From a virus, in IMG/VR virus record IMGVR_UViG_3300017917_004192, positions 1 through 55,336 of that record: a stretch of 55,336 bases of DNA. One strand, 5' to 3'. The notes beneath the pieces are model-generated. The model was not told the origin of the DNA and searched no databases. It saw only the letters and a list, made by a program, of their open reading frames with translations. Shown piece after piece: positions 1 to 55,336 of this stretch (the stretch's first letter is position 1; every line of letters begins with the position of its first letter). The position numbers were made by a program, and so were the translations under genes.

Positions 1-1228
1 CTTCTTTTTTCTTTGAAAGGTCTTCGAATGTTTTTTGGAGATTGGTTTGAAATTCTTCTAACTTCTCATGCTCAGTATTTCTGTTTGCAAGGTTTTGGGC
101 AATAGTTTGAATTTCAGATTCAAGGTCTCGAATTTGTCTCTGGTTGAGTGAAATCCGAGTATTGTTTTGAGAAATCTCATGGTTGAGTTTCGTAATCTCC
201 TTAGATAGAACTGTGAATTGACGCTCTCTATCTTGTTCTAACTTTATAGTCTCCTCAAGTTCTTGAAAACCTTTCTGGAGTTCCTTTGCTTTATTTTGAG
301 CGTCCGCAATTCTATTTAACCGAAACTCTTCCTCAATTGTTTGTGTACAAGTAGGGCAGACCGTATTTTCTGTGAAAAACTTATGCTCTTGAGTAATTGT
401 AGATACTTTTTGTGAGAGTTTGCCTTTGAGATTATTCAATTTTAATAATTTATCTCCAGCACCAATCAATTCTTCTTGCAATTTAGTTTTGTCAACAAGT
501 GAAGATTCTACGGTAGAAATATGAGTCATATAATCACCAATTTCAGAATCTAAATTGGCAATCTTTTCTTTGTTGGCATTTATGTTGGCATTACCACGAT
601 TCTCAAGTTCTTCAATAAAACTCTGTTGCATCTTCATCTTATCCTTAAGAGTTTCTTTCTTAAGATCAAGAGATTTGATCTGATCCTTTTTTTCACGAAT
701 CTTATCTTTGATAAGATTATTCATCGCAGAAAAAATACGAATATCCAAAAGATCTTCAATCACTTCACGACGATGCGATGTCGCCAATTGCATAAAAGGT
801 ACAAAAGTACTACTACCCAAAATTACAATTTGAGTAAAACTACGATAATTTAATTTGAGAATATTTTCCTCAAGTATTTTCTGATTGGCACGATCATCTG
901 CTTCTTTATGAAGAGCGATTCCATTTACTTCTATGTCAAAAATATTTGGTTTAATTCCACGACGAACCAAATAATTCTTATTATTAATTGTAAACTCAAT
1001 CTCTACAAGGCAATCCTTTTCGTTTGTTGTGTTAACAAGTTGTGGTTTATTAATACGTCTAAACGGTTTATTAAAAAGGACAAATGTAAGCGCATCCAAC
1101 ACAGTGGATTTACCCGCACCATTTGTACCAATAATTAAATTTGTATTATTTTTTTCAAAGTCAATTTCTGAAAACTGATTCCCGGTTGAAAGGAAATTTC
1201 GCCAACGAATCTTATGAAATACTAGCAT
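1..1228 (-). CDS. gp46: Recombination endonuclease subunit gp46 (Rad50/SbcC-like), 3' end outside window
   Basis: This is the ATPase subunit of the gp46/gp47 nuclease, which resects DNA ends for recombination-dependent replication. About 409 residues are visible, beginning MLVFHKIRWRNFLSTG, and the C-terminal part lies beyond the window edge. The Walker A motif GTNGAGKST is at residues 34-42. A long charged region follows, as expected for the coiled coil. The pair Cys291-Pro-Thr-Cys294 sits inside it and matches the CxxC zinc hook of Rad50 proteins. The start codon overlaps the end of the small gene before it, so the two are probably translationally coupled. The family identity is secure. Confidence 0.93.
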   Translation of the reverse strand, partial: MLVFHKIRWRNFLSTGNQFSEIDFEKNNTNLIIGTNGAGKSTVLDALTFVLFNKPFRRINKPQLVNTTNEKDCLVEIEFTINNKNYLVRRGIKPNIFDIEVNGIALHKEADDRANQKILEENILKLNYRSFTQIVILGSSTFVPFMQLATSHRREVIEDLLDIRIFSAMNNLIKDKIREKKDQIKSLDLKKETLKDKMKMQQSFIEELENRGNANINANKEKIANLDSEIGDYMTHISTVESSLVDKTKLQEELIGAGDKLLKLNNLKGKLSQKVSTITQEHKFFTENTVCPTCTQTIEEEFRLNRIADAQNKAKELQKGFQELEETIKLEQDRERQFTVLSKEITKLNHEISQNNTRISLNQRQIRDLESEIQTIAQNLANRNTEHEKLEEFQTNLQKTFEDLSKKKE

Positions 1229-1481
1229 TTTTAGGGGGAATTACAATATCGTCAGGAGTGACCACGGCATACTTGTAATTGTAGCGTTTACAGGTCATAA
1301 TTGCAAGCTCATCATCAACTTCTACAACATCCATTATGGTTTTTTCCTGATCTTCTAACATCATCGCATAACGAGTAGCATCATCCTCCTCTTCAAAGAG
1401 AAATAAGACTTTTTCACCATATCGATTCTGAACCGCATATGCTCCGTCGTCTTTTCTATTTTTGAGTGTAAGCAGGAACAT
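1212..1481 (-). CDS. Small DUF3110-like conserved protein between gp47 and gp46
   Basis: This is an 89-residue acidic protein. I chose the ATG at 1481 because it forms a TAATG overlap with the gp47 stop. A TTG start at 1496 would add five residues. The stretch VLFLFEEEDDATRYAMMLE recalls the DUF3110 family of cyanobacterial and cyanophage proteins, whose function is not known. Its 3' end overlaps the gp46 start by 17 bases, so it is locked into the gp47-gp46 operon. A role alongside the nuclease is only an inference from position. Confidence 0.75.
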   Translation of the reverse strand: MFLLTLKNRKDDGAYAVQNRYGEKVLFLFEEEDDATRYAMMLEDQEKTIMDVVEVDDELAIMTCKRYNYKYAVVTPDDIVIPPKNASIS

Positions 1482-2518
1482 TATTCTACTTCGCAAGCTT
1501 GCCGATAAAGATCTTGAAAAATACCTTTAATAATAGTCTTGTCAAACTCAAAATCTGATTCTTCAATATAACGATTCAGAATTGTCAGAGTGTTTTCATC
1601 TTCACTAATTTCAAACTCTTCATTTTCTTGAATTTCAAAGTTTTCAATAATCTTAAGTTCTTGAATACCAACTGTGTAAAGTTTATCGATAAACTTCTCA
1701 AAATCCTTTGGTTTGGATTTTTTACGAACAATTACTTTCACAATTTTATTCACATACTCTCTAGCATCAAACATTTGATAAGGAGTATCTTCATAGTAAA
1801 TGTTATAGAATAATTTATAAGGATTATTAATTGGAGTATGTTCTAGAGTTTCTGTATCAAAAATATGAAATCCGCGAGTGTCATTCACATCATTCCAATA
1901 CATCTCATAGGGATTACCAAGATAAAAAATCTTGCCATTATCAGAACGAGTGTGATAATGACCAGAAAATACTTTGGTAAACTTATCAAAAATCTTTGGA
2001 TCTGTTCCGTGTTCTTCCATCACCAGATTGCGATTCACACGGAAACCTTGAAGTTCCAAGTGCCCCATCGAAACTTTTGCTTTGGTCTTTTTGATTTGAT
2101 TCAGAGTTTCATCATAATTCTCACTACAAATCCAGGGCACCATCATAATATCCAAACCACCAACTTTTACCGTTTGTGGAGAACTATAAGTCCGAATATT
2201 AGGATAGGTCTGAAGAAGCAAACTTGGAGAGTTAACACTATTGGTATTCTTATAGTAACAATCGTGATTACCAATAATCATATGAACCTCATAATCCCGC
2301 AGAGGTTCAAATACAACTCTCTTTGCCCATTCCAAACTTTGATAATCAATTGACTTCCGACTATCAAAAGCATCACCCATATGAATGACTGCTTCTACTC
2401 CATGCTCTTTCAAAGAAGGAAAGAAAACATTTTTATAGAAGAGTTCAAAATGGTCGTGAAGGTATTTTAAACCCTTCCGGGCGCCATAATGAGTGTCAGT
2501 TAAAATTGCTACCTTCAT
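1481..2518 (-). CDS. gp47: Recombination endonuclease subunit gp47 (Mre11/SbcD-like)
   Basis: This is the metallophosphoesterase nuclease partner of gp46. Its 345 residues are close to the T4 protein. The metal-binding motifs appear in the family order: DTHYG (residues 8-12), GDAFDSR (48-54), GNHD (83-86), a histidine in GHLE near 153, and GHYHTR (186-191). Its start overlaps the gp55 stop (ATGA), and its stop overlaps the next start. Sigma factor and nuclease therefore share one transcript. Confidence 0.95.
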   Translation of the reverse strand: MKVAILTDTHYGARKGLKYLHDHFELFYKNVFFPSLKEHGVEAVIHMGDAFDSRKSIDYQSLEWAKRVVFEPLRDYEVHMIIGNHDCYYKNTNSVNSPSLLLQTYPNIRTYSSPQTVKVGGLDIMMVPWICSENYDETLNQIKKTKAKVSMGHLELQGFRVNRNLVMEEHGTDPKIFDKFTKVFSGHYHTRSDNGKIFYLGNPYEMYWNDVNDTRGFHIFDTETLEHTPINNPYKLFYNIYYEDTPYQMFDAREYVNKIVKVIVRKKSKPKDFEKFIDKLYTVGIQELKIIENFEIQENEEFEISEDENTLTILNRYIEESDFEFDKTIIKGIFQDLYRQACEVE

Positions 2519-2991
2519 CGATTACTACGATACTGGATGTTGTCTTTCATACTATTATAGTCGGAATTGCTCCCAGAAAGCAAGTTGTCATCAATCATCA
2601 TAACCTCATCAAAACCGGTGCGTTCAATAATTTTAGTTTTAATTTCTAATTGCTTTTTCTCCTTTTGAATTCTCCTCAAAAATGCATAGTGAATAATCTG
2701 AGTAAAGTAAGCAAAAGGATTGCTTGATTTTTCTGGATCGAAATTGTGAATGTATTGAACGCAATTTTCTATGCCATCAGAAATCATATCATCCCGAAAC
2801 ATATAATTCACAAAGTTAGGTTTATAGGAAAGGTGTGTGGCAATCTTAAGGAAGCACTCTCCCAGATAATTTGTAATACGCGGTTTAGGAAGTCCTTTTT
2901 CTTTAGCGGCAGCAACCTTTGTCCTATAGACAATCAATGCTTCAAGTAACTCTTTGTTATTAACATAATGTTCTGATTTCTTTTTTGGCAT
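2515..2991 (-). CDS. gp55: Late-transcription sigma factor gp55
   Basis: This is the sigma-like subunit that directs host RNA polymerase to TATAAATA-type late promoters, working with the sliding clamp. The 158 residues are a little shorter than T4 gp55. The central part, with DDMISDGIENCVQYIHNFDP followed by SNPFAYFTQIIHYAFLRRI, matches the region-2-like core of phage late sigma factors. A host-type promoter lies just upstream, which fits a gene needed before late transcription. Many boxes this protein should recognise occur in the same window. Confidence 0.93.
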   Translation of the reverse strand: MPKKKSEHYVNNKELLEALIVYRTKVAAAKEKGLPKPRITNYLGECFLKIATHLSYKPNFVNYMFRDDMISDGIENCVQYIHNFDPEKSSNPFAYFTQIIHYAFLRRIQKEKKQLEIKTKIIERTGFDEVMMIDDNLLSGSNSDYNSMKDNIQYRSNR

Positions 2992-3027
2992 AATTCATCT
3001 GTCTTTTTCTTAATATAAGTTGAATTA

Positions 3028-3057
3028 ATTATACCACATAAATCAAGGGCTTGACAA
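3028..3057 (-). promoter_or_regulatory. Sigma-70-type promoter for the gp55-gp47-gp46 operon
   Basis: On the minus strand TTGTCA (3052-3057) is followed after 18 bases by TATAAT (3028-3033). The -10 box is a perfect consensus. It lies in the 114-base gap upstream of gp55, about 37 bases before the start codon. It should be read by unmodified host polymerase. Confidence 0.75.
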
Positions 3058-3105
3058 GTACCAAAAATATGTGTAGACTAGGTTTGTCTCAATTGAAGAT
3101 AAAAA

Positions 3106-3522
3106 TTAGCTTTCTTTATTATCTTTAAGATCTTTAAGGAAAATATCTTCGAGTGACTTACGAGAATTCTCTACTGACCCCAAATATCCCATTTTATCAG
3201 AGATTGAAACTTTACCATCAGATTCAATTTCAACACTAGTATCATCTTCAAGATATCGATGATAAAAGTTAATCGTAGATTGATTTTTAATTTCAGTCAT
3301 AGTAACAACTTTATCTAATTTAATTAAGAAAAAGTCATCATCAGGTATTTCCATCCAAGGTTTTATCTTTACATAAGTGCCTACATTATTTGTGAAGACT
3401 TTCATACTTACAGGATTCTGAAGAATAATAATAGGATCGCCATCGTTCTCATCAATAGAAATAAGAGAAAATATTTCTTCACCAGTTATTAACTTTATTG
3501 CTGCGTAAAACTCTTCTCCCAT
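3106..3522 (-). CDS. Conserved cyanophage hypothetical, Sm-like beta-rich protein
   Basis: This is a 138-residue protein whose first part (AIKLITGEEIFSLISIDE, then a PVSMKV strand) alternates short beta strands in a way that recalls Sm/LSm-like folds. The motif NQSTINFYHRYLED follows. I recognise it only as a protein that recurs next to uvsW in this phage group. It forms a TAATG overlap with the uvsW stop, so it belongs to that transcript. RNA binding is a guess from the fold impression. Confidence 0.65.
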   Translation of the reverse strand: MGEEFYAAIKLITGEEIFSLISIDENDGDPIIILQNPVSMKVFTNNVGTYVKIKPWMEIPDDDFFLIKLDKVVTMTEIKNQSTINFYHRYLEDDTSVEIESDGKVSISDKMGYLGSVENSRKSLEDIFLKDLKDNKES

Positions 3523-4985
3523 TAGTTTTTAAGCGGTATGTTTACAATATCGTAATTGAAGTTTTCTTCATTATAAACTTTAATTCTTTCTATTAAGTGA
3601 TTAAGTGTATAATTTTTTCTTGACTTATAACTAATATCATCGGCAATATCATACAGAGTTGCTTTTGTTTTATTATCACTTTTTCTTAAAACTCTTCCAA
3701 TTGATTGGAGATTACGGATTCTAGATTTCGAAGGTGAAGCAAAAATAACATTATGTAAATTCTTAATGTTAATTCCCGTACTAAAAGTACCATATGATGC
3801 CACAATAATCGCATTATTTTCTTTTTCGGTAATTTCTCTAACTTTTTCTCTATCTTCCGTGTCTACACCGCCATGAACAAAAAATACATGGCGATTATCA
3901 GACTTGCTATTATTTATGAGATCATACAGGGGTTGTCCATGACCTTCTACTCTTGAAAATAAAATTAATGTATTACCTTTAAGGTCGAGAGCAAGGTTTT
4001 TAATAAAATTATTTCTTTTATCATGGTTTATAATATACTGAACCTCATCTTCAAAAGTTTCAAACTTATTTGGTGGGTGTTTCAATAGAAGAATATTAAT
4101 GTCAAGTTTGGCAACGTGACCCTTCTGCATCAGTTCTTCTGTTCTGATGATTTTGTATGAAGGACCAAATAAACCTTCTAGAACCCATTTGTGTGTTTGT
4201 GTGCCATCTAAAGTTCCTGTAAATCCAAAGCGATATTTTGCATCAGAAAGTTTTGTCATTATAGATACTAATGACTTTGATTTAAACTGGTGTGCTTCAT
4301 CTCCTACTACCACATTAAATCTTGAAAAATATTGACGGGGAAGTTTGTAGATAGACTGCCAGGTCGTAATGATCACCTGAGAGTCTGTTTCTCTTTCTTT
4401 ACCTGCGTATATTTTGTGGCAGTATGAACCCACATCCCATCCATAATCTGCAAAATCTTTATACATCTGCTCTACAAGGGATGTCGTTGGAACGACTATC
4501 AGAGTATTTTGTCCTTTCTCAACGTAATATCTCACAATTGAATATATCATCAACGACTTTCCAGAAGCAGTTGGAGATATCAACAACTTTCTATTATGTT
4601 TTAAAGCGTCGTATACTCCCTCAACTTGGTAATCGCGGGGAGCATACTTGCAAATAGAAGTCATATAATCTTTTACTCCTTCCTTTGAGATGTTCTCATT
4701 TACTTCAAAGGGAAGACCATAGAACTTATTATTTACAAACTCATAAGTATAATCATAATTTTCACAGAACCGAGTGAGTTTATCTAGAAGACCAATATAA
4801 ATCTCACCATTCTGCGTATTAAATAATCGTATTTTTCCGTCCCAATGTTTATTACGAAACTGGGGCATGAATTTAGCACCAGGCACGTCAAAAGTGAACT
4901 GATCCGCAAGTTCATAATAAACGTGTGGTTCTGCTTTTACCTGAAGATATACCTCATTCTTTTTCGATATAACCAAATGTGACAT
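3522..4985 (-). CDS. uvsW: RNA-DNA/DNA helicase UvsW
   Basis: This is a superfamily 2 helicase that unwinds R-loops and branched DNA and helps switch the phage from origin-dependent to recombination-dependent replication. Its 487 residues are close to T4 UvsW. An N-terminal domain of about 110 residues precedes the helicase core. Walker A PTASGKS is at 138-144, DEAH at 229-232, GFTGT follows, and the motif VI stretch QSIGRVLR lies near the C-terminus. A late-type box AATAAATA lies 22 bases upstream, in keeping with late expression of T4 uvsW. Confidence 0.95.
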   Translation of the reverse strand: MSHLVISKKNEVYLQVKAEPHVYYELADQFTFDVPGAKFMPQFRNKHWDGKIRLFNTQNGEIYIGLLDKLTRFCENYDYTYEFVNNKFYGLPFEVNENISKEGVKDYMTSICKYAPRDYQVEGVYDALKHNRKLLISPTASGKSLMIYSIVRYYVEKGQNTLIVVPTTSLVEQMYKDFADYGWDVGSYCHKIYAGKERETDSQVIITTWQSIYKLPRQYFSRFNVVVGDEAHQFKSKSLVSIMTKLSDAKYRFGFTGTLDGTQTHKWVLEGLFGPSYKIIRTEELMQKGHVAKLDINILLLKHPPNKFETFEDEVQYIINHDKRNNFIKNLALDLKGNTLILFSRVEGHGQPLYDLINNSKSDNRHVFFVHGGVDTEDREKVREITEKENNAIIVASYGTFSTGINIKNLHNVIFASPSKSRIRNLQSIGRVLRKSDNKTKATLYDIADDISYKSRKNYTLNHLIERIKVYNEENFNYDIVNIPLKN

Positions 4986-5006
4986 ACATTCATATCAATA
5001 CAAAAA

Positions 5007-5014
5007 TATTTATT
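5007..5014 (-). promoter_or_regulatory. Possible late promoter box for uvsW
   Basis: The minus strand reads AATAAATA, one base from the T4 late consensus TATAAATA. It is placed between the uvsY terminator and the uvsW start, so it could restart transcription after that terminator. Confidence 0.45.
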
Positions 5015-5020
5015 GGCAAT

Positions 5021-5045
5021 AAAAAACGGGGTTAATTAAACCCCG
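5021..5045 (-). terminator. Rho-independent terminator at the end of uvsY
   Basis: On the minus strand the stem CGGGGTT pairs with AACCCCG around a five-base loop, followed directly by TTTTTT. The hairpin includes the last codons and the stop of uvsY, so it marks the end of the transcript that carries uvsY. Confidence 0.88.
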
Positions 5046-5463
5046 CTTGAAATCTATGCCATTCAATAGCATTTTTAATTTGATATGTGCGATTAGAAAT
5101 TGTCTTAATAATCTCTTCAAGAAATTTCAGCATAATATCATAGTATCTTATCTTGAGTTCTACTTTACTTAACTTCTCATCACCATCCATATGCCTCTGT
5201 AATGCCTCTTTGTCCCGAACTTTGTAGGGAAAAGGTTCTTCTTCGTATACTTCTGCTGGAGATTTTCCGGTATAATAGTTATAACGCTCAAGTTTGACCT
5301 TATTATAAGTTTCTCTTGCTTTTTCGCGTAATAGATTAATTGTATTATAAATTGTATAATACTTCGCGTGAAGTTGAGGAATTTTTAAAGATTCATCATG
5401 TAAATTATCAGGATCGATAACAGAATCTCTCTGCCACATTTCCTGAATTTGCTCAAGATTCAT
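5032..5463 (-). CDS. uvsY: Recombination mediator UvsY
   Basis: UvsY loads the UvsX recombinase onto gp32-coated single-stranded DNA. The 143 residues are near the T4 length (137). Features shared with T4 UvsY are the early aspartate-rich stretch DSVIDPDNL, the LHAKYY segment, YNYYTGKSP (compare YYSGRGDG in T4) and a C-terminal end of the type HRFQAGFN. Its start overlaps the end of the tail-tube-fold gene (ATGA at 5460-5463), so it is attached to a structural transcript. Confidence 0.88.
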   Translation of the reverse strand: MNLEQIQEMWQRDSVIDPDNLHDESLKIPQLHAKYYTIYNTINLLREKARETYNKVKLERYNYYTGKSPAEVYEEEPFPYKVRDKEALQRHMDGDEKLSKVELKIRYYDIMLKFLEEIIKTISNRTYQIKNAIEWHRFQAGFN

Positions 5464-6026
5464 GTACTTGTAAATGGATAAAGTGGTTTGCCGTCCGTAC
5501 CTAGTATATCATAAATTGTATACTTAAAAGCCACCTCTGCCGTAAAATAATTAATATCTGTAACCGTTGAATCAAAATCTAATGAAGTTAGAGATACTGG
5601 AAAGAGATTTTTGAATTTTACAACTGCTGTTGAACCATAATTACTATTTAAAACATGAAGAGATCCATCGCTATATGCTCTGTCATAATCTACCGTTCCA
5701 TTTTGATCGGTAATCAACACTCCATATTCGGCAAGGCTTCCAGAACCACCTAAAGCGGTGAGCCAGTTATGGATAATCATATAATTTTCCATACTCTCAT
5801 CCACAAGAAATCTTAAATTTAAATCTCCAAAAGTCATTTTACCACCAGGTTGTGGAATATCATTTAGATAATCTGGTTGAATTACTGTGCTGAGAGTTAA
5901 TTCTGGTATTTTTGCAGAATTGCAAAAAAATGCAACTTTTGGATATTTTGCTAAAGTAAATTTAAATCCAATCGGAGATAAAAAATTACGATTTGAAATT
6001 TGATTGCCAAGTGGATTTGCCGCCAT
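5460..6026 (-). CDS. gp3: Tail-tube-fold structural protein, often labelled gp3 in cyanophages
   Basis: This is a 188-residue virion protein located directly after gp23. It begins MAANPLGNQISNRNFLSPIG and contains LRFLVDESMENYMIIHNWL, a signature I associate with cyanophage proteins called tail completion protein gp3 or tail-tube-like. The alternating strands and the ending FTAEVAFKYTIYDI fit a gp19-type tube fold. True gp19 is encoded elsewhere (11934-12524), so this is a second protein of that fold, perhaps capping the tube. The structural role is firm, but the exact gp3 equivalence is less certain. Confidence 0.7.
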   Translation of the reverse strand: MAANPLGNQISNRNFLSPIGFKFTLAKYPKVAFFCNSAKIPELTLSTVIQPDYLNDIPQPGGKMTFGDLNLRFLVDESMENYMIIHNWLTALGGSGSLAEYGVLITDQNGTVDYDRAYSDGSLHVLNSNYGSTAVVKFKNLFPVSLTSLDFDSTVTDINYFTAEVAFKYTIYDILGTDGKPLYPFTST

Positions 6027-6039
6027 AATGTTTTATTTG

Positions 6040-6047
6040 TATTTAGA
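6040..6047 (-). promoter_or_regulatory. Possible weak late promoter box before the gp3-like gene
   Basis: The minus strand reads TCTAAATA, one mismatch to TATAAATA, between the gp23 terminator and the next start codon at 6026. The spacing to the start is very short (13 bases). Confidence 0.35.
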
Positions 6048-6048
6048 T

Positions 6049-6074
6049 AAAAAAATAGGGTCCCGAAGGACCCT
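6049..6074 (-). terminator. Rho-independent terminator downstream of gp23
   Basis: On the minus strand the perfect stem AGGGTCC / GGACCCT encloses a TTCG tetraloop and is followed by A and a run of seven T. It lies 20 bases after the gp23 stop and is the strongest terminator in the virion module. It fits the need to isolate the very high capsid transcript. Confidence 0.93.
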
Positions 6075-6094
6075 CTAGAAGAATGTGAATTAGA

Positions 6095-7501
6095 TCACAT
6101 GAGGTTGGTAACCTTAACTCTTCTGTAATATACGTTAGAGTTGGTTGAAATAACACCAGGAGTTGAAGTTGAAGCACCCTTAGCGAATGGGTTGGCGACC
6201 AGACCATATCTGGTCTTAAAGCCAATCTTAGGCTGGAAGGTTTGCTCACCAACTGCACGAACCATCTGGAGAGGAACGTATGGGCAGTAGAAGAGTCCAG
6301 CGTCATAAGGATTCGAACCCTTATATCCAACAACGTAATACTGGTTAGCAGAAACGTTTGCCGAATATGGGTCGATGTAGACTCTGAACTTACCTTGGAG
6401 AACACCAGCGAAGGTGTTACCAGTGTCATCAACGTTCAGGTTAGCGTTGAGTGCAGGGGTGTAATCGAGAACACCAGCCATTGCAAGTGCCGAAGCAACG
6501 TCAGCAGAGCAAACGATAGTGTTACCCTTCCCTCTACGAGTTTGCTGTGCAATTGCGTTTGCATCGCGCTCGATTTGGAAGATAAGACCCTTGAACTTCT
6601 CAACCGACCAACGACCGTTGGAGTCAACGTCGAGGTCGAAAGTACCAGAAGTAGCGGTGTTTGTCTGAGCACCAGGAACAGCACTCTTATAGATGGTTCT
6701 GATAACTTCGCGGTTGATTTCGGCAAGAATCTCAGTTGAGAGAATGTTTGCTAATTCCGCTTCAGCATTCAGACCATGGATTGCCTTGAGGTCCTGAGCG
6801 AGTTCTAATGAGTACTCAGCTTTCAGAGCTCTTGACTTGGCAGTAACGGTAACCTTCTCAATCGAGAATGCCATCTCGTTGAAATAGTTACTTGACGAAT
6901 CACCAAGTGCTTCGGAGTTACCCGTTGACATTCCTTCACCAACGTTATAATCAGCTGGTGATGTACCCTGGTTTGTTGGGCTTAAGAGACCTGGGTTCGA
7001 ACCTTGCTGAGCAGTAGTACCGAGACCAACAGTACCATCGATAAAGTCTGCAGCAGAAGTGAGGTTACGAAGGTTATTTTGACCAGAGAATGCTGAATCT
7101 GCTTCGTTGTAGAAAGCTTCAGTACCAGACTGGTTCTGATAACGTGAGCGCATCGCAAAGATAAGTCCAGTAGGACCATTCATTGGCTGAACGCCACAGA
7201 TATCATAAGCAATCAGATTAGGCATCGAACGACGGATCAGCGAGATCAGTACGGGATCGAAACCTGCAACAGGTGAAGATGCGTTTCCACCAAAACCACC
7301 ACCAGCATTAACAGCGTTAGCAGAGTTGGTTGGACCAGCTTCGTAAAGGAATTCGCGCTCTTCACGAATTGATCTTTCTTGGTTTTCTAACAGGATTGCG
7401 GTTACAGCTCTACGATGAGAATCTTTGATTGGATCAAGACCTTCATAGTCGAGGAGCGGTGCCCACTTCTCCTGCAGATGTTCTGCGTTGAACATTTGCA
7501 T
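6095..7501 (-). CDS. gp23: Major capsid protein gp23
   Basis: This is the hexamer-forming shell protein of the head. It is made as a precursor and trimmed by the gp21 protease. Its 468 residues are somewhat shorter than T4 gp23 (521). Recognisable stretches are RRSMPNLIAYDICGVQPMNGPTG... near residue 90, MAFSIEKVTVTAKSRALKAEY... near 210, and a C-terminal region with YVPLQMVRAVGEQTFQPKIG. The ribosome-binding site AGAGGT lies 7 bases before the ATG. It follows gp22 with a 51-base gap, and a strong terminator follows it. Confidence 0.97.
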   Translation of the reverse strand: MQMFNAEHLQEKWAPLLDYEGLDPIKDSHRRAVTAILLENQERSIREEREFLYEAGPTNSANAVNAGGGFGGNASSPVAGFDPVLISLIRRSMPNLIAYDICGVQPMNGPTGLIFAMRSRYQNQSGTEAFYNEADSAFSGQNNLRNLTSAADFIDGTVGLGTTAQQGSNPGLLSPTNQGTSPADYNVGEGMSTGNSEALGDSSSNYFNEMAFSIEKVTVTAKSRALKAEYSLELAQDLKAIHGLNAEAELANILSTEILAEINREVIRTIYKSAVPGAQTNTATSGTFDLDVDSNGRWSVEKFKGLIFQIERDANAIAQQTRRGKGNTIVCSADVASALAMAGVLDYTPALNANLNVDDTGNTFAGVLQGKFRVYIDPYSANVSANQYYVVGYKGSNPYDAGLFYCPYVPLQMVRAVGEQTFQPKIGFKTRYGLVANPFAKGASTSTPGVISTNSNVYYRRVKVTNLM

Positions 7502-7552
7502 TTGTTTTACCTCTTTTTTAAAAGTTGTTAGTTTGACTTTATGATTAAAAAA

Positions 7553-8749
7553 TCACTTTTTAGAAACTCTTTGGAGAGTCTGAAGATAAGCACTCATTGT
7601 GCCAGTAACTGATTGACCTTGTGTATAATCAGTTGATTCAGACAAATTATCACTAGCGTTTCTTTGAGTACCAGCAATTCTGGATGGGAAATAAGATTCC
7701 CTTAGAGTTACCAGTTTCTCACGATAGCTCTCTTCACTATCAAACTCAACATTTTCGGCAAGAGAAGCGAGTTTGTCCTTCTGAGAAAGTGCAAGACCCT
7801 CAGTGACATCTGCAAAGATTACATCGGCAACCGACTCTGCTAATCTTCTGGTTAGAGCAACATTTTTTTCAATTTGCTCGTTGAGTTTTTCTTCCATTTC
7901 ATCAAGTTTATCTACCATGCTCTCGATAACATCATATCTATCTTCAGGGATTGTTACATAATGATCTTCAAAAAGACTCTTCATTCCGTGCAGGAATGAT
8001 TCTGTCATTTCGGTCTTGAGACCGTGCTCAACTGCGAGTGCATTTTCAAAAATCCACTCATCAGCGACATACTCAAGATAAGCATCGACACGATCAGTAA
8101 GACTTTCTTTGATTGCTTCAATTTCTTCTACGAGTGCTTCTTCATATGAAGATTGAAGCTCTTCTTTAATTTCAGCAACCCTTGATTTGATTGCTGCTTC
8201 AAAAATAGTACGTGCTTTCTCTTGGAACTCCTCGGAAAGCTCTTCTCCAGCAAGGAGAGCATTAACATCTTCATCGATGTCATACTCTTCTTTCATTCCT
8301 TCTTCCTCATCTTCATCCTTTTCGTGGCCTTTACCTTCTTTCTTTTCGCCCTTTTCTTTTTTACCTTCTTTATGAGGAGCCTCTCCAGACTCTTCATCAT
8401 CTTCCTTTTCTTCCGCTTCGGAAATTAGATCTTCCTCATCATCTTCAGTCTCTTCTTTCATACCTTGTCCAGGTGCTGAAACTGAAGTTGCTGAAGTTTT
8501 AGATGTCTCAGCTGCACTTGCTTTAGCATTAACTACATTTCTAACCTGAGCAAGAGTTTTACCAGGTGTATTGAGTTTTGCAGAATCATCGTCTGTGCGA
8601 TAATTTTCTGGAGTAGGACCGCCAAGATCTTCCCAACTACCTGTTTGTCCTGGAGCAATTCCAGTAGACAATTTGTGCATTGGTTCGGCAGATGCAGCTC
8701 CTTTGGTTACTACGTTTTCCATTTCTTGTAAATTTCTACCAACGGACAT
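7553..8749 (-). CDS. gp22: Prohead core scaffolding protein gp22
   Basis: This is the internal scaffold around which the prohead assembles, later degraded by gp21. It has 398 residues, longer than T4 gp22 (269). Residues about 100-165 are very rich in Glu, Asp and Lys. The second half is strongly helical (VDKLDEMEEKLNEQIEKNVA), as in a coiled-coil scaffold. The charged expansion accounts for much of the extra length. A T4-type late promoter lies 30 bases upstream and probably drives gp22 and gp23 together. Confidence 0.92.
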   Translation of the reverse strand: MSVGRNLQEMENVVTKGAASAEPMHKLSTGIAPGQTGSWEDLGGPTPENYRTDDDSAKLNTPGKTLAQVRNVVNAKASAAETSKTSATSVSAPGQGMKEETEDDEEDLISEAEEKEDDEESGEAPHKEGKKEKGEKKEGKGHEKDEDEEEGMKEEYDIDEDVNALLAGEELSEEFQEKARTIFEAAIKSRVAEIKEELQSSYEEALVEEIEAIKESLTDRVDAYLEYVADEWIFENALAVEHGLKTEMTESFLHGMKSLFEDHYVTIPEDRYDVIESMVDKLDEMEEKLNEQIEKNVALTRRLAESVADVIFADVTEGLALSQKDKLASLAENVEFDSEESYREKLVTLRESYFPSRIAGTQRNASDNLSESTDYTQGQSVTGTMSAYLQTLQRVSKK

Positions 8750-8778
8750 TTTTGTTTGATTGTGTTATAATCTATATT

Positions 8779-8786
8779 TATTTATA
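8779..8786 (-). promoter_or_regulatory. T4-type late promoter of gp22-gp23
   Basis: A perfect TATAAATA occurs on the minus strand, overlapped by a second near-match (AATAAATA, 8775-8782). It lies 30 bases before the gp22 start, in a 39-base intergenic gap after gp21. Confidence 0.85.
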
Positions 8787-8788
8787 AT

Positions 8789-9439
8789 TTAAAGATTTGA
8801 AAGAAATTCTTGGAACAATTGCACTTTGTTCTCCTGAAGCGTTCTTTCGTCAACTAAAGTATTAATTCTACGCTTTGTGGATTCTGCAAGTTTTTCACGA
8901 AGGATTCCTCCTTCCCAAACCCACTCTTTACCTTCCATAATTCCCTGAACAAAAGCATCAGGAGCAGAAGGATCAGCAACAATATCAGCAGCGGTTGCAA
9001 GCATGAAATCTTCACCAACAATTTTATGACCTTCATTAGTCATTTTTAATGATCCAACACCACGAGAAGAAACTCCAAGGCAAACACCAGAATCTAACAA
9101 CGATTGGGCAATTTTACCCATGGGTGTTTCTAGAATCTGTGCTTTACCTTTAAAGTTTGTACCGTCTTGCTCTAATGAAACAATCTTATGAGATACTCGA
9201 TCTAGATTGACAGTAGGACCATCTGGGTGACCAAGTTCTCCAAGAGCACGATCTTTGTTGATAAATGCTTCTGTATATCTCTTAACCTCGCGGGAAAGAG
9301 TTTCCATAGGATACATTCTTCCATTACGGTTGCAAATGTCTCCTTGAAGGAAAATACCTTCAATAAACATTTTCTTTTCAGCACCCTTCCCTTCGGTAAT
9401 GAATTTTACTTGTGAGACTTCTTCTGTGATGAGTTTCAT
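8789..9439 (-). CDS. gp21: Prohead maturation protease gp21
   Basis: This serine protease cleaves the scaffold and the capsid precursor before DNA packaging. Its 216 residues match the T4 enzyme in length. The catalytic histidine region GELGHPDGPTVNL contains His71. The serine region GVCLGVSSRGVGSL contains Ser124/Ser125, one of which should be the nucleophile. It lies between the small head genes and gp22, as in other T4-type phages, with only three bases to the preceding gene. Confidence 0.95.
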   Translation of the reverse strand: MKLITEEVSQVKFITEGKGAEKKMFIEGIFLQGDICNRNGRMYPMETLSREVKRYTEAFINKDRALGELGHPDGPTVNLDRVSHKIVSLEQDGTNFKGKAQILETPMGKIAQSLLDSGVCLGVSSRGVGSLKMTNEGHKIVGEDFMLATAADIVADPSAPDAFVQGIMEGKEWVWEGGILREKLAESTKRRINTLVDERTLQENKVQLFQEFLSNL

Positions 9440-9442
9440 TTT

Positions 9443-9970
9443 TTATTCCGTTACTAGTTGAACTATTTCGGCAATACTTACGTTTGTTCCCGCACCATCG
9501 GCAAGTGCTGCTACCTTTACACTTCTAGAAACTGTTGAACCAGTCACAGTTATTACACCAACAACCGATGATGTATTTGTATTAAGCGTAATTGAAGAAT
9601 CCGTTATTGATGCAACTTCTTGATGTACAGTATTAATTCCAACGGGCTGTGCATTTTCAATTGTTACGTAATCACCAACTAAAAATGGGTGACCAGCATT
9701 TTGTGAAAAAGTAATTATTGTTGTGGTTCCGGTTGTAATACCAGCAATTTGTTGCTTAGCAATTCGCTCCTTCAAAACTTCTACACTATATGGTGGAAGA
9801 TAAAAAGAATTTACAGTTACCAAAGGATTTGCTCCAATTTCAACATAAGATCCAGTTGTTCCAGTAGAAACTCTAATATATCCAGCTTTTAATGAAATTG
9901 GATTGCTAGTTGCAGCTACTGATACTGTTGGTGAAATCCTATTGACATTTTGTATTATTTTTATAGCCAT
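9443..9970 (-). CDS. Conserved hypothetical virion/head-associated protein
   Basis: This is a 175-residue protein in the capsid cluster, joined to the gp67-like gene by a TAATG overlap and followed closely by gp21. It is rich in Thr, Ser, Val and Ile with predicted beta strands. It contains AGHPFLVGDYVTIENA, typical of small beta-barrel modules in phage structural proteins. It sits where T4 has gp68 but shows no similarity that I recognise. A head or prohead role is inferred from position. Confidence 0.7.
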   Translation of the reverse strand: MAIKIIQNVNRISPTVSVAATSNPISLKAGYIRVSTGTTGSYVEIGANPLVTVNSFYLPPYSVEVLKERIAKQQIAGITTGTTTIITFSQNAGHPFLVGDYVTIENAQPVGINTVHQEVASITDSSITLNTNTSSVVGVITVTGSTVSRSVKVAALADGAGTNVSIAEIVQLVTE

Positions 9971-10200
9971 TATTCTTGATCCTCAGTGTAATCTTCATCT
10001 TCGTATTCTTCATCATCTTCTTCATCATCATTTTCAAATTGCTCTTCGCTTTCGGAATCATCACCAAATATGGATGAGGCAACATATGAGCGAGCACCAT
10101 CCACTCTCTCTGCTGCTTTTGCGTATAATATATCCTTAATTCTGTCGGATACATCTGCAGCAGTACCGTCAGTTGCAATCAAATCGATAAGTTCTTCCAT
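9970..10200 (-). CDS. gp67: Prohead core protein gp67-like
   Basis: This 76-residue protein starts MEELIDLIATDG and ends in an almost uninterrupted Asp/Glu tail. The T4 core protein gp67 has the same plan: a short helical N-terminus beginning MEGLIEAI, then an acidic tail, at about 80 residues. It lies between portal and protease, as gp67 does. It should be packed inside the prohead and cut by gp21. Its low sequence complexity limits certainty. Confidence 0.82.
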   Translation of the reverse strand: MEELIDLIATDGTAADVSDRIKDILYAKAAERVDGARSYVASSIFGDDSESEEQFENDDEEDDEEYEDEDYTEDQE

Positions 10201-10224
10201 GGAATTATTTTATTATTATACGAT

Positions 10225-10232
10225 TATTTATA
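10225..10232 (-). promoter_or_regulatory. T4-type late promoter upstream of gp67-like, hypothetical and gp21
   Basis: A perfect TATAAATA on the minus strand overlaps the stop codon of the portal gene and lies 24 bases before the start at 10200. Confidence 0.82.
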
Positions 10233-11904
10233 TCTTCCCACCTTTGGGTTCTGCCGGAACTTCTGGTATTGGTGGCGCTGTTGGTTCCATAGGAACTTCT
10301 CCCATAGCAGGTTGTTCTGCTCCCGGTGGAATTGGATTGCCCATCTCATCCATCGGAGCATTTGGATCTGGAATAATTCCTTTTTGAATTTCGTCTTCTA
10401 TTTGTTCATCAAGTTCAATAATTTCAGAATCTGTTTGACGAAGAACCTTTTTGCGAACATATTCTGTAGAATAATACTTACCAATATATGGTTCCATTTG
10501 AGTCATTAAAGATAGGCGATTAGTAAGAAGTTCTGCCTCCTTCAACTCAGCAAAATGATTATCATAAAGGAAATCATATTGAATATGATCACTTATGTTA
10601 TTCCAGTCTTCTGGGGTAACAATATTTTTTAACAGAAGTTGAGTACGAAGTAAATCATTAAACATATTTGCAAAACGCTTTCTTAATCTTCCAACAAATT
10701 TGGAAAACTTGAGTTCGTCTCTTAAAATTTCTGATGAACGACCAAGATTAAATCCATCACCTCCACCAGCAATTCTAGTTTCCGGAACTGCAAGTGCTCT
10801 GTAGAGTTTCTTTTGAAAATATTCAATATCTGATAGTTCGCCAAGATTTTGACCACCAGGAAGAGTCGTGATTTCTGTTCCACGACCACCTTCTCTTCTT
10901 GGTAACCAAAAATCTTCAAGCATACTCATAAACTTACGGTCATCACGAACTTCACCTGTATTTGCGTCATATACAAGTTTGTTACGATAACGACTCATAA
11001 CATCTTTCAAATATTGTTCTGCCTTCACCTTTGGAAGATTGCCAACATCGATATAAAAAATTCTACGTTCTGGAGCACGGGACAAACGATAGATAACCAG
11101 AGAATCTTCAATCATTCTCAATTGGTTAAGTGCTTTAATTGCTTTGTGTAAATATGAAAGAACAGTTCCTTTATTTCTGTCAATTAACCCAGATGTACAG
11201 TATGTGATGGAATCTTTAGCAATTTTTACCCCACCTTTTGCAGAAGAAGAAATAGTTCCTGAAGGATAATTTGGAGTTGGAGTATAAATGAAATACTCTT
11301 CAATTTCTGGAAAATTAGTTTGCTCATTACTAAAATTTCCACTCATAAGAGTTCTATTCGCCAAAAGAGATCCTCTTTCATTAGGATCTACTTTTTTCTC
11401 CTGACGAATATGTTTCATTTTCATCGGGTCGATATATCTGAGTTCTTTAATTCCTTCCTCAGGTTTTTTTACATCAATAACCTTAAGATAAAAAACTCTA
11501 CCATCTACATACCAATTTCTAAAAATTTCATGGCACTTTTTATCAAAGTCCATTATTTCTTTAATATATCTAAACTCATCCCTAATAATTTGCTTTAATT
11601 TATCACTAGCATTTAAATTTGTTAATTCAATTTCTACTGGAGAATCATAAAGATCGCTTACAATTGCTTCGTTGACAATATCTTCAATCGCAGAATCGCA
11701 TTCTGGATGCAAAGACATCTCACGATATCTGCGAATTAAATCATACTCTGTTCTATAGACACCTTCAATATCTACATATTGCCCATAAAATCCTGATTGA
11801 ATATAATAATCAACCCCGTCCTCATTGTTAGGAGGAACGGGGGAAACTATGGACTTGGATTTTTTTTCACTATCTTCAATTGAAAAACCAAAAAGTTTCG
11901 CCAT
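10228..11904 (-). CDS. gp20: Portal vertex protein gp20
   Basis: Twelve copies form the ring at one capsid vertex through which DNA is packed and ejected. The protein has 558 residues (T4 has 524). Recognisable blocks include HPECDSAIEDIVNEAIV near residue 80, RAPERRIFYIDVGNLPK near 285 and DFWLPRREGGRGTEI near 335, the region commonly used as a cyanophage diversity marker. The C-terminus is Pro-rich (residues about 510-555) and probably flexible. Confidence 0.97.
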   Translation of the reverse strand: MAKLFGFSIEDSEKKSKSIVSPVPPNNEDGVDYYIQSGFYGQYVDIEGVYRTEYDLIRRYREMSLHPECDSAIEDIVNEAIVSDLYDSPVEIELTNLNASDKLKQIIRDEFRYIKEIMDFDKKCHEIFRNWYVDGRVFYLKVIDVKKPEEGIKELRYIDPMKMKHIRQEKKVDPNERGSLLANRTLMSGNFSNEQTNFPEIEEYFIYTPTPNYPSGTISSSAKGGVKIAKDSITYCTSGLIDRNKGTVLSYLHKAIKALNQLRMIEDSLVIYRLSRAPERRIFYIDVGNLPKVKAEQYLKDVMSRYRNKLVYDANTGEVRDDRKFMSMLEDFWLPRREGGRGTEITTLPGGQNLGELSDIEYFQKKLYRALAVPETRIAGGGDGFNLGRSSEILRDELKFSKFVGRLRKRFANMFNDLLRTQLLLKNIVTPEDWNNISDHIQYDFLYDNHFAELKEAELLTNRLSLMTQMEPYIGKYYSTEYVRKKVLRQTDSEIIELDEQIEDEIQKGIIPDPNAPMDEMGNPIPPGAEQPAMGEVPMEPTAPPIPEVPAEPKGGKI

Positions 11905-11933
11905 TTTATAAATTTAAACTATTATTTTACTAT

Positions 11934-12524
11934 TTAGTTAATATTATCACCACCAGCTTTTGCTGATGTTCCCTTCACCGCTTCCCACCAAAGAATCTGC
12001 ATTTCTACAGTAAACTCTTGAATTGAATCTGTTCCATAATCAAGAGCAATATTACTGATATTTGTTGGAAAAATATCATAAAAATGATATGCTCTTAATG
12101 TAGATCCATCACGATCTAATTGATAAACAAATGCGTCTGCCTGATATGCCGCTGGATCGGTAGCACCAGTATTATCAGAAACCCGATTGATTGCATTCAT
12201 CCATCTTTCGAAAGCGGAACGAATTGCAAAATCAGTATCATTTAAAATACCGATCGTCCATGTTTCGAATGTGCGGTCTCCTGCTAATTTGAGAGTTCTT
12301 CCTCTAAAAGAAACTTCGAGAGGAGTTACACTAGATGCTGGAAGTGCTGCAGATTTGACGAGCAATCTTGATTTATCAAGAGTGTTAACATCTGCAGGAG
12401 CTACATCTGGAAAAGAAAGAACAACTTCAAATAGATTACTTCTGGTGCCGCCACCGGACAGTTTACTCTTGAAGTCAGTAATCTTCCTTAATGGAGGTGG
12501 ATTTAATTGTTGTCTAGTTGCCAT
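11934..12524 (-). CDS. gp19: Tail tube protein gp19
   Basis: This subunit forms the inner tube through which DNA passes. It has 196 residues (T4 has 163). Shared features with T4 gp19 are the N-terminal NLFEVVLSFP strand, the AGDRTFETWTIGILND block (AGDRTFDDWTVTVMND in T4) and the C-terminal IQEFTVEMQILWWE. It lies directly after the sheath gene, as in T4, and shares the gp18 late promoter. Confidence 0.94.
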   Translation of the reverse strand: MATRQQLNPPPLRKITDFKSKLSGGGTRSNLFEVVLSFPDVAPADVNTLDKSRLLVKSAALPASSVTPLEVSFRGRTLKLAGDRTFETWTIGILNDTDFAIRSAFERWMNAINRVSDNTGATDPAAYQADAFVYQLDRDGSTLRAYHFYDIFPTNISNIALDYGTDSIQEFTVEMQILWWEAVKGTSAKAGGDNIN

Positions 12525-12546
12525 AGTTCTTATACCTCTAGGTTAA

Positions 12547-14718
12547 TTAGAAATTTCCGATTACTTCTTCAAAAGAAACACCAGTTTTAGTGGCGACAAA
12601 GGTAAGACCAATGAAGTTGATTGATCTTGCAGGTTTAATATAAATGTCAGCAACGAATTCATTATTATCTATCACAGCAGCGGTGTTATTTGTTTCATCA
12701 CAAATAACAACATAGTCATAAATACCTCTCTTTGCTTGAACATCACGGAGGAAAGGTTCAATTGTATTTACAAAATTAGTTCTTGTAAGTTCATCGTTAA
12801 ATTCAAAGAGTTGATCTTTTGCCGCCTGAGAAATTGCATTTTCAAGGTAAACAAACAGACGACGAACATTAATTCTATCAAATGCCGATGCCTTGGCATA
12901 ACCAGTCTTATCACCAAACAGAATAATTCCCGCACCTGGAGAGAAGATGACTGGATTAACTCTATTTGAATAGAGGCGATCTCTTTGTGACTTAGATGGA
13001 TTGTATGCTAGTTTAACAGCATTTAAAATGGCACCTCTATTAGTTCCTGCAGGTGAATACCATGGGAAATTGTTGATATCATTACGAGCACAAAGACCTG
13101 CAATATCACCATTCAGAGGAACATATCTAAAGGTATTTGAAAATCTATCGTACATGTACTTATAACCACTATCAAATACTGCATATGATGAAGATGTAAT
13201 AGGAGCATAAAAACTGATTACATTATCAGTAATGTCAGCAGCAGAATTAATTGTTACTGCAGTTTGCGATGAAGTATCAGTAAGAGCAGCGCCTCTATAT
13301 GGTGAAATGAATGCTAGTGCATCTTTTCTCAATTCTGCTACAGAAATTAACTTATTCGCAAGTGCTTGTGCAGTTTCTTTTGTATACCCCGCAGATCCCA
13401 TTAAAAGAAAATCTACTTGGAAGTTTTCGGTATTTTCAAATAAATCATATCCTGCAGAAAGTTTTTCGAGAGTTGAAGTAAGTGCTCCGGATGCTGTAAT
13501 ATTTGTTCCACCATCGTAGTTCTTACCACCATCCAACACATTTGTTGAAGATCCGGATGCTCCAAAAATTACTCCACCAGTGCCACCATCGGCAGTTTGA
13601 TCCCATCCATAATCTGTTACCTGTGTAAATGAGGTTGCAACTCCAGTAAATCCAGTAGTTACGATACCTGTAGGTGCTCCACCAGCAAAGATATATTGCG
13701 AATTAGTTGCAATATAATTTCTCCAGTATGAAGGGCTTCCTACAGAAAACTCTGCATCTGTTGCTTTAGACAACCCTAAATGTTTCTCTAAAACAGTTCC
13801 AGAGTTCCCAGTAACTGTTCCGAGTGAATCAATTACAACTACATGAACCTCATCAAATCTCGAATTTCTTGCAGCAGCAAATGCAGAAGTTGCTGGTCTT
13901 GGTGCAATATTATTCCAATTAATGGTTGAAGTTGAAGTTAATCCGATAGTCTGCCGATCGAACCAATCAAGTTTCGAAGAAACTGCTATTGTTGCTATAC
14001 CAACATAAGAAGAATCTCTAATAGTTAAATCACCACTAGTTCCAAATGCATAAACACCTGATGGTTGATAATCAACCTTTGTTTCAGTGCCTGCTGCAGA
14101 AACTTGACTTAAAACTTTTACTCCAATAGTTCCTGAACCAATTTCAGTAATAATTCCTTTCAAATATCCATCTAAAGATGAAGTTGATCCAGCTCCAGGA
14201 AGAACTGAAGAAATTGTTTGAGTAACTCCATAACCAATTACAACGCCAGTCGTTGAAACTCCAAGGATTTGATCCGCTTTGCCATCAATAATTGCTACTC
14301 TGATACCATTTGACCAAGAACCAGGATTTTTAGCAGCAACAACTACACCGGTAATAGGGTTTTCATCATAACCTAGTTGTTGATAATGCTCCAAACTTTT
14401 AATTTTTACGCTAGATGCAGTTCCAACAAATCCATTTCTTAAATTATCATTATCTGCTCTTATTACTCTTGCAGATCCACCATAAGCAAGATAAGATGAT
14501 GTAACTAACCAATCCTCATAATGCTTATCAGTTGCATATGGTTCTCCAAAAGTTTTTAACAGATCATTTTCATTCTCTACTAAAACAGGAGAATCTACGG
14601 GTCCTTGTGCAAAAGGTGCAACAATTGCACCAATTTTATTTGACGAAGGGGTAGCTCTTCCAATAGTTAAATCGACTTCCTTTACTGTAATTCCAGGAGA
14701 TGCTAAATTTAGCGGCAT
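12547..14718 (-). CDS. gp18: Contractile tail sheath protein gp18
   Basis: This is the sheath subunit around the tube, which contracts during infection. The 723 residues (T4 has 659) begin MPLNLASPGITVKEVDLT, the standard sheath N-terminus. The C-terminal domain contains GAGIILFGDKTGYAKASAFDRINVRRLFVYLE, the most conserved region of phage sheaths (about residues 595-630). A perfect late promoter box lies 36 bases upstream. Confidence 0.96.
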   Translation of the reverse strand: MPLNLASPGITVKEVDLTIGRATPSSNKIGAIVAPFAQGPVDSPVLVENENDLLKTFGEPYATDKHYEDWLVTSSYLAYGGSARVIRADNDNLRNGFVGTASSVKIKSLEHYQQLGYDENPITGVVVAAKNPGSWSNGIRVAIIDGKADQILGVSTTGVVIGYGVTQTISSVLPGAGSTSSLDGYLKGIITEIGSGTIGVKVLSQVSAAGTETKVDYQPSGVYAFGTSGDLTIRDSSYVGIATIAVSSKLDWFDRQTIGLTSTSTINWNNIAPRPATSAFAAARNSRFDEVHVVVIDSLGTVTGNSGTVLEKHLGLSKATDAEFSVGSPSYWRNYIATNSQYIFAGGAPTGIVTTGFTGVATSFTQVTDYGWDQTADGGTGGVIFGASGSSTNVLDGGKNYDGGTNITASGALTSTLEKLSAGYDLFENTENFQVDFLLMGSAGYTKETAQALANKLISVAELRKDALAFISPYRGAALTDTSSQTAVTINSAADITDNVISFYAPITSSSYAVFDSGYKYMYDRFSNTFRYVPLNGDIAGLCARNDINNFPWYSPAGTNRGAILNAVKLAYNPSKSQRDRLYSNRVNPVIFSPGAGIILFGDKTGYAKASAFDRINVRRLFVYLENAISQAAKDQLFEFNDELTRTNFVNTIEPFLRDVQAKRGIYDYVVICDETNNTAAVIDNNEFVADIYIKPARSINFIGLTFVATKTGVSFEEVIGNF

Positions 14719-14753
14719 CTTTATTCTCCGTGCTATCCAGAATATTCTAAAAG

Positions 14754-14761
14754 TATTTATA
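14754..14761 (-). promoter_or_regulatory. T4-type late promoter of gp18-gp19-gp20
   Basis: A perfect TATAAATA on the minus strand lies in the 63-base gap after gp17, with 35 bases to the gp18 start. Confidence 0.87.
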
Positions 14762-14781
14762 AATTCCTACGACTTAACAGA

Positions 14782-16479
14782 CTATCTATAATCCCACATG
14801 TGAGAACGATCTCCATATTCATCTACATTCCATATTTCTGTGCTTTCAAATTGACTTTGTGCATTTGCAAATACCCACCTATCCCCGGTTTCTATATCTA
14901 TAGTCACTTCCATGTCCTCTAAACCATCTGAAATAAACCCAAAAGGGGACATGTCTTGTTCAATTTGATTTTTTTGTTCTTCATAAATTCTTTTGCGGAC
15001 ATCATTATCCGTCATTTCTTTAAAATAATCTTGTGCAACCAACCATGAAAAAATTACCAAACACATCGCTAAGTCATCATTACAACCTTCCTCTGCTTCA
15101 AATGAATTGTGCTTTTGGGCAAATGTTGTAAGTTCACTGATGATATCATAATCCGTTGTAAGTAACTTATCATCTTCTAAGAGAGTTTTTAGATTAGAGC
15201 ATCCTAACTTTTTAACAGCGGCTGTCATTCTTACTCCGAGTTGGGATTTTTTACCACTAAATCCAGAACCTACAATTTGACCTGCACGACCTCTCATCGC
15301 ACACATCAAGACATTATCATATTCCAAATCAAAGTGTAAGATACTTGCTACTTGATCTCCAATATCATTAACTTCAATCAGTAACCAAGAATCATTATAT
15401 GCTTTTGCTACTTCATGAATAATGCTTGGGAACAGCATCGGTTTAATTTCATTATTACGATATTTTGCTACAACTTTATATGGGAAGTTTGTGATATCAA
15501 AGACAATAAAGGCTGAATAATCATTTCCAAGTCCTCTGGCTACATCAACTGTGATTAGATAATTATTCTCTTCCTTTGGGTTTTCGTAAACATCAAGACC
15601 TGCGTTCCTTTTAATTGGATCATCATAAACAAGATTGCGAAGTTTTGCTGGATTAATAAGAGTATTAACCGAACCTAAAAACTCACATTCAAACTCAACC
15701 TTAAATTGTTGCTCTGAAGTATTCGCAATTGTCTGTTCCTTCCATGCCTGGTCTCTACCGGGTACTTCTGACCAATGTACATCTGTGGGTACATATTCGT
15801 TCTTACCCCTTTCAGCATCATGCCACATGCGGTAGAAGTGGTTCATTCCGCGTGGTGTGGAAACAATGATTACCTTTGTACTTTGACCAGAAGAAATAGT
15901 GGGATAAACAGAAGCAAAGAAGTCATCCGCGATGTGATTCGGGATGAATGCGAATTCGTCCAAAAAGATGACATTATAGGATCCGCCTCGGACAGCAGAT
16001 GAAGAAGTAGAGTTTGATGAAATTTTTGATCCATTTTCTAATTCAAGTGATCCTTTGTTCCAAGAGATAATACCCTGTTGCATCCACTTGGGCAGATTCT
16101 CATAAGCAAGTTGCAATCTTCCAAGAAGGTCTCTTGCCGTAGATGCTTTGTTTGCTAGAATTGCTATATTAACATTATCGTTGAATACTGCATAATGTAA
16201 CAAATATGAAACACAAGTTGTGGATTTACCCGTCTGACGGGGCATCTTACAAATATTAAATCTATTCTCATGGAAATTCTGAATTAGTTTTTCCTGAAAC
16301 GGATACATTTTAAAAGGAACAAGACCATGATCCAAAGAGACAATCTTAATATAGTTTCTTGCAAAATAAACAGGATCTTCTTTACACTTCAAAAACTCAA
16401 TAACTTGGTCTTCTGTGAATTGAATTTGAGTGTTTGCTTTTTTTAGATTGGGATTACCAAGATATACATTATCAGACAT
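14782..16479 (-). CDS. gp17: Terminase large subunit gp17
   Basis: This packaging motor ATPase and headful nuclease docks on the portal. It has 565 residues (T4 has 610). Walker A is RQTGKST at 81-87. Walker B with the catalytic glutamate is VIFLDEFAF around 170-178. The RNase H-type nuclease domain begins at the LITVDVARGLGNDYSAF block, whose first Asp should bind metal. There is no intein or frameshift. The three genes before it separate it from gp16, unlike T4. Confidence 0.96.
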   Translation of the reverse strand: MSDNVYLGNPNLKKANTQIQFTEDQVIEFLKCKEDPVYFARNYIKIVSLDHGLVPFKMYPFQEKLIQNFHENRFNICKMPRQTGKSTTCVSYLLHYAVFNDNVNIAILANKASTARDLLGRLQLAYENLPKWMQQGIISWNKGSLELENGSKISSNSTSSSAVRGGSYNVIFLDEFAFIPNHIADDFFASVYPTISSGQSTKVIIVSTPRGMNHFYRMWHDAERGKNEYVPTDVHWSEVPGRDQAWKEQTIANTSEQQFKVEFECEFLGSVNTLINPAKLRNLVYDDPIKRNAGLDVYENPKEENNYLITVDVARGLGNDYSAFIVFDITNFPYKVVAKYRNNEIKPMLFPSIIHEVAKAYNDSWLLIEVNDIGDQVASILHFDLEYDNVLMCAMRGRAGQIVGSGFSGKKSQLGVRMTAAVKKLGCSNLKTLLEDDKLLTTDYDIISELTTFAQKHNSFEAEEGCNDDLAMCLVIFSWLVAQDYFKEMTDNDVRKRIYEEQKNQIEQDMSPFGFISDGLEDMEVTIDIETGDRWVFANAQSQFESTEIWNVDEYGDRSHMWDYR

Positions 16480-16484
16480 AAAAA

Positions 16485-17759
16485 TTACCTCTGTTCAATC
16501 CAGTTCAATACTGCAAGTGCTGCTTTGTTAGTATTGGGAGATGCACAAGCAAGAGTATAAGTATCACTAATTGTTCCAATACCACTTCTACCTAACTGAA
16601 GGGCTGCTTTATCATCAATCTCAATTAGTGATGCACCACCACCAACAACAAATCCATTTAACAAAGTATTTCCACCAGTCGTTGCAGTTTCAGTAATATT
16701 ATATTGTATAAAAGAGTTTGGATCTGGGTGATTTACCCAAGTTCCGCCTGTATTTGTTGCGTTTTCAATAAGTTTCCAATAAACATTCGTATTATCATTC
16801 GTTGCTGCCTGTAATGACCTCAAAAGCATCACAGCAGTTAAATTATTACTCTTCAAACGAACACTTACAATTGGATAGAATGTATTTGCAGATGTCATCG
16901 TTGTTCCCGTGATGGGATTTGCAATACTCAAAAGAGTTCCAAGTTTTTCTGGTTCTCCTTCCTGAATCAGAGAATTAGAACCTTGATAAAGATAATGAGT
17001 TCCTGCAATACCAGTTATGTTCTCAATTTCAAGACGAATAGGAAGGAATGGAGTAGAACACCAAACCTTATCATTAATGTTTGAGTTATAAAAGGTATGA
17101 CTCTTAACAGTCTCACCCGCCATTAACCAAGAAAAATCTACGGTTCCTGCACCATACCATTCGTAGTTGATAGAAATCATCTGTTGTTTTGTTGGATCTG
17201 CAGTTACACCAGTCCAACCATTACCATCAAACTTTTCACCATTCCAATCATCTCTACCAACTCTAATTTCTGTAGTAATACCAGATGTGCTTGTGCGAAT
17301 TACATAGGAGTAAGTTCCTCCATCATCCTCAAAGTATGCACCATTATAGTCATCAAACAATCCAAATCTTCTGCAAATACCTACCTTTGGTTGTTCTAAC
17401 CTAATTGCGAATGCAAGTGTTGCAGGTCTACCAGGAATGTATCTCATCACATTCTTGGTCTGTCTGATGACTTTACTTCCAGTAGTAACACCAACTTGCA
17501 TAATTACATTACTAGAATATTGATTCCAAGTTGCAGTTCCAACTCCAACGATTCTCTCATCCCAAACATCAGTCTCTTTACCATATTGGAAGGTATTGAA
17601 GAAAACTGTTTGGAAAGGAGCAGTTTTGAGTCTATTGTTATTAGAAAACTGAGGTCTCCAGTCTGTCTGGTTTCCCCAGTGATCTGCGATATTAAAAGTT
17701 TCAAAAAGACTTCTTTCTTGGTTTAAGAAGTCTTGTGTAGTCTTATTCCATTGTGCCAT
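16485..17759 (-). CDS. Virion structural protein, cyanophage-type
   Basis: This 424-residue protein begins MAQWNKTTQDFLNQERSLFE. The rest is rich in Trp, Asn, Thr and Gly with many short beta strands (GRPATLAFAIRLEQPK, GAGTVDFSWLMAGETVKSH), typical of fibre or decoration proteins. I recognise the type from cyanophage virions but cannot name a function. It is placed five bases before gp17 and three bases after a small gene, in an insertion between the two terminase genes. Confidence 0.75.
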   Translation of the reverse strand: MAQWNKTTQDFLNQERSLFETFNIADHWGNQTDWRPQFSNNNRLKTAPFQTVFFNTFQYGKETDVWDERIVGVGTATWNQYSSNVIMQVGVTTGSKVIRQTKNVMRYIPGRPATLAFAIRLEQPKVGICRRFGLFDDYNGAYFEDDGGTYSYVIRTSTSGITTEIRVGRDDWNGEKFDGNGWTGVTADPTKQQMISINYEWYGAGTVDFSWLMAGETVKSHTFYNSNINDKVWCSTPFLPIRLEIENITGIAGTHYLYQGSNSLIQEGEPEKLGTLLSIANPITGTTMTSANTFYPIVSVRLKSNNLTAVMLLRSLQAATNDNTNVYWKLIENATNTGGTWVNHPDPNSFIQYNITETATTGGNTLLNGFVVGGGASLIEIDDKAALQLGRSGIGTISDTYTLACASPNTNKAALAVLNWIEQR

Positions 17760-17762
17760 AAA

Positions 17763-18071
17763 TCACTCACCCCATGTCAATCTTTCTGGTTGATATCTCT
17801 GTGCGTTTTTAACTTTTACTGAACTAGTTGAGTTTGGATAAATGTTATGAACAATTGCACCTGGATATTCATCTTGCAGTTGCTCTGCAAGTTCATTCTT
17901 ACTCATCATCTTACCTTCAACTTCCATACGATAGATCTTACCCTGCCAAACTACATCAGCAACAAAAGATTCTTTAGTAGTTTCTGGTTGTGAAGAATTC
18001 ATATAGAGATTTCCGTTGAAATCTCCAGCAATATTGATACTTTCTGATAAAAATTGTTTAAAAGATTTCAT
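17763..18071 (-). CDS. Small hypothetical protein between terminase genes
   Basis: The protein has 102 residues from the ATG at 18071, which forms a TAATG overlap with the stop of the preceding gene. An upstream start at 18086 would add five residues. The N-terminus MKSFKQFLSESINIAGDFNG resembles the short leader of many T4-type internal head proteins (MKSFKQ-type starts). If so, it might be a prohead-processed protein. That is inference, since no known domain is visible. Confidence 0.65.
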   Translation of the reverse strand: MKSFKQFLSESINIAGDFNGNLYMNSSQPETTKESFVADVVWQGKIYRMEVEGKMMSKNELAEQLQDEYPGAIVHNIYPNSTSSVKVKNAQRYQPERLTWGE

Positions 18072-19714
18072 TAGTTGCAGTTCCAACGACGTAGTGCTTT
18101 ATTAATTCTTGAATCTGGGTCTCTTGCAGTTTTTGTGGAAGTTAGTTTAGACTTCATCCCAGACATACGACGGCAAAAAGACTTACGACGTTCAGCCCTT
18201 TTGCCTGTAGGCTTTTTTTCGGTTACTGCAGTCTGTAGTTTTGAACCTGGATTCTCACGACGATATGCTTTAACTGCTTGTGAACTTAATCCATCAGTCT
18301 TATCTTGGCGATTGACTTTTTGCCAATCTTCTGACAATCCAAAATCTGCTCTCCAGTTTGAATATTCATAAGAATCTGCAAGTGGCAGCGAAGGTCCAGA
18401 AAGTTTTTTAAGTGCTGCTTCTTTTTCACCTTTGTTTGTAGTTCCAGTTGCAAGATTTCTTATTTTTGCTTGTTTCTGTGCTTGTCTATGTCCTGAACCA
18501 ATTTCAAAACTAACATTCTCAACTTTCATTTCACCACTATCAACATAATCTGCTGCAGCATCAAGATAATCTGCTGCCTTAGTAATTTTTGATTGAACCC
18601 ACGCTTCAATATTACCCTCACCTTTAATTTTTTTACGAAGTCTCTTCGCGGCAGAAATAATTGTAGAAATTTCAGATCTTGCCATAGAATGTTCATGATC
18701 ATAATCTTCATTTGCAGGATGAACCTGTGCAATATCAAACTTCATTTGATTTGTAGTTAACATAGAGGGTGTTGAGTATAATGCCCAAAATTTTGGACCA
18801 TACTTACATTCTGACTGAGTTTCGTCTTTTTTACATTTTGGACAGTATCTTATCATTCCAACTTCCTCCTTAACTGGCACACAATTTGGGACTATTTTCT
18901 TACCTTTCTTTTTCATACCTACTTGCTTATAACCATCCCAACAATCTTCAGACTTTGTTCCCCAATTTGCTGCACCAACCTTGCGGCATTTGACAAGTGC
19001 TCCTGATGCATATGCACTTGGCCAAACATCATATCTCGATTTTACTTTATTATAGCAAGCATCCTTTTTACCACTACCTTTTCCTTTAATGTCTTTTTCT
19101 TCGTTCATTTTTGATTTATCGGTAGAAACATAGGTTGGTTTTTCAGCACCAGATTTTGCTTGTTGCCCTGGATCTGCTGCTTTTTTTCTTCTTGATGCAG
19201 AGCGTCTTTCAGCAGGAGTCATGCTTGCTCTTTTTGTGGAAGAAACACATTTTGGAGTTCCTTCTCCCGGTTCATCACTTGCACAAGTTCCTCCAGTTAC
19301 AACGTTTACCCATCCGGGTTTTCCTTCTTTTGATTTAGATTTACCAAACCAATCACGAAGACCTTCTTCGTTTACATTTACATCTTTAAATTTTTTATGA
19401 TGCTTTTTGGCATCTGCTTCCATCTTTTTCAAACGAGTGTAATAATCAGGAATTTCATCTAAATGCTGAAGAGCAATTTCTTTGGCAAGTTCATGATTTT
19501 TAGTATGCTCATGTTCAATAGGTTCTCCCATATCTAATTGTTTTTGAATGAAAGAAACCTCCATACGGTGCTTTTTCGCAATTTGTTCAACTGTTTTAAA
19601 TGATTTTAATTGCTCTTTTAATTTGTTTTTGCGACCTTGGCAATGAGCTTTTTGCGAAAATCCCTTTGGATTGTTGCAGTCAATAGATTTTTTATATTTT
19701 TCTGACCAACCCAT
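18071..19714 (-). CDS. Cys/Lys-rich multi-module protein (DUF5872-like), virion-associated?
   Basis: This is a 547-residue very basic protein built from short phage-associated modules. At the N-terminus is SIDCNNPKGFSQKAHCQG. Near residues 130-190 is a GGTCASDEPGEGTPKCVSS / AERRSASRRKK stretch. A DUF5872-like segment with VWPSAYASGALVKCRK follows. Around 284-300 is a zinc-ribbon-like CPKCKKDETQSEC. At the C-terminus is RKSFCRRMSGMKSKL with TARDPDSRINKALRRWNC. Such basic Cys modules suggest nucleic-acid contact. It lies between gp16 and the small gene before gp17. The function is unknown. Confidence 0.7.
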   Translation of the reverse strand: MGWSEKYKKSIDCNNPKGFSQKAHCQGRKNKLKEQLKSFKTVEQIAKKHRMEVSFIQKQLDMGEPIEHEHTKNHELAKEIALQHLDEIPDYYTRLKKMEADAKKHHKKFKDVNVNEEGLRDWFGKSKSKEGKPGWVNVVTGGTCASDEPGEGTPKCVSSTKRASMTPAERRSASRRKKAADPGQQAKSGAEKPTYVSTDKSKMNEEKDIKGKGSGKKDACYNKVKSRYDVWPSAYASGALVKCRKVGAANWGTKSEDCWDGYKQVGMKKKGKKIVPNCVPVKEEVGMIRYCPKCKKDETQSECKYGPKFWALYSTPSMLTTNQMKFDIAQVHPANEDYDHEHSMARSEISTIISAAKRLRKKIKGEGNIEAWVQSKITKAADYLDAAADYVDSGEMKVENVSFEIGSGHRQAQKQAKIRNLATGTTNKGEKEAALKKLSGPSLPLADSYEYSNWRADFGLSEDWQKVNRQDKTDGLSSQAVKAYRRENPGSKLQTAVTEKKPTGKRAERRKSFCRRMSGMKSKLTSTKTARDPDSRINKALRRWNCN

Positions 19715-19727
19715 TAGAATATTATAA

Positions 19728-20150
19728 TTACTCTTTATTATTTAGAAAACCTTGCTTGAGTAATTTTGAGAGTTCTGAAGTTGATCCAACAAATACAGCA
19801 TTATTTGTAACATTATTCGTTGTTTTAACAGTATCTTCTTCAACATCCTTAAGTTTCTTTTGAAGATCAATCAATTTATCTGTTACGTCCCCAACATTTT
19901 TAATCAACTGTCCAGCAACTTCATATGCTCTAGGAGAACCTCCCTCTCCAGCAAGTTCCATAATTCCGTTAATTGCTTCTTGACCTTTTTCAATTAATGA
20001 ATATAAATTTGCGCGAGTATATTCATAATCTTTTTTAATGTCATCAGATTTTACTGGAATAATATCAAGTTTTTCTGTAGGTTTTTCTACCTCCACAATA
20101 CTACTCTCAATATTTAAAGCACTATCTAAACTCTCATAATTATTTTTCAT
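19728..20150 (-). CDS. gp16: Terminase small subunit gp16
   Basis: This subunit recognises DNA for packaging and stimulates gp17. The 140 residues are shorter than T4 gp16 (164). The layout matches T4: DDIKKDYEYTRANLYSLIEKG (T4 has LEDDYGVVRRNMHFQ), SPRAYEVAGQLIKNVGDVTDKLI as the central helical pair, and the C-terminal NAVFVGSTSELSKLL (T4 has NATVFMGSPTELMDE). It is separated from gp17 by three genes. Confidence 0.92.
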   Translation of the reverse strand: MKNNYESLDSALNIESSIVEVEKPTEKLDIIPVKSDDIKKDYEYTRANLYSLIEKGQEAINGIMELAGEGGSPRAYEVAGQLIKNVGDVTDKLIDLQKKLKDVEEDTVKTTNNVTNNAVFVGSTSELSKLLKQGFLNNKE

Positions 20151-20156
20151 AACTTA

Positions 20157-20954
20157 TCAAATATCCGTTTGCTGTGTAGGACTCCAGGTTTTGGAGTCAC
20201 TAAAATATTCCCAATTCTCACTAAATCCAAAATCATCTTCTGGACCCGCATTAACTGGATCTGGTTCGACAGTATATCGCATTTCTCTTTTTGCAGTTGT
20301 TCTATCAGTATTAGTGTAAAGATCAACTTGAACTTTACGAATAAGACCATCAGTTGTTTGTGCAACTGGTCCAAATAGATAGGTTTTTGCCGTAAAGTTA
20401 AAAGTATAAATTAAAACTCTTCTTGTCGAAAAATCTCCTTCATAATCATCCACGAAAGAAACATTATCTAGTGTTACTGGAATATCTCTTTTTTCTCCTA
20501 TCGAATCTACCAAATCTATTGTTAAGTTAAATGCTGGTTGAAAAAATGGTAGAATCTGTTCGACTACTTGCAAAGCATCATCTTGCAGTTTTGACATTAA
20601 ACTAAGTTGAAAACCGATATTATAAGGAACTGGTAAATAAACTTTTTTTAAATTTGTTCCGTCAGATGCTTTAAATGTTTGAGTTGGATTTGTTTTTCTT
20701 GTAGGATCATATTGTATCGATGTCATTTCAAATGACAATCTAGGAAGAGTAATTGCAACTGGTTTATTTAAATTTGCCTGCTGCTCAATACGCGCTAAAA
20801 ACTTTTGCGTTGGACCATATGCCAGAGGAACTCTTAATTCACTATAATCATTATCATTAGCATCCTTATGCTTAATATAAATTTGATTGAAGAGAGTACC
20901 AAATGCAATAATTGTCTTTCTTATGATTTGGTGATAGTAATAAGTTCCTAACAT
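20157..20954 (-). CDS. gp15: Tail terminator / sheath stabiliser gp15
   Basis: This protein forms the hexameric ring at the head-proximal end of the tail, where the neck attaches. Its 265 residues match T4 gp15 (272). It begins MLGTYYYHQIIRKTIIAFGTLFNQIYIKH, as T4 begins MFGYFYNSSFRRYATLMGDLF. The central block DDALQVVEQILPFFQPAFN is nearly the same as in T4. It forms a TAATG overlap with gp14. Confidence 0.95.
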   Translation of the reverse strand: MLGTYYYHQIIRKTIIAFGTLFNQIYIKHKDANDNDYSELRVPLAYGPTQKFLARIEQQANLNKPVAITLPRLSFEMTSIQYDPTRKTNPTQTFKASDGTNLKKVYLPVPYNIGFQLSLMSKLQDDALQVVEQILPFFQPAFNLTIDLVDSIGEKRDIPVTLDNVSFVDDYEGDFSTRRVLIYTFNFTAKTYLFGPVAQTTDGLIRKVQVDLYTNTDRTTAKREMRYTVEPDPVNAGPEDDFGFSENWEYFSDSKTWSPTQQTDI

Positions 20955-22345
20955 TAGTAATTTCCAAATGGATTTGATTCTGAAAAATCGATAATAAGAT
21001 CTGCTTCTGATTCTATTTCATCATTTTGTTCATATTTATCATAATTATCTGGTTTTTGGTATTGATAAATTGCCCATCTTGCAGATGAAGCAGATCCAAC
21101 TACGATTTCTCCTGCCTGGAAAGTTCCATCTGTAATTCCAATTTGTAAAATCTTTGTATCTTGATCCCAAGATTTTACTCTTCCCCTAGTTCCAGAGGAT
21201 GCTCCAATAGCAACTTCATTAAATTGATATGTTCCAATTCCAGTTAATAATGGAGGTTCTGCAATCGTAACGGTAATTATTCCTACAGTATATCCAATTC
21301 CAGCATCGGAAATAAGAACAGAGGATATTGTTCCGGAAGCACTTACAATTGCCTTTGCTACTGGTTGTACTGTAAATACACTACTAAATCCCACAACAGG
21401 TGATTTGGTATATCCACTACCAATACCAGAGATTAGAATTGTATTGATACCATAACTAGTTGTAATAATTTCACATGTAGCAGCTGCTCCAACTCCATTA
21501 CCACCAGTAATTGTAACTGTTGGTGGCACTGTGTATCCTGCTCCAGTATTTGATAAAAGAATTTCTTTAATGGAATAAACTCCACCAATACTTGTCGTTA
21601 TCGCAACAGCAGTAGCATTAATTCCATTTGCTGGTGCGGATGATATGGCTACCGTAGGAGATTGATTATAATCATATCCATCATTATTCAATATAACTCT
21701 TCTAATATATCCAGATGAAGGTGATGCAGTTGCAGTTTCTCTTGTGCCATAGGAGAACATTTGAAGATCAGTCATGTAACCATATTCACTTAAAGCATTA
21801 TCAATTTCTTCAACTGTTGTGCTATCATTTTCCCATCCACCAATTTCATCTTCATATTCAAATAATTCACACTTCAATTCATAAACGTATAATTTTCCAA
21901 GTTGATAAAATGGTTGCTCATGCTCAACAAATTTTACTTCGAATAATCTTTGACCTAAAGGAAAATAAATTAAATCACCCTCTCTTGGTCTACTTGCCAA
22001 GACAATTTCGTCATCAGAATCTGATTCTAAAAATGGAGAAATAAAATCTTCAAATCTTTCCTTCGAAATAATTAAACTTACTTCATCTTTTAAATTCATT
22101 CCAAATTTAGTTAAAATATCACCTTGCCCACTATATCCTTCATAGTTATTGAGATATGCTTCGATAGCATAATTGTCATTAAATTTAGAAGAAGTTACTT
22201 CTCGTAAAATAGTTTCTTTCCTAACAAATTTTCTTGGAATGTAATATACTTCAACACCATACATTCTCAATTGTTCGTTGATTAGTTCTTGAACCAATCT
22301 TTGCTCATTGGGTGAGCCTTGTAGAAAAAAGGGATTGAGTGCCAT
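20954..22345 (-). CDS. gp14: Neck protein gp14 with inserted GxGY beta-repeats
   Basis: This head-completion protein sits between the portal-proximal neck and the tail. It has 463 residues against about 256 in T4. Residues 1-205 form the gp14-like core, with RLVQELINEQLRMYGVEVYY and REGDLIYFPLGQRLFEVKFVE. Residues about 212-361 consist of four repeats centred on GYDYNQSPTVAI, GAGYTVPPTVTI, GSGYTKSPVVGF and GIGYTVGIITVTI, about 40-45 residues apart. The last 90 residues end in SESNPFGNY, a typical gp14 tail. The repeats resemble ones in gp7, gp8 and the DUF4815 protein here. Confidence 0.92.
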   Translation of the reverse strand: MALNPFFLQGSPNEQRLVQELINEQLRMYGVEVYYIPRKFVRKETILREVTSSKFNDNYAIEAYLNNYEGYSGQGDILTKFGMNLKDEVSLIISKERFEDFISPFLESDSDDEIVLASRPREGDLIYFPLGQRLFEVKFVEHEQPFYQLGKLYVYELKCELFEYEDEIGGWENDSTTVEEIDNALSEYGYMTDLQMFSYGTRETATASPSSGYIRRVILNNDGYDYNQSPTVAISSAPANGINATAVAITTSIGGVYSIKEILLSNTGAGYTVPPTVTITGGNGVGAAATCEIITTSYGINTILISGIGSGYTKSPVVGFSSVFTVQPVAKAIVSASGTISSVLISDAGIGYTVGIITVTIAEPPLLTGIGTYQFNEVAIGASSGTRGRVKSWDQDTKILQIGITDGTFQAGEIVVGSASSARWAIYQYQKPDNYDKYEQNDEIESEADLIIDFSESNPFGNY

Positions 22346-22347
22346 TA

Positions 22348-23190
22348 TTATCCAATAAAATCGTAAGGTGGAAGTTCGTATTCCAAAGCCATTCTTTGTT
22401 TTAAATCTTCTAATTCTCTTTCAGCATCTTCGTAAAGTTCTCTTCCGTTTAATTCAATTCCTCCGGGGAGTTTAACTCCACGAAACTTAATTAAATTTTG
22501 TCCCCATTGTCTTTTCATTAAGGCAGTTAGATATTTTTTCAAAAAACTATCATTATAAACTTTACTAAAACTAGTTGGGTCTAATGCTCTATAACAATCA
22601 ATTACTAAAAAACTCCCTTCTTTTTGAGAAGCCCAATCAATATCCAAGTACATCCTATTTTGTCTTTTATTAAATCTAATTTGTTTATCTGTGGTTAAGA
22701 GGAAGTCAATATCTTCCAAATAACTTTTTACCATAGCATACTGCAATAGTTCAACAGAATTAAAATAGTATAAATCATTTAAGAATAGTTGATATTTGAT
22801 ACTAAACATTCCTCCAGAAATAGAACTAGTATCAAATCGAAATACTTTTTCAATACCAATTACTGAGTCTGGAACTTGAATAAAATTTGATGTTTCATAA
22901 AAATTAAATGATGTGCTACCAATCCCACTAATACTCGTAGTTCCAGTTGTTGTTACAATACCTACACCATTTGTACCGCTTCCTCTTCCTCTATCAATAT
23001 CTTGCTGAGTAATTTTATATTTCAAATACATTCTTTCTACGCCATCAAAATGTCTTTCATTAAAATATTGAAGTGCGTCATCGACTAAATCATCAATTTG
23101 ATCATCATCCAAATTAATTTCTAATACTGGTGCTCCTAGTTTTCTTAAACAATAATCAATAAGTTCTTGTCTGGTTGCTGGTTTTGCCAT
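22348..23190 (-). CDS. gp13: Neck protein gp13
   Basis: This head-completion protein closes the portal after packaging. It has 280 residues (T4 has 309). The N-terminus RQELIDYCLRKLGAPVLEIN and DDDQIDDLVDDALQYFNERHFDG is the standard gp13 start. The C-terminus contains LMKRQWGQNLIKFRGVKLPGG, a strong family signature. The start forms a TGATG overlap with the previous small gene. Confidence 0.95.
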   Translation of the reverse strand: MAKPATRQELIDYCLRKLGAPVLEINLDDDQIDDLVDDALQYFNERHFDGVERMYLKYKITQQDIDRGRGSGTNGVGIVTTTGTTSISGIGSTSFNFYETSNFIQVPDSVIGIEKVFRFDTSSISGGMFSIKYQLFLNDLYYFNSVELLQYAMVKSYLEDIDFLLTTDKQIRFNKRQNRMYLDIDWASQKEGSFLVIDCYRALDPTSFSKVYNDSFLKKYLTALMKRQWGQNLIKFRGVKLPGGIELNGRELYEDAERELEDLKQRMALEYELPPYDFIG

Positions 23191-23456
23191 CAGTAAAATC
23201 CTCCGTCTATAGATCCTGCAGTAAGAGTTCCTTGAACATAAACATTATTTGAAAAAGTTGCTAAACCAACAAAAGTTGAGACACCAGTCACCCTTAAAGA
23301 TGTAACTGATGCGATACCACCTACAACGTTTTCTGATTCTAAAGCAAAACCACCGGCAGATCCAGAAACACTAGCAACAATTTTTACAGCATTTTGTTGC
23401 CCTACTCTTACCTTTAAATCGTTTTGAGAATCTGTTCTAACGTTTATATCTGGCAT
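23190..23456 (-). CDS. Small virion-associated protein with fibre-like repeats
   Basis: This 88-residue protein has the composition of a tail-fibre fragment. Its second half, GVSTFVGLATFSNNVYVQGTLTAG, resembles the short beta-helix repeats found in phage fibres. The N-terminus (INVRTDSQNDLKVRVGQQN) is conserved in cyanophage proteins at this position. It is locked between two genes by overlapping stop/start codons, so it is late and probably structural. Confidence 0.7.
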   Translation of the reverse strand: MPDINVRTDSQNDLKVRVGQQNAVKIVASVSGSAGGFALESENVVGGIASVTSLRVTGVSTFVGLATFSNNVYVQGTLTAGSIDGGFY

Positions 23457-23800
23457 TATCTAGTAACTCCTTCTCTTACCAAAACCATGCCTTCAATAAC
23501 CCTATTTTTCACACTAAATTGATCAGAAATTATTACATCATAAACATATCTTCCTGGTTTTATAGTGGAAGTTTGTGCAGAAGTTAATGAAAGAACTATT
23601 TTCCCGGAAGTATATGGAAGTTGCCTCGCCGTAGTGAAAGATATTGCAGTAGAACTTCCTGCCCATTTTCTCATTTGGGCAGTAACTGTATATGTTGTTA
23701 AATCAAATGCAGAATTATTTGCAGATCCTTCCAAAGTAAAGGTCTGACTAAAATCTGATCCCGCATTTACAACTAAATTATTGACATATACAGATGCCAT
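23456..23800 (-). CDS. Small beta-sandwich structural protein (BppU-like domain)
   Basis: This 114-residue protein contains NAGSDFSQTFTLEG followed by LTTYTVTAQMRK and PGRYVYDVIISD. These look like one immunoglobulin-like beta sandwich resembling N-terminal domains of baseplate upper proteins (BppU). It is the first gene after a perfect late promoter and heads the transcript that goes on to gp13-gp17. A neck or baseplate decoration role is inferred. Confidence 0.72.
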   Translation of the reverse strand: MASVYVNNLVVNAGSDFSQTFTLEGSANNSAFDLTTYTVTAQMRKWAGSSTAISFTTARQLPYTSGKIVLSLTSAQTSTIKPGRYVYDVIISDQFSVKNRVIEGMVLVREGVTR

Positions 23801-23824
23801 TTATTTTTTTTTATCACTACTTTT

Positions 23825-23832
23825 TATTTATA
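23825..23832 (-). promoter_or_regulatory. T4-type late promoter heading the neck-terminase operon
   Basis: A perfect TATAAATA on the minus strand lies 24 bases before the start at 23800 and just past the stop of a small gene. No other consensus box lies in the gaps down to gp17, so this one may serve the whole stretch to 14.8 kb. Confidence 0.85.
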
Positions 23833-23833
23833 T

Positions 23834-24004
23834 CTACAGACTAGCAAGAGATGCTATTACCTCTTGCTGCTTTAGGTAAAGTTTGCAATATGACTTTGCA
23901 AAATTTTTTAATTCATTAAAATCTAACTCATCAATAAGTCTTACTTGTTTTTCATATTCAAATAATTTATCAATTGATTCTAATGTAATATTATTTGGAT
24001 CCAT
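23834..24004 (-). CDS. Small conserved helical protein, 56 residues
   Basis: The reading frame starts MDPNNITLESIDKLFEYEKQ and ends QQEVIASLASL. It is a fully open 57-codon frame that starts 14 bases inside the preceding gene. Its composition (acidic and basic helix, one Cys) is like small cyanophage proteins at this position. It stops at TAG immediately before the late promoter. No function is known. The tight overlap on both sides supports it as real. Confidence 0.7.
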   Translation of the reverse strand: MDPNNITLESIDKLFEYEKQVRLIDELDFNELKNFAKSYCKLYLKQQEVIASLASL

Positions 24005-24194
24005 TAACCAACTCCTTTAATAAAGATTTAATTTCATCAATATCTTTTTTCATACTATCTAATTCTTTTTTTTGAGATTCTCGAACATTTAAACTATTTA
24101 CATATTGTGTATATGAGTTACTATCACAATTAATTATAGCACCACTTTTCTCATCTCGATACAAATTTGGATGACCTTGGACTGGAATCATCAT
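23991..24194 (-). CDS. Small conserved coiled-coil protein, 67 residues
   Basis: The protein has an N-terminal stretch VQGHPNLYRDEKSGAIINCD followed by a heptad-like helix (SQKKELDSMKKDIDEIKSLL). The start overlaps the DUF4815 gene stop in ATGA (24191-24194). A second ATG directly after the first is an equally good start. It may be a small virion or assembly factor in the same transcript. The function is unknown. Confidence 0.72.
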   Translation of the reverse strand: MMIPVQGHPNLYRDEKSGAIINCDSNSYTQYVNSLNVRESQKKELDSMKKDIDEIKSLLKELVNGSK

Positions 24195-27100
24195 CTTATT
24201 GCAATACTCCTTAAATCTTTTAGTTTCGGTGCATACGCTTGGTTTGTACCAGACATTACGATTTTAATCGTATATCCAGTAAAATCTCCCACATCATGGG
24301 CAGTAAATTCATATTCTAAAAATTCATCATTTAAACTTTCTGGAACGAATACATCTGGTAAACCACTATTTCTTGCTGCATTTACAACATCTGGGTATCC
24401 ATCCTGATTGTTATCAACGGTCAAATTATCATATCCTGGGAATAATTCAAATGCCTGATTAACTTCACTAGAATCTGGTCTAATTAGACTGTAAAGAACT
24501 CTAAAATCAGAAGAAGAATGTCTGTAAGCAGAAACAATAACTTTAAGAGTTTTTGCTGATTGTGCCAGTCTTACTGTATTTGTTACATAAATCGCTGCAT
24601 GTGGATCACCAATTAAATTATTTACTCTGCCATCATTTGCATAATCTGATATTGGATTGTTTAATCTATTGCTATTTAATTGGATACCAGATTGTCTCCA
24701 GAAAATCATCGGAGATAAATTATTATCTGTTGTTGAAAGATTTACCTTTAATGTAAAAGATTTATTTCTTAAAAGATTACTATCAGTCAGATAAGTTTGC
24801 TCATTAATATCCGAACATATAATTCTCGTTGAATTTAATTTATTTGGAGCAGTAATATCGATATCTTCATATCCTAAGTCAATAAATGAACTTTCAGTTC
24901 CATTTACACTAGTTCCACTTACTGTTCTTATTTGTCCTGATATGGATGTATTAGACCCTGGAACAAGAGCGGTAACTTGAGGTACAAGTAAATCATATTG
25001 AATATTTTCTGTGGCAAGAATATTACTTCCTCCCCCAGTAAATTCGGAATTAAAGGAAATTTGTGGTAAATTAGTTGGACTTCCATCTGAACTTCTATTT
25101 ACCACATTAGAATCAAAATTAGTTCTATCTATTTCAACATAATAATTATCAATATCAATTCCGGTGTCACTAATATCATGAGTTTTATTAATTCTTCTTA
25201 GAGAAACTCCGTTAAATTCATACTTATAAACTGAAATATTTGGATCATGATCTAATGCTTTTGTAGAATCTATTCCCCTAGTTAGCGTCGTTAAAGTTCC
25301 AGATCCAACAGATTCATATTTAATAATTTCATCTTCAATAATTACATATCCTGGATTAGTTGCATTTACGGTAGATCCTTCAAAGGTTCCAAAATCTGAA
25401 GTCGATGCAACACTGATTACACTATCACTAGATAACAGTTTATTTGTCAATATTGTTGGAGGAGTAGCAGATTGCACATCACTAATTGTCAACTTATTGG
25501 TATTTGCATACATACCATGATCAAAATGATTTACTCTAATAAAATTACCACTATAAACTCCTCCAACCGGAGTTGAAGACAATATGCTTGTTCCAGATAG
25601 TGAAACTTTTGTCCCAGAATTATTATAGTAAGCAAGTGTTGTAAATCCAACTGTTGGGAATGATTCCCCCTGAACGTTTGTCAAATAAAGTGTATCCAAT
25701 CCATTAATTGCTGAAATTGTAACAATAGCATTATTACCGGCAGTAGGAACAACATCAGAAGTAACAATTCCTACAGCATCTCCAATAGCATACCCATTTC
25801 CTGGAGTATTAATTGAAACTCCTGTAATTACACCATTAGTTGCGGTAATATCAAGTCTTAAATTACTACCATTTCCACTAAGTGCAAACGTCCCCACATT
25901 ATTTGTAGTTGTATAGTTAGATCCTCCAGTAGTAATACCTACAGAAGAGGCAGGTCCTCCTGTTTGGGAGATATAACCATAAACATAAGATTTACCAGCT
26001 TCTGTAACTTTTCTACCACTAGTCAATATACCAATATTTGTAGTGTCTATTATTGTAGAAACTCCTACAGTAAGTTTTCTTGGTAAAGTTCGTAGGGAAT
26101 TTGAATTTAATTTTTGAATATAACCATTACTTTCATTTAGTGGTGGATTTTGGAAAAATGCACTACCAGATGTAGATGTGAAATTGCACTTGTATAGTTT
26201 AAACTTAAGATCTTGATATTGATTTGCTGTCCATATAGAACCATTTTGAGATTTAAATAAACTTCCAATCGCAAATTGTTTTGTATACCTTACACTTTCT
26301 GCATCTGGTAATGTGGATGTATTAACCGTTTTTTCTCCCATTTCAGCGATCCAAAGTTCATATTGATCACTTTGACCTGCCTGAACAACGACCGCATATT
26401 CTTGATTTGGTGCTAAGTAAATTGGGTAATCAAATGTAACCTTTGTCGCAACACTAGCATCATTCGATATATTAACTTGTTCTGGTTTTAGTGTTACTGG
26501 ATTTCCTACAATAGTTCTAGTTGGAGTTCCCAATTCTACTGTTCTTATTTCTACAGTTACAGGAGAATTTCCAGTATCTTTGTGTGCAAAGAATAAATCT
26601 ACTGCACTTAAATATGCACCATTCGCATCATCATTTGGCAAATTTCCATTTAAATTTTCAACATTTCCACCAACAATAAATGATTGTGCAAGAGGATCAA
26701 CATATGTATTTACTGTTGTCGTGACTGTGGTTGTAAGTGTAGTAGAAGTAATCGTTCTTTGCGTCTCTACAAATGTTCCTTCAGATTTGTAAATTGTTTC
26801 TCCAGATGAAATTAACTTACTCCCTGGAAGTGGAGCCTGATTTGTAGAACTTGATGTTAACTTAAAAGTTTTTGAACCAGTCGAAATTCTTACTGACGGT
26901 GGAGGAGATGTATTTGGATCTCTTAGGAAAAATGACCCATTTAAATCGCCATAATTATCAGAAATTAATCTTAAATCTTTAACATAAGCTACAGCACCAC
27001 TTGATTGACCAACTAGTTTCATACCAATCGCAATATAACCAGAATATAGTCCCTGGACTTCTTCACATAGACCATTAATATCTACATTTAAAATTTTGGA

Positions 27101-30100
27101 AGTTGAACTATATGATGCTGGAATATTTTCAGATTTTGAATACGGATTAATATTATATGTTGCAGATGGAGAATTGAATGATCCTTCTTTATGATTTGAT
27201 TGTGCTACTCTGAATCTAATTAGAGTCTGATTGTTAAAAGTTCCAACTACAGTTTCGCCTACAGTAAAAGCTGCTGTTGATCCATAATTTTTCAACGTTG
27301 AATCTGTTGCAACTTCGATTAATTTTGGAATAAAATCAACACTACTATTACTATCAAGGAATTGATAATATTGAGTTAATGGTTTAAGATTAATTGCTGA
27401 AAATCCGGTATTGCGAGATCTCATATACAACTCGCTTCCAGATCTAACAATATTGTCTACCTGACTTACTGTAGTTTCTGAAGTTGAAGTGGATGTAGTT
27501 GTAGATCCTCCCAGTCTATTTCCTGCACCTTGATTTATTGTTTGCGACTGTTCAATATTTACATTTACGCTTATATTAATATCTTCTAATTTAATTGTTC
27601 TTACCCAACTATCGCTTGATGGATTTAGTGTAATTGTTCCGTTATAAGAAACTACATGAAATGGGTTTACATTTTCTACTCTTGTAGCAAGAGGTTGTTC
27701 AATCCATCCAATTGACTCATAATTTAAAGTTATTGCATCACCAGTTTTTTTAACATTAGAATCAAATAAGTCAAAGTCTACACTTAAATCTAAATCTTCA
27801 CTCGTTATATTTTGTGCAGAAACTGGTCTTAATCCAAGACTATTTTTACTAATTTTTGTTGTAAGATAGTTATTTTCAACTATAACAGAAGAAATTGGAT
27901 TAATTAAGTTTGTATTTTTAAAATCATCTACAAAAAATCCTGTTTTAAATCTGTTAATTCCTTGAGCATCTCTAATTTGTAGAGTTTGAGTGTTTAGTTC
28001 AAGTAATGACAACGAAGTTACTCTTTCTAAGTTTGTAACCCTGTTTTCAATACTATTAATATCTCTCATCGTATATCTTCTGTTATCAACCAAAGATATA
28101 ACAGCATCTTTTGGATTATACAGGTATGGGGGTAGAGTAATGGTTGCCAATTCCATTACTTCATCTGGTTTTGTTGGTGGTTTAGGATCCGTTGAAGAAG
28201 AACCTTGCAAAAGAATAAAGTTTCCAAGTTTATCAAGATACAACTTATCTACTCTACCAAGATAAAAATCATAGTTAACTAATGAACTTTCGTTTGGGGA
28301 AAGGATAAGTTTTGGTTCTGTGGAAAAACTTCTTGATGAAAAATCAAATGGAGATGATGATGACCCAGTAAATACTGAAACTCTAGGTCTAAAATCTAAT
28401 GTATCTGATGCTCTTGTTAGATTTTTTCCGATAGATGGAATATCTTCTAAAAATCTTTCTTCGGAATAACTATTGACGGTAAATACATCTCCAGTATCAC
28501 TAGCAGGTAAAGAATAGTAATCAAATACTATTAATAATTGTTTTGTTGGTTCTTGCTCCCCTCTTCTTCTAACTATTTTTGAATAATCATAATATTGCTC
28601 CTTTTGCCCCTTATCTAAAGTGAATTTATTAGTTATATTTTTATATACACCGAGAGTAATTGAATTGATTTCGGTAGAAATATTAGACTCATCAAATACT
28701 ACATTTTCTCCAGCAACAAATCTGTTATTATTTAAATATACTATTCCTATTGAACCAGAGGATGGTTTACTTACAACTCTAGCAACTGCTTTACTAGTAG
28801 ACCCAGTTATATTTTCGCCAATAATTGAATTAGAATCAACATTAGAAATCACATTAAAATTCAAAGTATCTAATGATGGTGGAGAAGTATTTAATGACTC
28901 ATAGACAGCTAAAACTTTTACAACATCTGGATATTTTAAACAAATTTCTTCATCTTGAACTCGTAAACCATAGTAAGAATTATAAATTAGACCATCATTA
29001 ACAGATGTGTTAATTCCTGTACCAGACTGAGAATATTTTGATAGATTAATTGAAATAGTTTGACTGCGATTATATAATTTATTTTTACTCTGAATACCAT
29101 TTTTAATGAAGGTGGCATTAATCAAACTAATATCTTTGTTTTGTATCTTAGAAAATGTAACTTGATTTGCAGATAAATTAAATTTATCTGAGGTTAAATT
29201 TTCAATACTTCCATCTGCATAAAAAATAGAATATCTCTCTTCATCAAATGATTCGAAATTAACTAGTGAAGTAGTTACTCCTAAAGTAAAATTACTTGGA
29301 TTAACTGTTAAAGTATTTGAAGATGGTGTGAAAGTGGAATTAGATTGTGCAGTAAAAATTATATTAGAATTTGCTAGGTTTGTAAAAGCTACATTTGAAT
29401 TTGGCAACTTAGCATATAGATATCCTTTCTCTTCATTTCTAATTTGTGGAATTCCCAGAGAAAATGATGTCTTTATTTGTGACGCTGGAAGAGACCCATT
29501 ACATATACCAGTTACTGATGTAACTGTAGAAACCGTCATAGAAGACCCATCAGAAGAAACAGAAGAAACTCTATTGTAAGTTTCCGTATCGAGACCAGGA
29601 ATTTGATATCTAATAATTGTATCTGTTTTTATTCCAGTAAATAGTTTTCCTGAACCACTTACTACTCCAGTAGATTCTATGGTAATTGAATCTAAAGCAC
29701 TAAATCCGGGTGCAATAACTTTATCTAGATAACTATCTGCTAAAAAGGCGGTTGTAAATCCAGAAGTAGCAGTTGATTGGTAAATAGATTTAATATCTTC
29801 TGTACGATATACCTTTATGGATTTAATTGTTCTTGAGTATGTTTCTACACCATTAATCAGTATCGACTCTCCAACAGAAAATGTTCCAGATGTTTGCCTT
29901 AAACTAATTACAGAAGATCCAGATCCTGCAGCAGTTGCATATCCGCTAGCTCCAGAACTCTTTCCTTTTACTAATGAAGTTGATGGAAGTTCGGTTGATG
30001 ATAATGCTTGATTTAAAGTTAACTCTGTATAAGTTTGAATATCATATAGATATAAATCCCAATTAGTTGCAGAATTGGAATATGCAGCATCTGTTAGATT

Positions 30101-31432
30101 AATTGTATATACTCTAGCATCACCTATTTTAGTACCATTTGATGTTATAGATGAATTTTTTCTTTTATTGTATAGCTCTACATTTGATTTTTGTTTTACT
30201 GATCCCGAAACATTATTAACTCTAATTAGATTACCCATTTCAAATGGGACATTAATATTATCTACTGTTTGTTTTTCTCTTGGTTTATTTACATCTAAAA
30301 TTTCGACGCCTGTTTTTTCAATATCATATCCTCTAACATATGCCTTACCTGGTGATAATTTAATACACATCAAATCATTTGATGGTGTATTTCCTTGATC
30401 TGTTTTTTCATTATCGAAAAATAAACCATCATTTCCAATTCTATTGTTAAGAGAATTGTTGACTGATATTTGAAATGGAGTAATTGAATAATCACCAGAC
30501 TCATCATAAGTTCTTTGAGCAAGATAATCTCTGATGATGTTATAATCAGATTTTGCTGTAATTTTTTGAATAGCTCCTTCTTTAACTCTTAAAATCTCAA
30601 CAAAATCAGTATCATTATCAACTTCTGTTAAAGATTTTTTTGATAGAGTTAGTTCAATTTGAAATCTATCTGCACCTGGTGCAGCATAGTTTGTAAAACC
30701 TTTTGCATTATCATAAAGTGTTGAATCATCTTTGGGGGTGATAATTTTTTCACTAACTTTTAATCCAACTCTATACGATGGAGTATTTGTATAATAATCT
30801 AGAATAATAGTTTGTTTTAATACACGTACAAAATTTCCTCTTATAAAATAAACACCATCTCCGATAGAAGCTGAAGAACCTGTAGATGTTGCATTTTTAG
30901 AAATTGTAGATGCAAATGTTGTTCCGGCATTAATTGTGCTATTGCCATAACTAACATTTTCGTTGGCACTCAATTCTTCATTATCATCAAATTGACTAAA
31001 AATAAAATTATTATTAGAGTCTAAGTATTTTACGTAAAGAGTTGTATATTCTACTTCCGAATCTGGTAAAGCAATCTTTTGAATTGTTGCAGTAATTCCT
31101 GAAGATTTGCCTGTAATTTTTTTGCCAACAAAATTTTCAATATATTCTGTAATATCAACTCCAAATGTAGTTGGATTTAATTTTACCGCATAAAATTGAT
31201 TATCAAATCCAATATTTCCTGGTACTACTAAAGATCCTTCTTTAAAGAAGTGACTTCCAAATGATTCTACTTGATTTTGTAAAATAGATTGTAAAGTATT
31301 TAATTCTCTTGCTTGTATTGGTTTTCCTGGATTAAAGAGAACTTTGTAATAGTTTTTATCTCTAGCTCCAATATTTGCTTCACTAAAATCGTCATAATAA
31401 GGACTTACGTTGAGATTTGTTTTTTGAGCCAT
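24191..31432 (-). CDS. Large baseplate/tail fibre protein with DUF4815
   Basis: This 2,413-residue structural protein lies directly after gp8, where T4 has gp9-gp12. The N-terminal MAQKTNLNVSPYYDDFSEAN and FNPGKPIQARELNTLQSILQ is the DUF4815 signature of phage tail proteins. The middle consists of many Ser/Thr-rich beta modules. Around 25.74-25.93 kb are GxGY-type repeats (GGSNYTTTNN, GNGYAIGDAVGI). The last 300 residues contain YEFTAHDVGDFTGYTIKIVMSGTNQAYAPKLKDLR, which looks like a carbohydrate-binding or trimerising end domain. It is probably a short-fibre or upper baseplate component. Confidence 0.85.
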   Translation of the reverse strand: MAQKTNLNVSPYYDDFSEANIGARDKNYYKVLFNPGKPIQARELNTLQSILQNQVESFGSHFFKEGSLVVPGNIGFDNQFYAVKLNPTTFGVDITEYIENFVGKKITGKSSGITATIQKIALPDSEVEYTTLYVKYLDSNNNFIFSQFDDNEELSANENVSYGNSTINAGTTFASTISKNATSTGSSASIGDGVYFIRGNFVRVLKQTIILDYYTNTPSYRVGLKVSEKIITPKDDSTLYDNAKGFTNYAAPGADRFQIELTLSKKSLTEVDNDTDFVEILRVKEGAIQKITAKSDYNIIRDYLAQRTYDESGDYSITPFQISVNNSLNNRIGNDGLFFDNEKTDQGNTPSNDLMCIKLSPGKAYVRGYDIEKTGVEILDVNKPREKQTVDNINVPFEMGNLIRVNNVSGSVKQKSNVELYNKRKNSSITSNGTKIGDARVYTINLTDAAYSNSATNWDLYLYDIQTYTELTLNQALSSTELPSTSLVKGKSSGASGYATAAGSGSSVISLRQTSGTFSVGESILINGVETYSRTIKSIKVYRTEDIKSIYQSTATSGFTTAFLADSYLDKVIAPGFSALDSITIESTGVVSGSGKLFTGIKTDTIIRYQIPGLDTETYNRVSSVSSDGSSMTVSTVTSVTGICNGSLPASQIKTSFSLGIPQIRNEEKGYLYAKLPNSNVAFTNLANSNIIFTAQSNSTFTPSSNTLTVNPSNFTLGVTTSLVNFESFDEERYSIFYADGSIENLTSDKFNLSANQVTFSKIQNKDISLINATFIKNGIQSKNKLYNRSQTISINLSKYSQSGTGINTSVNDGLIYNSYYGLRVQDEEICLKYPDVVKVLAVYESLNTSPPSLDTLNFNVISNVDSNSIIGENITGSTSKAVARVVSKPSSGSIGIVYLNNNRFVAGENVVFDESNISTEINSITLGVYKNITNKFTLDKGQKEQYYDYSKIVRRRGEQEPTKQLLIVFDYYSLPASDTGDVFTVNSYSEERFLEDIPSIGKNLTRASDTLDFRPRVSVFTGSSSSPFDFSSRSFSTEPKLILSPNESSLVNYDFYLGRVDKLYLDKLGNFILLQGSSSTDPKPPTKPDEVMELATITLPPYLYNPKDAVISLVDNRRYTMRDINSIENRVTNLERVTSLSLLELNTQTLQIRDAQGINRFKTGFFVDDFKNTNLINPISSVIVENNYLTTKISKNSLGLRPVSAQNITSEDLDLSVDFDLFDSNVKKTGDAITLNYESIGWIEQPLATRVENVNPFHVVSYNGTITLNPSSDSWVRTIKLEDINISVNVNIEQSQTINQGAGNRLGGSTTTSTSTSETTVSQVDNIVRSGSELYMRSRNTGFSAINLKPLTQYYQFLDSNSSVDFIPKLIEVATDSTLKNYGSTAAFTVGETVVGTFNNQTLIRFRVAQSNHKEGSFNSPSATYNINPYSKSENIPASYSSTSKILNVDINGLCEEVQGLYSGYIAIGMKLVGQSSGAVAYVKDLRLISDNYGDLNGSFFLRDPNTSPPPSVRISTGSKTFKLTSSSTNQAPLPGSKLISSGETIYKSEGTFVETQRTITSTTLTTTVTTTVNTYVDPLAQSFIVGGNVENLNGNLPNDDANGAYLSAVDLFFAHKDTGNSPVTVEIRTVELGTPTRTIVGNPVTLKPEQVNISNDASVATKVTFDYPIYLAPNQEYAVVVQAGQSDQYELWIAEMGEKTVNTSTLPDAESVRYTKQFAIGSLFKSQNGSIWTANQYQDLKFKLYKCNFTSTSGSAFFQNPPLNESNGYIQKLNSNSLRTLPRKLTVGVSTIIDTTNIGILTSGRKVTEAGKSYVYGYISQTGGPASSVGITTGGSNYTTTNNVGTFALSGNGSNLRLDITATNGVITGVSINTPGNGYAIGDAVGIVTSDVVPTAGNNAIVTISAINGLDTLYLTNVQGESFPTVGFTTLAYYNNSGTKVSLSGTSILSSTPVGGVYSGNFIRVNHFDHGMYANTNKLTISDVQSATPPTILTNKLLSSDSVISVASTSDFGTFEGSTVNATNPGYVIIEDEIIKYESVGSGTLTTLTRGIDSTKALDHDPNISVYKYEFNGVSLRRINKTHDISDTGIDIDNYYVEIDRTNFDSNVVNRSSDGSPTNLPQISFNSEFTGGGSNILATENIQYDLLVPQVTALVPGSNTSISGQIRTVSGTSVNGTESSFIDLGYEDIDITAPNKLNSTRIICSDINEQTYLTDSNLLRNKSFTLKVNLSTTDNNLSPMIFWRQSGIQLNSNRLNNPISDYANDGRVNNLIGDPHAAIYVTNTVRLAQSAKTLKVIVSAYRHSSSDFRVLYSLIRPDSSEVNQAFELFPGYDNLTVDNNQDGYPDVVNAARNSGLPDVFVPESLNDEFLEYEFTAHDVGDFTGYTIKIVMSGTNQAYAPKLKDLRSIAIR

Positions 31433-31435
31433 TTC

Positions 31436-33007
31436 TTAAAATTCCAGGATAATTTTAACGTCTTCTTTTTGTCTAGAATTCCTTGTTACAGTAGGTCTAT
31501 TGTCGATATAAATTATTTCCCCCGACTTTTTATTTATCTCGGGATTTGATAATCCATTTGTAAATGAAACACCTAGATTAATAATTTTAGTTCCAATTGT
31601 TACTTTACTATCAGTAAAGGTTGAATCAATAGTTCCGGTAAATCCACCATTAACTTTTGTTACCTGATTAATTGAATCAAAAGCAAGAACTTTTCCTATA
31701 GTAGAAATTCCAACGTAATCAACCGTTCCATAAGAATTTGCATTAAAATAAAGTGATCTGTCTTGATAATATTTTAAAACTTTTGTATCACTATCATATG
31801 ATGCAACGTATCCAACTGCGATGCCACCACTTACAGATTGTTGAATTTTATCACCAATAGAAATTGTTCCACTAGTTTGACTAAATTTTATTGCAAAAAC
31901 TCCAGAAAATTCATTTTCAGAATATACTGTTGTAGTAATTCCGGTTGCATCATATATTGTTGGATTTTTAATAATTCCAACTTGAGCAAATTTTGCATCT
32001 AGAGGAAAATTTTTAGTCGAATCATCAAATCGGGCATAAACTAAAACTTTATCCGCACCAAGTTCTTTATATATGTCAAATCCATGACCTTTTGAAGGTG
32101 GGATGATTGGAATTAATTCCGCACTATTTAAAAAACCGGGATCATTTGCCGCAGTCGTTCCTAAATCAACTAAAGCATATGTGTAGTTTTTACCACCTGA
32201 AGTTACTGTGGCATCTGTTATCTTTCCAGAACTATCAACATCAACTACAACAGTTCCACCGCTTCCATCCCCAAGAATATTGCAAGATTGACCACTTTTT
32301 AATGAATATCCATATCCCTGCCTTTTGATGTAAACTTTTTTTATTTGATTATCATTTAAAGTAGAATCTCCATTTTCTCTAACTGCGGTTATTTGAGAGT
32401 CTGTGGAAGCTTCCCAATTATTGGGTACTGTAATATATTCAGTAGAATCAAATTTAATAATATCACTTGGGGATACTGAATATAGATACTTCCAAACATA
32501 ACCATCCCCACTTTCTCCAGCTTTAGATGGTTCTAAATCTGTAAAAGTAGGTTCATCTTGAGATGCATTTCCTGTTGTATTGATCCCCGAAGAACCATTA
32601 TCAATACAGATGTACACCCTATAATCAGAATTCATCACATAGTAATTTGCATCATATAATCTCATAGATCCACTTATCGGTGATGGATTACTGGAACTAT
32701 AATCTGGTCTATACATTTCATATTTTGTTCCTCTTGTCCAATCTATTCTTTTAATTACTCTCCTAATATTTGCACTTGTAATTTTTCGTCCAAAAAGAAT
32801 AGTTGATTCATAATGATTTAAATAATCAATATTATCAGTTGGGTCTGGTGGAGTGGTATCCCATACAGAAGTACGTCCAAATCCAACATTACTTGCTGGA
32901 TTTGATAATCCAACAAAAACATAATATGAGTTTGAAGAATCCTGAACAGAATCTATAAAATTCTTTGTATTAAATATTCTAAATTGATCTGTTACAAGTG
33001 CAGACAT
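31436..33007 (-). CDS. gp8: Baseplate wedge protein gp8
   Basis: This is a wedge component joining gp7 and gp10 in T4. The N-terminus TDQFRIFNTKNFIDS and IKRIDWTRGTKYEMYRPDY, then the block GDGYVWKYLYSVSPSD, correspond to the T4 gp8 segments IPRRDWGDTRYPDPY and GDGYVWKYLYEIPPD. The C-terminus (IIYIDNRPTVTRNSRQKEDVKIILEF) matches MIYMENRPPIIMAMDQTEEINILFTF. It has 523 residues against 334. The extra central part includes GxGY repeats (GYGYSLKSG, GGKNYTYALV). A late promoter lies 19 bases upstream. Confidence 0.93.
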   Translation of the reverse strand: MSALVTDQFRIFNTKNFIDSVQDSSNSYYVFVGLSNPASNVGFGRTSVWDTTPPDPTDNIDYLNHYESTILFGRKITSANIRRVIKRIDWTRGTKYEMYRPDYSSSNPSPISGSMRLYDANYYVMNSDYRVYICIDNGSSGINTTGNASQDEPTFTDLEPSKAGESGDGYVWKYLYSVSPSDIIKFDSTEYITVPNNWEASTDSQITAVRENGDSTLNDNQIKKVYIKRQGYGYSLKSGQSCNILGDGSGGTVVVDVDSSGKITDATVTSGGKNYTYALVDLGTTAANDPGFLNSAELIPIIPPSKGHGFDIYKELGADKVLVYARFDDSTKNFPLDAKFAQVGIIKNPTIYDATGITTTVYSENEFSGVFAIKFSQTSGTISIGDKIQQSVSGGIAVGYVASYDSDTKVLKYYQDRSLYFNANSYGTVDYVGISTIGKVLAFDSINQVTKVNGGFTGTIDSTFTDSKVTIGTKIINLGVSFTNGLSNPEINKKSGEIIYIDNRPTVTRNSRQKEDVKIILEF

Positions 33008-33026
33008 CTTAATATAGTTTTTTATC

Positions 33027-33034
33027 TATTTATA
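33027..33034 (-). promoter_or_regulatory. T4-type late promoter of gp8 and the DUF4815 gene
   Basis: A perfect TATAAATA on the minus strand lies in the 32-base gap after the giant gp7 gene, 19 bases before the gp8 start. Confidence 0.85.
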
Positions 33035-33039
33035 AGAGG

Positions 33040-36000
33040 TTAAAAACTCTTTTGCAATCCACCAATATTTCTCAAACCATAACCTCTTCTCTGAATAGTT
33101 GGGAAAGTAGATAGTCCAGAATCAGTTTGATATGAAGATACCGCTATTGAAATTGGATACGAAGATCTGGTAAATCCAGATAATCTACCCCAAGAAAATT
33201 GACCAATTGTAGATCCTGTGGTTGCAATTCCAACCACAGATGTATTTGATTTAATATTACATGTTATAATTCCAGTAGCGGCACTAAAGGCATTAATATA
33301 GTAGATATTATCTAAAAATGTTGTCCCTACTCCAACAACTGCAGAGTCTTTATCGATAATTGATGTCACCCCATTTCCAACTTTAGTATTAAAGATATAA
33401 ATTGGATATCCAACAGATAATCCAGTAAATGGTGAAAGTGAAGAATCTATTGTAAATTTAATAGCTAAGTTAGTTCCAATACCAACTGTCGTTGCTATAC
33501 CAACGATAGATCCAGAAAATCCTTGAATATTTGTTACGCCAGAAATAGTTTCATATACTGGATCTGGGAGAGGAACAATAACTTGTGGTTCCATTCCAAT
33601 ACTATATCCAAGTCCAGGATTTGTTATCGTGATAGGAGTTGTGAGAGTTCCTGCTGCAGAGACAGTAATCGTTGCCGTAGCAGTAGTTCCTATGCCGATA
33701 CCAACTCCCATCGGCAACAAAGTTGAAATACCAACTGTTAAAGGTGCTGCAAATTTAACAGTAACTGAGGGTCCTGTGTATCCATTTCCTGGGTTGGTAA
33801 TTGATAAAGATTGTATCGTTCCTGCAGCAGACACTATTGCAGAAACTCCTGCCGAGACGGGATCAGCGCCTCCACTAACAATTAATGCTTTAAAATCAAC
33901 AGATGGATCATTTTCATAATTAAAGAATCTAGAGTCGTCTACAAATAAATCAGTATCTGTATAACCAAGATTTCTAATAATTTTTGCAGTTGGATATATC
34001 TGTGGTTCAATCGAATCTCTAGATTTGGAAATAATTCTTCCATCAACAAACCTATCAACTTTTTGTCTTATCCAGCTAACTGGTTTATAGTTAGTAGCGT
34101 CTGTTCCTTGACCACCATATACATTTGTATCTATAGCATCAGATTTTTTTATATTAGTTATTATCCTTGGATCTTGTGTAGTAGTAATTCCTGGTAAAAT
34201 ATTTGAATTGAAAATTTGTATTTCATCACCTTCTTTAAGAGTTTCATATATGTCAACAGATTGACTGTCTTGTGAGCTTCCTCTGTAGAAGAAAATTGCA
34301 ACATTGTCTTCTGTTTTTGGTGGTGAAGTAAATGTAAACGACGTTCCACCATTAAATTGGTATGCATATTTTGGTTCTTGTAGAATTCCATTAATAAAAA
34401 TAACAAGCAGAGAATCAAAATCAATTACTTGAGAATCTGAATTAGATGAATCTTTTTCAAAGCTCAATAATTGACCATTATAATTTAGAGGAAATCTTCT
34501 TCTAGTTCCATTTTGAAGCGATGAGATAGAATCAATATAATCAAGTTCTCCAAATTGCCAAGCAGAGAATGAATCAGTAAAGGTATCAAGAACGGTTAAA
34601 GTAAAATCACTTAAAGGAGATGATAATCCCTTTGCAGTAACTAAACCAACAGGTTTAATTACGTCACCATTTTTGAATCCATATCCAGGTCTCGTAATTT
34701 TAAAAGAAGTTACTTCAAACAAGGTTGAACCAACTCCAACCGTTGAACTTGCTCCAACTTCAACATTTAATAATAATCCAATACCTGTATCAGTTGTAGA
34801 TCCAATTCCAAGTCTAGAAACTCCGGTTACTGGTAAATTTTCATATATTGGTGAAGATATATTAATCGTTGGATTTGTGTACCCAGTTCCACCACCAACA
34901 ATATTGAAAGATAATGTCCCTCCAGCACCGACTATTGCCGTAATCGTTGCTGCCGTTCCAGTATGACCACTTTCAGTTACTGCAATTGAAACAGGATTTC
35001 TATATCCAGAACCATAATTACCACTAGTTCCCACTCCAACAGAAATAATCGAACCTCCAGAGACTATAGCAGTAACAGAAGCACCAACAAGTGGAGCAAA
35101 TCCAAGTCCTGGTGTAGATCCAAGAGAAACAATTATTCCACCTCTAGGAAGTTGATTTCTATTAATATCATAATCGGAAATAACAACAGAACCATTACTA
35201 GAAGTAATTCCCGAAAATACTATACTACTAATTCCTAAATTTGTGTTTTCTCTAATAACATAATTATTATTTGTATTATTTTGTGTTGTTGGGGTTTGGA
35301 ATATTCCATTAATTAATATAATTCCATTTCCACCAATACTTGTGAGACCTACAGTATTGATTCCTTGAGAGGTTAAGGTGTAAGTTTGCCCAATTCCAGT
35401 AAATTTGTTTGACAGATCATCATATATTTGATTAGAAGTGTAATCATTTTTTAGAAATACTCTTCCTGAAAAATATGACCTTGATGGTAATAAATTATCT
35501 AAAGTATCATCATCAATAAATTTTCCTCTGGGTGCTTCGGTAAAGTAAATTTTATTACCGGAAATATTAAAGGAACCTCCATAAACATATGCTACTGTTC
35601 CATCGGCATGTGTTGCTGCTGAAGACCCGACATAACCTCTTTTAACCTCAACTAATGGAAATGTGCCAGCAAACGAAATTGGACCAGATGAAGTTGTTGC
35701 AAATCCAACATTAAGAACCTGCATGTATTCATTATCAATTTTAAGTAAGTTTTTAGTTGTAATTGAGGAAATTCCAGTTAATGCAAATATGGTAGATGCT
35801 GTTCCAATTTGCCCCCCAGTATTAAGATTGTGACTTACTAGTGAATATGAAATTGGATGTTGAATGAGATTACTAATAGTAATAATAGATTTTTCATTTT
35901 TCTTAGCCATCTCAAGTTTATGAGCATTACCTTCACCTACAGATGTAAATGTAACATAAATTCCCGCTTGGGCATAATCTTTTCTGGTTGATAATTTAAA

Positions 36001-39000
36001 TATATCGTTATTAACTTTAATCGCAAAAACTGTACTTGGCAATCTGTCGGTGACAATTCCACTTGAATTTAATGTGGATCCTATTCCAACAGATGTTGCT
36101 CCAATTCCAGTAAAGCTAGAACTAGGAGTATAAATCAATTCTTCCCCTGTACTGAAAAAATGATTAGATATTTTAAATTCTCCAGTACTATAATTTAAAA
36201 CATTAGTATCTATTGGATTAAATGTCTTTTCAAAAATCGGTATATCTTTATAATTCAAATTAAAATTCAATCTATTTCTATCTGGACTATTGATTGAATA
36301 ATAAGTTTGACTATTTACAGATTCTGTGATGTTTGCATATGTTAAATTTTGTGGAATATTTACTATATCCAATTCTTTATAAAAAGATTCATTAAAAGAT
36401 AAAACTGTAAAAGTCCCTGATATTTCTGGACTTGGATAGAATTTTAGAACTAAAGAACTACCAACATATTCTCCCCCAAAAGTTCCAATTCCGCTTGTAC
36501 TTCCAACTGATAAGAATGGATACTGTAGAGTATAGACATTAGTATCATCATGCATCATCATTACTTGATGTAATGCACTAGTTTGTCCTATGCTAACCCG
36601 TATTGTAGATTTTGCAGAAGAAAAATCAGATTTATTTAAAGAAAAAATTGTTGAAGATGTAGATACTTTACTATAGTTTGAACTATAGTTTACTGTTAGT
36701 TCATTACCATCTGGTTGCCCTAGTGACTTGAATCTATAAGTTGATATTCCAATTGAAGTTGATCCAAATCCAACGTTTCTACTTCTTAGAATAATTTGAT
36801 TGTTGGTAGTATTAGTATAATTTAAAGATAAGATATTATTTGAAATTGATGCAGAAAATGAACCAATAAAATTGCTACTAAATTCACTATCAGAATCAAA
36901 ATAATATTCACTAATATTTGTATTTGTACCATCATGATCTACAAATAATTCCACATAGTTCATTTTATTTGTAGTGTTGTCAATTATATGAACATTAGAA
37001 AATATTGATTGTAAATTTCCAATAGGTGCAGAAACAATTGTAGATGAGCTACCAATTCCAACAGATAAATTTGAATTTATAAGATTTACAAAACCAATAG
37101 AATATGTTCCAATACCAGTTTGATAATTATCAAACGTATTTGAGAGTACTTTAATCTTATAATCTCTATTGTATACTTCTGAGGGGACAAATTTTAAATA
37201 TGAGTTTCCAACTTCTTCATCAATATATCCATAAATATCTGCTATTGGATAACTTTTATTAGATATGCTACCTTTTTCTAAAGTAAAGGTATTACTAATA
37301 TCATTTATACTTACAAGTTCCGTAAATTGTATTTCATTTAATAAAGGATTGGATACTTGTACTAAAAATCTATTATACTTTTTAGATGGTATAATATTAA
37401 AAATATTAGAATTTAATTGAGAATCTATCTCGGAGCTTAAAAATAGTGGACTAATATCATCTACTTCAAGAACTCTATTGGTGCGGCACTGAATATAATC
37501 TGTCAATCTTCTATTTTTAAATTTGACAGATTTTGCTAGATTTTCTGCAGTTAAATCAGTATCTAAAACCAAATCAAAATTATTAATCGTATCAATTCTA
37601 TTTTCATCAATAATATCATAAATTGTAGTGGTATATTCTGTAGGAGTTGATCCAACTCCTACAGTAGAGCTGGATATAACTTCAGTATCGGCAAAGTTTT
37701 TAAGACCTATTGGATGTAAAATGCCATTAACCGAACTGACAATATTTTCCCAAGTTTGTGAACTCTTAAGGGAATATGATAAATTTTGGTAATAATCATT
37801 ATTTGAAATAACCTGAATATCATCATCTAAAATACCGACATTATCTATCCAACCTATTTTTTGTCTAGAACTATAACTAACTTCAAATTCACCATAATTT
37901 TCAATTATTGAATTAATAGTTCCAATACTTTCTGATTGATTACCTCTTATAATATCATTTTTTACTAATTTGTAAGTTCCCTCTATCTTAATATTGGTAT
38001 CATTAAATTGAACAACTTTTAAATCGGTGTTCTCAAATTCCCCAGAAACTAAAACAGACAAATACTCACCAATAATAAATGAAGATAATTTTTGTTCTAC
38101 TTCAAATTCTGGATAATTTTTATAGTTAACTATAGAACCATAAGATTCTTGTGATGTTTTGGCAATTCCTGGATTCGTTGTAAATCCAGCAACACTGAAT
38201 GTAAGTTCTCTTGGTTCATTTGTACCAATATTAGTATAATTTATTACTGTAAAAAATTCATATCCATAATTTTCAGAATTAAATCCATCACCATCAGAAC
38301 CATATTGCTGAATTCCTTCGACGAAAATTTTATCTCCTATTCCAAAGGGTTCAATACTAAATCCAGAAAGTGGTGTAACTAATACGCAAGTTGCTATTCC
38401 GGAATTTGAAGTTGATATTGTTTGAATTCCAACTCCATTTGTATTATTAATACTTTTAATTTTTACCGATTTTGATGGAAGACCTTTTGGTTCATTAATA
38501 ATATCTACAGAAACTATTCCATTTCCGAATAAGTTTGCTGATAAGAATCCAGAATCAATTTTTTGCCCAGTGTCCGAATTAACAACAACTAAATTTGGAG
38601 CATATGTGTAATTTTTTCCACTATTTAATACACTAATATTTGAAATTGTATTTGAAGATGATAATATTAAAGTTTTTGGAATGTCAGCTTTTGGATTAAG
38701 AGTTTTATCTGAAGGATATTCGAATCCTTCATTTAGAATTTTTGTCTGATTAATTTTTCCAATAGAGTCGGATTTGCAAATAATATATGCAGATCTTCCA
38801 TTTTCAGAGTTACTTCCAGCAAATATTGGTAATTTTTTAAATCCATTTCCTCCGGATATCAATTGAATATTTTTAATAGGTCCAGAAGAAGTATTAGAAT
38901 TTGTGTAATATTCTAGAGTAGAACACTCTGATTGATTATATGATAGTTTTTCTGGAACATTATCGAGAACAATATTAAAGGTAGTTGTTCCCACTCCAGA

Positions 39001-42000
39001 AATAATATAATCGCCAATATACTCACTATTAACAAAGTTAATTTCAGAATAATTTCTAACCTCCTTATCTGCAGTAGAAATATATCCAGATTTTTCTAAA
39101 GAATAATATAATCTATTTGGCAATTCTTCACTATAGTTCAGCGTCAACGATGCATTAGTAGATACTCCTACTGTTCCAACTCCAGATATTGAAAATGTGC
39201 TTGTAGATCCTGTAGATACAAATTCATCAGCAAAATTTTCATCATAGTATAATTTGAAATTAAATCCAGATAATGAAGTATCAGAAAGGTTGAAAACTAA
39301 GTTATTATTTCTAATAATATTGATCTTAGGGTTGATTTGGGAAATTTTTTGATTAGTTGCTCCAACATCATTAATATCTGTAACTGTTGGTGGAACTGTA
39401 ACGGAGTCTATATAAGTTTCGCACAATTTTATTCTATTATTGTCTACTTTATAGACAAAATAAAATCCAGTAGATAATCCAGATGCAACCAAACCACTTG
39501 AAGAGTAAAGTATTTTATCCCCGGTATTTAAATTATGTGAATTGATGGTAATTGTATTTGTTACTGTATTAATTCCAGATGAAGTAAAATCTATAGGATT
39601 GATTAATAATTTTTCTCTTGTAGAATCATATTTAACGTATATTGAAATAGAAGTTCCGATCCCAACAGAAATGTTGGGTTGTACATTTAGATTGATTAAA
39701 TCCCCGGAATAAAGATTGTGTGAAGTCGATACTGATACTGTAGACTTAACTCGATCTACATTACCAGTTATTTGAGCATAATTTGAAGATATTGAATATT
39801 GAAAATCATCTGTTCCATTATTTTGAAAAAATACACCATTGGATGTTGTTGTTAATCCAACTTGCGTTACTATTCCAATATAATCTTTTGATTTTTTAAT
39901 GATATAAACTTTTTGTTCATTTCCACTTATAGGGAGATTATATGTTCCACTTGTTGCTGTATTAGATACTATAATGGGCGATGATGAAGGAGTTTTTTTA
40001 AAAATTACTTCTTGATTTGTCTGGAATGGATGATTTGGTATAAAAATTGATTGAATTGGGGCAGAAATTTGATAACTTCTTGCTCCAACAGTATATGTTA
40101 GTGGAATGGATATCCCTGCAGTAGTTCCAACTCCAACAGATTGCTTTGGATTAAAGTAAACTTTTTGATTTAATTTGGAATCAAAATAATCAATTTTATA
40201 ATCGAATGTAAATGAATCTGGAATAAAATTAACCGTAGTAGTTGCAGTATGTGCCAGTCCAGTAGTTTCTCTAACTACTCTGATAACATTTACATCATTA
40301 AAGATGTTTAAGACAGATAATGTTTCTCCTTCAACTATAATACTACTTCCGATTGAAATATTATTTGGTAGTGTTGAAACATACACATCGGTTATAATTC
40401 CAGCTAAAGAATATGCAGGCATATCTTTAGTTAACACCGATTTATAGGAAGTAACTCCAACTTGGTGTAAACCATTAAGTTGGCTTAATGATGTTGAGAA
40501 TCCAGAAATTATCACTCCATCAAGATTTTCTATATTATGTTGAGGTGGAATTAAAACTTGTATTTGATTTCCATTTTTCCAAGTAAAAATAGAATCTTGA
40601 TACGTCGTTACCGAGGTTTGTAATTTGACAATATCTTTTCCTTTTATTTTAGAAACTTTAGCAATTATTCCACCACCACCAGTTTCACTTTCATCAAAAA
40701 TTAAACTATCTCCAACTTTATAATCGGAACCTCCTTCAATAATATCAAACTTAGATATACCTCCAGAAATAACAGATTCTACGGAAGTCTTTTGATTTAT
40801 GATTTCACTTGATTCGATAATAAAATCATTTCCCCCATACTTATCATTGACTTTATATGGGAATGTATTTCTAACTAATTTTGAATTATTGAGATCGAAT
40901 GATTGATCTAAGTATGCATTTTCTGGTATAAATTTAGATCTATAGTAATTTCCAACAAAATATGGGAACTTTCCAACTAAATTTCCAAAAATATCAAAAT
41001 CTGATGTTGCAAAGTATGCATAAACACCATTAGGAAATTCTGGAGTTATGCAAAATCTACCGTTGTACTGATCAAGATCTCCAGAATTAGAGAAAATATA
41101 ATCATCGATAAAAAACCCATCAATAAATCCAGATGGTCTATTTACAATATTGCTAATATTTAACGAGTATCCAGATACAAGTCTTTTAATTTCTGAATTT
41201 TTATTACCTGCATTAGAATAACCATATGCCCCATATATTGGATTCCCATCATAAGCCCATCCAATAATTGGAGAATGATTTGTTCCATCATCATTAAATT
41301 CTGTTTGTAAACTTTCAGAATAACCAGAAATAAAATATTGTAAATTATTGTTAGAATTAATTAAAATCTCATTAGATGGTTTTCTAGTTTCACTAATAGA
41401 ATCTTCAACCCCGTAAAAAATATTATTGTTTATTTCTAAAGATCTAATATGAGGGTCAAATATAGCACCAGTTCCAGATGATTCTACTTTTATTTTTGTA
41501 TTTGAATCATATCCAAGACCAGAACTTATGATTACTACGTCTACTATCTTGTTATTTTCAACAACAGGTCTTAATACACATCCACTTCCAGAACCAATTA
41601 CATTTAAGTTTGGAGTTGAATAATACTCAATACCACCATATTGAACGTTTACATCGATAACTTTTCCACCAATAACAATTGGTGATAATTGTGCATCTTT
41701 ACCATTTTTAATTGTTATTTTTGGTTTTTTATGCAAATTTATAATGGTAGATCCATAGTCACTACCACTATTATAAACATAAGTTCCAACTATTGATCCC
41801 CTAACCACTGGATATGCATCAATTGATGTAGTATTGGAAGTACTACCTATTCCGGAAGATGTATAGTTAACTTTAACACTAATTTCCGGATAATTGAAAA
41901 TTTGATATCCTGATCCAGTATTAGTAAATTTTAAGTATTTTTCTCTTTGATAATTTGTTATATCTGTACCACCAATACCGGCATCACATAATCTAAATGA

Positions 42001-44961
42001 ATTATTATCAATCTTTAAAATATAATATTGATTATTTGTGGATAATCCACTTATTGTTGCAGTCTCATAATTATATGTTACTAATTCCCCATGATTAAAT
42101 CCATGATTTTCAAAATTAATTGTACTATTGATTGTTGAAATTCCAGCAGAATTTACTCGCAATTTTCTATTTTGATAACCAATTCCACCATTTAAGACTT
42201 TAATGTCAGTCAGTATTTTTTTAGGTTCTGTTTCAAACTTATGAACTCCTGAAGTTCCTACAGTAGTAAACCCAACAGTATTAATACCAGATCTATAATC
42301 ACTTAATCTCTCATAAATTTGAATAGTTGAGTCATTAATGTACTTTACATAATACAATGCACCAGTTTTTAATGTTCTTCCCTGATCAGTATTATTTGAA
42401 TTAAATGTTCCGATACCTAAGGGTGAATTATTTTCCGAATCATAGTAAATTGATTGTCCATCGTTAAGATAGTGGGGAGATGAAAATGTAATAGTTTCAT
42501 TAGTTATATCAACTCCACCACCATTTGCAATTTGTTTAGCATCAAATTTTATTTCTCTTCTTCTAATTTCTGTAATTGGTTGAAATGAAGCACCTCTACC
42601 ATTACCTCCTGTAACTGCGATTGATACAATTGTATCTAAACTAAATTCTTGAGGATCAACAAATATCTTTTCAATTGTTCCACTAACAATAGGTTGAATA
42701 GATGCAATTCCCGAAGAAACTTGCAGTATTGGTGGATTAATTACGTCATAATTTTTTCCTCCGTTTAAAACATTTACCGATTTTAATGGTCCATAGTAAA
42801 TATTTTGATTTGATTTATAACTTGCTAATTCAACACCGTTAATTAACATTCCAATTGAACCTGGGATTGTCAAATCCGATTTTCCATCTGCAATATTATT
42901 AACAATAGGAAACTTTCTTAAAATCTTTTGGGCAGAAATAGTATTTGTATTTTGACTATTTAAAATGAATAAGTGGTCTCCAGTAGTTAATTCACCAAAA
43001 GAAACATAGCTTCCAGAACCAATAAATGATCTAGATGCATATAATCTAATTTGTCTTTTATCAGCGAGAACTTCGGCATAATAAATTCCTCTAGATAATC
43101 CGAAAATTGGAGTATTTTCTGGATTATAAAAAATTTCTGCTCCGTTTAAAAACGAAACTTTTTCTGAAAAATTAATAGTGGTATATAAATTAGTTTCGTT
43201 ATTATAATCTGAAACTGATGATGCCTTATATCCAAAAGTATTTTTTGATATTACATAAGATGGTAAAGAATTTGATGCAACATATCCATAATTGTCTTCA
43301 CCATCAAAATAAACATTTTGAACATCTGCAAATAAAGAATTAAATTCTAATGGAGTTATATTTGTAGATGTGGAAGATGTCTTTAATATCCTTCTAAGGT
43401 CATAATCTTTATTCTGATTTAGAATAAAACTTCCGGAGGTTGTAACTTGCCTATCGGTTATTTCCGAAACACTCAAATCTGTAGCAACTACAAATTCGGT
43501 ATTTCTTTCTAAAATTTCGATTTTATCACCAATCTTTAGACTAGATTTATCAATATCCCCACTTAAAAATATTTGAGATATTGATCCCTCGTCAAAAGTT
43601 GATATTTGATATCTTGAACTAGTATTATAAATCCAACTATTCGCAAAAATTTGTTTATTTGATGGATTTGTTGTTGGGTTTTCTACTACATCACCCAGAT
43701 GTTTAATTCCTATGCGCTCATTTTCATCAACTGAAGTTAGTTGTAATGTTGAGGAAAAATTCGATAAAACACCAGTCAGTCTCAATTCTACTTTTTTAGT
43801 TAAATCGCCATTTTCATAACCATAATATGTTTCATCTGAACGAACAATGCTAGTTTTTGGGACAGTTGTTCCAATACCAGTACATCCAAAAAATTGGTTT
43901 ATACTTTTACTAGTATACTGTGCAATATTATCACCGAGATAAATTGTTCCAGTTTGCCCAAAACCAATTGTAGAATCTACTGTTATAATATTTGCATTTG
44001 GTTCTACCTGTTCTATAACTCTAGTGCTACCAGTAATATTAAAAGTTCCTGTAATTGTTGGGAATGAGTCATCATACCCAACAAAAACAAACAATTTGTA
44101 GTAATTTTTTCCACCTCTTCTTATAACCTCAACTTCGGATACTGATGCTGTAGTATTTTCGTCAGTAGACTTTTTAATCGTTTGCCCAACTAATAGAGAG
44201 GGATCGCCAGAAATTCTTTCTGCGACCATTACTTCTCTTTGAACAAATTGTGCAGAAGATGGTTTAATTAAAAATTGTTCTAAGTCAATTACTTTTGGTT
44301 TCTCTCCATATAAAACGTTAAATAAAATTCTAAATGATTCGTCAGTCCCTTTAGTTTGATATAGAGTTTTTGATTCTTTTATGAAATTTCCTACGTTCAA
44401 ATCAGAAACGAAATTTTTATCTTCAAAACCTGGAGTAAGGCTATATTTTAATTTTTTATAAAATTCCTGTAAAAACTGAGAACTTAAATTTATTACCTTT
44501 GCATTATTGGAATGAAAAGATGCCGAAGTTTCGGAAAAAACTAACTCTTCTGAGTTTAAATCTTTGTGGTAACTAGTAATCCCACTAAATCCACGAATAC
44601 ATCCGGTAAATGTATTTGTTGTAAGTCCGGTGTAGGTAATTATTTCATCATCAATCTTTAATAAACCATATGTTGGGGGAAATCCTTTCGTTGAAGTAAC
44701 CGTTACAATACCGGCAGAAGATGAAATATCTGTCGTTAATACAGTAGATCCAACTATTACTTCGGGTATTAGATTATCTAAATTTAAGTATTGGTCTAAA
44801 TTTTCAGAAATATCTACTGGACCACCTTGATATTCCTGAGAAATATAATACTGCTTTAAAAATTCTGCCGTTTTTGGACTTTCATCTAAAATAAATTCTG
44901 GTAATTGGTTTCCAATTATTTGTTGAACTTTTACCCTTGAGTCAAAACCAGTTTGTATCAT
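33040..44961 (-). CDS. gp7: Giant baseplate wedge protein gp7 (3,973 residues)
   Basis: Its position between gp6 and gp8 and a homologous block identify it. Residues 201-262 (YQTKGTDESFRILFNVLYGE, then LLVGQTIK) parallel the C-terminal part of T4 gp7 (YSTKGIEASYKFLFKVLYNE, DLVGQTIY). Here that block is N-terminal, and about 3,700 further residues follow, while T4 gp7 is 1,032 in total. Near residue 1230 is a YHYH-type motif (GWAYDGNPIYGAYGYSN). Numerous GxGY beta-repeats occur, especially in the last 500 residues, together with an FINGILQEPKYAYQFNGG module. The frame is open throughout. It probably forms the wedge core plus large outward extensions. Confidence 0.85.
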   Translation of the reverse strand: MIQTGFDSRVKVQQIIGNQLPEFILDESPKTAEFLKQYYISQEYQGGPVDISENLDQYLNLDNLIPEVIVGSTVLTTDISSSAGIVTVTSTKGFPPTYGLLKIDDEIITYTGLTTNTFTGCIRGFSGITSYHKDLNSEELVFSETSASFHSNNAKVINLSSQFLQEFYKKLKYSLTPGFEDKNFVSDLNVGNFIKESKTLYQTKGTDESFRILFNVLYGEKPKVIDLEQFLIKPSSAQFVQREVMVAERISGDPSLLVGQTIKKSTDENTTASVSEVEVIRRGGKNYYKLFVFVGYDDSFPTITGTFNITGSTRVIEQVEPNANIITVDSTIGFGQTGTIYLGDNIAQYTSKSINQFFGCTGIGTTVPKTSIVRSDETYYGYENGDLTKKVELRLTGVLSNFSSTLQLTSVDENERIGIKHLGDVVENPTTNPSNKQIFANSWIYNTSSRYQISTFDEGSISQIFLSGDIDKSSLKIGDKIEILERNTEFVVATDLSVSEITDRQVTTSGSFILNQNKDYDLRRILKTSSTSTNITPLEFNSLFADVQNVYFDGEDNYGYVASNSLPSYVISKNTFGYKASSVSDYNNETNLYTTINFSEKVSFLNGAEIFYNPENTPIFGLSRGIYYAEVLADKRQIRLYASRSFIGSGSYVSFGELTTGDHLFILNSQNTNTISAQKILRKFPIVNNIADGKSDLTIPGSIGMLINGVELASYKSNQNIYYGPLKSVNVLNGGKNYDVINPPILQVSSGIASIQPIVSGTIEKIFVDPQEFSLDTIVSIAVTGGNGRGASFQPITEIRRREIKFDAKQIANGGGVDITNETITFSSPHYLNDGQSIYYDSENNSPLGIGTFNSNNTDQGRTLKTGALYYVKYINDSTIQIYERLSDYRSGINTVGFTTVGTSGVHKFETEPKKILTDIKVLNGGIGYQNRKLRVNSAGISTINSTINFENHGFNHGELVTYNYETATISGLSTNNQYYILKIDNNSFRLCDAGIGGTDITNYQREKYLKFTNTGSGYQIFNYPEISVKVNYTSSGIGSTSNTTSIDAYPVVRGSIVGTYVYNSGSDYGSTIINLHKKPKITIKNGKDAQLSPIVIGGKVIDVNVQYGGIEYYSTPNLNVIGSGSGCVLRPVVENNKIVDVVIISSGLGYDSNTKIKVESSGTGAIFDPHIRSLEINNNIFYGVEDSISETRKPSNEILINSNNNLQYFISGYSESLQTEFNDDGTNHSPIIGWAYDGNPIYGAYGYSNAGNKNSEIKRLVSGYSLNISNIVNRPSGFIDGFFIDDYIFSNSGDLDQYNGRFCITPEFPNGVYAYFATSDFDIFGNLVGKFPYFVGNYYRSKFIPENAYLDQSFDLNNSKLVRNTFPYKVNDKYGGNDFIIESSEIINQKTSVESVISGGISKFDIIEGGSDYKVGDSLIFDESETGGGGIIAKVSKIKGKDIVKLQTSVTTYQDSIFTWKNGNQIQVLIPPQHNIENLDGVIISGFSTSLSQLNGLHQVGVTSYKSVLTKDMPAYSLAGIITDVYVSTLPNNISIGSSIIVEGETLSVLNIFNDVNVIRVVRETTGLAHTATTTVNFIPDSFTFDYKIDYFDSKLNQKVYFNPKQSVGVGTTAGISIPLTYTVGARSYQISAPIQSIFIPNHPFQTNQEVIFKKTPSSSPIIVSNTATSGTYNLPISGNEQKVYIIKKSKDYIGIVTQVGLTTTSNGVFFQNNGTDDFQYSISSNYAQITGNVDRVKSTVSVSTSHNLYSGDLINLNVQPNISVGIGTSISIYVKYDSTREKLLINPIDFTSSGINTVTNTITINSHNLNTGDKILYSSSGLVASGLSTGFYFVYKVDNNRIKLCETYIDSVTVPPTVTDINDVGATNQKISQINPKINIIRNNNLVFNLSDTSLSGFNFKLYYDENFADEFVSTGSTSTFSISGVGTVGVSTNASLTLNYSEELPNRLYYSLEKSGYISTADKEVRNYSEINFVNSEYIGDYIISGVGTTTFNIVLDNVPEKLSYNQSECSTLEYYTNSNTSSGPIKNIQLISGGNGFKKLPIFAGSNSENGRSAYIICKSDSIGKINQTKILNEGFEYPSDKTLNPKADIPKTLILSSSNTISNISVLNSGKNYTYAPNLVVVNSDTGQKIDSGFLSANLFGNGIVSVDIINEPKGLPSKSVKIKSINNTNGVGIQTISTSNSGIATCVLVTPLSGFSIEPFGIGDKIFVEGIQQYGSDGDGFNSENYGYEFFTVINYTNIGTNEPRELTFSVAGFTTNPGIAKTSQESYGSIVNYKNYPEFEVEQKLSSFIIGEYLSVLVSGEFENTDLKVVQFNDTNIKIEGTYKLVKNDIIRGNQSESIGTINSIIENYGEFEVSYSSRQKIGWIDNVGILDDDIQVISNNDYYQNLSYSLKSSQTWENIVSSVNGILHPIGLKNFADTEVISSSTVGVGSTPTEYTTTIYDIIDENRIDTINNFDLVLDTDLTAENLAKSVKFKNRRLTDYIQCRTNRVLEVDDISPLFLSSEIDSQLNSNIFNIIPSKKYNRFLVQVSNPLLNEIQFTELVSINDISNTFTLEKGSISNKSYPIADIYGYIDEEVGNSYLKFVPSEVYNRDYKIKVLSNTFDNYQTGIGTYSIGFVNLINSNLSVGIGSSSTIVSAPIGNLQSIFSNVHIIDNTTNKMNYVELFVDHDGTNTNISEYYFDSDSEFSSNFIGSFSASISNNILSLNYTNTTNNQIILRSRNVGFGSTSIGISTYRFKSLGQPDGNELTVNYSSNYSKVSTSSTIFSLNKSDFSSAKSTIRVSIGQTSALHQVMMMHDDTNVYTLQYPFLSVGSTSGIGTFGGEYVGSSLVLKFYPSPEISGTFTVLSFNESFYKELDIVNIPQNLTYANITESVNSQTYYSINSPDRNRLNFNLNYKDIPIFEKTFNPIDTNVLNYSTGEFKISNHFFSTGEELIYTPSSSFTGIGATSVGIGSTLNSSGIVTDRLPSTVFAIKVNNDIFKLSTRKDYAQAGIYVTFTSVGEGNAHKLEMAKKNEKSIITISNLIQHPISYSLVSHNLNTGGQIGTASTIFALTGISSITTKNLLKIDNEYMQVLNVGFATTSSGPISFAGTFPLVEVKRGYVGSSAATHADGTVAYVYGGSFNISGNKIYFTEAPRGKFIDDDTLDNLLPSRSYFSGRVFLKNDYTSNQIYDDLSNKFTGIGQTYTLTSQGINTVGLTSIGGNGIILINGIFQTPTTQNNTNNNYVIRENTNLGISSIVFSGITSSNGSVVISDYDINRNQLPRGGIIVSLGSTPGLGFAPLVGASVTAIVSGGSIISVGVGTSGNYGSGYRNPVSIAVTESGHTGTAATITAIVGAGGTLSFNIVGGGTGYTNPTINISSPIYENLPVTGVSRLGIGSTTDTGIGLLLNVEVGASSTVGVGSTLFEVTSFKITRPGYGFKNGDVIKPVGLVTAKGLSSPLSDFTLTVLDTFTDSFSAWQFGELDYIDSISSLQNGTRRRFPLNYNGQLLSFEKDSSNSDSQVIDFDSLLVIFINGILQEPKYAYQFNGGTSFTFTSPPKTEDNVAIFFYRGSSQDSQSVDIYETLKEGDEIQIFNSNILPGITTTQDPRIITNIKKSDAIDTNVYGGQGTDATNYKPVSWIRQKVDRFVDGRIISKSRDSIEPQIYPTAKIIRNLGYTDTDLFVDDSRFFNYENDPSVDFKALIVSGGADPVSAGVSAIVSAAGTIQSLSITNPGNGYTGPSVTVKFAAPLTVGISTLLPMGVGIGIGTTATATITVSAAGTLTTPITITNPGLGYSIGMEPQVIVPLPDPVYETISGVTNIQGFSGSIVGIATTVGIGTNLAIKFTIDSSLSPFTGLSVGYPIYIFNTKVGNGVTSIIDKDSAVVGVGTTFLDNIYYINAFSAATGIITCNIKSNTSVVGIATTGSTIGQFSWGRLSGFTRSSYPISIAVSSYQTDSGLSTFPTIQRRGYGLRNIGGLQKSF

Positions 44962-44962
44962 A

Positions 44963-46888
44963 TTACGACCTCGTTAGTTCCCCGTTCGAATAGCTTGATC
45001 TGTAAGAATCTCTTGAAAATACTACTCCAGATATATCATCACCAGATGCAATAACATCTTTAATCATATTTATTGAACTTTTAGAAACATCAAATGAAAT
45101 ATAAAGATCTTTTAGTCCAATTACATCATTTGATTCTGGGAAAGCTTGAATTTCAATAATATTATCATTTAAAAATGTTGATGTTATATTCATAGTTCCA
45201 AGCATAATTTCGCCAGTTTCATAATTAACTGTACCTGCAGATTGAATCACAATAAGAGTTTTTAGTGACTGCGTAGATCCAACAGATACTGTAATCGGAG
45301 ATTTCTTTACCACAGAAATTACTCCGGTTTTTAGATCTGCATTTGGAACGTCTGTAAGATAAACCAAATCTGGTTCATTAGCAATATTAAATCCTGTAGA
45401 TTTAATATTTTTGCCCGCAGGATTTACATGAAATTTATTACCAAAACAAATTTCATACTGAGTTGGATAATTGATACGTGCTTTCAAATCTCTTCTAATT
45501 CTAACTTTTGTAATATTTGAAGTAACTGAAGTATCAGTATTATCAATAACCTGAAGAACTTTACTATATTTAAATCTACCTCCAAAAGTGTTTAAATTTG
45601 TAGATTGTGAATATGTAGTAAGAGAATTTTTAATTCTTGTTTTTAAGTCTTCAACACTACCTACTTGCGAGTAATTATAATAAATTGAAGAATCAATTTC
45701 TACATATAAAACTTTGAGATCTATAATTTCTGGATTGATTCCGGCAACTGTATATTGTTTTAGTTTGCTTTGAATTTGTTGTTTATCAAAATCAGAAACA
45801 TAAGTTCCATTTTTTGGTTTAATGCTAATTAAAACTTTGCCAAATTGTGGTGGGTCAAGTTCTTCTCCACCAATCACAGAAACTGATTCTGTATTTTCCT
45901 TATAAACCTTTGTTTTAATAATCGACTCATAGTCCCTAGAAGTTACTGCTCTATATTGCGAAGAATACAATCTAGGGGCAAAATATTTAATCGAATCAAT
46001 TCCCTCAATATCGTCACCATTTTGAGATTTTTGATTGGTGGTTACTGTAATTGTATTAGTTGGTATAATTGTATTTCCACTTGCATCTTGTAGTGTTCCT
46101 GCAAATGAAAATGAATCTGCCCCATTTCCATCTTTACCATCAGTAATAATATAAGTTACAGTAATGATTGATCCATTTTCAAGTTTTTTACCAAAATATC
46201 CATCCCCAAAAAGAAGTTGATATTTTTCATCCTGAACTTCTTGAATTAGATAGATCTCAGAAGTTGGTTGAATATCGAAAATATTTTCTACAAGAGAATA
46301 AGATCTTCCTAAACCACTATCACTAGTTCCCTTAACGTAAACTATAATTGTTGAGGTATCAATATAAGAATTATTTAAAACAAATTTTTGATCCAAAGAA
46401 CCATCAACAACAAATTGTTTTCTTAAAAATGTTCCTTCTTTGATTTTAACATTACTGAAAGTTGCTGTCCCATTTACAACATCTGCAGAAATGTTCGTTG
46501 GAGATGAAAAAACATATGATGATCCATCAACACTACCAACACATACCAATCCAGCCTGTAAGGTTAGTGTAGGAGTATTTGCAGAAGTATTTACCGAAAA
46601 CGAAACATCCGCCGTAGAAGCGGTTCTAGAGCGTGGTACATAACCAATATTTCTTGCAAGAGAAACAACATTTTCTCTAACTGATGCAGAATCCAAGAAG
46701 GATTCATTTACGGTCATGTTAGAGTTGAATGCTGTAATATATGTGTTATATGCTAGAGTATCAATAAGAATAGAAAAATTAGACCCCTCAAAGTCAAAAT
46801 CCGTGAATGTAGAATTCGCACGGAGATAATCTTTGATAGAGGTCTTTATTTGATCAAAATCTAAATTGGTAAACTTTGTAAAAGGCAT
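44963..46888 (-). CDS. gp6: Baseplate wedge protein gp6
   Basis: Two copies per wedge form the continuous ring that holds the baseplate together. The 641 residues match T4 gp6 (660). The N-terminus NLDFDQIKTSIKDYL, then FEGSNFSILIDTLAYNTYI and ENVVSLARNIGYVPRSRTAS, is the signature of gp6/gpJ-type baseplate proteins. It is separated from gp25 and gp7 by one base each, so the three are one translation unit. Confidence 0.95.
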   Translation of the reverse strand: MPFTKFTNLDFDQIKTSIKDYLRANSTFTDFDFEGSNFSILIDTLAYNTYITAFNSNMTVNESFLDSASVRENVVSLARNIGYVPRSRTASTADVSFSVNTSANTPTLTLQAGLVCVGSVDGSSYVFSSPTNISADVVNGTATFSNVKIKEGTFLRKQFVVDGSLDQKFVLNNSYIDTSTIIVYVKGTSDSGLGRSYSLVENIFDIQPTSEIYLIQEVQDEKYQLLFGDGYFGKKLENGSIITVTYIITDGKDGNGADSFSFAGTLQDASGNTIIPTNTITVTTNQKSQNGDDIEGIDSIKYFAPRLYSSQYRAVTSRDYESIIKTKVYKENTESVSVIGGEELDPPQFGKVLISIKPKNGTYVSDFDKQQIQSKLKQYTVAGINPEIIDLKVLYVEIDSSIYYNYSQVGSVEDLKTRIKNSLTTYSQSTNLNTFGGRFKYSKVLQVIDNTDTSVTSNITKVRIRRDLKARINYPTQYEICFGNKFHVNPAGKNIKSTGFNIANEPDLVYLTDVPNADLKTGVISVVKKSPITVSVGSTQSLKTLIVIQSAGTVNYETGEIMLGTMNITSTFLNDNIIEIQAFPESNDVIGLKDLYISFDVSKSSINMIKDVIASGDDISGVVFSRDSYRSSYSNGELTRS

Positions 46889-46889
46889 T

Positions 46890-47291
46890 TTATCTCGCTG
46901 CCTCTAATATAAATGAAAATTGCTGCGTTGGAATTTCCTGTCCGATGATGTTAAATGTAACCGTAACTTCAAATTCATTTGTATCTGGTCTTGGTTCAAC
47001 ATCGACAACTACATCATTAACTCTAGGTTCATAGTTTTGAATGCATAAAGTAATTTGGTCTCTTATTGAAGATGCTGTACCATAATCAACAAAATCAAAT
47101 AAAGTAGAGCGAACATTCGAACCGATTGTAGAATTAAAAAATCTTTCGGTAGGAATTGTTTCAACTAGATTGCGAATTGACCTTGTAATTGCATTTTGAT
47201 TTTTCAAAATTGGCAAATCCTTGGTAACAGGATGAGGTTCAAAGGATAAACTAATATCTTTGAAGGATCTAGATATCCTAGTAACTGCCAT
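46890..47291 (-). CDS. gp25: Baseplate wedge protein gp25
   Basis: This 133-residue protein has the gpW/gp25 fold. It initiates sheath polymerisation on the baseplate. Family features are the start ITRSIRNLVETIPTERFFNSTIGSN (residues about 34-58), then LFDFVDYGTASSIRDQI and the beta hairpin NEFEVTVTFNII. The length equals T4 gp25 (132). It follows a pair of near-consensus late boxes and opens the wedge operon. Confidence 0.95.
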   Translation of the reverse strand: MAVTRISRSFKDISLSFEPHPVTKDLPILKNQNAITRSIRNLVETIPTERFFNSTIGSNVRSTLFDFVDYGTASSIRDQITLCIQNYEPRVNDVVVDVEPRPDTNEFEVTVTFNIIGQEIPTQQFSFILEAAR

Positions 47292-47309
47292 CGGACATTA
47301 AAATTTCTT

Positions 47310-47321
47310 TATTTATTTATG
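47310..47321 (-). promoter_or_regulatory. Tandem late promoter boxes upstream of gp25
   Basis: The minus strand carries overlapping CATAAATA (47314-47321) and AATAAATA (47310-47317), each one base off the T4 late consensus, 18-22 bases before the gp25 start. Because gp25, gp6 and gp7 are tightly linked, this would be the promoter of the wedge genes. Confidence 0.65.
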
Positions 47322-47322
47322 T

Positions 47323-47565
47323 TCATTCCCAAGGAGATCCATATGTTGGTTCTGTTCCATAAGACCAATCATCATAGTCTTCATCATTTCTAATTTTTTC
47401 ATGCAACTCAACTTGTTTTTTGAAATCATGCTTTGGTGCTAGGTCGTGCATAACTTCTTGGAGAACTCTTTTTGTGGGTTGATTTTCATAATCTGTGATT
47501 AATTTTGTAGTTCCCCACATCTCTCTCATGTAATTTTTATCTCTATCTACGGGTAAATTGGACAT
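47323..47565 (-). CDS. Hypothetical protein upstream of gp25
   Basis: This is an 80-residue, charged, probably helical protein (VLQEVMHDLAPKHDFKKQVE) with a Tyr/Trp/Asp-rich end DWSYGTEPTYGSPWE. The ribosome-binding site GGAG lies 6 bases before the ATG. I do not recognise a domain. Its stop is close to the gp25 late boxes, so it is separately terminated or read through into gp25. Confidence 0.65.
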   Translation of the reverse strand: MSNLPVDRDKNYMREMWGTTKLITDYENQPTKRVLQEVMHDLAPKHDFKKQVELHEKIRNDEDYDDWSYGTEPTYGSPWE

Positions 47566-47570
47566 TTTAG

Positions 47571-47623
47571 CTCCTGTTTTAGTGAATAAAACAGAACTTT
47601 TATGAAGGAGGTTGCTATCTCCT
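47571..47623 (-). other. Intergenic hairpins between speD and the next gene
   Basis: Two inverted repeats are visible. One is CTGTTTTA/TAAAACAG (about 47571-47591), close to the downstream ribosome-binding site. The other is AGGAG/CTCCT (47606-47623). Neither is followed by a clear T-run, so they may modulate translation or stop some transcripts. I do not call them terminators. Confidence 0.35.
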
Positions 47624-47632
47624 ATTGCCTAT

Positions 47633-47959
47633 TTAACGATATACTTCTCTTAAAGAATAATTATCAGAATTTAGATATTTTAACAACTCTAAAGCGACTA
47701 ATTTGGGATTTCCTTCTCCACATGTATAGATATCAATTGCCAGGCAACCTTCTTCTGGCCAAGTATGGCACGAAACATGACTTTCTGAAAGTGCAATTAC
47801 AATTGTACACCCCTGAGGAATAAAATTGTGCTGATAAATGTTAAGAATTGTCATTCCAGCACGTTTTATTCCAATTTTCATAGCCTTTTGAATGGAATCT
47901 GCATCATTCAAGAGGTTAAATTTAACGTTATACACCTCTAATAAAAGGTGCCTACCCAT
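47633..47959 (-). CDS. speD: S-adenosylmethionine decarboxylase proenzyme SpeD
   Basis: This is a pyruvoyl enzyme that decarboxylates S-adenosylmethionine for polyamine synthesis, known as a host-derived metabolic gene in cyanophages. I chose the ATG at 47959, giving 108 residues starting MGRHLLLEVYNV, over a TTG at 47974. The self-cleavage motif is LSESHVSCHTWPEEG. Cleavage between Glu59 and Ser60 should make the pyruvoyl group. His65 and Cys80 (IYTCGEG) fit the processing and catalytic residues of the small bacterial-type family. All key residues are present. Confidence 0.94.
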   Translation of the reverse strand: MGRHLLLEVYNVKFNLLNDADSIQKAMKIGIKRAGMTILNIYQHNFIPQGCTIVIALSESHVSCHTWPEEGCLAIDIYTCGEGNPKLVALELLKYLNSDNYSLREVYR

Positions 47960-47997
47960 CGAAAAGCGTTCCAATTAAGTTTTTGGGAGTAAAGGTT

Positions 47998-48005
47998 TAT
48001 TTATT
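47998..48005 (-). promoter_or_regulatory. Possible late-type box upstream of speD
   Basis: AATAAATA on the minus strand lies 38 bases before the chosen speD start. It is one base off consensus and also spans the preceding gene's end region, so support is moderate. Confidence 0.4.
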
Positions 48006-48007
48006 AT

Positions 48008-48499
48008 CTATTTCCAATGATTATTTGGTCGTTCCCACCAAAAATGAAGATCTTCTTTTGTGTCGTCATAGTATAAAGCAACAAAATCACTCTTAAATTT
48101 ACTATGAATGTTCTCACACAAGGCAACAGTATAATATTTTTGGGAGATTAAGTTAGTAATCCAAGTATAATTTCCCCCACGTATAACTCCTGCTTCAATT
48201 AAAACAAATTTTTTCCATTTTTTTGACCATTTTAAGTAATTTTCAATAAAATCTTCTTGATATTCTTTTACATTTTCATCAGGGAACGGAACATTGACCG
48301 CTTCAATATGATATATTTCTTGATTAATACTCAAAGAGTGTGAAAGATGTTGTGTTACTATAGCAGAATAGTCTGGAGAAACCATTAAAAAACAAGTATC
48401 AGAAGGATTGATATCAATCCCCGATACTTGAATTCTATAAGTTATTTCTTGAATTAGTGCTTTTTCTTTATCTTCTGAAATAAAAAGCAAGGACTTCAT
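48008..48499 (-). CDS. Conserved cyanophage hypothetical, phosphoribosyltransferase-like?
   Basis: This 163-residue protein has alternating strand and helix. The segment KKFVLIEAGVIRGGNYTWI has the shape of a phosphoribosyltransferase PRPP loop (hydrophobic strand, acidic residue, then a small Gly-rich turn with Thr), but with EAG in place of the usual Asp-Asp pair. It is therefore a candidate fold and not an assigned enzyme. It forms an ATGA overlap with the small basic gene before it and lies before speD. Confidence 0.65.
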   Translation of the reverse strand: MKSLLFISEDKEKALIQEITYRIQVSGIDINPSDTCFLMVSPDYSAIVTQHLSHSLSINQEIYHIEAVNVPFPDENVKEYQEDFIENYLKWSKKWKKFVLIEAGVIRGGNYTWITNLISQKYYTVALCENIHSKFKSDFVALYYDDTKEDLHFWWERPNNHWK

Positions 48500-48648
48500 C
48501 CTTTTCCTTGCCCCCTATATTTTTTACGTGCTCCATTACGAGAGGAAGCAGCGTATTTGGTTCCTCCTCCATCTCCTTGACGAGACTTTTTAGGCTGACC
48601 GGGAGTATAAGAGCCCTTGATGTTTACGCCAACTTTCGCCTTTGCCAT
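48496..48648 (-). CDS. Small basic Gly/Lys-rich protein, 50 residues
   Basis: The frame begins MAKAKVGVNIKGSYTPGQPK and ends RKKYRGQGKG. It is strongly basic and Gly-rich with no hydrophobic core, so it could bind nucleic acid. A GGAG ribosome-binding site precedes the ATG. The start lies 25 bases inside the previous gene, and the stop overlaps the next start (ATGA). This recurring cyanophage peptide has no known function. Confidence 0.72.
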   Translation of the reverse strand: MAKAKVGVNIKGSYTPGQPKKSRQGDGGGTKYAASSRNGARKKYRGQGKG

Positions 48649-48800
48649 TCATTTTCTCCGATAATTTCAGTTTCAAGATCTTCTGGACGTGGAGAACCTG
48701 TCTGATAATAATCAATTGACAGATCCTCCATAATATTGAAATATTCTTCTTCTGTAAGATTCGAGTATATTTTACGTCCTTTACAAAGAATATTGTACAT
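48624..48800 (-). CDS. Small conserved cyanophage protein, 58 residues
   Basis: The ATG at 48800 gives MYNILCKGRKIYSNLTEEEY and later DLSIDYYQTGSPRPEDLETEII, a pattern I recall from many cyanophages. A TTG at 48815 would add five residues and overlap the glycosyltransferase. No fold or function is known. It lies between the glycosyltransferase and the basic peptide, with an overlap at its 3' end. Confidence 0.72.
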   Translation of the reverse strand: MYNILCKGRKIYSNLTEEEYFNIMEDLSIDYYQTGSPRPEDLETEIIGENEWQRRKLA

Positions 48801-48811
48801 ATTGTTACAAA

Positions 48812-49564
48812 TCAAATGACTCTTGTTTTTTCGTGACCAACTCTAATACGAGGATCGCACCAAATTTCAAAGCCTGCTTCTTTTGCATCTAAACAGAACG
48901 ATACATCTTCACCACACATGTCCTGAACTTCACCAGACTCGAAGACTTGCATTTTAGGGGCAAACCAAGGATATTCAAGATTTTCGAACACTCCTTTCTT
49001 AATCAGAACCCAACCAAAACCAGTATAATCAACTGTGAATGGTTTACGACGCTTTGAGATGCTTTCAACTGTTTCATGATTCATGACTCCACCATTATTG
49101 CGAAAATCATCTTCTTCCAACCAGTGAGCAACAGATGTGGTGTGACCATCTTCAGTTGCATACCAACCAGCGGAGATGTCCTTGTCCATTAGAACAAGTT
49201 GCCAAAACTTTTCACTATTGAAGACAATATCAGAATCAATCCAAAGTTGCCAATCATAAGGAAGTTTACCATCCCAAGGAATTTGCTTTGGACCACGAAG
49301 TACATTTGCACCAAGGCACTTGCATCGTGCAAAATTTACCATCGATGAATAATCTTGTGAGATTTGAATACTTGCCCCTGCCTGTACCAAATCAAAACAA
49401 AGTTGAACAAAACTCTTCAGATAGGTATATGAAACTCCGCGCCCAGGAAGACAAAAGACAATTGATTTGCCTCTTACCATCTGTTTTGCCAAGTCATAAT
49501 CCCATTCTTGCTGTTGTGGTGCCGCTGCGGGCGCCTTTGCTTTTACTGTAAATCCTTTAGCCAT
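48812..49564 (-). CDS. Glycosyltransferase, GT-A fold
   Basis: This 250-residue protein has the DxD metal motif in DWQLWIDSDIVFNSEKFW, typical of GT-A glycosyltransferases. Near the C-terminus FESGEVQDMCGEDVSFCLDA resembles the acidic GED catalytic segment of family 2-like enzymes. The first 20 residues are an Ala/Pro/Gln-rich linker. It could modify phage DNA, virion proteins or host surface sugars. The sequence does not say which. It has its own host-type promoter. Confidence 0.85.
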   Translation of the reverse strand: MAKGFTVKAKAPAAAPQQQEWDYDLAKQMVRGKSIVFCLPGRGVSYTYLKSFVQLCFDLVQAGASIQISQDYSSMVNFARCKCLGANVLRGPKQIPWDGKLPYDWQLWIDSDIVFNSEKFWQLVLMDKDISAGWYATEDGHTTSVAHWLEEDDFRNNGGVMNHETVESISKRRKPFTVDYTGFGWVLIKKGVFENLEYPWFAPKMQVFESGEVQDMCGEDVSFCLDAKEAGFEIWCDPRIRVGHEKTRVI

Positions 49565-49587
49565 AAAGATAAGATGTTTACTTCAGT

Positions 49588-49616
49588 ATCATACAATATT
49601 ATGTAGCACTTGTCAA
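49588..49616 (-). promoter_or_regulatory. Strong sigma-70-type promoter of the glycosyltransferase operon
   Basis: On the minus strand perfect TTGACA (49611-49616) is followed after 17 bases by TATGAT (49588-49593), 24 bases before the ATG. This is the best host-type promoter I see in the window. Confidence 0.82.
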
Positions 49617-49621
49617 TTTAA

Positions 49622-49789
49622 TTATTTTTCGGAAATAATTAAATCCTTGCCGTCTATAGAAAATCGAATGTCCGTATCTTCGTACCATTCCATTTCGCTA
49701 ATAAGTTGCTCTGGAATAAAAATAAAGTATTTTCCAGTAATTGGATCAATCTGTATCGATCCAAAAATATCTCCGGAATTTTTTTGCAT
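49622..49789 (-). CDS. Short AbrB-like protein, 55 residues
   Basis: The frame begins MQKNSGDIFGSIQIDPITGK and contains FIFIPEQLISEMEWYEDTDI, then DGKDLIISEK. This strand-turn-helix-strand pattern resembles the swapped-hairpin AbrB/SpoVT DNA-binding domain. It could act as a small transcription regulator, but no DNA target can be seen. It lies between the HNH gene and the glycosyltransferase promoter. Confidence 0.65.
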   Translation of the reverse strand: MQKNSGDIFGSIQIDPITGKYFIFIPEQLISEMEWYEDTDIRFSIDGKDLIISEK

Positions 49790-49828
49790 TTTTTATCAAC
49801 TTCGTTTTAACTTTATATATGAAAATGA

Positions 49829-50575
49829 TTACTCTACAATTAAATTCCAAATTTTTTTATTTTTTAATCTGGCTCCGGAAAGATCGGATGCAATACGATG
49901 TGAAGGTCTATTTTTAGTTTTCATTCGACTTGTCACCAAATCATAATTTTCTTTTGCCCATTCTCTTAAATTGTATCCCTCCCAAACTTTACCTGTTAGA
50001 GTATCGGTAATTTTATAATATTTTGCATTTGGTTCAGAAGCATTTGTAAATCGATCTATCCATCTTAAATTTGTATAGTGATTATTTTTTTTATTTTGAT
50101 CTATGTGATCAATCTCAGTATAATTGTTAGGATTTTCTACAAATGCCTCTGCAACCAACTGATGAATACTTTTTTTAATTTGATGATAGACTCCCTTTTC
50201 ATCATGTATTGAGATGTTTATACATTCATACTGATGTTCTGGATATTTTGGATGGCCTCGAAATGCAGGTTTTAGATAGATAAGACCATATTCATTAATC
50301 GGACCATATTTTCCTGTTCGATCATATTTTCCTGGTCTTCGATATGCTTTTCCATCTTCAGTAATATAATAACCGGGATATTGAGTTTCTTTCATATTCT
50401 CCGGTATCTTAATAACCGGATAGTTATAACTCACTTTTTCTTTTGGTTTTGCAATTGGAGTTAACCATTTCTCTCTCGGTTTTTTTAAATAAACCCATTT
50501 CCCATCTTCTTTGATGTACTGCACTCCTTTGGCATTTGTCTTAATTGTTCCCTCTGGAATTATTGGTTTTCCCAT
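49829..50575 (-). CDS. HNH endonuclease, free-standing homing-type
   Basis: This 248-residue protein starts at the ATG at 50575 (MGKPIIPEGTIKTNAKGVQY) with AGGG as ribosome-binding site 8 bases upstream. The frame stays open much further upstream, but that part is out of character and I reject it. The HNH core is VAEAFVENPNNYTEIDHIDQ, then NKKNNHYTNLRW. The C-terminal region YNLREWAKENYDL looks like a DNA-binding helix repeat of the NUMOD type. It lies exactly at the border to the GC-rich block. Confidence 0.87.
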   Translation of the reverse strand: MGKPIIPEGTIKTNAKGVQYIKEDGKWVYLKKPREKWLTPIAKPKEKVSYNYPVIKIPENMKETQYPGYYITEDGKAYRRPGKYDRTGKYGPINEYGLIYLKPAFRGHPKYPEHQYECINISIHDEKGVYHQIKKSIHQLVAEAFVENPNNYTEIDHIDQNKKNNHYTNLRWIDRFTNASEPNAKYYKITDTLTGKVWEGYNLREWAKENYDLVTSRMKTKNRPSHRIASDLSGARLKNKKIWNLIVE

Positions 50576-50816
50576 AATCAACCCTATGAAGATATTTTTT
50601 TGGCGAAAAAATTTTTGATTTTGAATGTAATTACTTTTGTAAATTATAACATTCTTTAGATTTATCGGTCTATCGTAACACTTTGTAGACTCCAGGGACC
50701 CATCGATTTTATATACGGCGGCGCGACGCGGCACCCCCCCACCCCCCACCGACTGTCGAACACGAACGAACGAATGAGACTGCCCCTCACGAACACGCAA
50801 GGGGCAGGGAGAGGGG
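50576..50816. other. Gene-free junction at the GC shift
   Basis: Apart from the HNH promoter I see no gene here. Composition changes from AT-rich to GC-rich near 50690. A C-rich run occurs at about 50732-50749, and an inverted repeat GCCCCT / AGGGGC lies at about 50781-50804 with a 12-base loop. The latter could end transcription from the small GC-rich gene upstream. Confidence 0.6.
50643..50672 (-). promoter_or_regulatory. Likely sigma-70 promoter of the HNH gene
   Basis: On the minus strand TAGACC (50667-50672) is followed after 18 bases by a perfect TATAAT (50643-50648). The -35 box matches four of six consensus bases. Confidence 0.55.
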
Positions 50817-51029
50817 TCACCCCCACTGAGTGCTGCGCCACCCGCTAATGGGGCACGGTGCCACATCAGGGGCAAGGGTCTCTGAATACTGGGCGGCGAT
50901 GGCGGTAGCGGGCACACCCCAGTGAATGTAGGCGGAGGGGCGGGAACCGTTCTTCAGTTGGTCAGCGCGGGAGATCCACTTGATCTGACGGGTAGCAAGG
51001 TCAGAGCAGGCAGCAAGGGGGAAACGCAT
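50817..51029 (-). CDS. Small GC-rich cassette gene, 70 residues, function unknown
   Basis: The ATG at 51029 follows seam repeat S1 and gives MRFPLAACSDLATRQIKWIS, ending SGWRSTQWG. A longer reading to 51083 would run through the promoter, so I reject it. The protein is rich in Ala, Arg and Trp with no recognised domain. It is the last gene of the cassette series before the HNH gene. It could be partly degenerate, as the C-terminal half has little pattern. Confidence 0.5.
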   Translation of the reverse strand: MRFPLAACSDLATRQIKWISRADQLKNGSRPSAYIHWGVPATAIAAQYSETLAPDVAPCPISGWRSTQWG

Positions 51030-51083
51030 CGGGTCGGTGTCGGTTGCTTTGGAATTGTAAGGCACGAACGGGGCAGGGGTCAA
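51030..51083 (-). promoter_or_regulatory. Seam repeat S1: promoter and leader
   Basis: TTGACC (51078-51083) is followed after 18 bases by TACAAT (51054-51059), then a 24-base leader containing CAACCGACACCGACC before the ATG. The -35 box includes the stop codon of the preceding gene. It is the only seam with a clear -35 box at good spacing. Confidence 0.7.
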
Positions 51084-51268
51084 TACCCCAACCAGACCAA
51101 AAACTCACCGGCATCTACGGGTCCGAATTTGGCGGTCGTCCCGTAGTCGGTGCGGAAGTCATCCCAGAGGGAATGGTCCTTTGCTGCCTGGCAGGCAGTG
51201 CTCCAACGAATGCACCCGTTATCATCGGCGCAGTTTAGGAGCAGGGCAGGGAAGGTGGCGAAGGTCAT
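51080..51268 (-). CDS. Small GC-rich cassette gene, 62 residues
   Basis: From the ATG at 51268 it reads MTFATFPALLLNCADDNGCI and ends FGPVDAGEFLVWLGY. The last motif (FRTDYG, then DAGEFLVWLGY) is one I associate with small cyanophage proteins of unknown function. A longer open frame to 51382 crosses seam S2 and is not needed. Its stop lies within the -35 box of the next seam. Confidence 0.65.
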   Translation of the reverse strand: MTFATFPALLLNCADDNGCIRWSTACQAAKDHSLWDDFRTDYGTTAKFGPVDAGEFLVWLGY

Positions 51269-51308
51269 CGGTCGGTGTCGGTTGACTTGAGAGTATTGTA
51301 GCAGGTCA
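51269..51308 (-). promoter_or_regulatory. Seam repeat S2: promoter and leader
   Basis: The minus strand reads TGACCTGCTACAATACTC and then CAAGTCAACCGACACCGACC directly before the ATG. The -10 box is TACAAT (51295-51300). The first three bases TGA are the stop of the preceding gene. No -35 box is visible. Confidence 0.68.
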
Positions 51309-51512
51309 GAGGGAGTAGCAGTGTTGATTGACCCACTGCCCCAACGAACGATCGGAGTTCCACAGGAGGGACAGGATCTCACGGCGCGATGCCTTCAGAC
51401 GATACTGCTTCCAGGAGGTTTTCAGGAAGCGGACCCGAACCGTACCCGTGATGGGGTTGACGCTCAGGGTATCGATCGCTGCGCTGCCGTGAGTGGTGAT
51501 GGGGTAGATCAT
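51306..51512 (-). CDS. KTSC-domain-like small protein, 68 residues
   Basis: The protein reads MIYPITTHGSAAIDTLSVNP, then TVRVRFLKTSWKQYRLKASR and LGQWVNQH. The order SA-I-x-strand-strand-Y, a helix after a short turn, and a terminal G-x-x-V/F-N fits the small KTSC fold, which is often found in phages and as a tag domain elsewhere. The length suits one domain. Its stop codon is the TGA of seam S2. The function of the fold is not established. Confidence 0.62.
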   Translation of the reverse strand: MIYPITTHGSAAIDTLSVNPITGTVRVRFLKTSWKQYRLKASRREILSLLWNSDRSLGQWVNQHCYSL

Positions 51513-51561
51513 GAGGTCCGTTGCGGATGAGAGTATTGTAGCAGGTCGGGGAGGGAGTCAA
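51513..51561 (-). promoter_or_regulatory. Seam repeat S3: promoter and leader
   Basis: GACCTGCTACAATACTCTC is followed by a 22-base gap to the ATG. TACAAT is at 51535-51540. A TTGACT at 51556-51561 lies 15 bases upstream, which is short for a -35 box. Confidence 0.62.
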
Positions 51562-51743
51562 CCCTCCCAGTCATCCGATGGGGTCAGAGCCCAGACCAAC
51601 GATTCCAGGCGGCAGCAGTAGATGAGGTCATCACCGTGATGGCGGACCTTCCACACGGGGGTGATGGTGGAATCGTTGGGGATGCGGTCGATCCGCTCCA
51701 CACCGTAGGGCGCCAGTTGGACCATCGCTTCGGAGATGAGCAT
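51558..51743 (-). CDS. Small GC-rich cassette gene, 61 residues
   Basis: It reads MLISEAMVQLAPYGVERIDR, then WKVRHHGDDLIYCCRLESLV and ends SDDWEG. The pattern of a helix and short strands (TITPVWKVRHHGDDLIYCC) could be a small alpha-beta fold, but I do not recognise a family. It starts directly after seam S4. Coding bias and precise fit between two seams support it as a gene. Confidence 0.62.
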   Translation of the reverse strand: MLISEAMVQLAPYGVERIDRIPNDSTITPVWKVRHHGDDLIYCCRLESLVWALTPSDDWEG

Positions 51744-51787
51744 CGGAGGGGGGGGGGTGGTTGACTTGAGAGTATTGTAGCAGGTCA
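51744..51787 (-). promoter_or_regulatory. Seam repeat S4: promoter and leader
   Basis: TGACCTGCTACAATACTC and CAAGTCAACC, then a C-rich stretch to the ATG. TACAAT is at 51774-51779. TGA at 51785-51787 is the stop of the HicA-like gene. Confidence 0.68.
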
Positions 51788-52003
51788 GGCGTCCCGTGCT
51801 GCTAAGAGCAGGGCATGAAATTTGTGGAACTCATGAGTCATGCCAGGCGATAGGGTCGGGCGTCCCTTGCTTCCGTGAGTCGGCAGGTGGAAGGTCTGGG
51901 GGACTGCCGGATGGGTCACCTTGTCATGACTGCCACCTGGTTTGATGGTGGCGCCTGCCTTCAGAATCAGGCGGCGGGCTTCACGGACCTTGATAGGGGT
52001 CAT
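51785..52003 (-). CDS. hicA: HicA-like mRNA interferase toxin, no HicB partner seen
   Basis: The ATG at 52003 gives 72 residues. REARRLILKAGATIKPGGSH, then DKVTHPAVPQTFHLPTHGSK follows the HicA pattern: a first helix, the GSH motif with catalytic His26, then strands ending in P-x-H-G. HicA proteins bind double-stranded RNA and cut mRNA. They are normally encoded beside the antitoxin HicB. Neither neighbouring gene looks like HicB. It could be a domesticated RNA-binding protein or a host-takeover nuclease. Confidence 0.75.
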   Translation of the reverse strand: MTPIKVREARRLILKAGATIKPGGSHDKVTHPAVPQTFHLPTHGSKGRPTLSPGMTHEFHKFHALLLAARDA

Positions 52004-52039
52004 GGGGTGGGGTCGGTTGCTTTGGTATTGTAGCAGGTC
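52004..52039 (-). promoter_or_regulatory. Seam repeat S5: promoter and leader
   Basis: GACCTGCTACAATACC is followed by AAAGCAACCGACCCCACCCC before the ATG. TACAAT is at 52027-52032. The leader is closest to that of S1. Confidence 0.66.
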
Positions 52040-52044
52040 GGGGG

Positions 52045-52233
52045 TCACTCCATCCCCATCGCTGCCTTAAGGGTATTGTAGGCGTTCAGGTAATAGTCTG
52101 CGTCGGTGCCCTTGCCAGTAACCCGACAGTCGCAAGCGAGGCAGAGCAGAGCAGTTCGGATCGTAGACCACTGCGCCTCAGTCAGGGTAACGGTGCAGAG
52201 GTCCAGGGGCAGGACGTTGGTGCGGACGGTCAT
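52045..52233 (-). CDS. Small GC-rich cassette gene, 62 residues
   Basis: From the ATG at 52233 it reads MTVRTNVLPLDLCTVTLTEA, then QWSTIRTALLCLACDCRVTG and ends NTLKAAMGME. The LTEAQW helix start resembles small helical cyanophage proteins of unknown function. Helix-helix architecture with several Cys residues is likely. The longer frame upstream (to 52392) would run through seam S6 and over another gene, so I reject it. Confidence 0.65.
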   Translation of the reverse strand: MTVRTNVLPLDLCTVTLTEAQWSTIRTALLCLACDCRVTGKGTDADYYLNAYNTLKAAMGME

Positions 52234-52270
52234 GGGGTGTCTGTTGAACTGAGAGTATTGTAGCAGGTCA
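52234..52270 (-). promoter_or_regulatory. Seam repeat S6: promoter and leader
   Basis: TGACCTGCTACAATACTC, then AGTTCAACAGACACCCC and the ATG. TACAAT is at 52257-52262. TGA at 52268-52270 is the stop of the preceding gene. Confidence 0.68.
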
Positions 52271-52447
52271 CCGCCACTCCAGAAAGGTGGAGGGGTTGCC
52301 GTAGTCTCCGATGACAACCCCGTTGCAGCGGACCTCAGCGTATCCGTATTCTTCAGACAGAGAGTAGCAGAGGTCCCATGCGCGGTCCTCATCGGTGGTC
52401 GTGTTCTCCCAGGGAGCGGAGGGGCAGATAACGTCGTAGCGGGTCAT
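52268..52447 (-). CDS. Small GC-rich cassette gene, 59 residues
   Basis: It reads MTRYDVICPSAPWENTTTDE, then DRAWDLCYSLSEEYGYAEVR and ends NPSTFLEWR. It is an open frame fitting exactly between seam S7 and seam S6. Acidic helix followed by two strands (YAEVRCNGVVIGDY) suggests a small folded protein. The family is unknown. It shares its stop codon with the seam. Confidence 0.65.
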   Translation of the reverse strand: MTRYDVICPSAPWENTTTDEDRAWDLCYSLSEEYGYAEVRCNGVVIGDYGNPSTFLEWR

Positions 52448-52479
52448 GAGGTCGTTTGGTTGACTGTCTCCATACTATA
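52448..52479 (-). promoter_or_regulatory. Seam repeat S7: promoter and leader
   Basis: A -10-like TATAGT (52474-52479) is followed by a leader containing AGTCAACCAAACGACC and the ATG. Upstream lies a GC-rich imperfect hairpin (about 52481-52510). Confidence 0.58.
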
Positions 52480-52508
52480 GACCCCCCACCCGCGTCAGCA
52501 GGCAGGGG

Positions 52509-52516
52509 GTGTGCCA
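52509..52516 (-). repeat. TGGCACAC 3'-element, copy 1
   Basis: TGGCACAC on the minus strand lies 3 bases after the stop of the gene ending at 52520. The matching 5' arm is absent here. Confidence 0.6.
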
Positions 52517-52519
52517 CTA

Positions 52520-52660
52520 TCAGAATTGGATCTCCTGCAGGGTCGGGGCGTCGGCAGGGGCAGCTGCGTCACCCTCAGCGGTCAGGGTCTCCAGAATCTG
52601 CAGCAGTTCGGCACCGTTGGCGGCGCGGTTGAGCAGGGCAGCAGCAAGGTCAAAGGTCAT
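52520..52660 (-). CDS. Small Ala-rich cassette gene, 46 residues
   Basis: It reads MTFDLAAALLNRAANGAELL and ends APADAPTLQEIQF. A first helix with NGAELLQILETL, then an Ala/Pro linker, then a short tail. The plan resembles tiny helical cyanophage peptides. The promoter side is weak (TAATAC/TACAAA-like bases between 52661 and 52680), so this is the least supported gene of the series after the first one. Confidence 0.55.
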   Translation of the reverse strand: MTFDLAAALLNRAANGAELLQILETLTAEGDAAAPADAPTLQEIQF

Positions 52661-52723
52661 GGTAAGTTTGTATTAGGGTTTGCTGGGCGTCTTTCAGGGC
52701 GCACCCGTTCCCATGGTATCAGG

Positions 52724-52885
52724 TCAGCGGGCGAACTGCGCCAGACTGCTGGGAGCGACGTGAGCGGGCGATCCACAGGACCGGTAGAAGTCTACCATAC
52801 GCTCTGCCTCTGCCAGGGTGCGGAACCACTGGGAGCGCCATTCGCAGGCGTTGTAGGGGGTCTGGTAACGGACTTCGATTCGCAT
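52724..52885 (-). CDS. Small cassette gene, 53 residues
   Basis: It reads MRIEVRYQTPYNACEWRSQW, then FRTLAEAERMVDFYRSCGSP and ends SLAQFAR. Strand-turn-strand followed by a helix (LAEAERMVDFYRSCG) gives a compact alpha-beta pattern. I know no family. It starts after seam S9. Downstream (52690-52710) lies an AACGG..GCGCCC stretch that returns near 53190. Confidence 0.62.
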   Translation of the reverse strand: MRIEVRYQTPYNACEWRSQWFRTLAEAERMVDFYRSCGSPAHVAPSSLAQFAR

Positions 52886-52920
52886 GGGGTTGGTTGCGTG
52901 TGAGAGAATTCTACAGGGTC
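52886..52920 (-). promoter_or_regulatory. Seam repeat S9: promoter and leader
   Basis: TGACCCTGTAGAATTCTC is followed by a CACACGCAACCAACCCC leader and the ATG. The -10-like TAGAAT is at 52908-52913. Confidence 0.62.
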
Positions 52921-52921
52921 A

Positions 52922-52941
52922 GGGGGTCGGGTGTGACCCCC
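52922..52941 (-). terminator. Possible terminator hairpin after the 63-residue gene
   Basis: Perfect seven-base arms GGGGGTC and GACCCCC enclose a six-base loop. No T-run follows, so termination would be weak or need help. It lies between a TGGCACAC element and seam S9. Confidence 0.5.
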
Positions 52942-52943
52942 CG

Positions 52944-52969
52944 GTGTGCCAGTCCCTCAGGCGGCACAC
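52944..52969 (-). repeat. TGGCACAC hairpin around a stop codon, copy 2
   Basis: The arms GTGTGCC and GGCACAC flank a loop that contains the TGA stop (52957-52959) of the gene ending there. The 5' arm on the mRNA is the coding sequence for the last residues. Confidence 0.7.
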
Positions 52970-53148
52970 AGCTCATGGTAGCGGGACGCTTCCACCAGCA
53001 GGTCATTCTCCCAGCGGTAGAAGGTCAGAATCTCATCGTAAGCGGCATCGATCGCCCGCTGGGCTTCTGCCTTAAGAACCGCTGCCTTACATTGGGCGGC
53101 GATCTCATCGATGCTGACAGCGCGATCGGTGGCGGGGTTGTAACGCAT
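52957..53148 (-). CDS. Small helical cassette gene, 63 residues
   Basis: It reads MRYNPATDRAVSIDEIAAQC, then KAAVLKAEAQRAIDAAYDEI and ends SRYHELCAA. It is almost entirely helical and Ala-rich, with no known domain. The last codons form one arm of the TGGCACAC hairpin. It starts after seam S10 and shares an 18-base leader with the next upstream gene. Confidence 0.65.
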   Translation of the reverse strand: MRYNPATDRAVSIDEIAAQCKAAVLKAEAQRAIDAAYDEILTFYRWENDLLVEASRYHELCAA

Positions 53149-53179
53149 GGGGTTGTCTGTGGTTGACTGAATCAGTATA
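53149..53179 (-). promoter_or_regulatory. Seam repeat S10: promoter and leader
   Basis: TATACT (53174-53179) is followed by GATTCA and GTCAACCACAGACAACCC, then C and the ATG. The 18-base leader core is identical to that of S11. Confidence 0.7.
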
Positions 53180-53208
53180 GGGCAGTCTTTAGGGCGCTGC
53201 CGTTCCCG

Positions 53209-53216
53209 GTGTGCCA
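53209..53216 (-). repeat. TGGCACAC 3'-element, copy 3
   Basis: TGGCACAC on the minus strand follows two bases after the stop of the gene ending at 53219. Only a short partner (ACAC) is seen upstream. Confidence 0.6.
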
Positions 53217-53218
53217 GT

Positions 53219-53479
53219 TTAGAAATCGAACACGTCGCCGTTGATTTCAGCGCGGTTGACTTTAGGATCGTCCCACTTTACACCGTCCGGAGTTTCTTTA
53301 GTGCCAAATTCATAGAATGCTTCCAGCAGTTCTTCATAGCAGCAGATGTCATTCTCCTGAATGAAGTTATGAATGCCCTCATCATTCTCAATCCAGAGCA
53401 CAACATTCCAGGTCTCATAATTGGTCCAACCGTTGTAGGTCTGGTCGGTGAGGCAGGTCTGGTAAGTGGTGACAGGCAT
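53219..53479 (-). CDS. NGWTNYETW-type conserved small protein, 86 residues
   Basis: It contains YNGWTNYETWNVVLWIENDE near residues 15-34, a signature of a widespread phage and bacterial family (a DUF, I think DUF7249) of unknown function. The rest is a helical stretch (EELLEAFYEFGTK) and an acidic end. It is less GC-rich than its neighbours. It starts after seam S11 and is followed by a TGGCACAC element. Confidence 0.82.
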   Translation of the reverse strand: MPVTTYQTCLTDQTYNGWTNYETWNVVLWIENDEGIHNFIQENDICCYEELLEAFYEFGTKETPDGVKWDDPKVNRAEINGDVFDF

Positions 53480-53518
53480 CGGGTTGTCTGTGGTTGACTT
53501 GTTAATTGTAAGGGGTCA
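53480..53518 (-). promoter_or_regulatory. Seam repeat S11: promoter and leader
   Basis: TGACCCCTTACAATTAAC, then AAGTCAACCACAGACAACCC, G and the ATG. TACAAT is at 53505-53510. The 5' part matches the seam upstream of the ligase-like gene. Confidence 0.72.
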
Positions 53519-53539
53519 GGGTGGGGTCTGTGGGGTGGT

Positions 53540-53567
53540 AGTGTGCCACCTTTTCAACTGGCACACT
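53540..53567 (-). repeat. TGGCACAC hairpin around a stop codon, copy 4
   Basis: Perfect nine-base arms AGTGTGCCA / TGGCACACT enclose a ten-base loop that holds the TGA stop (53554-53556) of the ligase-like gene. Confidence 0.78.
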
Positions 53568-54450
53568 GGAAGCGCCCGCTGTTGAAATTATGATAGGAAA
53601 AGACCTCACGATTCACCAGTTTGAACATACCAAACTCATTGGTCATGACATAACCTTCAGCATCAATCCTCTCCTGCCCGATGTAAGCGGCAGGACCATC
53701 ATTGCGGCACAGATAGAGACAATCTGCCTTGATAGATTTCACCAGCGCCCACAACCCCAGCAGGTTAGGATCGCAGTCAAATTCACTATTCACAACAGGA
53801 CGATTCTCACGGATGCAAGCATTCAGTTGCTGCTTGATCTTTGCTGCCTCTTTATCAGTCACAAACTTCACCGCAAGTGCCATCACCCGTGCAAACTTGC
53901 AGACCTCTTCAACATCAGCAAACGATTCTTGACCGTGCTGAATGTATGCCTGAGGTTTCACAAATTTGCAGTAGTGAGTGTCAGTGATGATAAAGTTCAT
54001 CGGGTGAGCAACAGCATCACGCAAATCATTCTCTGCCACGTAGACAGTATGAGGTGCGACAATAACCTCCTGATAGACTACCTCAGGAAACTTGTAAGTG
54101 ATCGTGTTGGGAGTATACTCATCACTACCACCAAACCCAATAAAATCACCTTGAATGATAGCATCTGTGCGAGGCAGATAATCAAAGCAAGCGTGAAGAA
54201 TACGCGCAACTTCACCCTGATAGAACGAATCAATCTCCTCATGATTGTGAGCGATACGAATCTTTTTCTTGTTAAAGACTGCTTTGGTTCCTACAAAGAA
54301 CTCACCGCAGGCAGGGTCAATACCCCAGACAATTGCAGGGGCACCGTCAATCTTAACGCTCAAGTTGCCAGGATTGACGAACCAATCCAGAACAGACAGG
54401 TCACCCGTGAGGATAGAATCTTCGGGGTGCTCAAGGTGGGTGTTTTTCAT
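53554..54450 (-). CDS. Covalent nucleotidyltransferase / RNA ligase-like protein (DUF6267-like)
   Basis: This 298-residue protein begins MKNTHLEHPEDSILTGDLSV. LSVKIDGAPAIVWG contains KIDG (33-36), the KxDG motif of ATP-dependent ligases and capping enzymes, in which Lys33 would be adenylated. Downstream FGMFKLVN (motif V-like) and EGYVMTN (motif IV-like) complete the pattern. The family is common in large phages, and its substrate is unknown. The -10-like TACAAT ends only 6 bases before the ATG, so the message would be leaderless. Confidence 0.8.
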   Translation of the reverse strand: MKNTHLEHPEDSILTGDLSVLDWFVNPGNLSVKIDGAPAIVWGIDPACGEFFVGTKAVFNKKKIRIAHNHEEIDSFYQGEVARILHACFDYLPRTDAIIQGDFIGFGGSDEYTPNTITYKFPEVVYQEVIVAPHTVYVAENDLRDAVAHPMNFIITDTHYCKFVKPQAYIQHGQESFADVEEVCKFARVMALAVKFVTDKEAAKIKQQLNACIRENRPVVNSEFDCDPNLLGLWALVKSIKADCLYLCRNDGPAAYIGQERIDAEGYVMTNEFGMFKLVNREVFSYHNFNSGRFQCAS

Positions 54451-54470
54451 GAGACTATTGTAAGGGGTCC
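54451..54470 (-). promoter_or_regulatory. Seam repeat S12: promoter of the ligase-like gene, leaderless
   Basis: GACCCCTTACAATAGTCTC runs straight into the ATG. TACAAT is at 54457-54462. It lacks the CAACC-rich leader of the other seams, so transcription would begin at or next to the start codon. Confidence 0.65.
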
Positions 54471-54490
54471 TGTGGGGGTCTGGGGTGGGT

Positions 54491-54518
54491 CGTGTGCCAC
54501 TCTCTCAACTGGCACACG
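54491..54518 (-). repeat. TGGCACAC hairpin, copy 5, free-standing
   Basis: Perfect nine-base arms CGTGTGCCA / TGGCACACG enclose a ten-base loop. The arm plus loop starts TGTGCCAGTTGA, the same 12 bases as the end of the ligase-like gene, but no coding frame leads into it. It lies after a separate true terminator. Confidence 0.75.
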
Positions 54519-54534
54519 GGCGGCCGACTTGAGT

Positions 54535-54563
54535 ATAAAAAAAAGGGGGCAATCTGCCCCCCC
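54535..54563 (-). terminator. Rho-independent terminator after the 115-residue gene
   Basis: On the minus strand GGGGGCA / TGCCCCC arms with a three-base loop are followed by eight T. It lies 7 bases past the stop of the gene ending at 54570. Confidence 0.92.
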
Positions 54564-54569
54564 GATTCT

Positions 54570-54917
54570 TTATGCAAACATGAAACCATTGGTGAATTCG
54601 TATTCATTGTAGACAGGCGAAGTTCCTGCCTGCCCGATGAACTTGTGAACGAACCAATTGAAGTTGCGTTGAAACACACATTCTCCCTTGATTCCGTGCT
54701 CTTGAAGAATCGCATTCAGACGCGATTTGGTGGTTGCAGACTGATAACCACCGTCAAAGATTTGCACGAAGTTGTCACCAACGGTAGCAATGTGATTGCC
54801 GAACAGAAACACTTTGGACTCTTGAGTTTCCGGGTCAAAGGTGACAGAAGTGTTGTCTTTTTGCCAGTTCTGGTTGTTCAGAATGGCAGCGTTCATTTCA
54901 CGTTCGATCTTACGCAT
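54570..54917 (-). CDS. Conserved phage/cyanobacterial protein, 115 residues
   Basis: It begins MRKIEREMNAAILNNQNWQK and continues NTSVTFDPETQESKVFLFGN, then FDGGYQSATTKSRLNAIL and VFQRNFNWFV. This is a recurring protein in cyanophages and related plasmid or phage genomes, with a mixed beta-alpha pattern. No function is established. A GAGAGGG ribosome-binding site precedes the start, unlike the SD-less cassette genes. It has its own strong terminator. Confidence 0.78.
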   Translation of the reverse strand: MRKIEREMNAAILNNQNWQKDNTSVTFDPETQESKVFLFGNHIATVGDNFVQIFDGGYQSATTKSRLNAILQEHGIKGECVFQRNFNWFVHKFIGQAGTSPVYNEYEFTNGFMFA

Positions 54918-54958
54918 TTGGGGGTTTCCCTCTCAACAAATGTAGTATGGACCAGATC

Positions 54959-54978
54959 GGGGGGAATCGCAACCCCCC
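54959..54978 (-). terminator. Possible terminator hairpin after the 61-residue gene
   Basis: Six-base arms GGGGGG / CCCCCC enclose an eight-base loop on the minus strand, immediately after a TGGCACAA element. No T-run follows. Confidence 0.5.
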
Positions 54979-54979
54979 T

Positions 54980-55003
54980 TGTGCCAGTTCCTAGACTGTC
55001 ACA
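54980..55003 (-). repeat. TGGCACA hairpin around a stop codon, copy 6 (variant)
   Basis: Imperfect arms TGTGCCAGT / ACTGTCACA (one mismatch) enclose a loop that contains the TAG stop of the gene ending at 54991. Confidence 0.65.
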
Positions 55004-55176
55004 TCCTCCTCCAGCAGTTCGGGATAGTATTGCTGAACTTCTTCCGTCAGTTCGTTATCACTGTATTTGTCGTAACCTTCCATCAAATAATCATAACAAA
55101 GGCAGGTCATAGTTTTGAGGTCCATGTCATCAATCATCTGCTGAACAAGTTGATTTTGAAGTTCTTGGCGATTCAT
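54991..55176 (-). CDS. Small conserved cyanophage protein, 61 residues
   Basis: It reads MNRQELQNQLVQQMIDDMDL, then KTMTCLCYDYLMEGYDKYSD and ends YYPELLEEDVTV. The pattern (MNR..L..Q, DDMDLKTM, D.L...Y.KYSD.EL..EV..YYPELLE) is one of the commonest small cyanophage proteins. All-helical, acidic, function unknown. The last codons form one arm of a TGTGCCAGT hairpin. Confidence 0.82.
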   Translation of the reverse strand: MNRQELQNQLVQQMIDDMDLKTMTCLCYDYLMEGYDKYSDNELTEEVQQYYPELLEEDVTV

Positions 55177-55182
55177 AATGTT

Positions 55183-55336
55183 TCAGGAAAGAATGTGACG
55201 ATAATCAATGGATTTGATGCACCAACCTGTAGCAGCAGTGATCTCTTCTACGAGGTCATCTTCATCATCTGCCTCCCAGATTTGACCGACAGTTTCTGCA
55301 ACAATCTCATTGTATTCTTCGAGTGTGACCTCATCA
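55183..55336 (-). CDS. Partial small acidic protein, 5' end outside window
   Basis: The open frame reads in from the right edge: DEVTLEEYNEIVAETVGQIW, then EADDEDDLVEEITAATGW and ends IDYRHILS before TGA. It is acidic and helical, of the same style as the small gene that follows it with a 6-base gap. The start codon and total length are not visible. The family is unknown. Confidence 0.65.
   Translation of the reverse strand, partial: DEVTLEEYNEIVAETVGQIWEADDEDDLVEEITAATGWCIKSIDYRHILS

Follow-up and report, generated by a model that had tools for sequence, protein, structure and literature searches.

How a phage keeps a run of small genes intact while its neighbors in the population carry other genes at the same place is the question raised by one end of the 55,336-nucleotide contig IMGVR_UViG_3300017917_004192, analyzed at full length and referred to here as the window. 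The window represents part of the genome of an uncultured T4-like cyanophage: its first 25 kb, the structural module, is 75% covered at 81% identity by S-SRM01 (Kyanoviridae), and both gp25 and gp6 were found. On its minus strand, 11 small genes at 50817-53479 are joined by stop-to-start seams, with a GC content of 59% compared to 33% in the rest of the window. Searches for the function of the array proteins returned almost nothing from Pfam (DUF7249, a weak HicA and a weak metallopeptidase), and their PHROGs matches were unknowns only. A sequence-only reading had placed the array at 51030-54470, with gene starts every 210 to 330 bases. The measured spacing was 213 to 331 bases, except for 971 after the DUF6267 gene, and one further gene (50817-51029) lies just outside that range.

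We extracted 13 stop-to-start seams from the minus strand, numbered S0 to S12 from 5′ to 3′ (Table 1). In the six compact seams (S7-S12), a TGA is followed by a short spacer, then by an extended -10 element (usually TGCTACAAT), ACTCTCA and an A/C-rich leader. S0 to S6 are longer, most with GC-rich hairpins and/or TGGCACAC repeats (hairpins in S1, S4 and S6), and have weaker -10 boxes (TATACT, TAGAAT, TTACAAT). Of the seams, at least eleven of which had been proposed to share one design, only these six are compact, and S1 has hardly any leader. Exactly three copies of TGACCTGCTACAATACTC were found, at 51291-51308, 51770-51787 and 52253-52270, and the TGA within each is the stop codon of the preceding gene, just as had been described for three seams. 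A fourth copy of TGCTACAATACTC lies at 51531-51543 and one with two mismatches at 52023-52035, and the sequence said to be common to two seams corresponds to GTCAACCACAGACAACCC, before the genes starting at 53479 and 53148. The most repeated words of the array, one 13-mer present five times and one 18-mer present four times, exceed the maxima of 500 dinucleotide shuffles (2 and 1, respectively), and TGnTAnAAT occurs 5 times against 0.11 expected, confirming that the seams are real.

Table 1. Array genes, seams and bordering genes in the window.
Feature	Coordinates	Strand	Remark
gp25-like baseplate wedge subunit	46890..47291	-	Downstream in 68 loci; indicates the known hot spot of small genes (gp46-gp25)
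Glycosyltransferase-like phrog_1574 protein	48812..49564	-	Conserved downstream border; downstream in 87 loci
Array gene, 70 aa, F2	50817..51029	-	F2 mostly in final or penultimate array position
Seam S12	51030..51082	-	TGA + TTACAATTC + A/C leader; before gene 50817-51029
Array gene, 62 aa, F0	51080..51268	-	118 relatives in IMG/VR
Seam S11	51269..51308	-	TGACCTGCTACAATACTCTCAAGTCAACCGACACCGACCG
Array gene, 68 aa, F3 (phrog_7365)	51306..51512	-	Also in S-PM2, S-CAM1
Seam S10	51513..51560	-	TGA, spacer, CCTGCTACAATACTCTCA, leader
Array gene, 61 aa, F18	51558..51743	-	
Seam S9	51744..51787	-	TGACCTGCTACAATACTCTCAAGTCAACC...; before F18
Array gene, 72 aa, F51, HicA-like	51785..52003	-	
Seam S8	52004..52047	-	TGA, spacer, CCTGCTACAATACCA, leader
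Array gene, 62 aa, F19	52045..52233	-	
Seam S7	52234..52270	-	TGACCTGCTACAATACTCTCAGTTCAACAGACACCCC
Array gene, 59 aa, F27 (phrog_17176)	52268..52447	-	237 relatives in IMG/VR
Seam S6	52448..52522	-	Hairpin-type (CCCCCTGCCTGC/GCGGGTGGGGGG), then TATAGTAT, CAACC leader
Array gene, 46 aa, F6	52520..52660	-	
Seam S5	52661..52726	-	Atypical, long, weak fold, TAATACAAA box
Array gene, 53 aa, F5	52724..52885	-	
Seam S4	52886..52959	-	TGGCACAC, GGGGGGTC/GACCCCC hairpin, CCTGTAGAATTCTCTCA, leader
Array gene, 63 aa, F17	52957..53148	-	
Seam S3	53149..53221	-	TGGCACAC, TATACT, GTCAACCACAGACAACCC leader
Array gene, 86 aa, F7 (DUF7249, phrog_871)	53219..53479	-	Also in S-PM2, S-CAM1, S-RSM4, Syn1, S-CREM1
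Seam S2	53480..53556	-	TGGCACAC inverted repeat, TTACAAT, GTCAACCACAGACAACCC leader
DUF6267 protein	53554..54450	-	Conserved upstream border; upstream of array in 73 loci
Seam S1	54451..54572	-	Terminator-like hairpin + T run, TGGCACAC inverted repeat, TTACAAT, hardly any leader

The same seam was found in more than 100 IMG/VR contigs, the exact 18-mer in 70 contigs and a 16-mer in at least 119 stretches. Of the 522 matches to the seam, spread over 154 loci, 495 are followed by an ORF 13 to 30 bases downstream (146 loci, median length 63 aa); a stop precedes 471 of these 495, and it is TGA in 446 cases. The seam logo shows conserved TG and TAnAAT, a T-poor leader and no -35 element, its core conservation being due in part to selection, since the contigs were mostly collected through that core. 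Leaders are 43% C and 34% A, and only 12% contain a Shine-Dalgarno-like tetramer. From these features, we infer that the seam core is a predicted extended -10 promoter; because such a promoter needs no -35 element, it could abut any stop codon, allowing any gene to dock. A long spacer is present in about 22% of seams (mean fold of -13.6 kcal/mol, versus -8.0 for shuffles), and room for a terminator hairpin is therefore absent from about 78%. Arrays mostly occupy one site per genome, in genomes of up to 236 kb, at a single locus between the DUF6267 gene and gp25. Sampling led by genes, free of the motif, recovered a seam (at least 12 of 18 positions) in 57% of F0 relatives compared to a 2.7% background; this share falls to 13% for F27 relatives, and further seam dialects were revealed. 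A search of host genomes gave one exact 18-mer match in GTDB (L157), which was set aside as its surroundings, with 36% GC and in an alphaproteobacterial MAG, are not an array.

The array genes form 69 families that recur in different combinations, with 181 distinct adjacencies among the 227 observed in 60 non-redundant arrays; F0, for example, was found after 15 other families. The flanking-gene comparison suggested by the sequence-only reading shows families beside many neighbors, and the pattern that would have spoken against shuffling, the same genes in the same order with diverged seams, was looked for and not found. Gene order is nevertheless partly conserved (majority order of 0.91 versus 0.72 for shuffles), showing that exchange is constrained. 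Clustering on upstream frames taken from stop to stop had merged families, probably because of peptides encoded by the seams, and genes were therefore assigned to ORF families instead. Leaders were not homogenized within arrays (0.58 in the same array versus 0.57 in different ones).

Junctions were then compared on both sides of the seam. For the same gene with a different upstream gene, identity rises from 0.23-0.30 upstream to 0.96 at the core (164 pairs, 26 families), and 94% of 72 comparisons lose similarity at the seam core. The mirror test, likewise of 72 comparisons, places the end of similarity at the core or slightly beyond it in 86%; here the spacer goes with the upstream gene (0.62 versus a baseline of 0.39), and the leader is unrelated (0.61 versus 0.58). 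We also found 30 insertions or deletions and 6 swaps of cassettes. The window, for example, carries F18-F3-F0 where locus L056 carries F18-F0, each junction sharing the right flank, and the core, leader and gene start of S11 are identical to those of L056 although the upstream gene differs. Exchange junctions between related phages thus lie at these elements, in line with the earlier suggestion that genes are inserted or exchanged at the seams; since the core is conserved by promoter function anyway, the crossover point inside it cannot be located exactly. What the sequence itself shows is the unit structure, the conservation of the core, the single locus and the coincidence of junctions with the core. 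Together these make it probable, in our judgment, that this is a gene-cassette array of a T4-like cyanophage whose turnover occurs by homologous recombination at promoter seams.

Alternatively, the seams could be promoters and leaders kept alike by selection for the preferences of the host RNA polymerase and ribosome, with genes moving by illegitimate recombination elsewhere and junctions looking clean because broken genes are purged. Random breakpoints should then mix spacers and leaders, whereas spacers follow the upstream gene, leaders follow the downstream gene and the shared stretch stops at the core edges. The insertions, deletions and swaps of one cassette lying between two cores also argue against selection alone, which we regard as unlikely even though the core has the form of a canonical extended -10 common to all seams whatever the gene, and seam dialects differ between phages. 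Far less probable is an integron-like site-specific system, in which a recombinase would cut and join the core as an attachment site. Such a system would fit the cassette-like form of the units, their presence at usually a single locus per genome and the 18-base core at which junctions lie, but neither a recombinase nor an integrase was seen to be conserved among the recurrent flanking proteins of the 146 loci, where just an HNH nuclease appeared, in 12 loci and with variable side and orientation. Moreover, no inverted-repeat att structure is present in the core, whose sequence is directional and promoter-like, and gene order is too conserved for free insertion. This partial order and the lack of a recombinase with the array favor homologous exchange between aligned arrays.

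Among isolated phages, none was found to carry the seam dialect of the window. The seam is absent from S-SRM01, the nearest isolate by structural genes, where some array families persist in runs of genes that overlap or are densely packed. S-PM2 has the same array architecture at 22.1-24.8 kb, with overlapping gene families, its own order and its own seam dialect (about eight seams at 22.08-24.6 kb, with TAGGAT/TATAAT as -10 boxes), an array that is apparently unreported so far. The S-PM2 ORFanage was rejected as a source of array genes, having no family matches bar one weak F2 fragment. Chimeric metagenome assembly at short repeats, which could create false neighbors given that carriers are mostly metagenomic contigs with nearly identical repeats, is highly improbable considering that the core spans only 18 to 50 bases, that 56 adjacencies recur in two or more of 106 metagenomes, that 11 families have at least two alternative neighbors each seen in at least two metagenomes, and that the cultured S-PM2 shares the architecture and families in its own order.

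Each unit of the array begins with the predicted extended -10 promoter and ACTCTCA, followed by a short A/C-rich leader that is unstructured and lacks a Shine-Dalgarno sequence, a single small ORF with its stop codon, and a spacer that may or may not hold a terminator hairpin. The host sigma-70 RNA polymerase would transcribe each gene from its predicted promoter, probably early. Seam copies of 18 to 50 bp could be paired by the homologous recombination machinery of the phage itself (of T4 type: UvsX, gp46/47) as it replicates or in co-infected cells, so that whole cassettes would be inserted, deleted or replaced with genes unbroken and promoters kept. Exchange mostly between arrays aligned at the same locus would leave partial order behind. 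The small proteins are probably host-takeover or counter-defense factors, whose repertoire would vary with the host. More tentatively, and with slightly less than even confidence, we propose a population-wide, recombinase-free cassette system in which an 18-base sequence would serve as promoter, stop-codon docking point and recombination site, small effector gene sets would be drawn from a pool of about 70 families into one locus, and lineage-specific dialects would define exchange partners. The array offers a base-resolved account of hypervariable small-gene turnover in abundant cyanophages that leaves genes unbroken, and the seam is a DNA handle for collecting hundreds of otherwise unrecognized small phage proteins.

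Several known systems share features with this array. A hot spot of small hypothetical genes between gp46 and gp25 was described in 2010 (PMC3037559), at the same genome position before gp25 and with the same kind of small genes; the searched text of that paper names the hot spot, but repeated seams and an exchange mechanism were not found in it. The S-PM2 ORFanage (Puxty et al. 2015, PMC4503421) is likewise a region of small orphan genes in a cyanomyovirus, with synteny rarely conserved in metagenomes, yet it occupies another region (about 5.8-15.5 kb) and has genes that overlap, lacks seams and shows no homology to the pool; its authors argue against PeSL-type shuffling there. In cluster K mycobacteriophages, the SAS/ESAS repeats precede the starts of many small genes, abut start codons, sometimes include the upstream stop and have extended versions with inverted repeats (PMC3203893). 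They differ in being GGGATAGGAGCCC-type repeats with a Shine-Dalgarno sequence 3 to 7 bases before the start, thought to be translational (PMC3203893), which the seam lacks, and they are not known as exchange points. Repeated intergenic elements carrying promoters also occur in archaeal viruses: those of halovirus HF2 were demonstrated by reporter assays (PMC8707807), but hold conserved positions and do not separate shuffled genes, while HGTV-1 has PeSL-like motifs before most left-arm ORFs, for which shuffling was proposed (PMC3950731). Integron cassettes are defined by an integrase and att-type sites with inverted core sites, whereas no conserved recombinase was seen among the recurrent proteins flanking the seam arrays and the seam core is directional.

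The closest parallel is PeSL (early promoter plus stem-loop), mobile regulatory cassettes reportedly described in T4-type phages by Arbiol et al. in 2010 and Comeau et al. in 2014. PeSL cassettes are also taken up in passages of PMC4503421 and PMC3950731. Both systems involve a T4-like phage, a variable small-gene region and composite intergenic elements, with promoters that are predicted in the array, at which relatives would exchange genes by homologous recombination. The array differs in that the seams without a long spacer, the great majority, do not have the stem-loop, and in that the seam starts at a stop codon, has a predicted extended -10 that lacks a -35, and includes a conserved A/C leader in which there is no Shine-Dalgarno sequence. 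Furthermore, its elements vary little from one end of the array to the other, and its gene pool is common to more than 100 genomes at one locus. The sequence-only reading had taken the array for an independent system. The carrier itself is T4-like, however, and S-PM2 holds a diverged version, so the seam array may represent an old branch, within cyanophages, of the PeSL strategy. With its own array, S-PM2 is a cultured model in which the PeSL idea becomes testable.

Thirteen stop-to-start seams (S0-S12) were read out in the window. The sequence-only reading had assigned at least eleven seams one shared compact design, which held for the six seams S7-S12, each running from a stop TGA through 0-20 bases and a -10 box (five of the six have TGCTACAAT) to an A/C-rich leader ending at the ATG, but not for the upstream seams S0-S6, which are longer and different in kind, most having GC-rich hairpins and/or TGGCACAC repeats 5' of weaker boxes. 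An identical stretch starting at the upstream stop had also been proposed, and TGACCTGCTACAATACTC indeed occurs three times in the window, its TGA being each time the stop of the upstream gene; TGCTACAATACTC has a fourth exact copy. Repeats this long do not come up in dinucleotide shuffles of the array of small genes (maximum copies of a 13-mer, 5 versus 2; of an 18-mer, 4 versus 1), and TGnTAnAAT occurs 5 times in the array versus 0.11 in shuffles.

Features of the window and of phage S-PM2
Feature	Position	Strand	Remark
ORF of 3,973 aa	33040-44961	-	Window; downstream of gp6
gp25-like baseplate gene	46890-47291		Window; 3.5 kb downstream of array, gp6 next
HNH endonuclease	49829-50575	-	Window; directly 3' of array, at sharp GC drop
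Compact seams S7-S12	51030-52270		Window
HicA-like gene, orphan toxin type	51785-52003	-	Window; within array
Second repeated motif, inverted repeat GTGTGCCA...TGGCACAC	53480-53556; 54451-54572		Window
TCAGTTCAAACGA, eight copies at up to one mismatch	22.08-24.6 kb	all one strand	S-PM2
Several unannotated small genes	22.9-24.8 kb (3660-5495 of comparison locus L159)	+	S-PM2, NC_006820

The structural module of the window, which is an entire IMG/VR record of 55,336 bases, matches T4-like cyanophages, with S-SRM01, a reservoir phage of the Kyanoviridae, as the best match (81% identity over 75% of 25 kb). The array, at 59% GC versus 33% for the rest of the window (1-49600), lies at the known gp46-gp25 small-gene hot spot (PMC3037559). 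It is bordered upstream by a DUF6267 gene (73 loci) and downstream by a phrog_1574 protein (87 loci) and gp25 (68 loci); an HNH nuclease lies near the array, on either side, in 12 loci. Genes of about 200-250 aa, some nuclease-like by eye, precede the seam genes in 6-8 loci for each of three clusters (C16, C20, C25). The HicA-like gene narrowly misses the cut-off for Pfam HicA (E 6.5e-5), and no HicB partner was seen; other arrays also hold members of its family, F51. Another array family (F8; L011, L019, L037 and other loci) encodes a 115-aa protein with a HELIH metallopeptidase-like motif and a weak DUF6782 match. Seams S0, S3, S4 and S6 hold half sites of the inverted repeat, as do hairpin seams on other contigs.

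The exact seam 18-mer was found in 70 IMG/VR stretches and TGCTACAATACTCTCA in at least 119. At a threshold of 14/18 or more, 154 loci yielded 522 matches, 495 of them with an ATG ORF 13-30 bases downstream (median seam-led ORF, 63 aa); a stop precedes the seam in 471 of these 495, and 446 of those stops are TGA. In 15 contigs of 54-236 kb, seam copies mostly form a single, one-strand cluster. A logo built from 346 distinct seams showed conserved TG, TAnAAT and CTCTCA, a nearly T-free leader and no -35 hexamer, and leaders fold weakly and rarely carry a Shine-Dalgarno sequence. The extended -10 suggests that seams may function as promoters. To avoid motif-led sampling, relatives were fetched by protein: a seam scoring 12/18 or more was present in 57% of 74 loci for family F0 (2.7% of random places), with upstream genes from many different families, and in 13% for F27 (background 2.6%), the rest having other versions of the seam, e.g., TATACTGATCTCAGTTCAAACGA.

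Among 164 pairs from 26 families sharing the downstream gene (identity 85% or more) but not the upstream one, identity stayed at 0.23-0.30 until about 10 bases 5' of the 18-base core, climbed through 0.51, 0.63 and 0.75 to 0.96 within it, and was 0.79 in the leader. The mirror test took 347 pairs (30 families) in which the upstream gene was shared and the downstream genes differed; identity there was 0.85-0.90 until the stop, 0.62 in the stop-to-core spacer (baseline, 0.39), 0.90 in the core and 0.61 in the leader (baseline, 0.58). Counting distinct junctions, the shared stretch stopped from -12 to +6 relative to the core start in 94% of 72 same-gene comparisons and from +5 to +30 in 86% of 72 mirror comparisons (mode +17/+18, the core end). 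The spacer thus goes with the upstream gene and the leader with the downstream gene, the junction lying within or beside the core. Selection maintaining promoters while breakpoints fall randomly elsewhere, the main rival explanation, is unlikely, as it does not predict spacers and leaders staying with their own genes. Exchange at the seams, as the sequence-only reading had proposed, is also supported by 30 instances in which A-B-C stands against A-C, and by six A-x-C swaps. For example, the window carries F18-F3-F0 where locus L056 has F18-F0, and the L056 junction combines an F18-type spacer on its left with a right half that, all the way from the core to the start of the gene, is identical to the F3-F0 seam of the window, the result that would be expected from gain or loss of one core-to-core unit.

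The 484 complete seam-led ORFs form 69 families, and 181 of 227 adjacencies in 60 non-redundant arrays were distinct. F0, F2 and F3 follow 15, 12 and 10 upstream-neighbour families, respectively. As a check against artefacts, 56 of the 163 adjacencies with known source recurred in at least two of 106 metagenomes, and for 11 families at least two different neighbours were each observed two or more times. Gene order was non-random (majority-order fraction, 0.908 versus 0.720 for shuffled arrays), F10 tending to lead arrays and F2 and F4 to close them. Partly kept order combined with many neighbours so points to frequent, mostly position-keeping exchange, as expected if aligned arrays recombine. 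T4 recombines at short repeats, and the simplest mechanism would be phage homologous recombination that pairs short copies of the seam; no recombinase recurred beside the array in the flanks of the compared loci.

In the cultured phage S-PM2, seams of the type CCTGTAGGATAACTTCAGTTCAAACGAAACGACCCATG separate members of families F3, F24, F7, F14, F16 and F2, upstream of gp25 in a stretch of 59% GC. The published S-PM2 annotation lacks several of these seam genes and has one ORF on the opposite strand; this ORF, S-PM2p070, runs antisense to a DUF7249 gene and the seam of that gene and is a probable misannotation. S-CAM1 has a looser version of the architecture, and no seam was found in S-SRM01, the nearest phage by structural genes.

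Puxty et al. (2015) considered PeSL-type elements (promoter/stem-loop cassettes) too sparse in S-PM2 to account for its ORFanage (PMC4503421), a separate region without seams. In the openly searchable literature, we found no paper on these seams in cyanophages. The array works like PeSL cassettes, but the stem-loop, a defining feature of PeSL, is missing from most of its seams, and we therefore class it as a variant of PeSL-type cassettes rather than a plain member.
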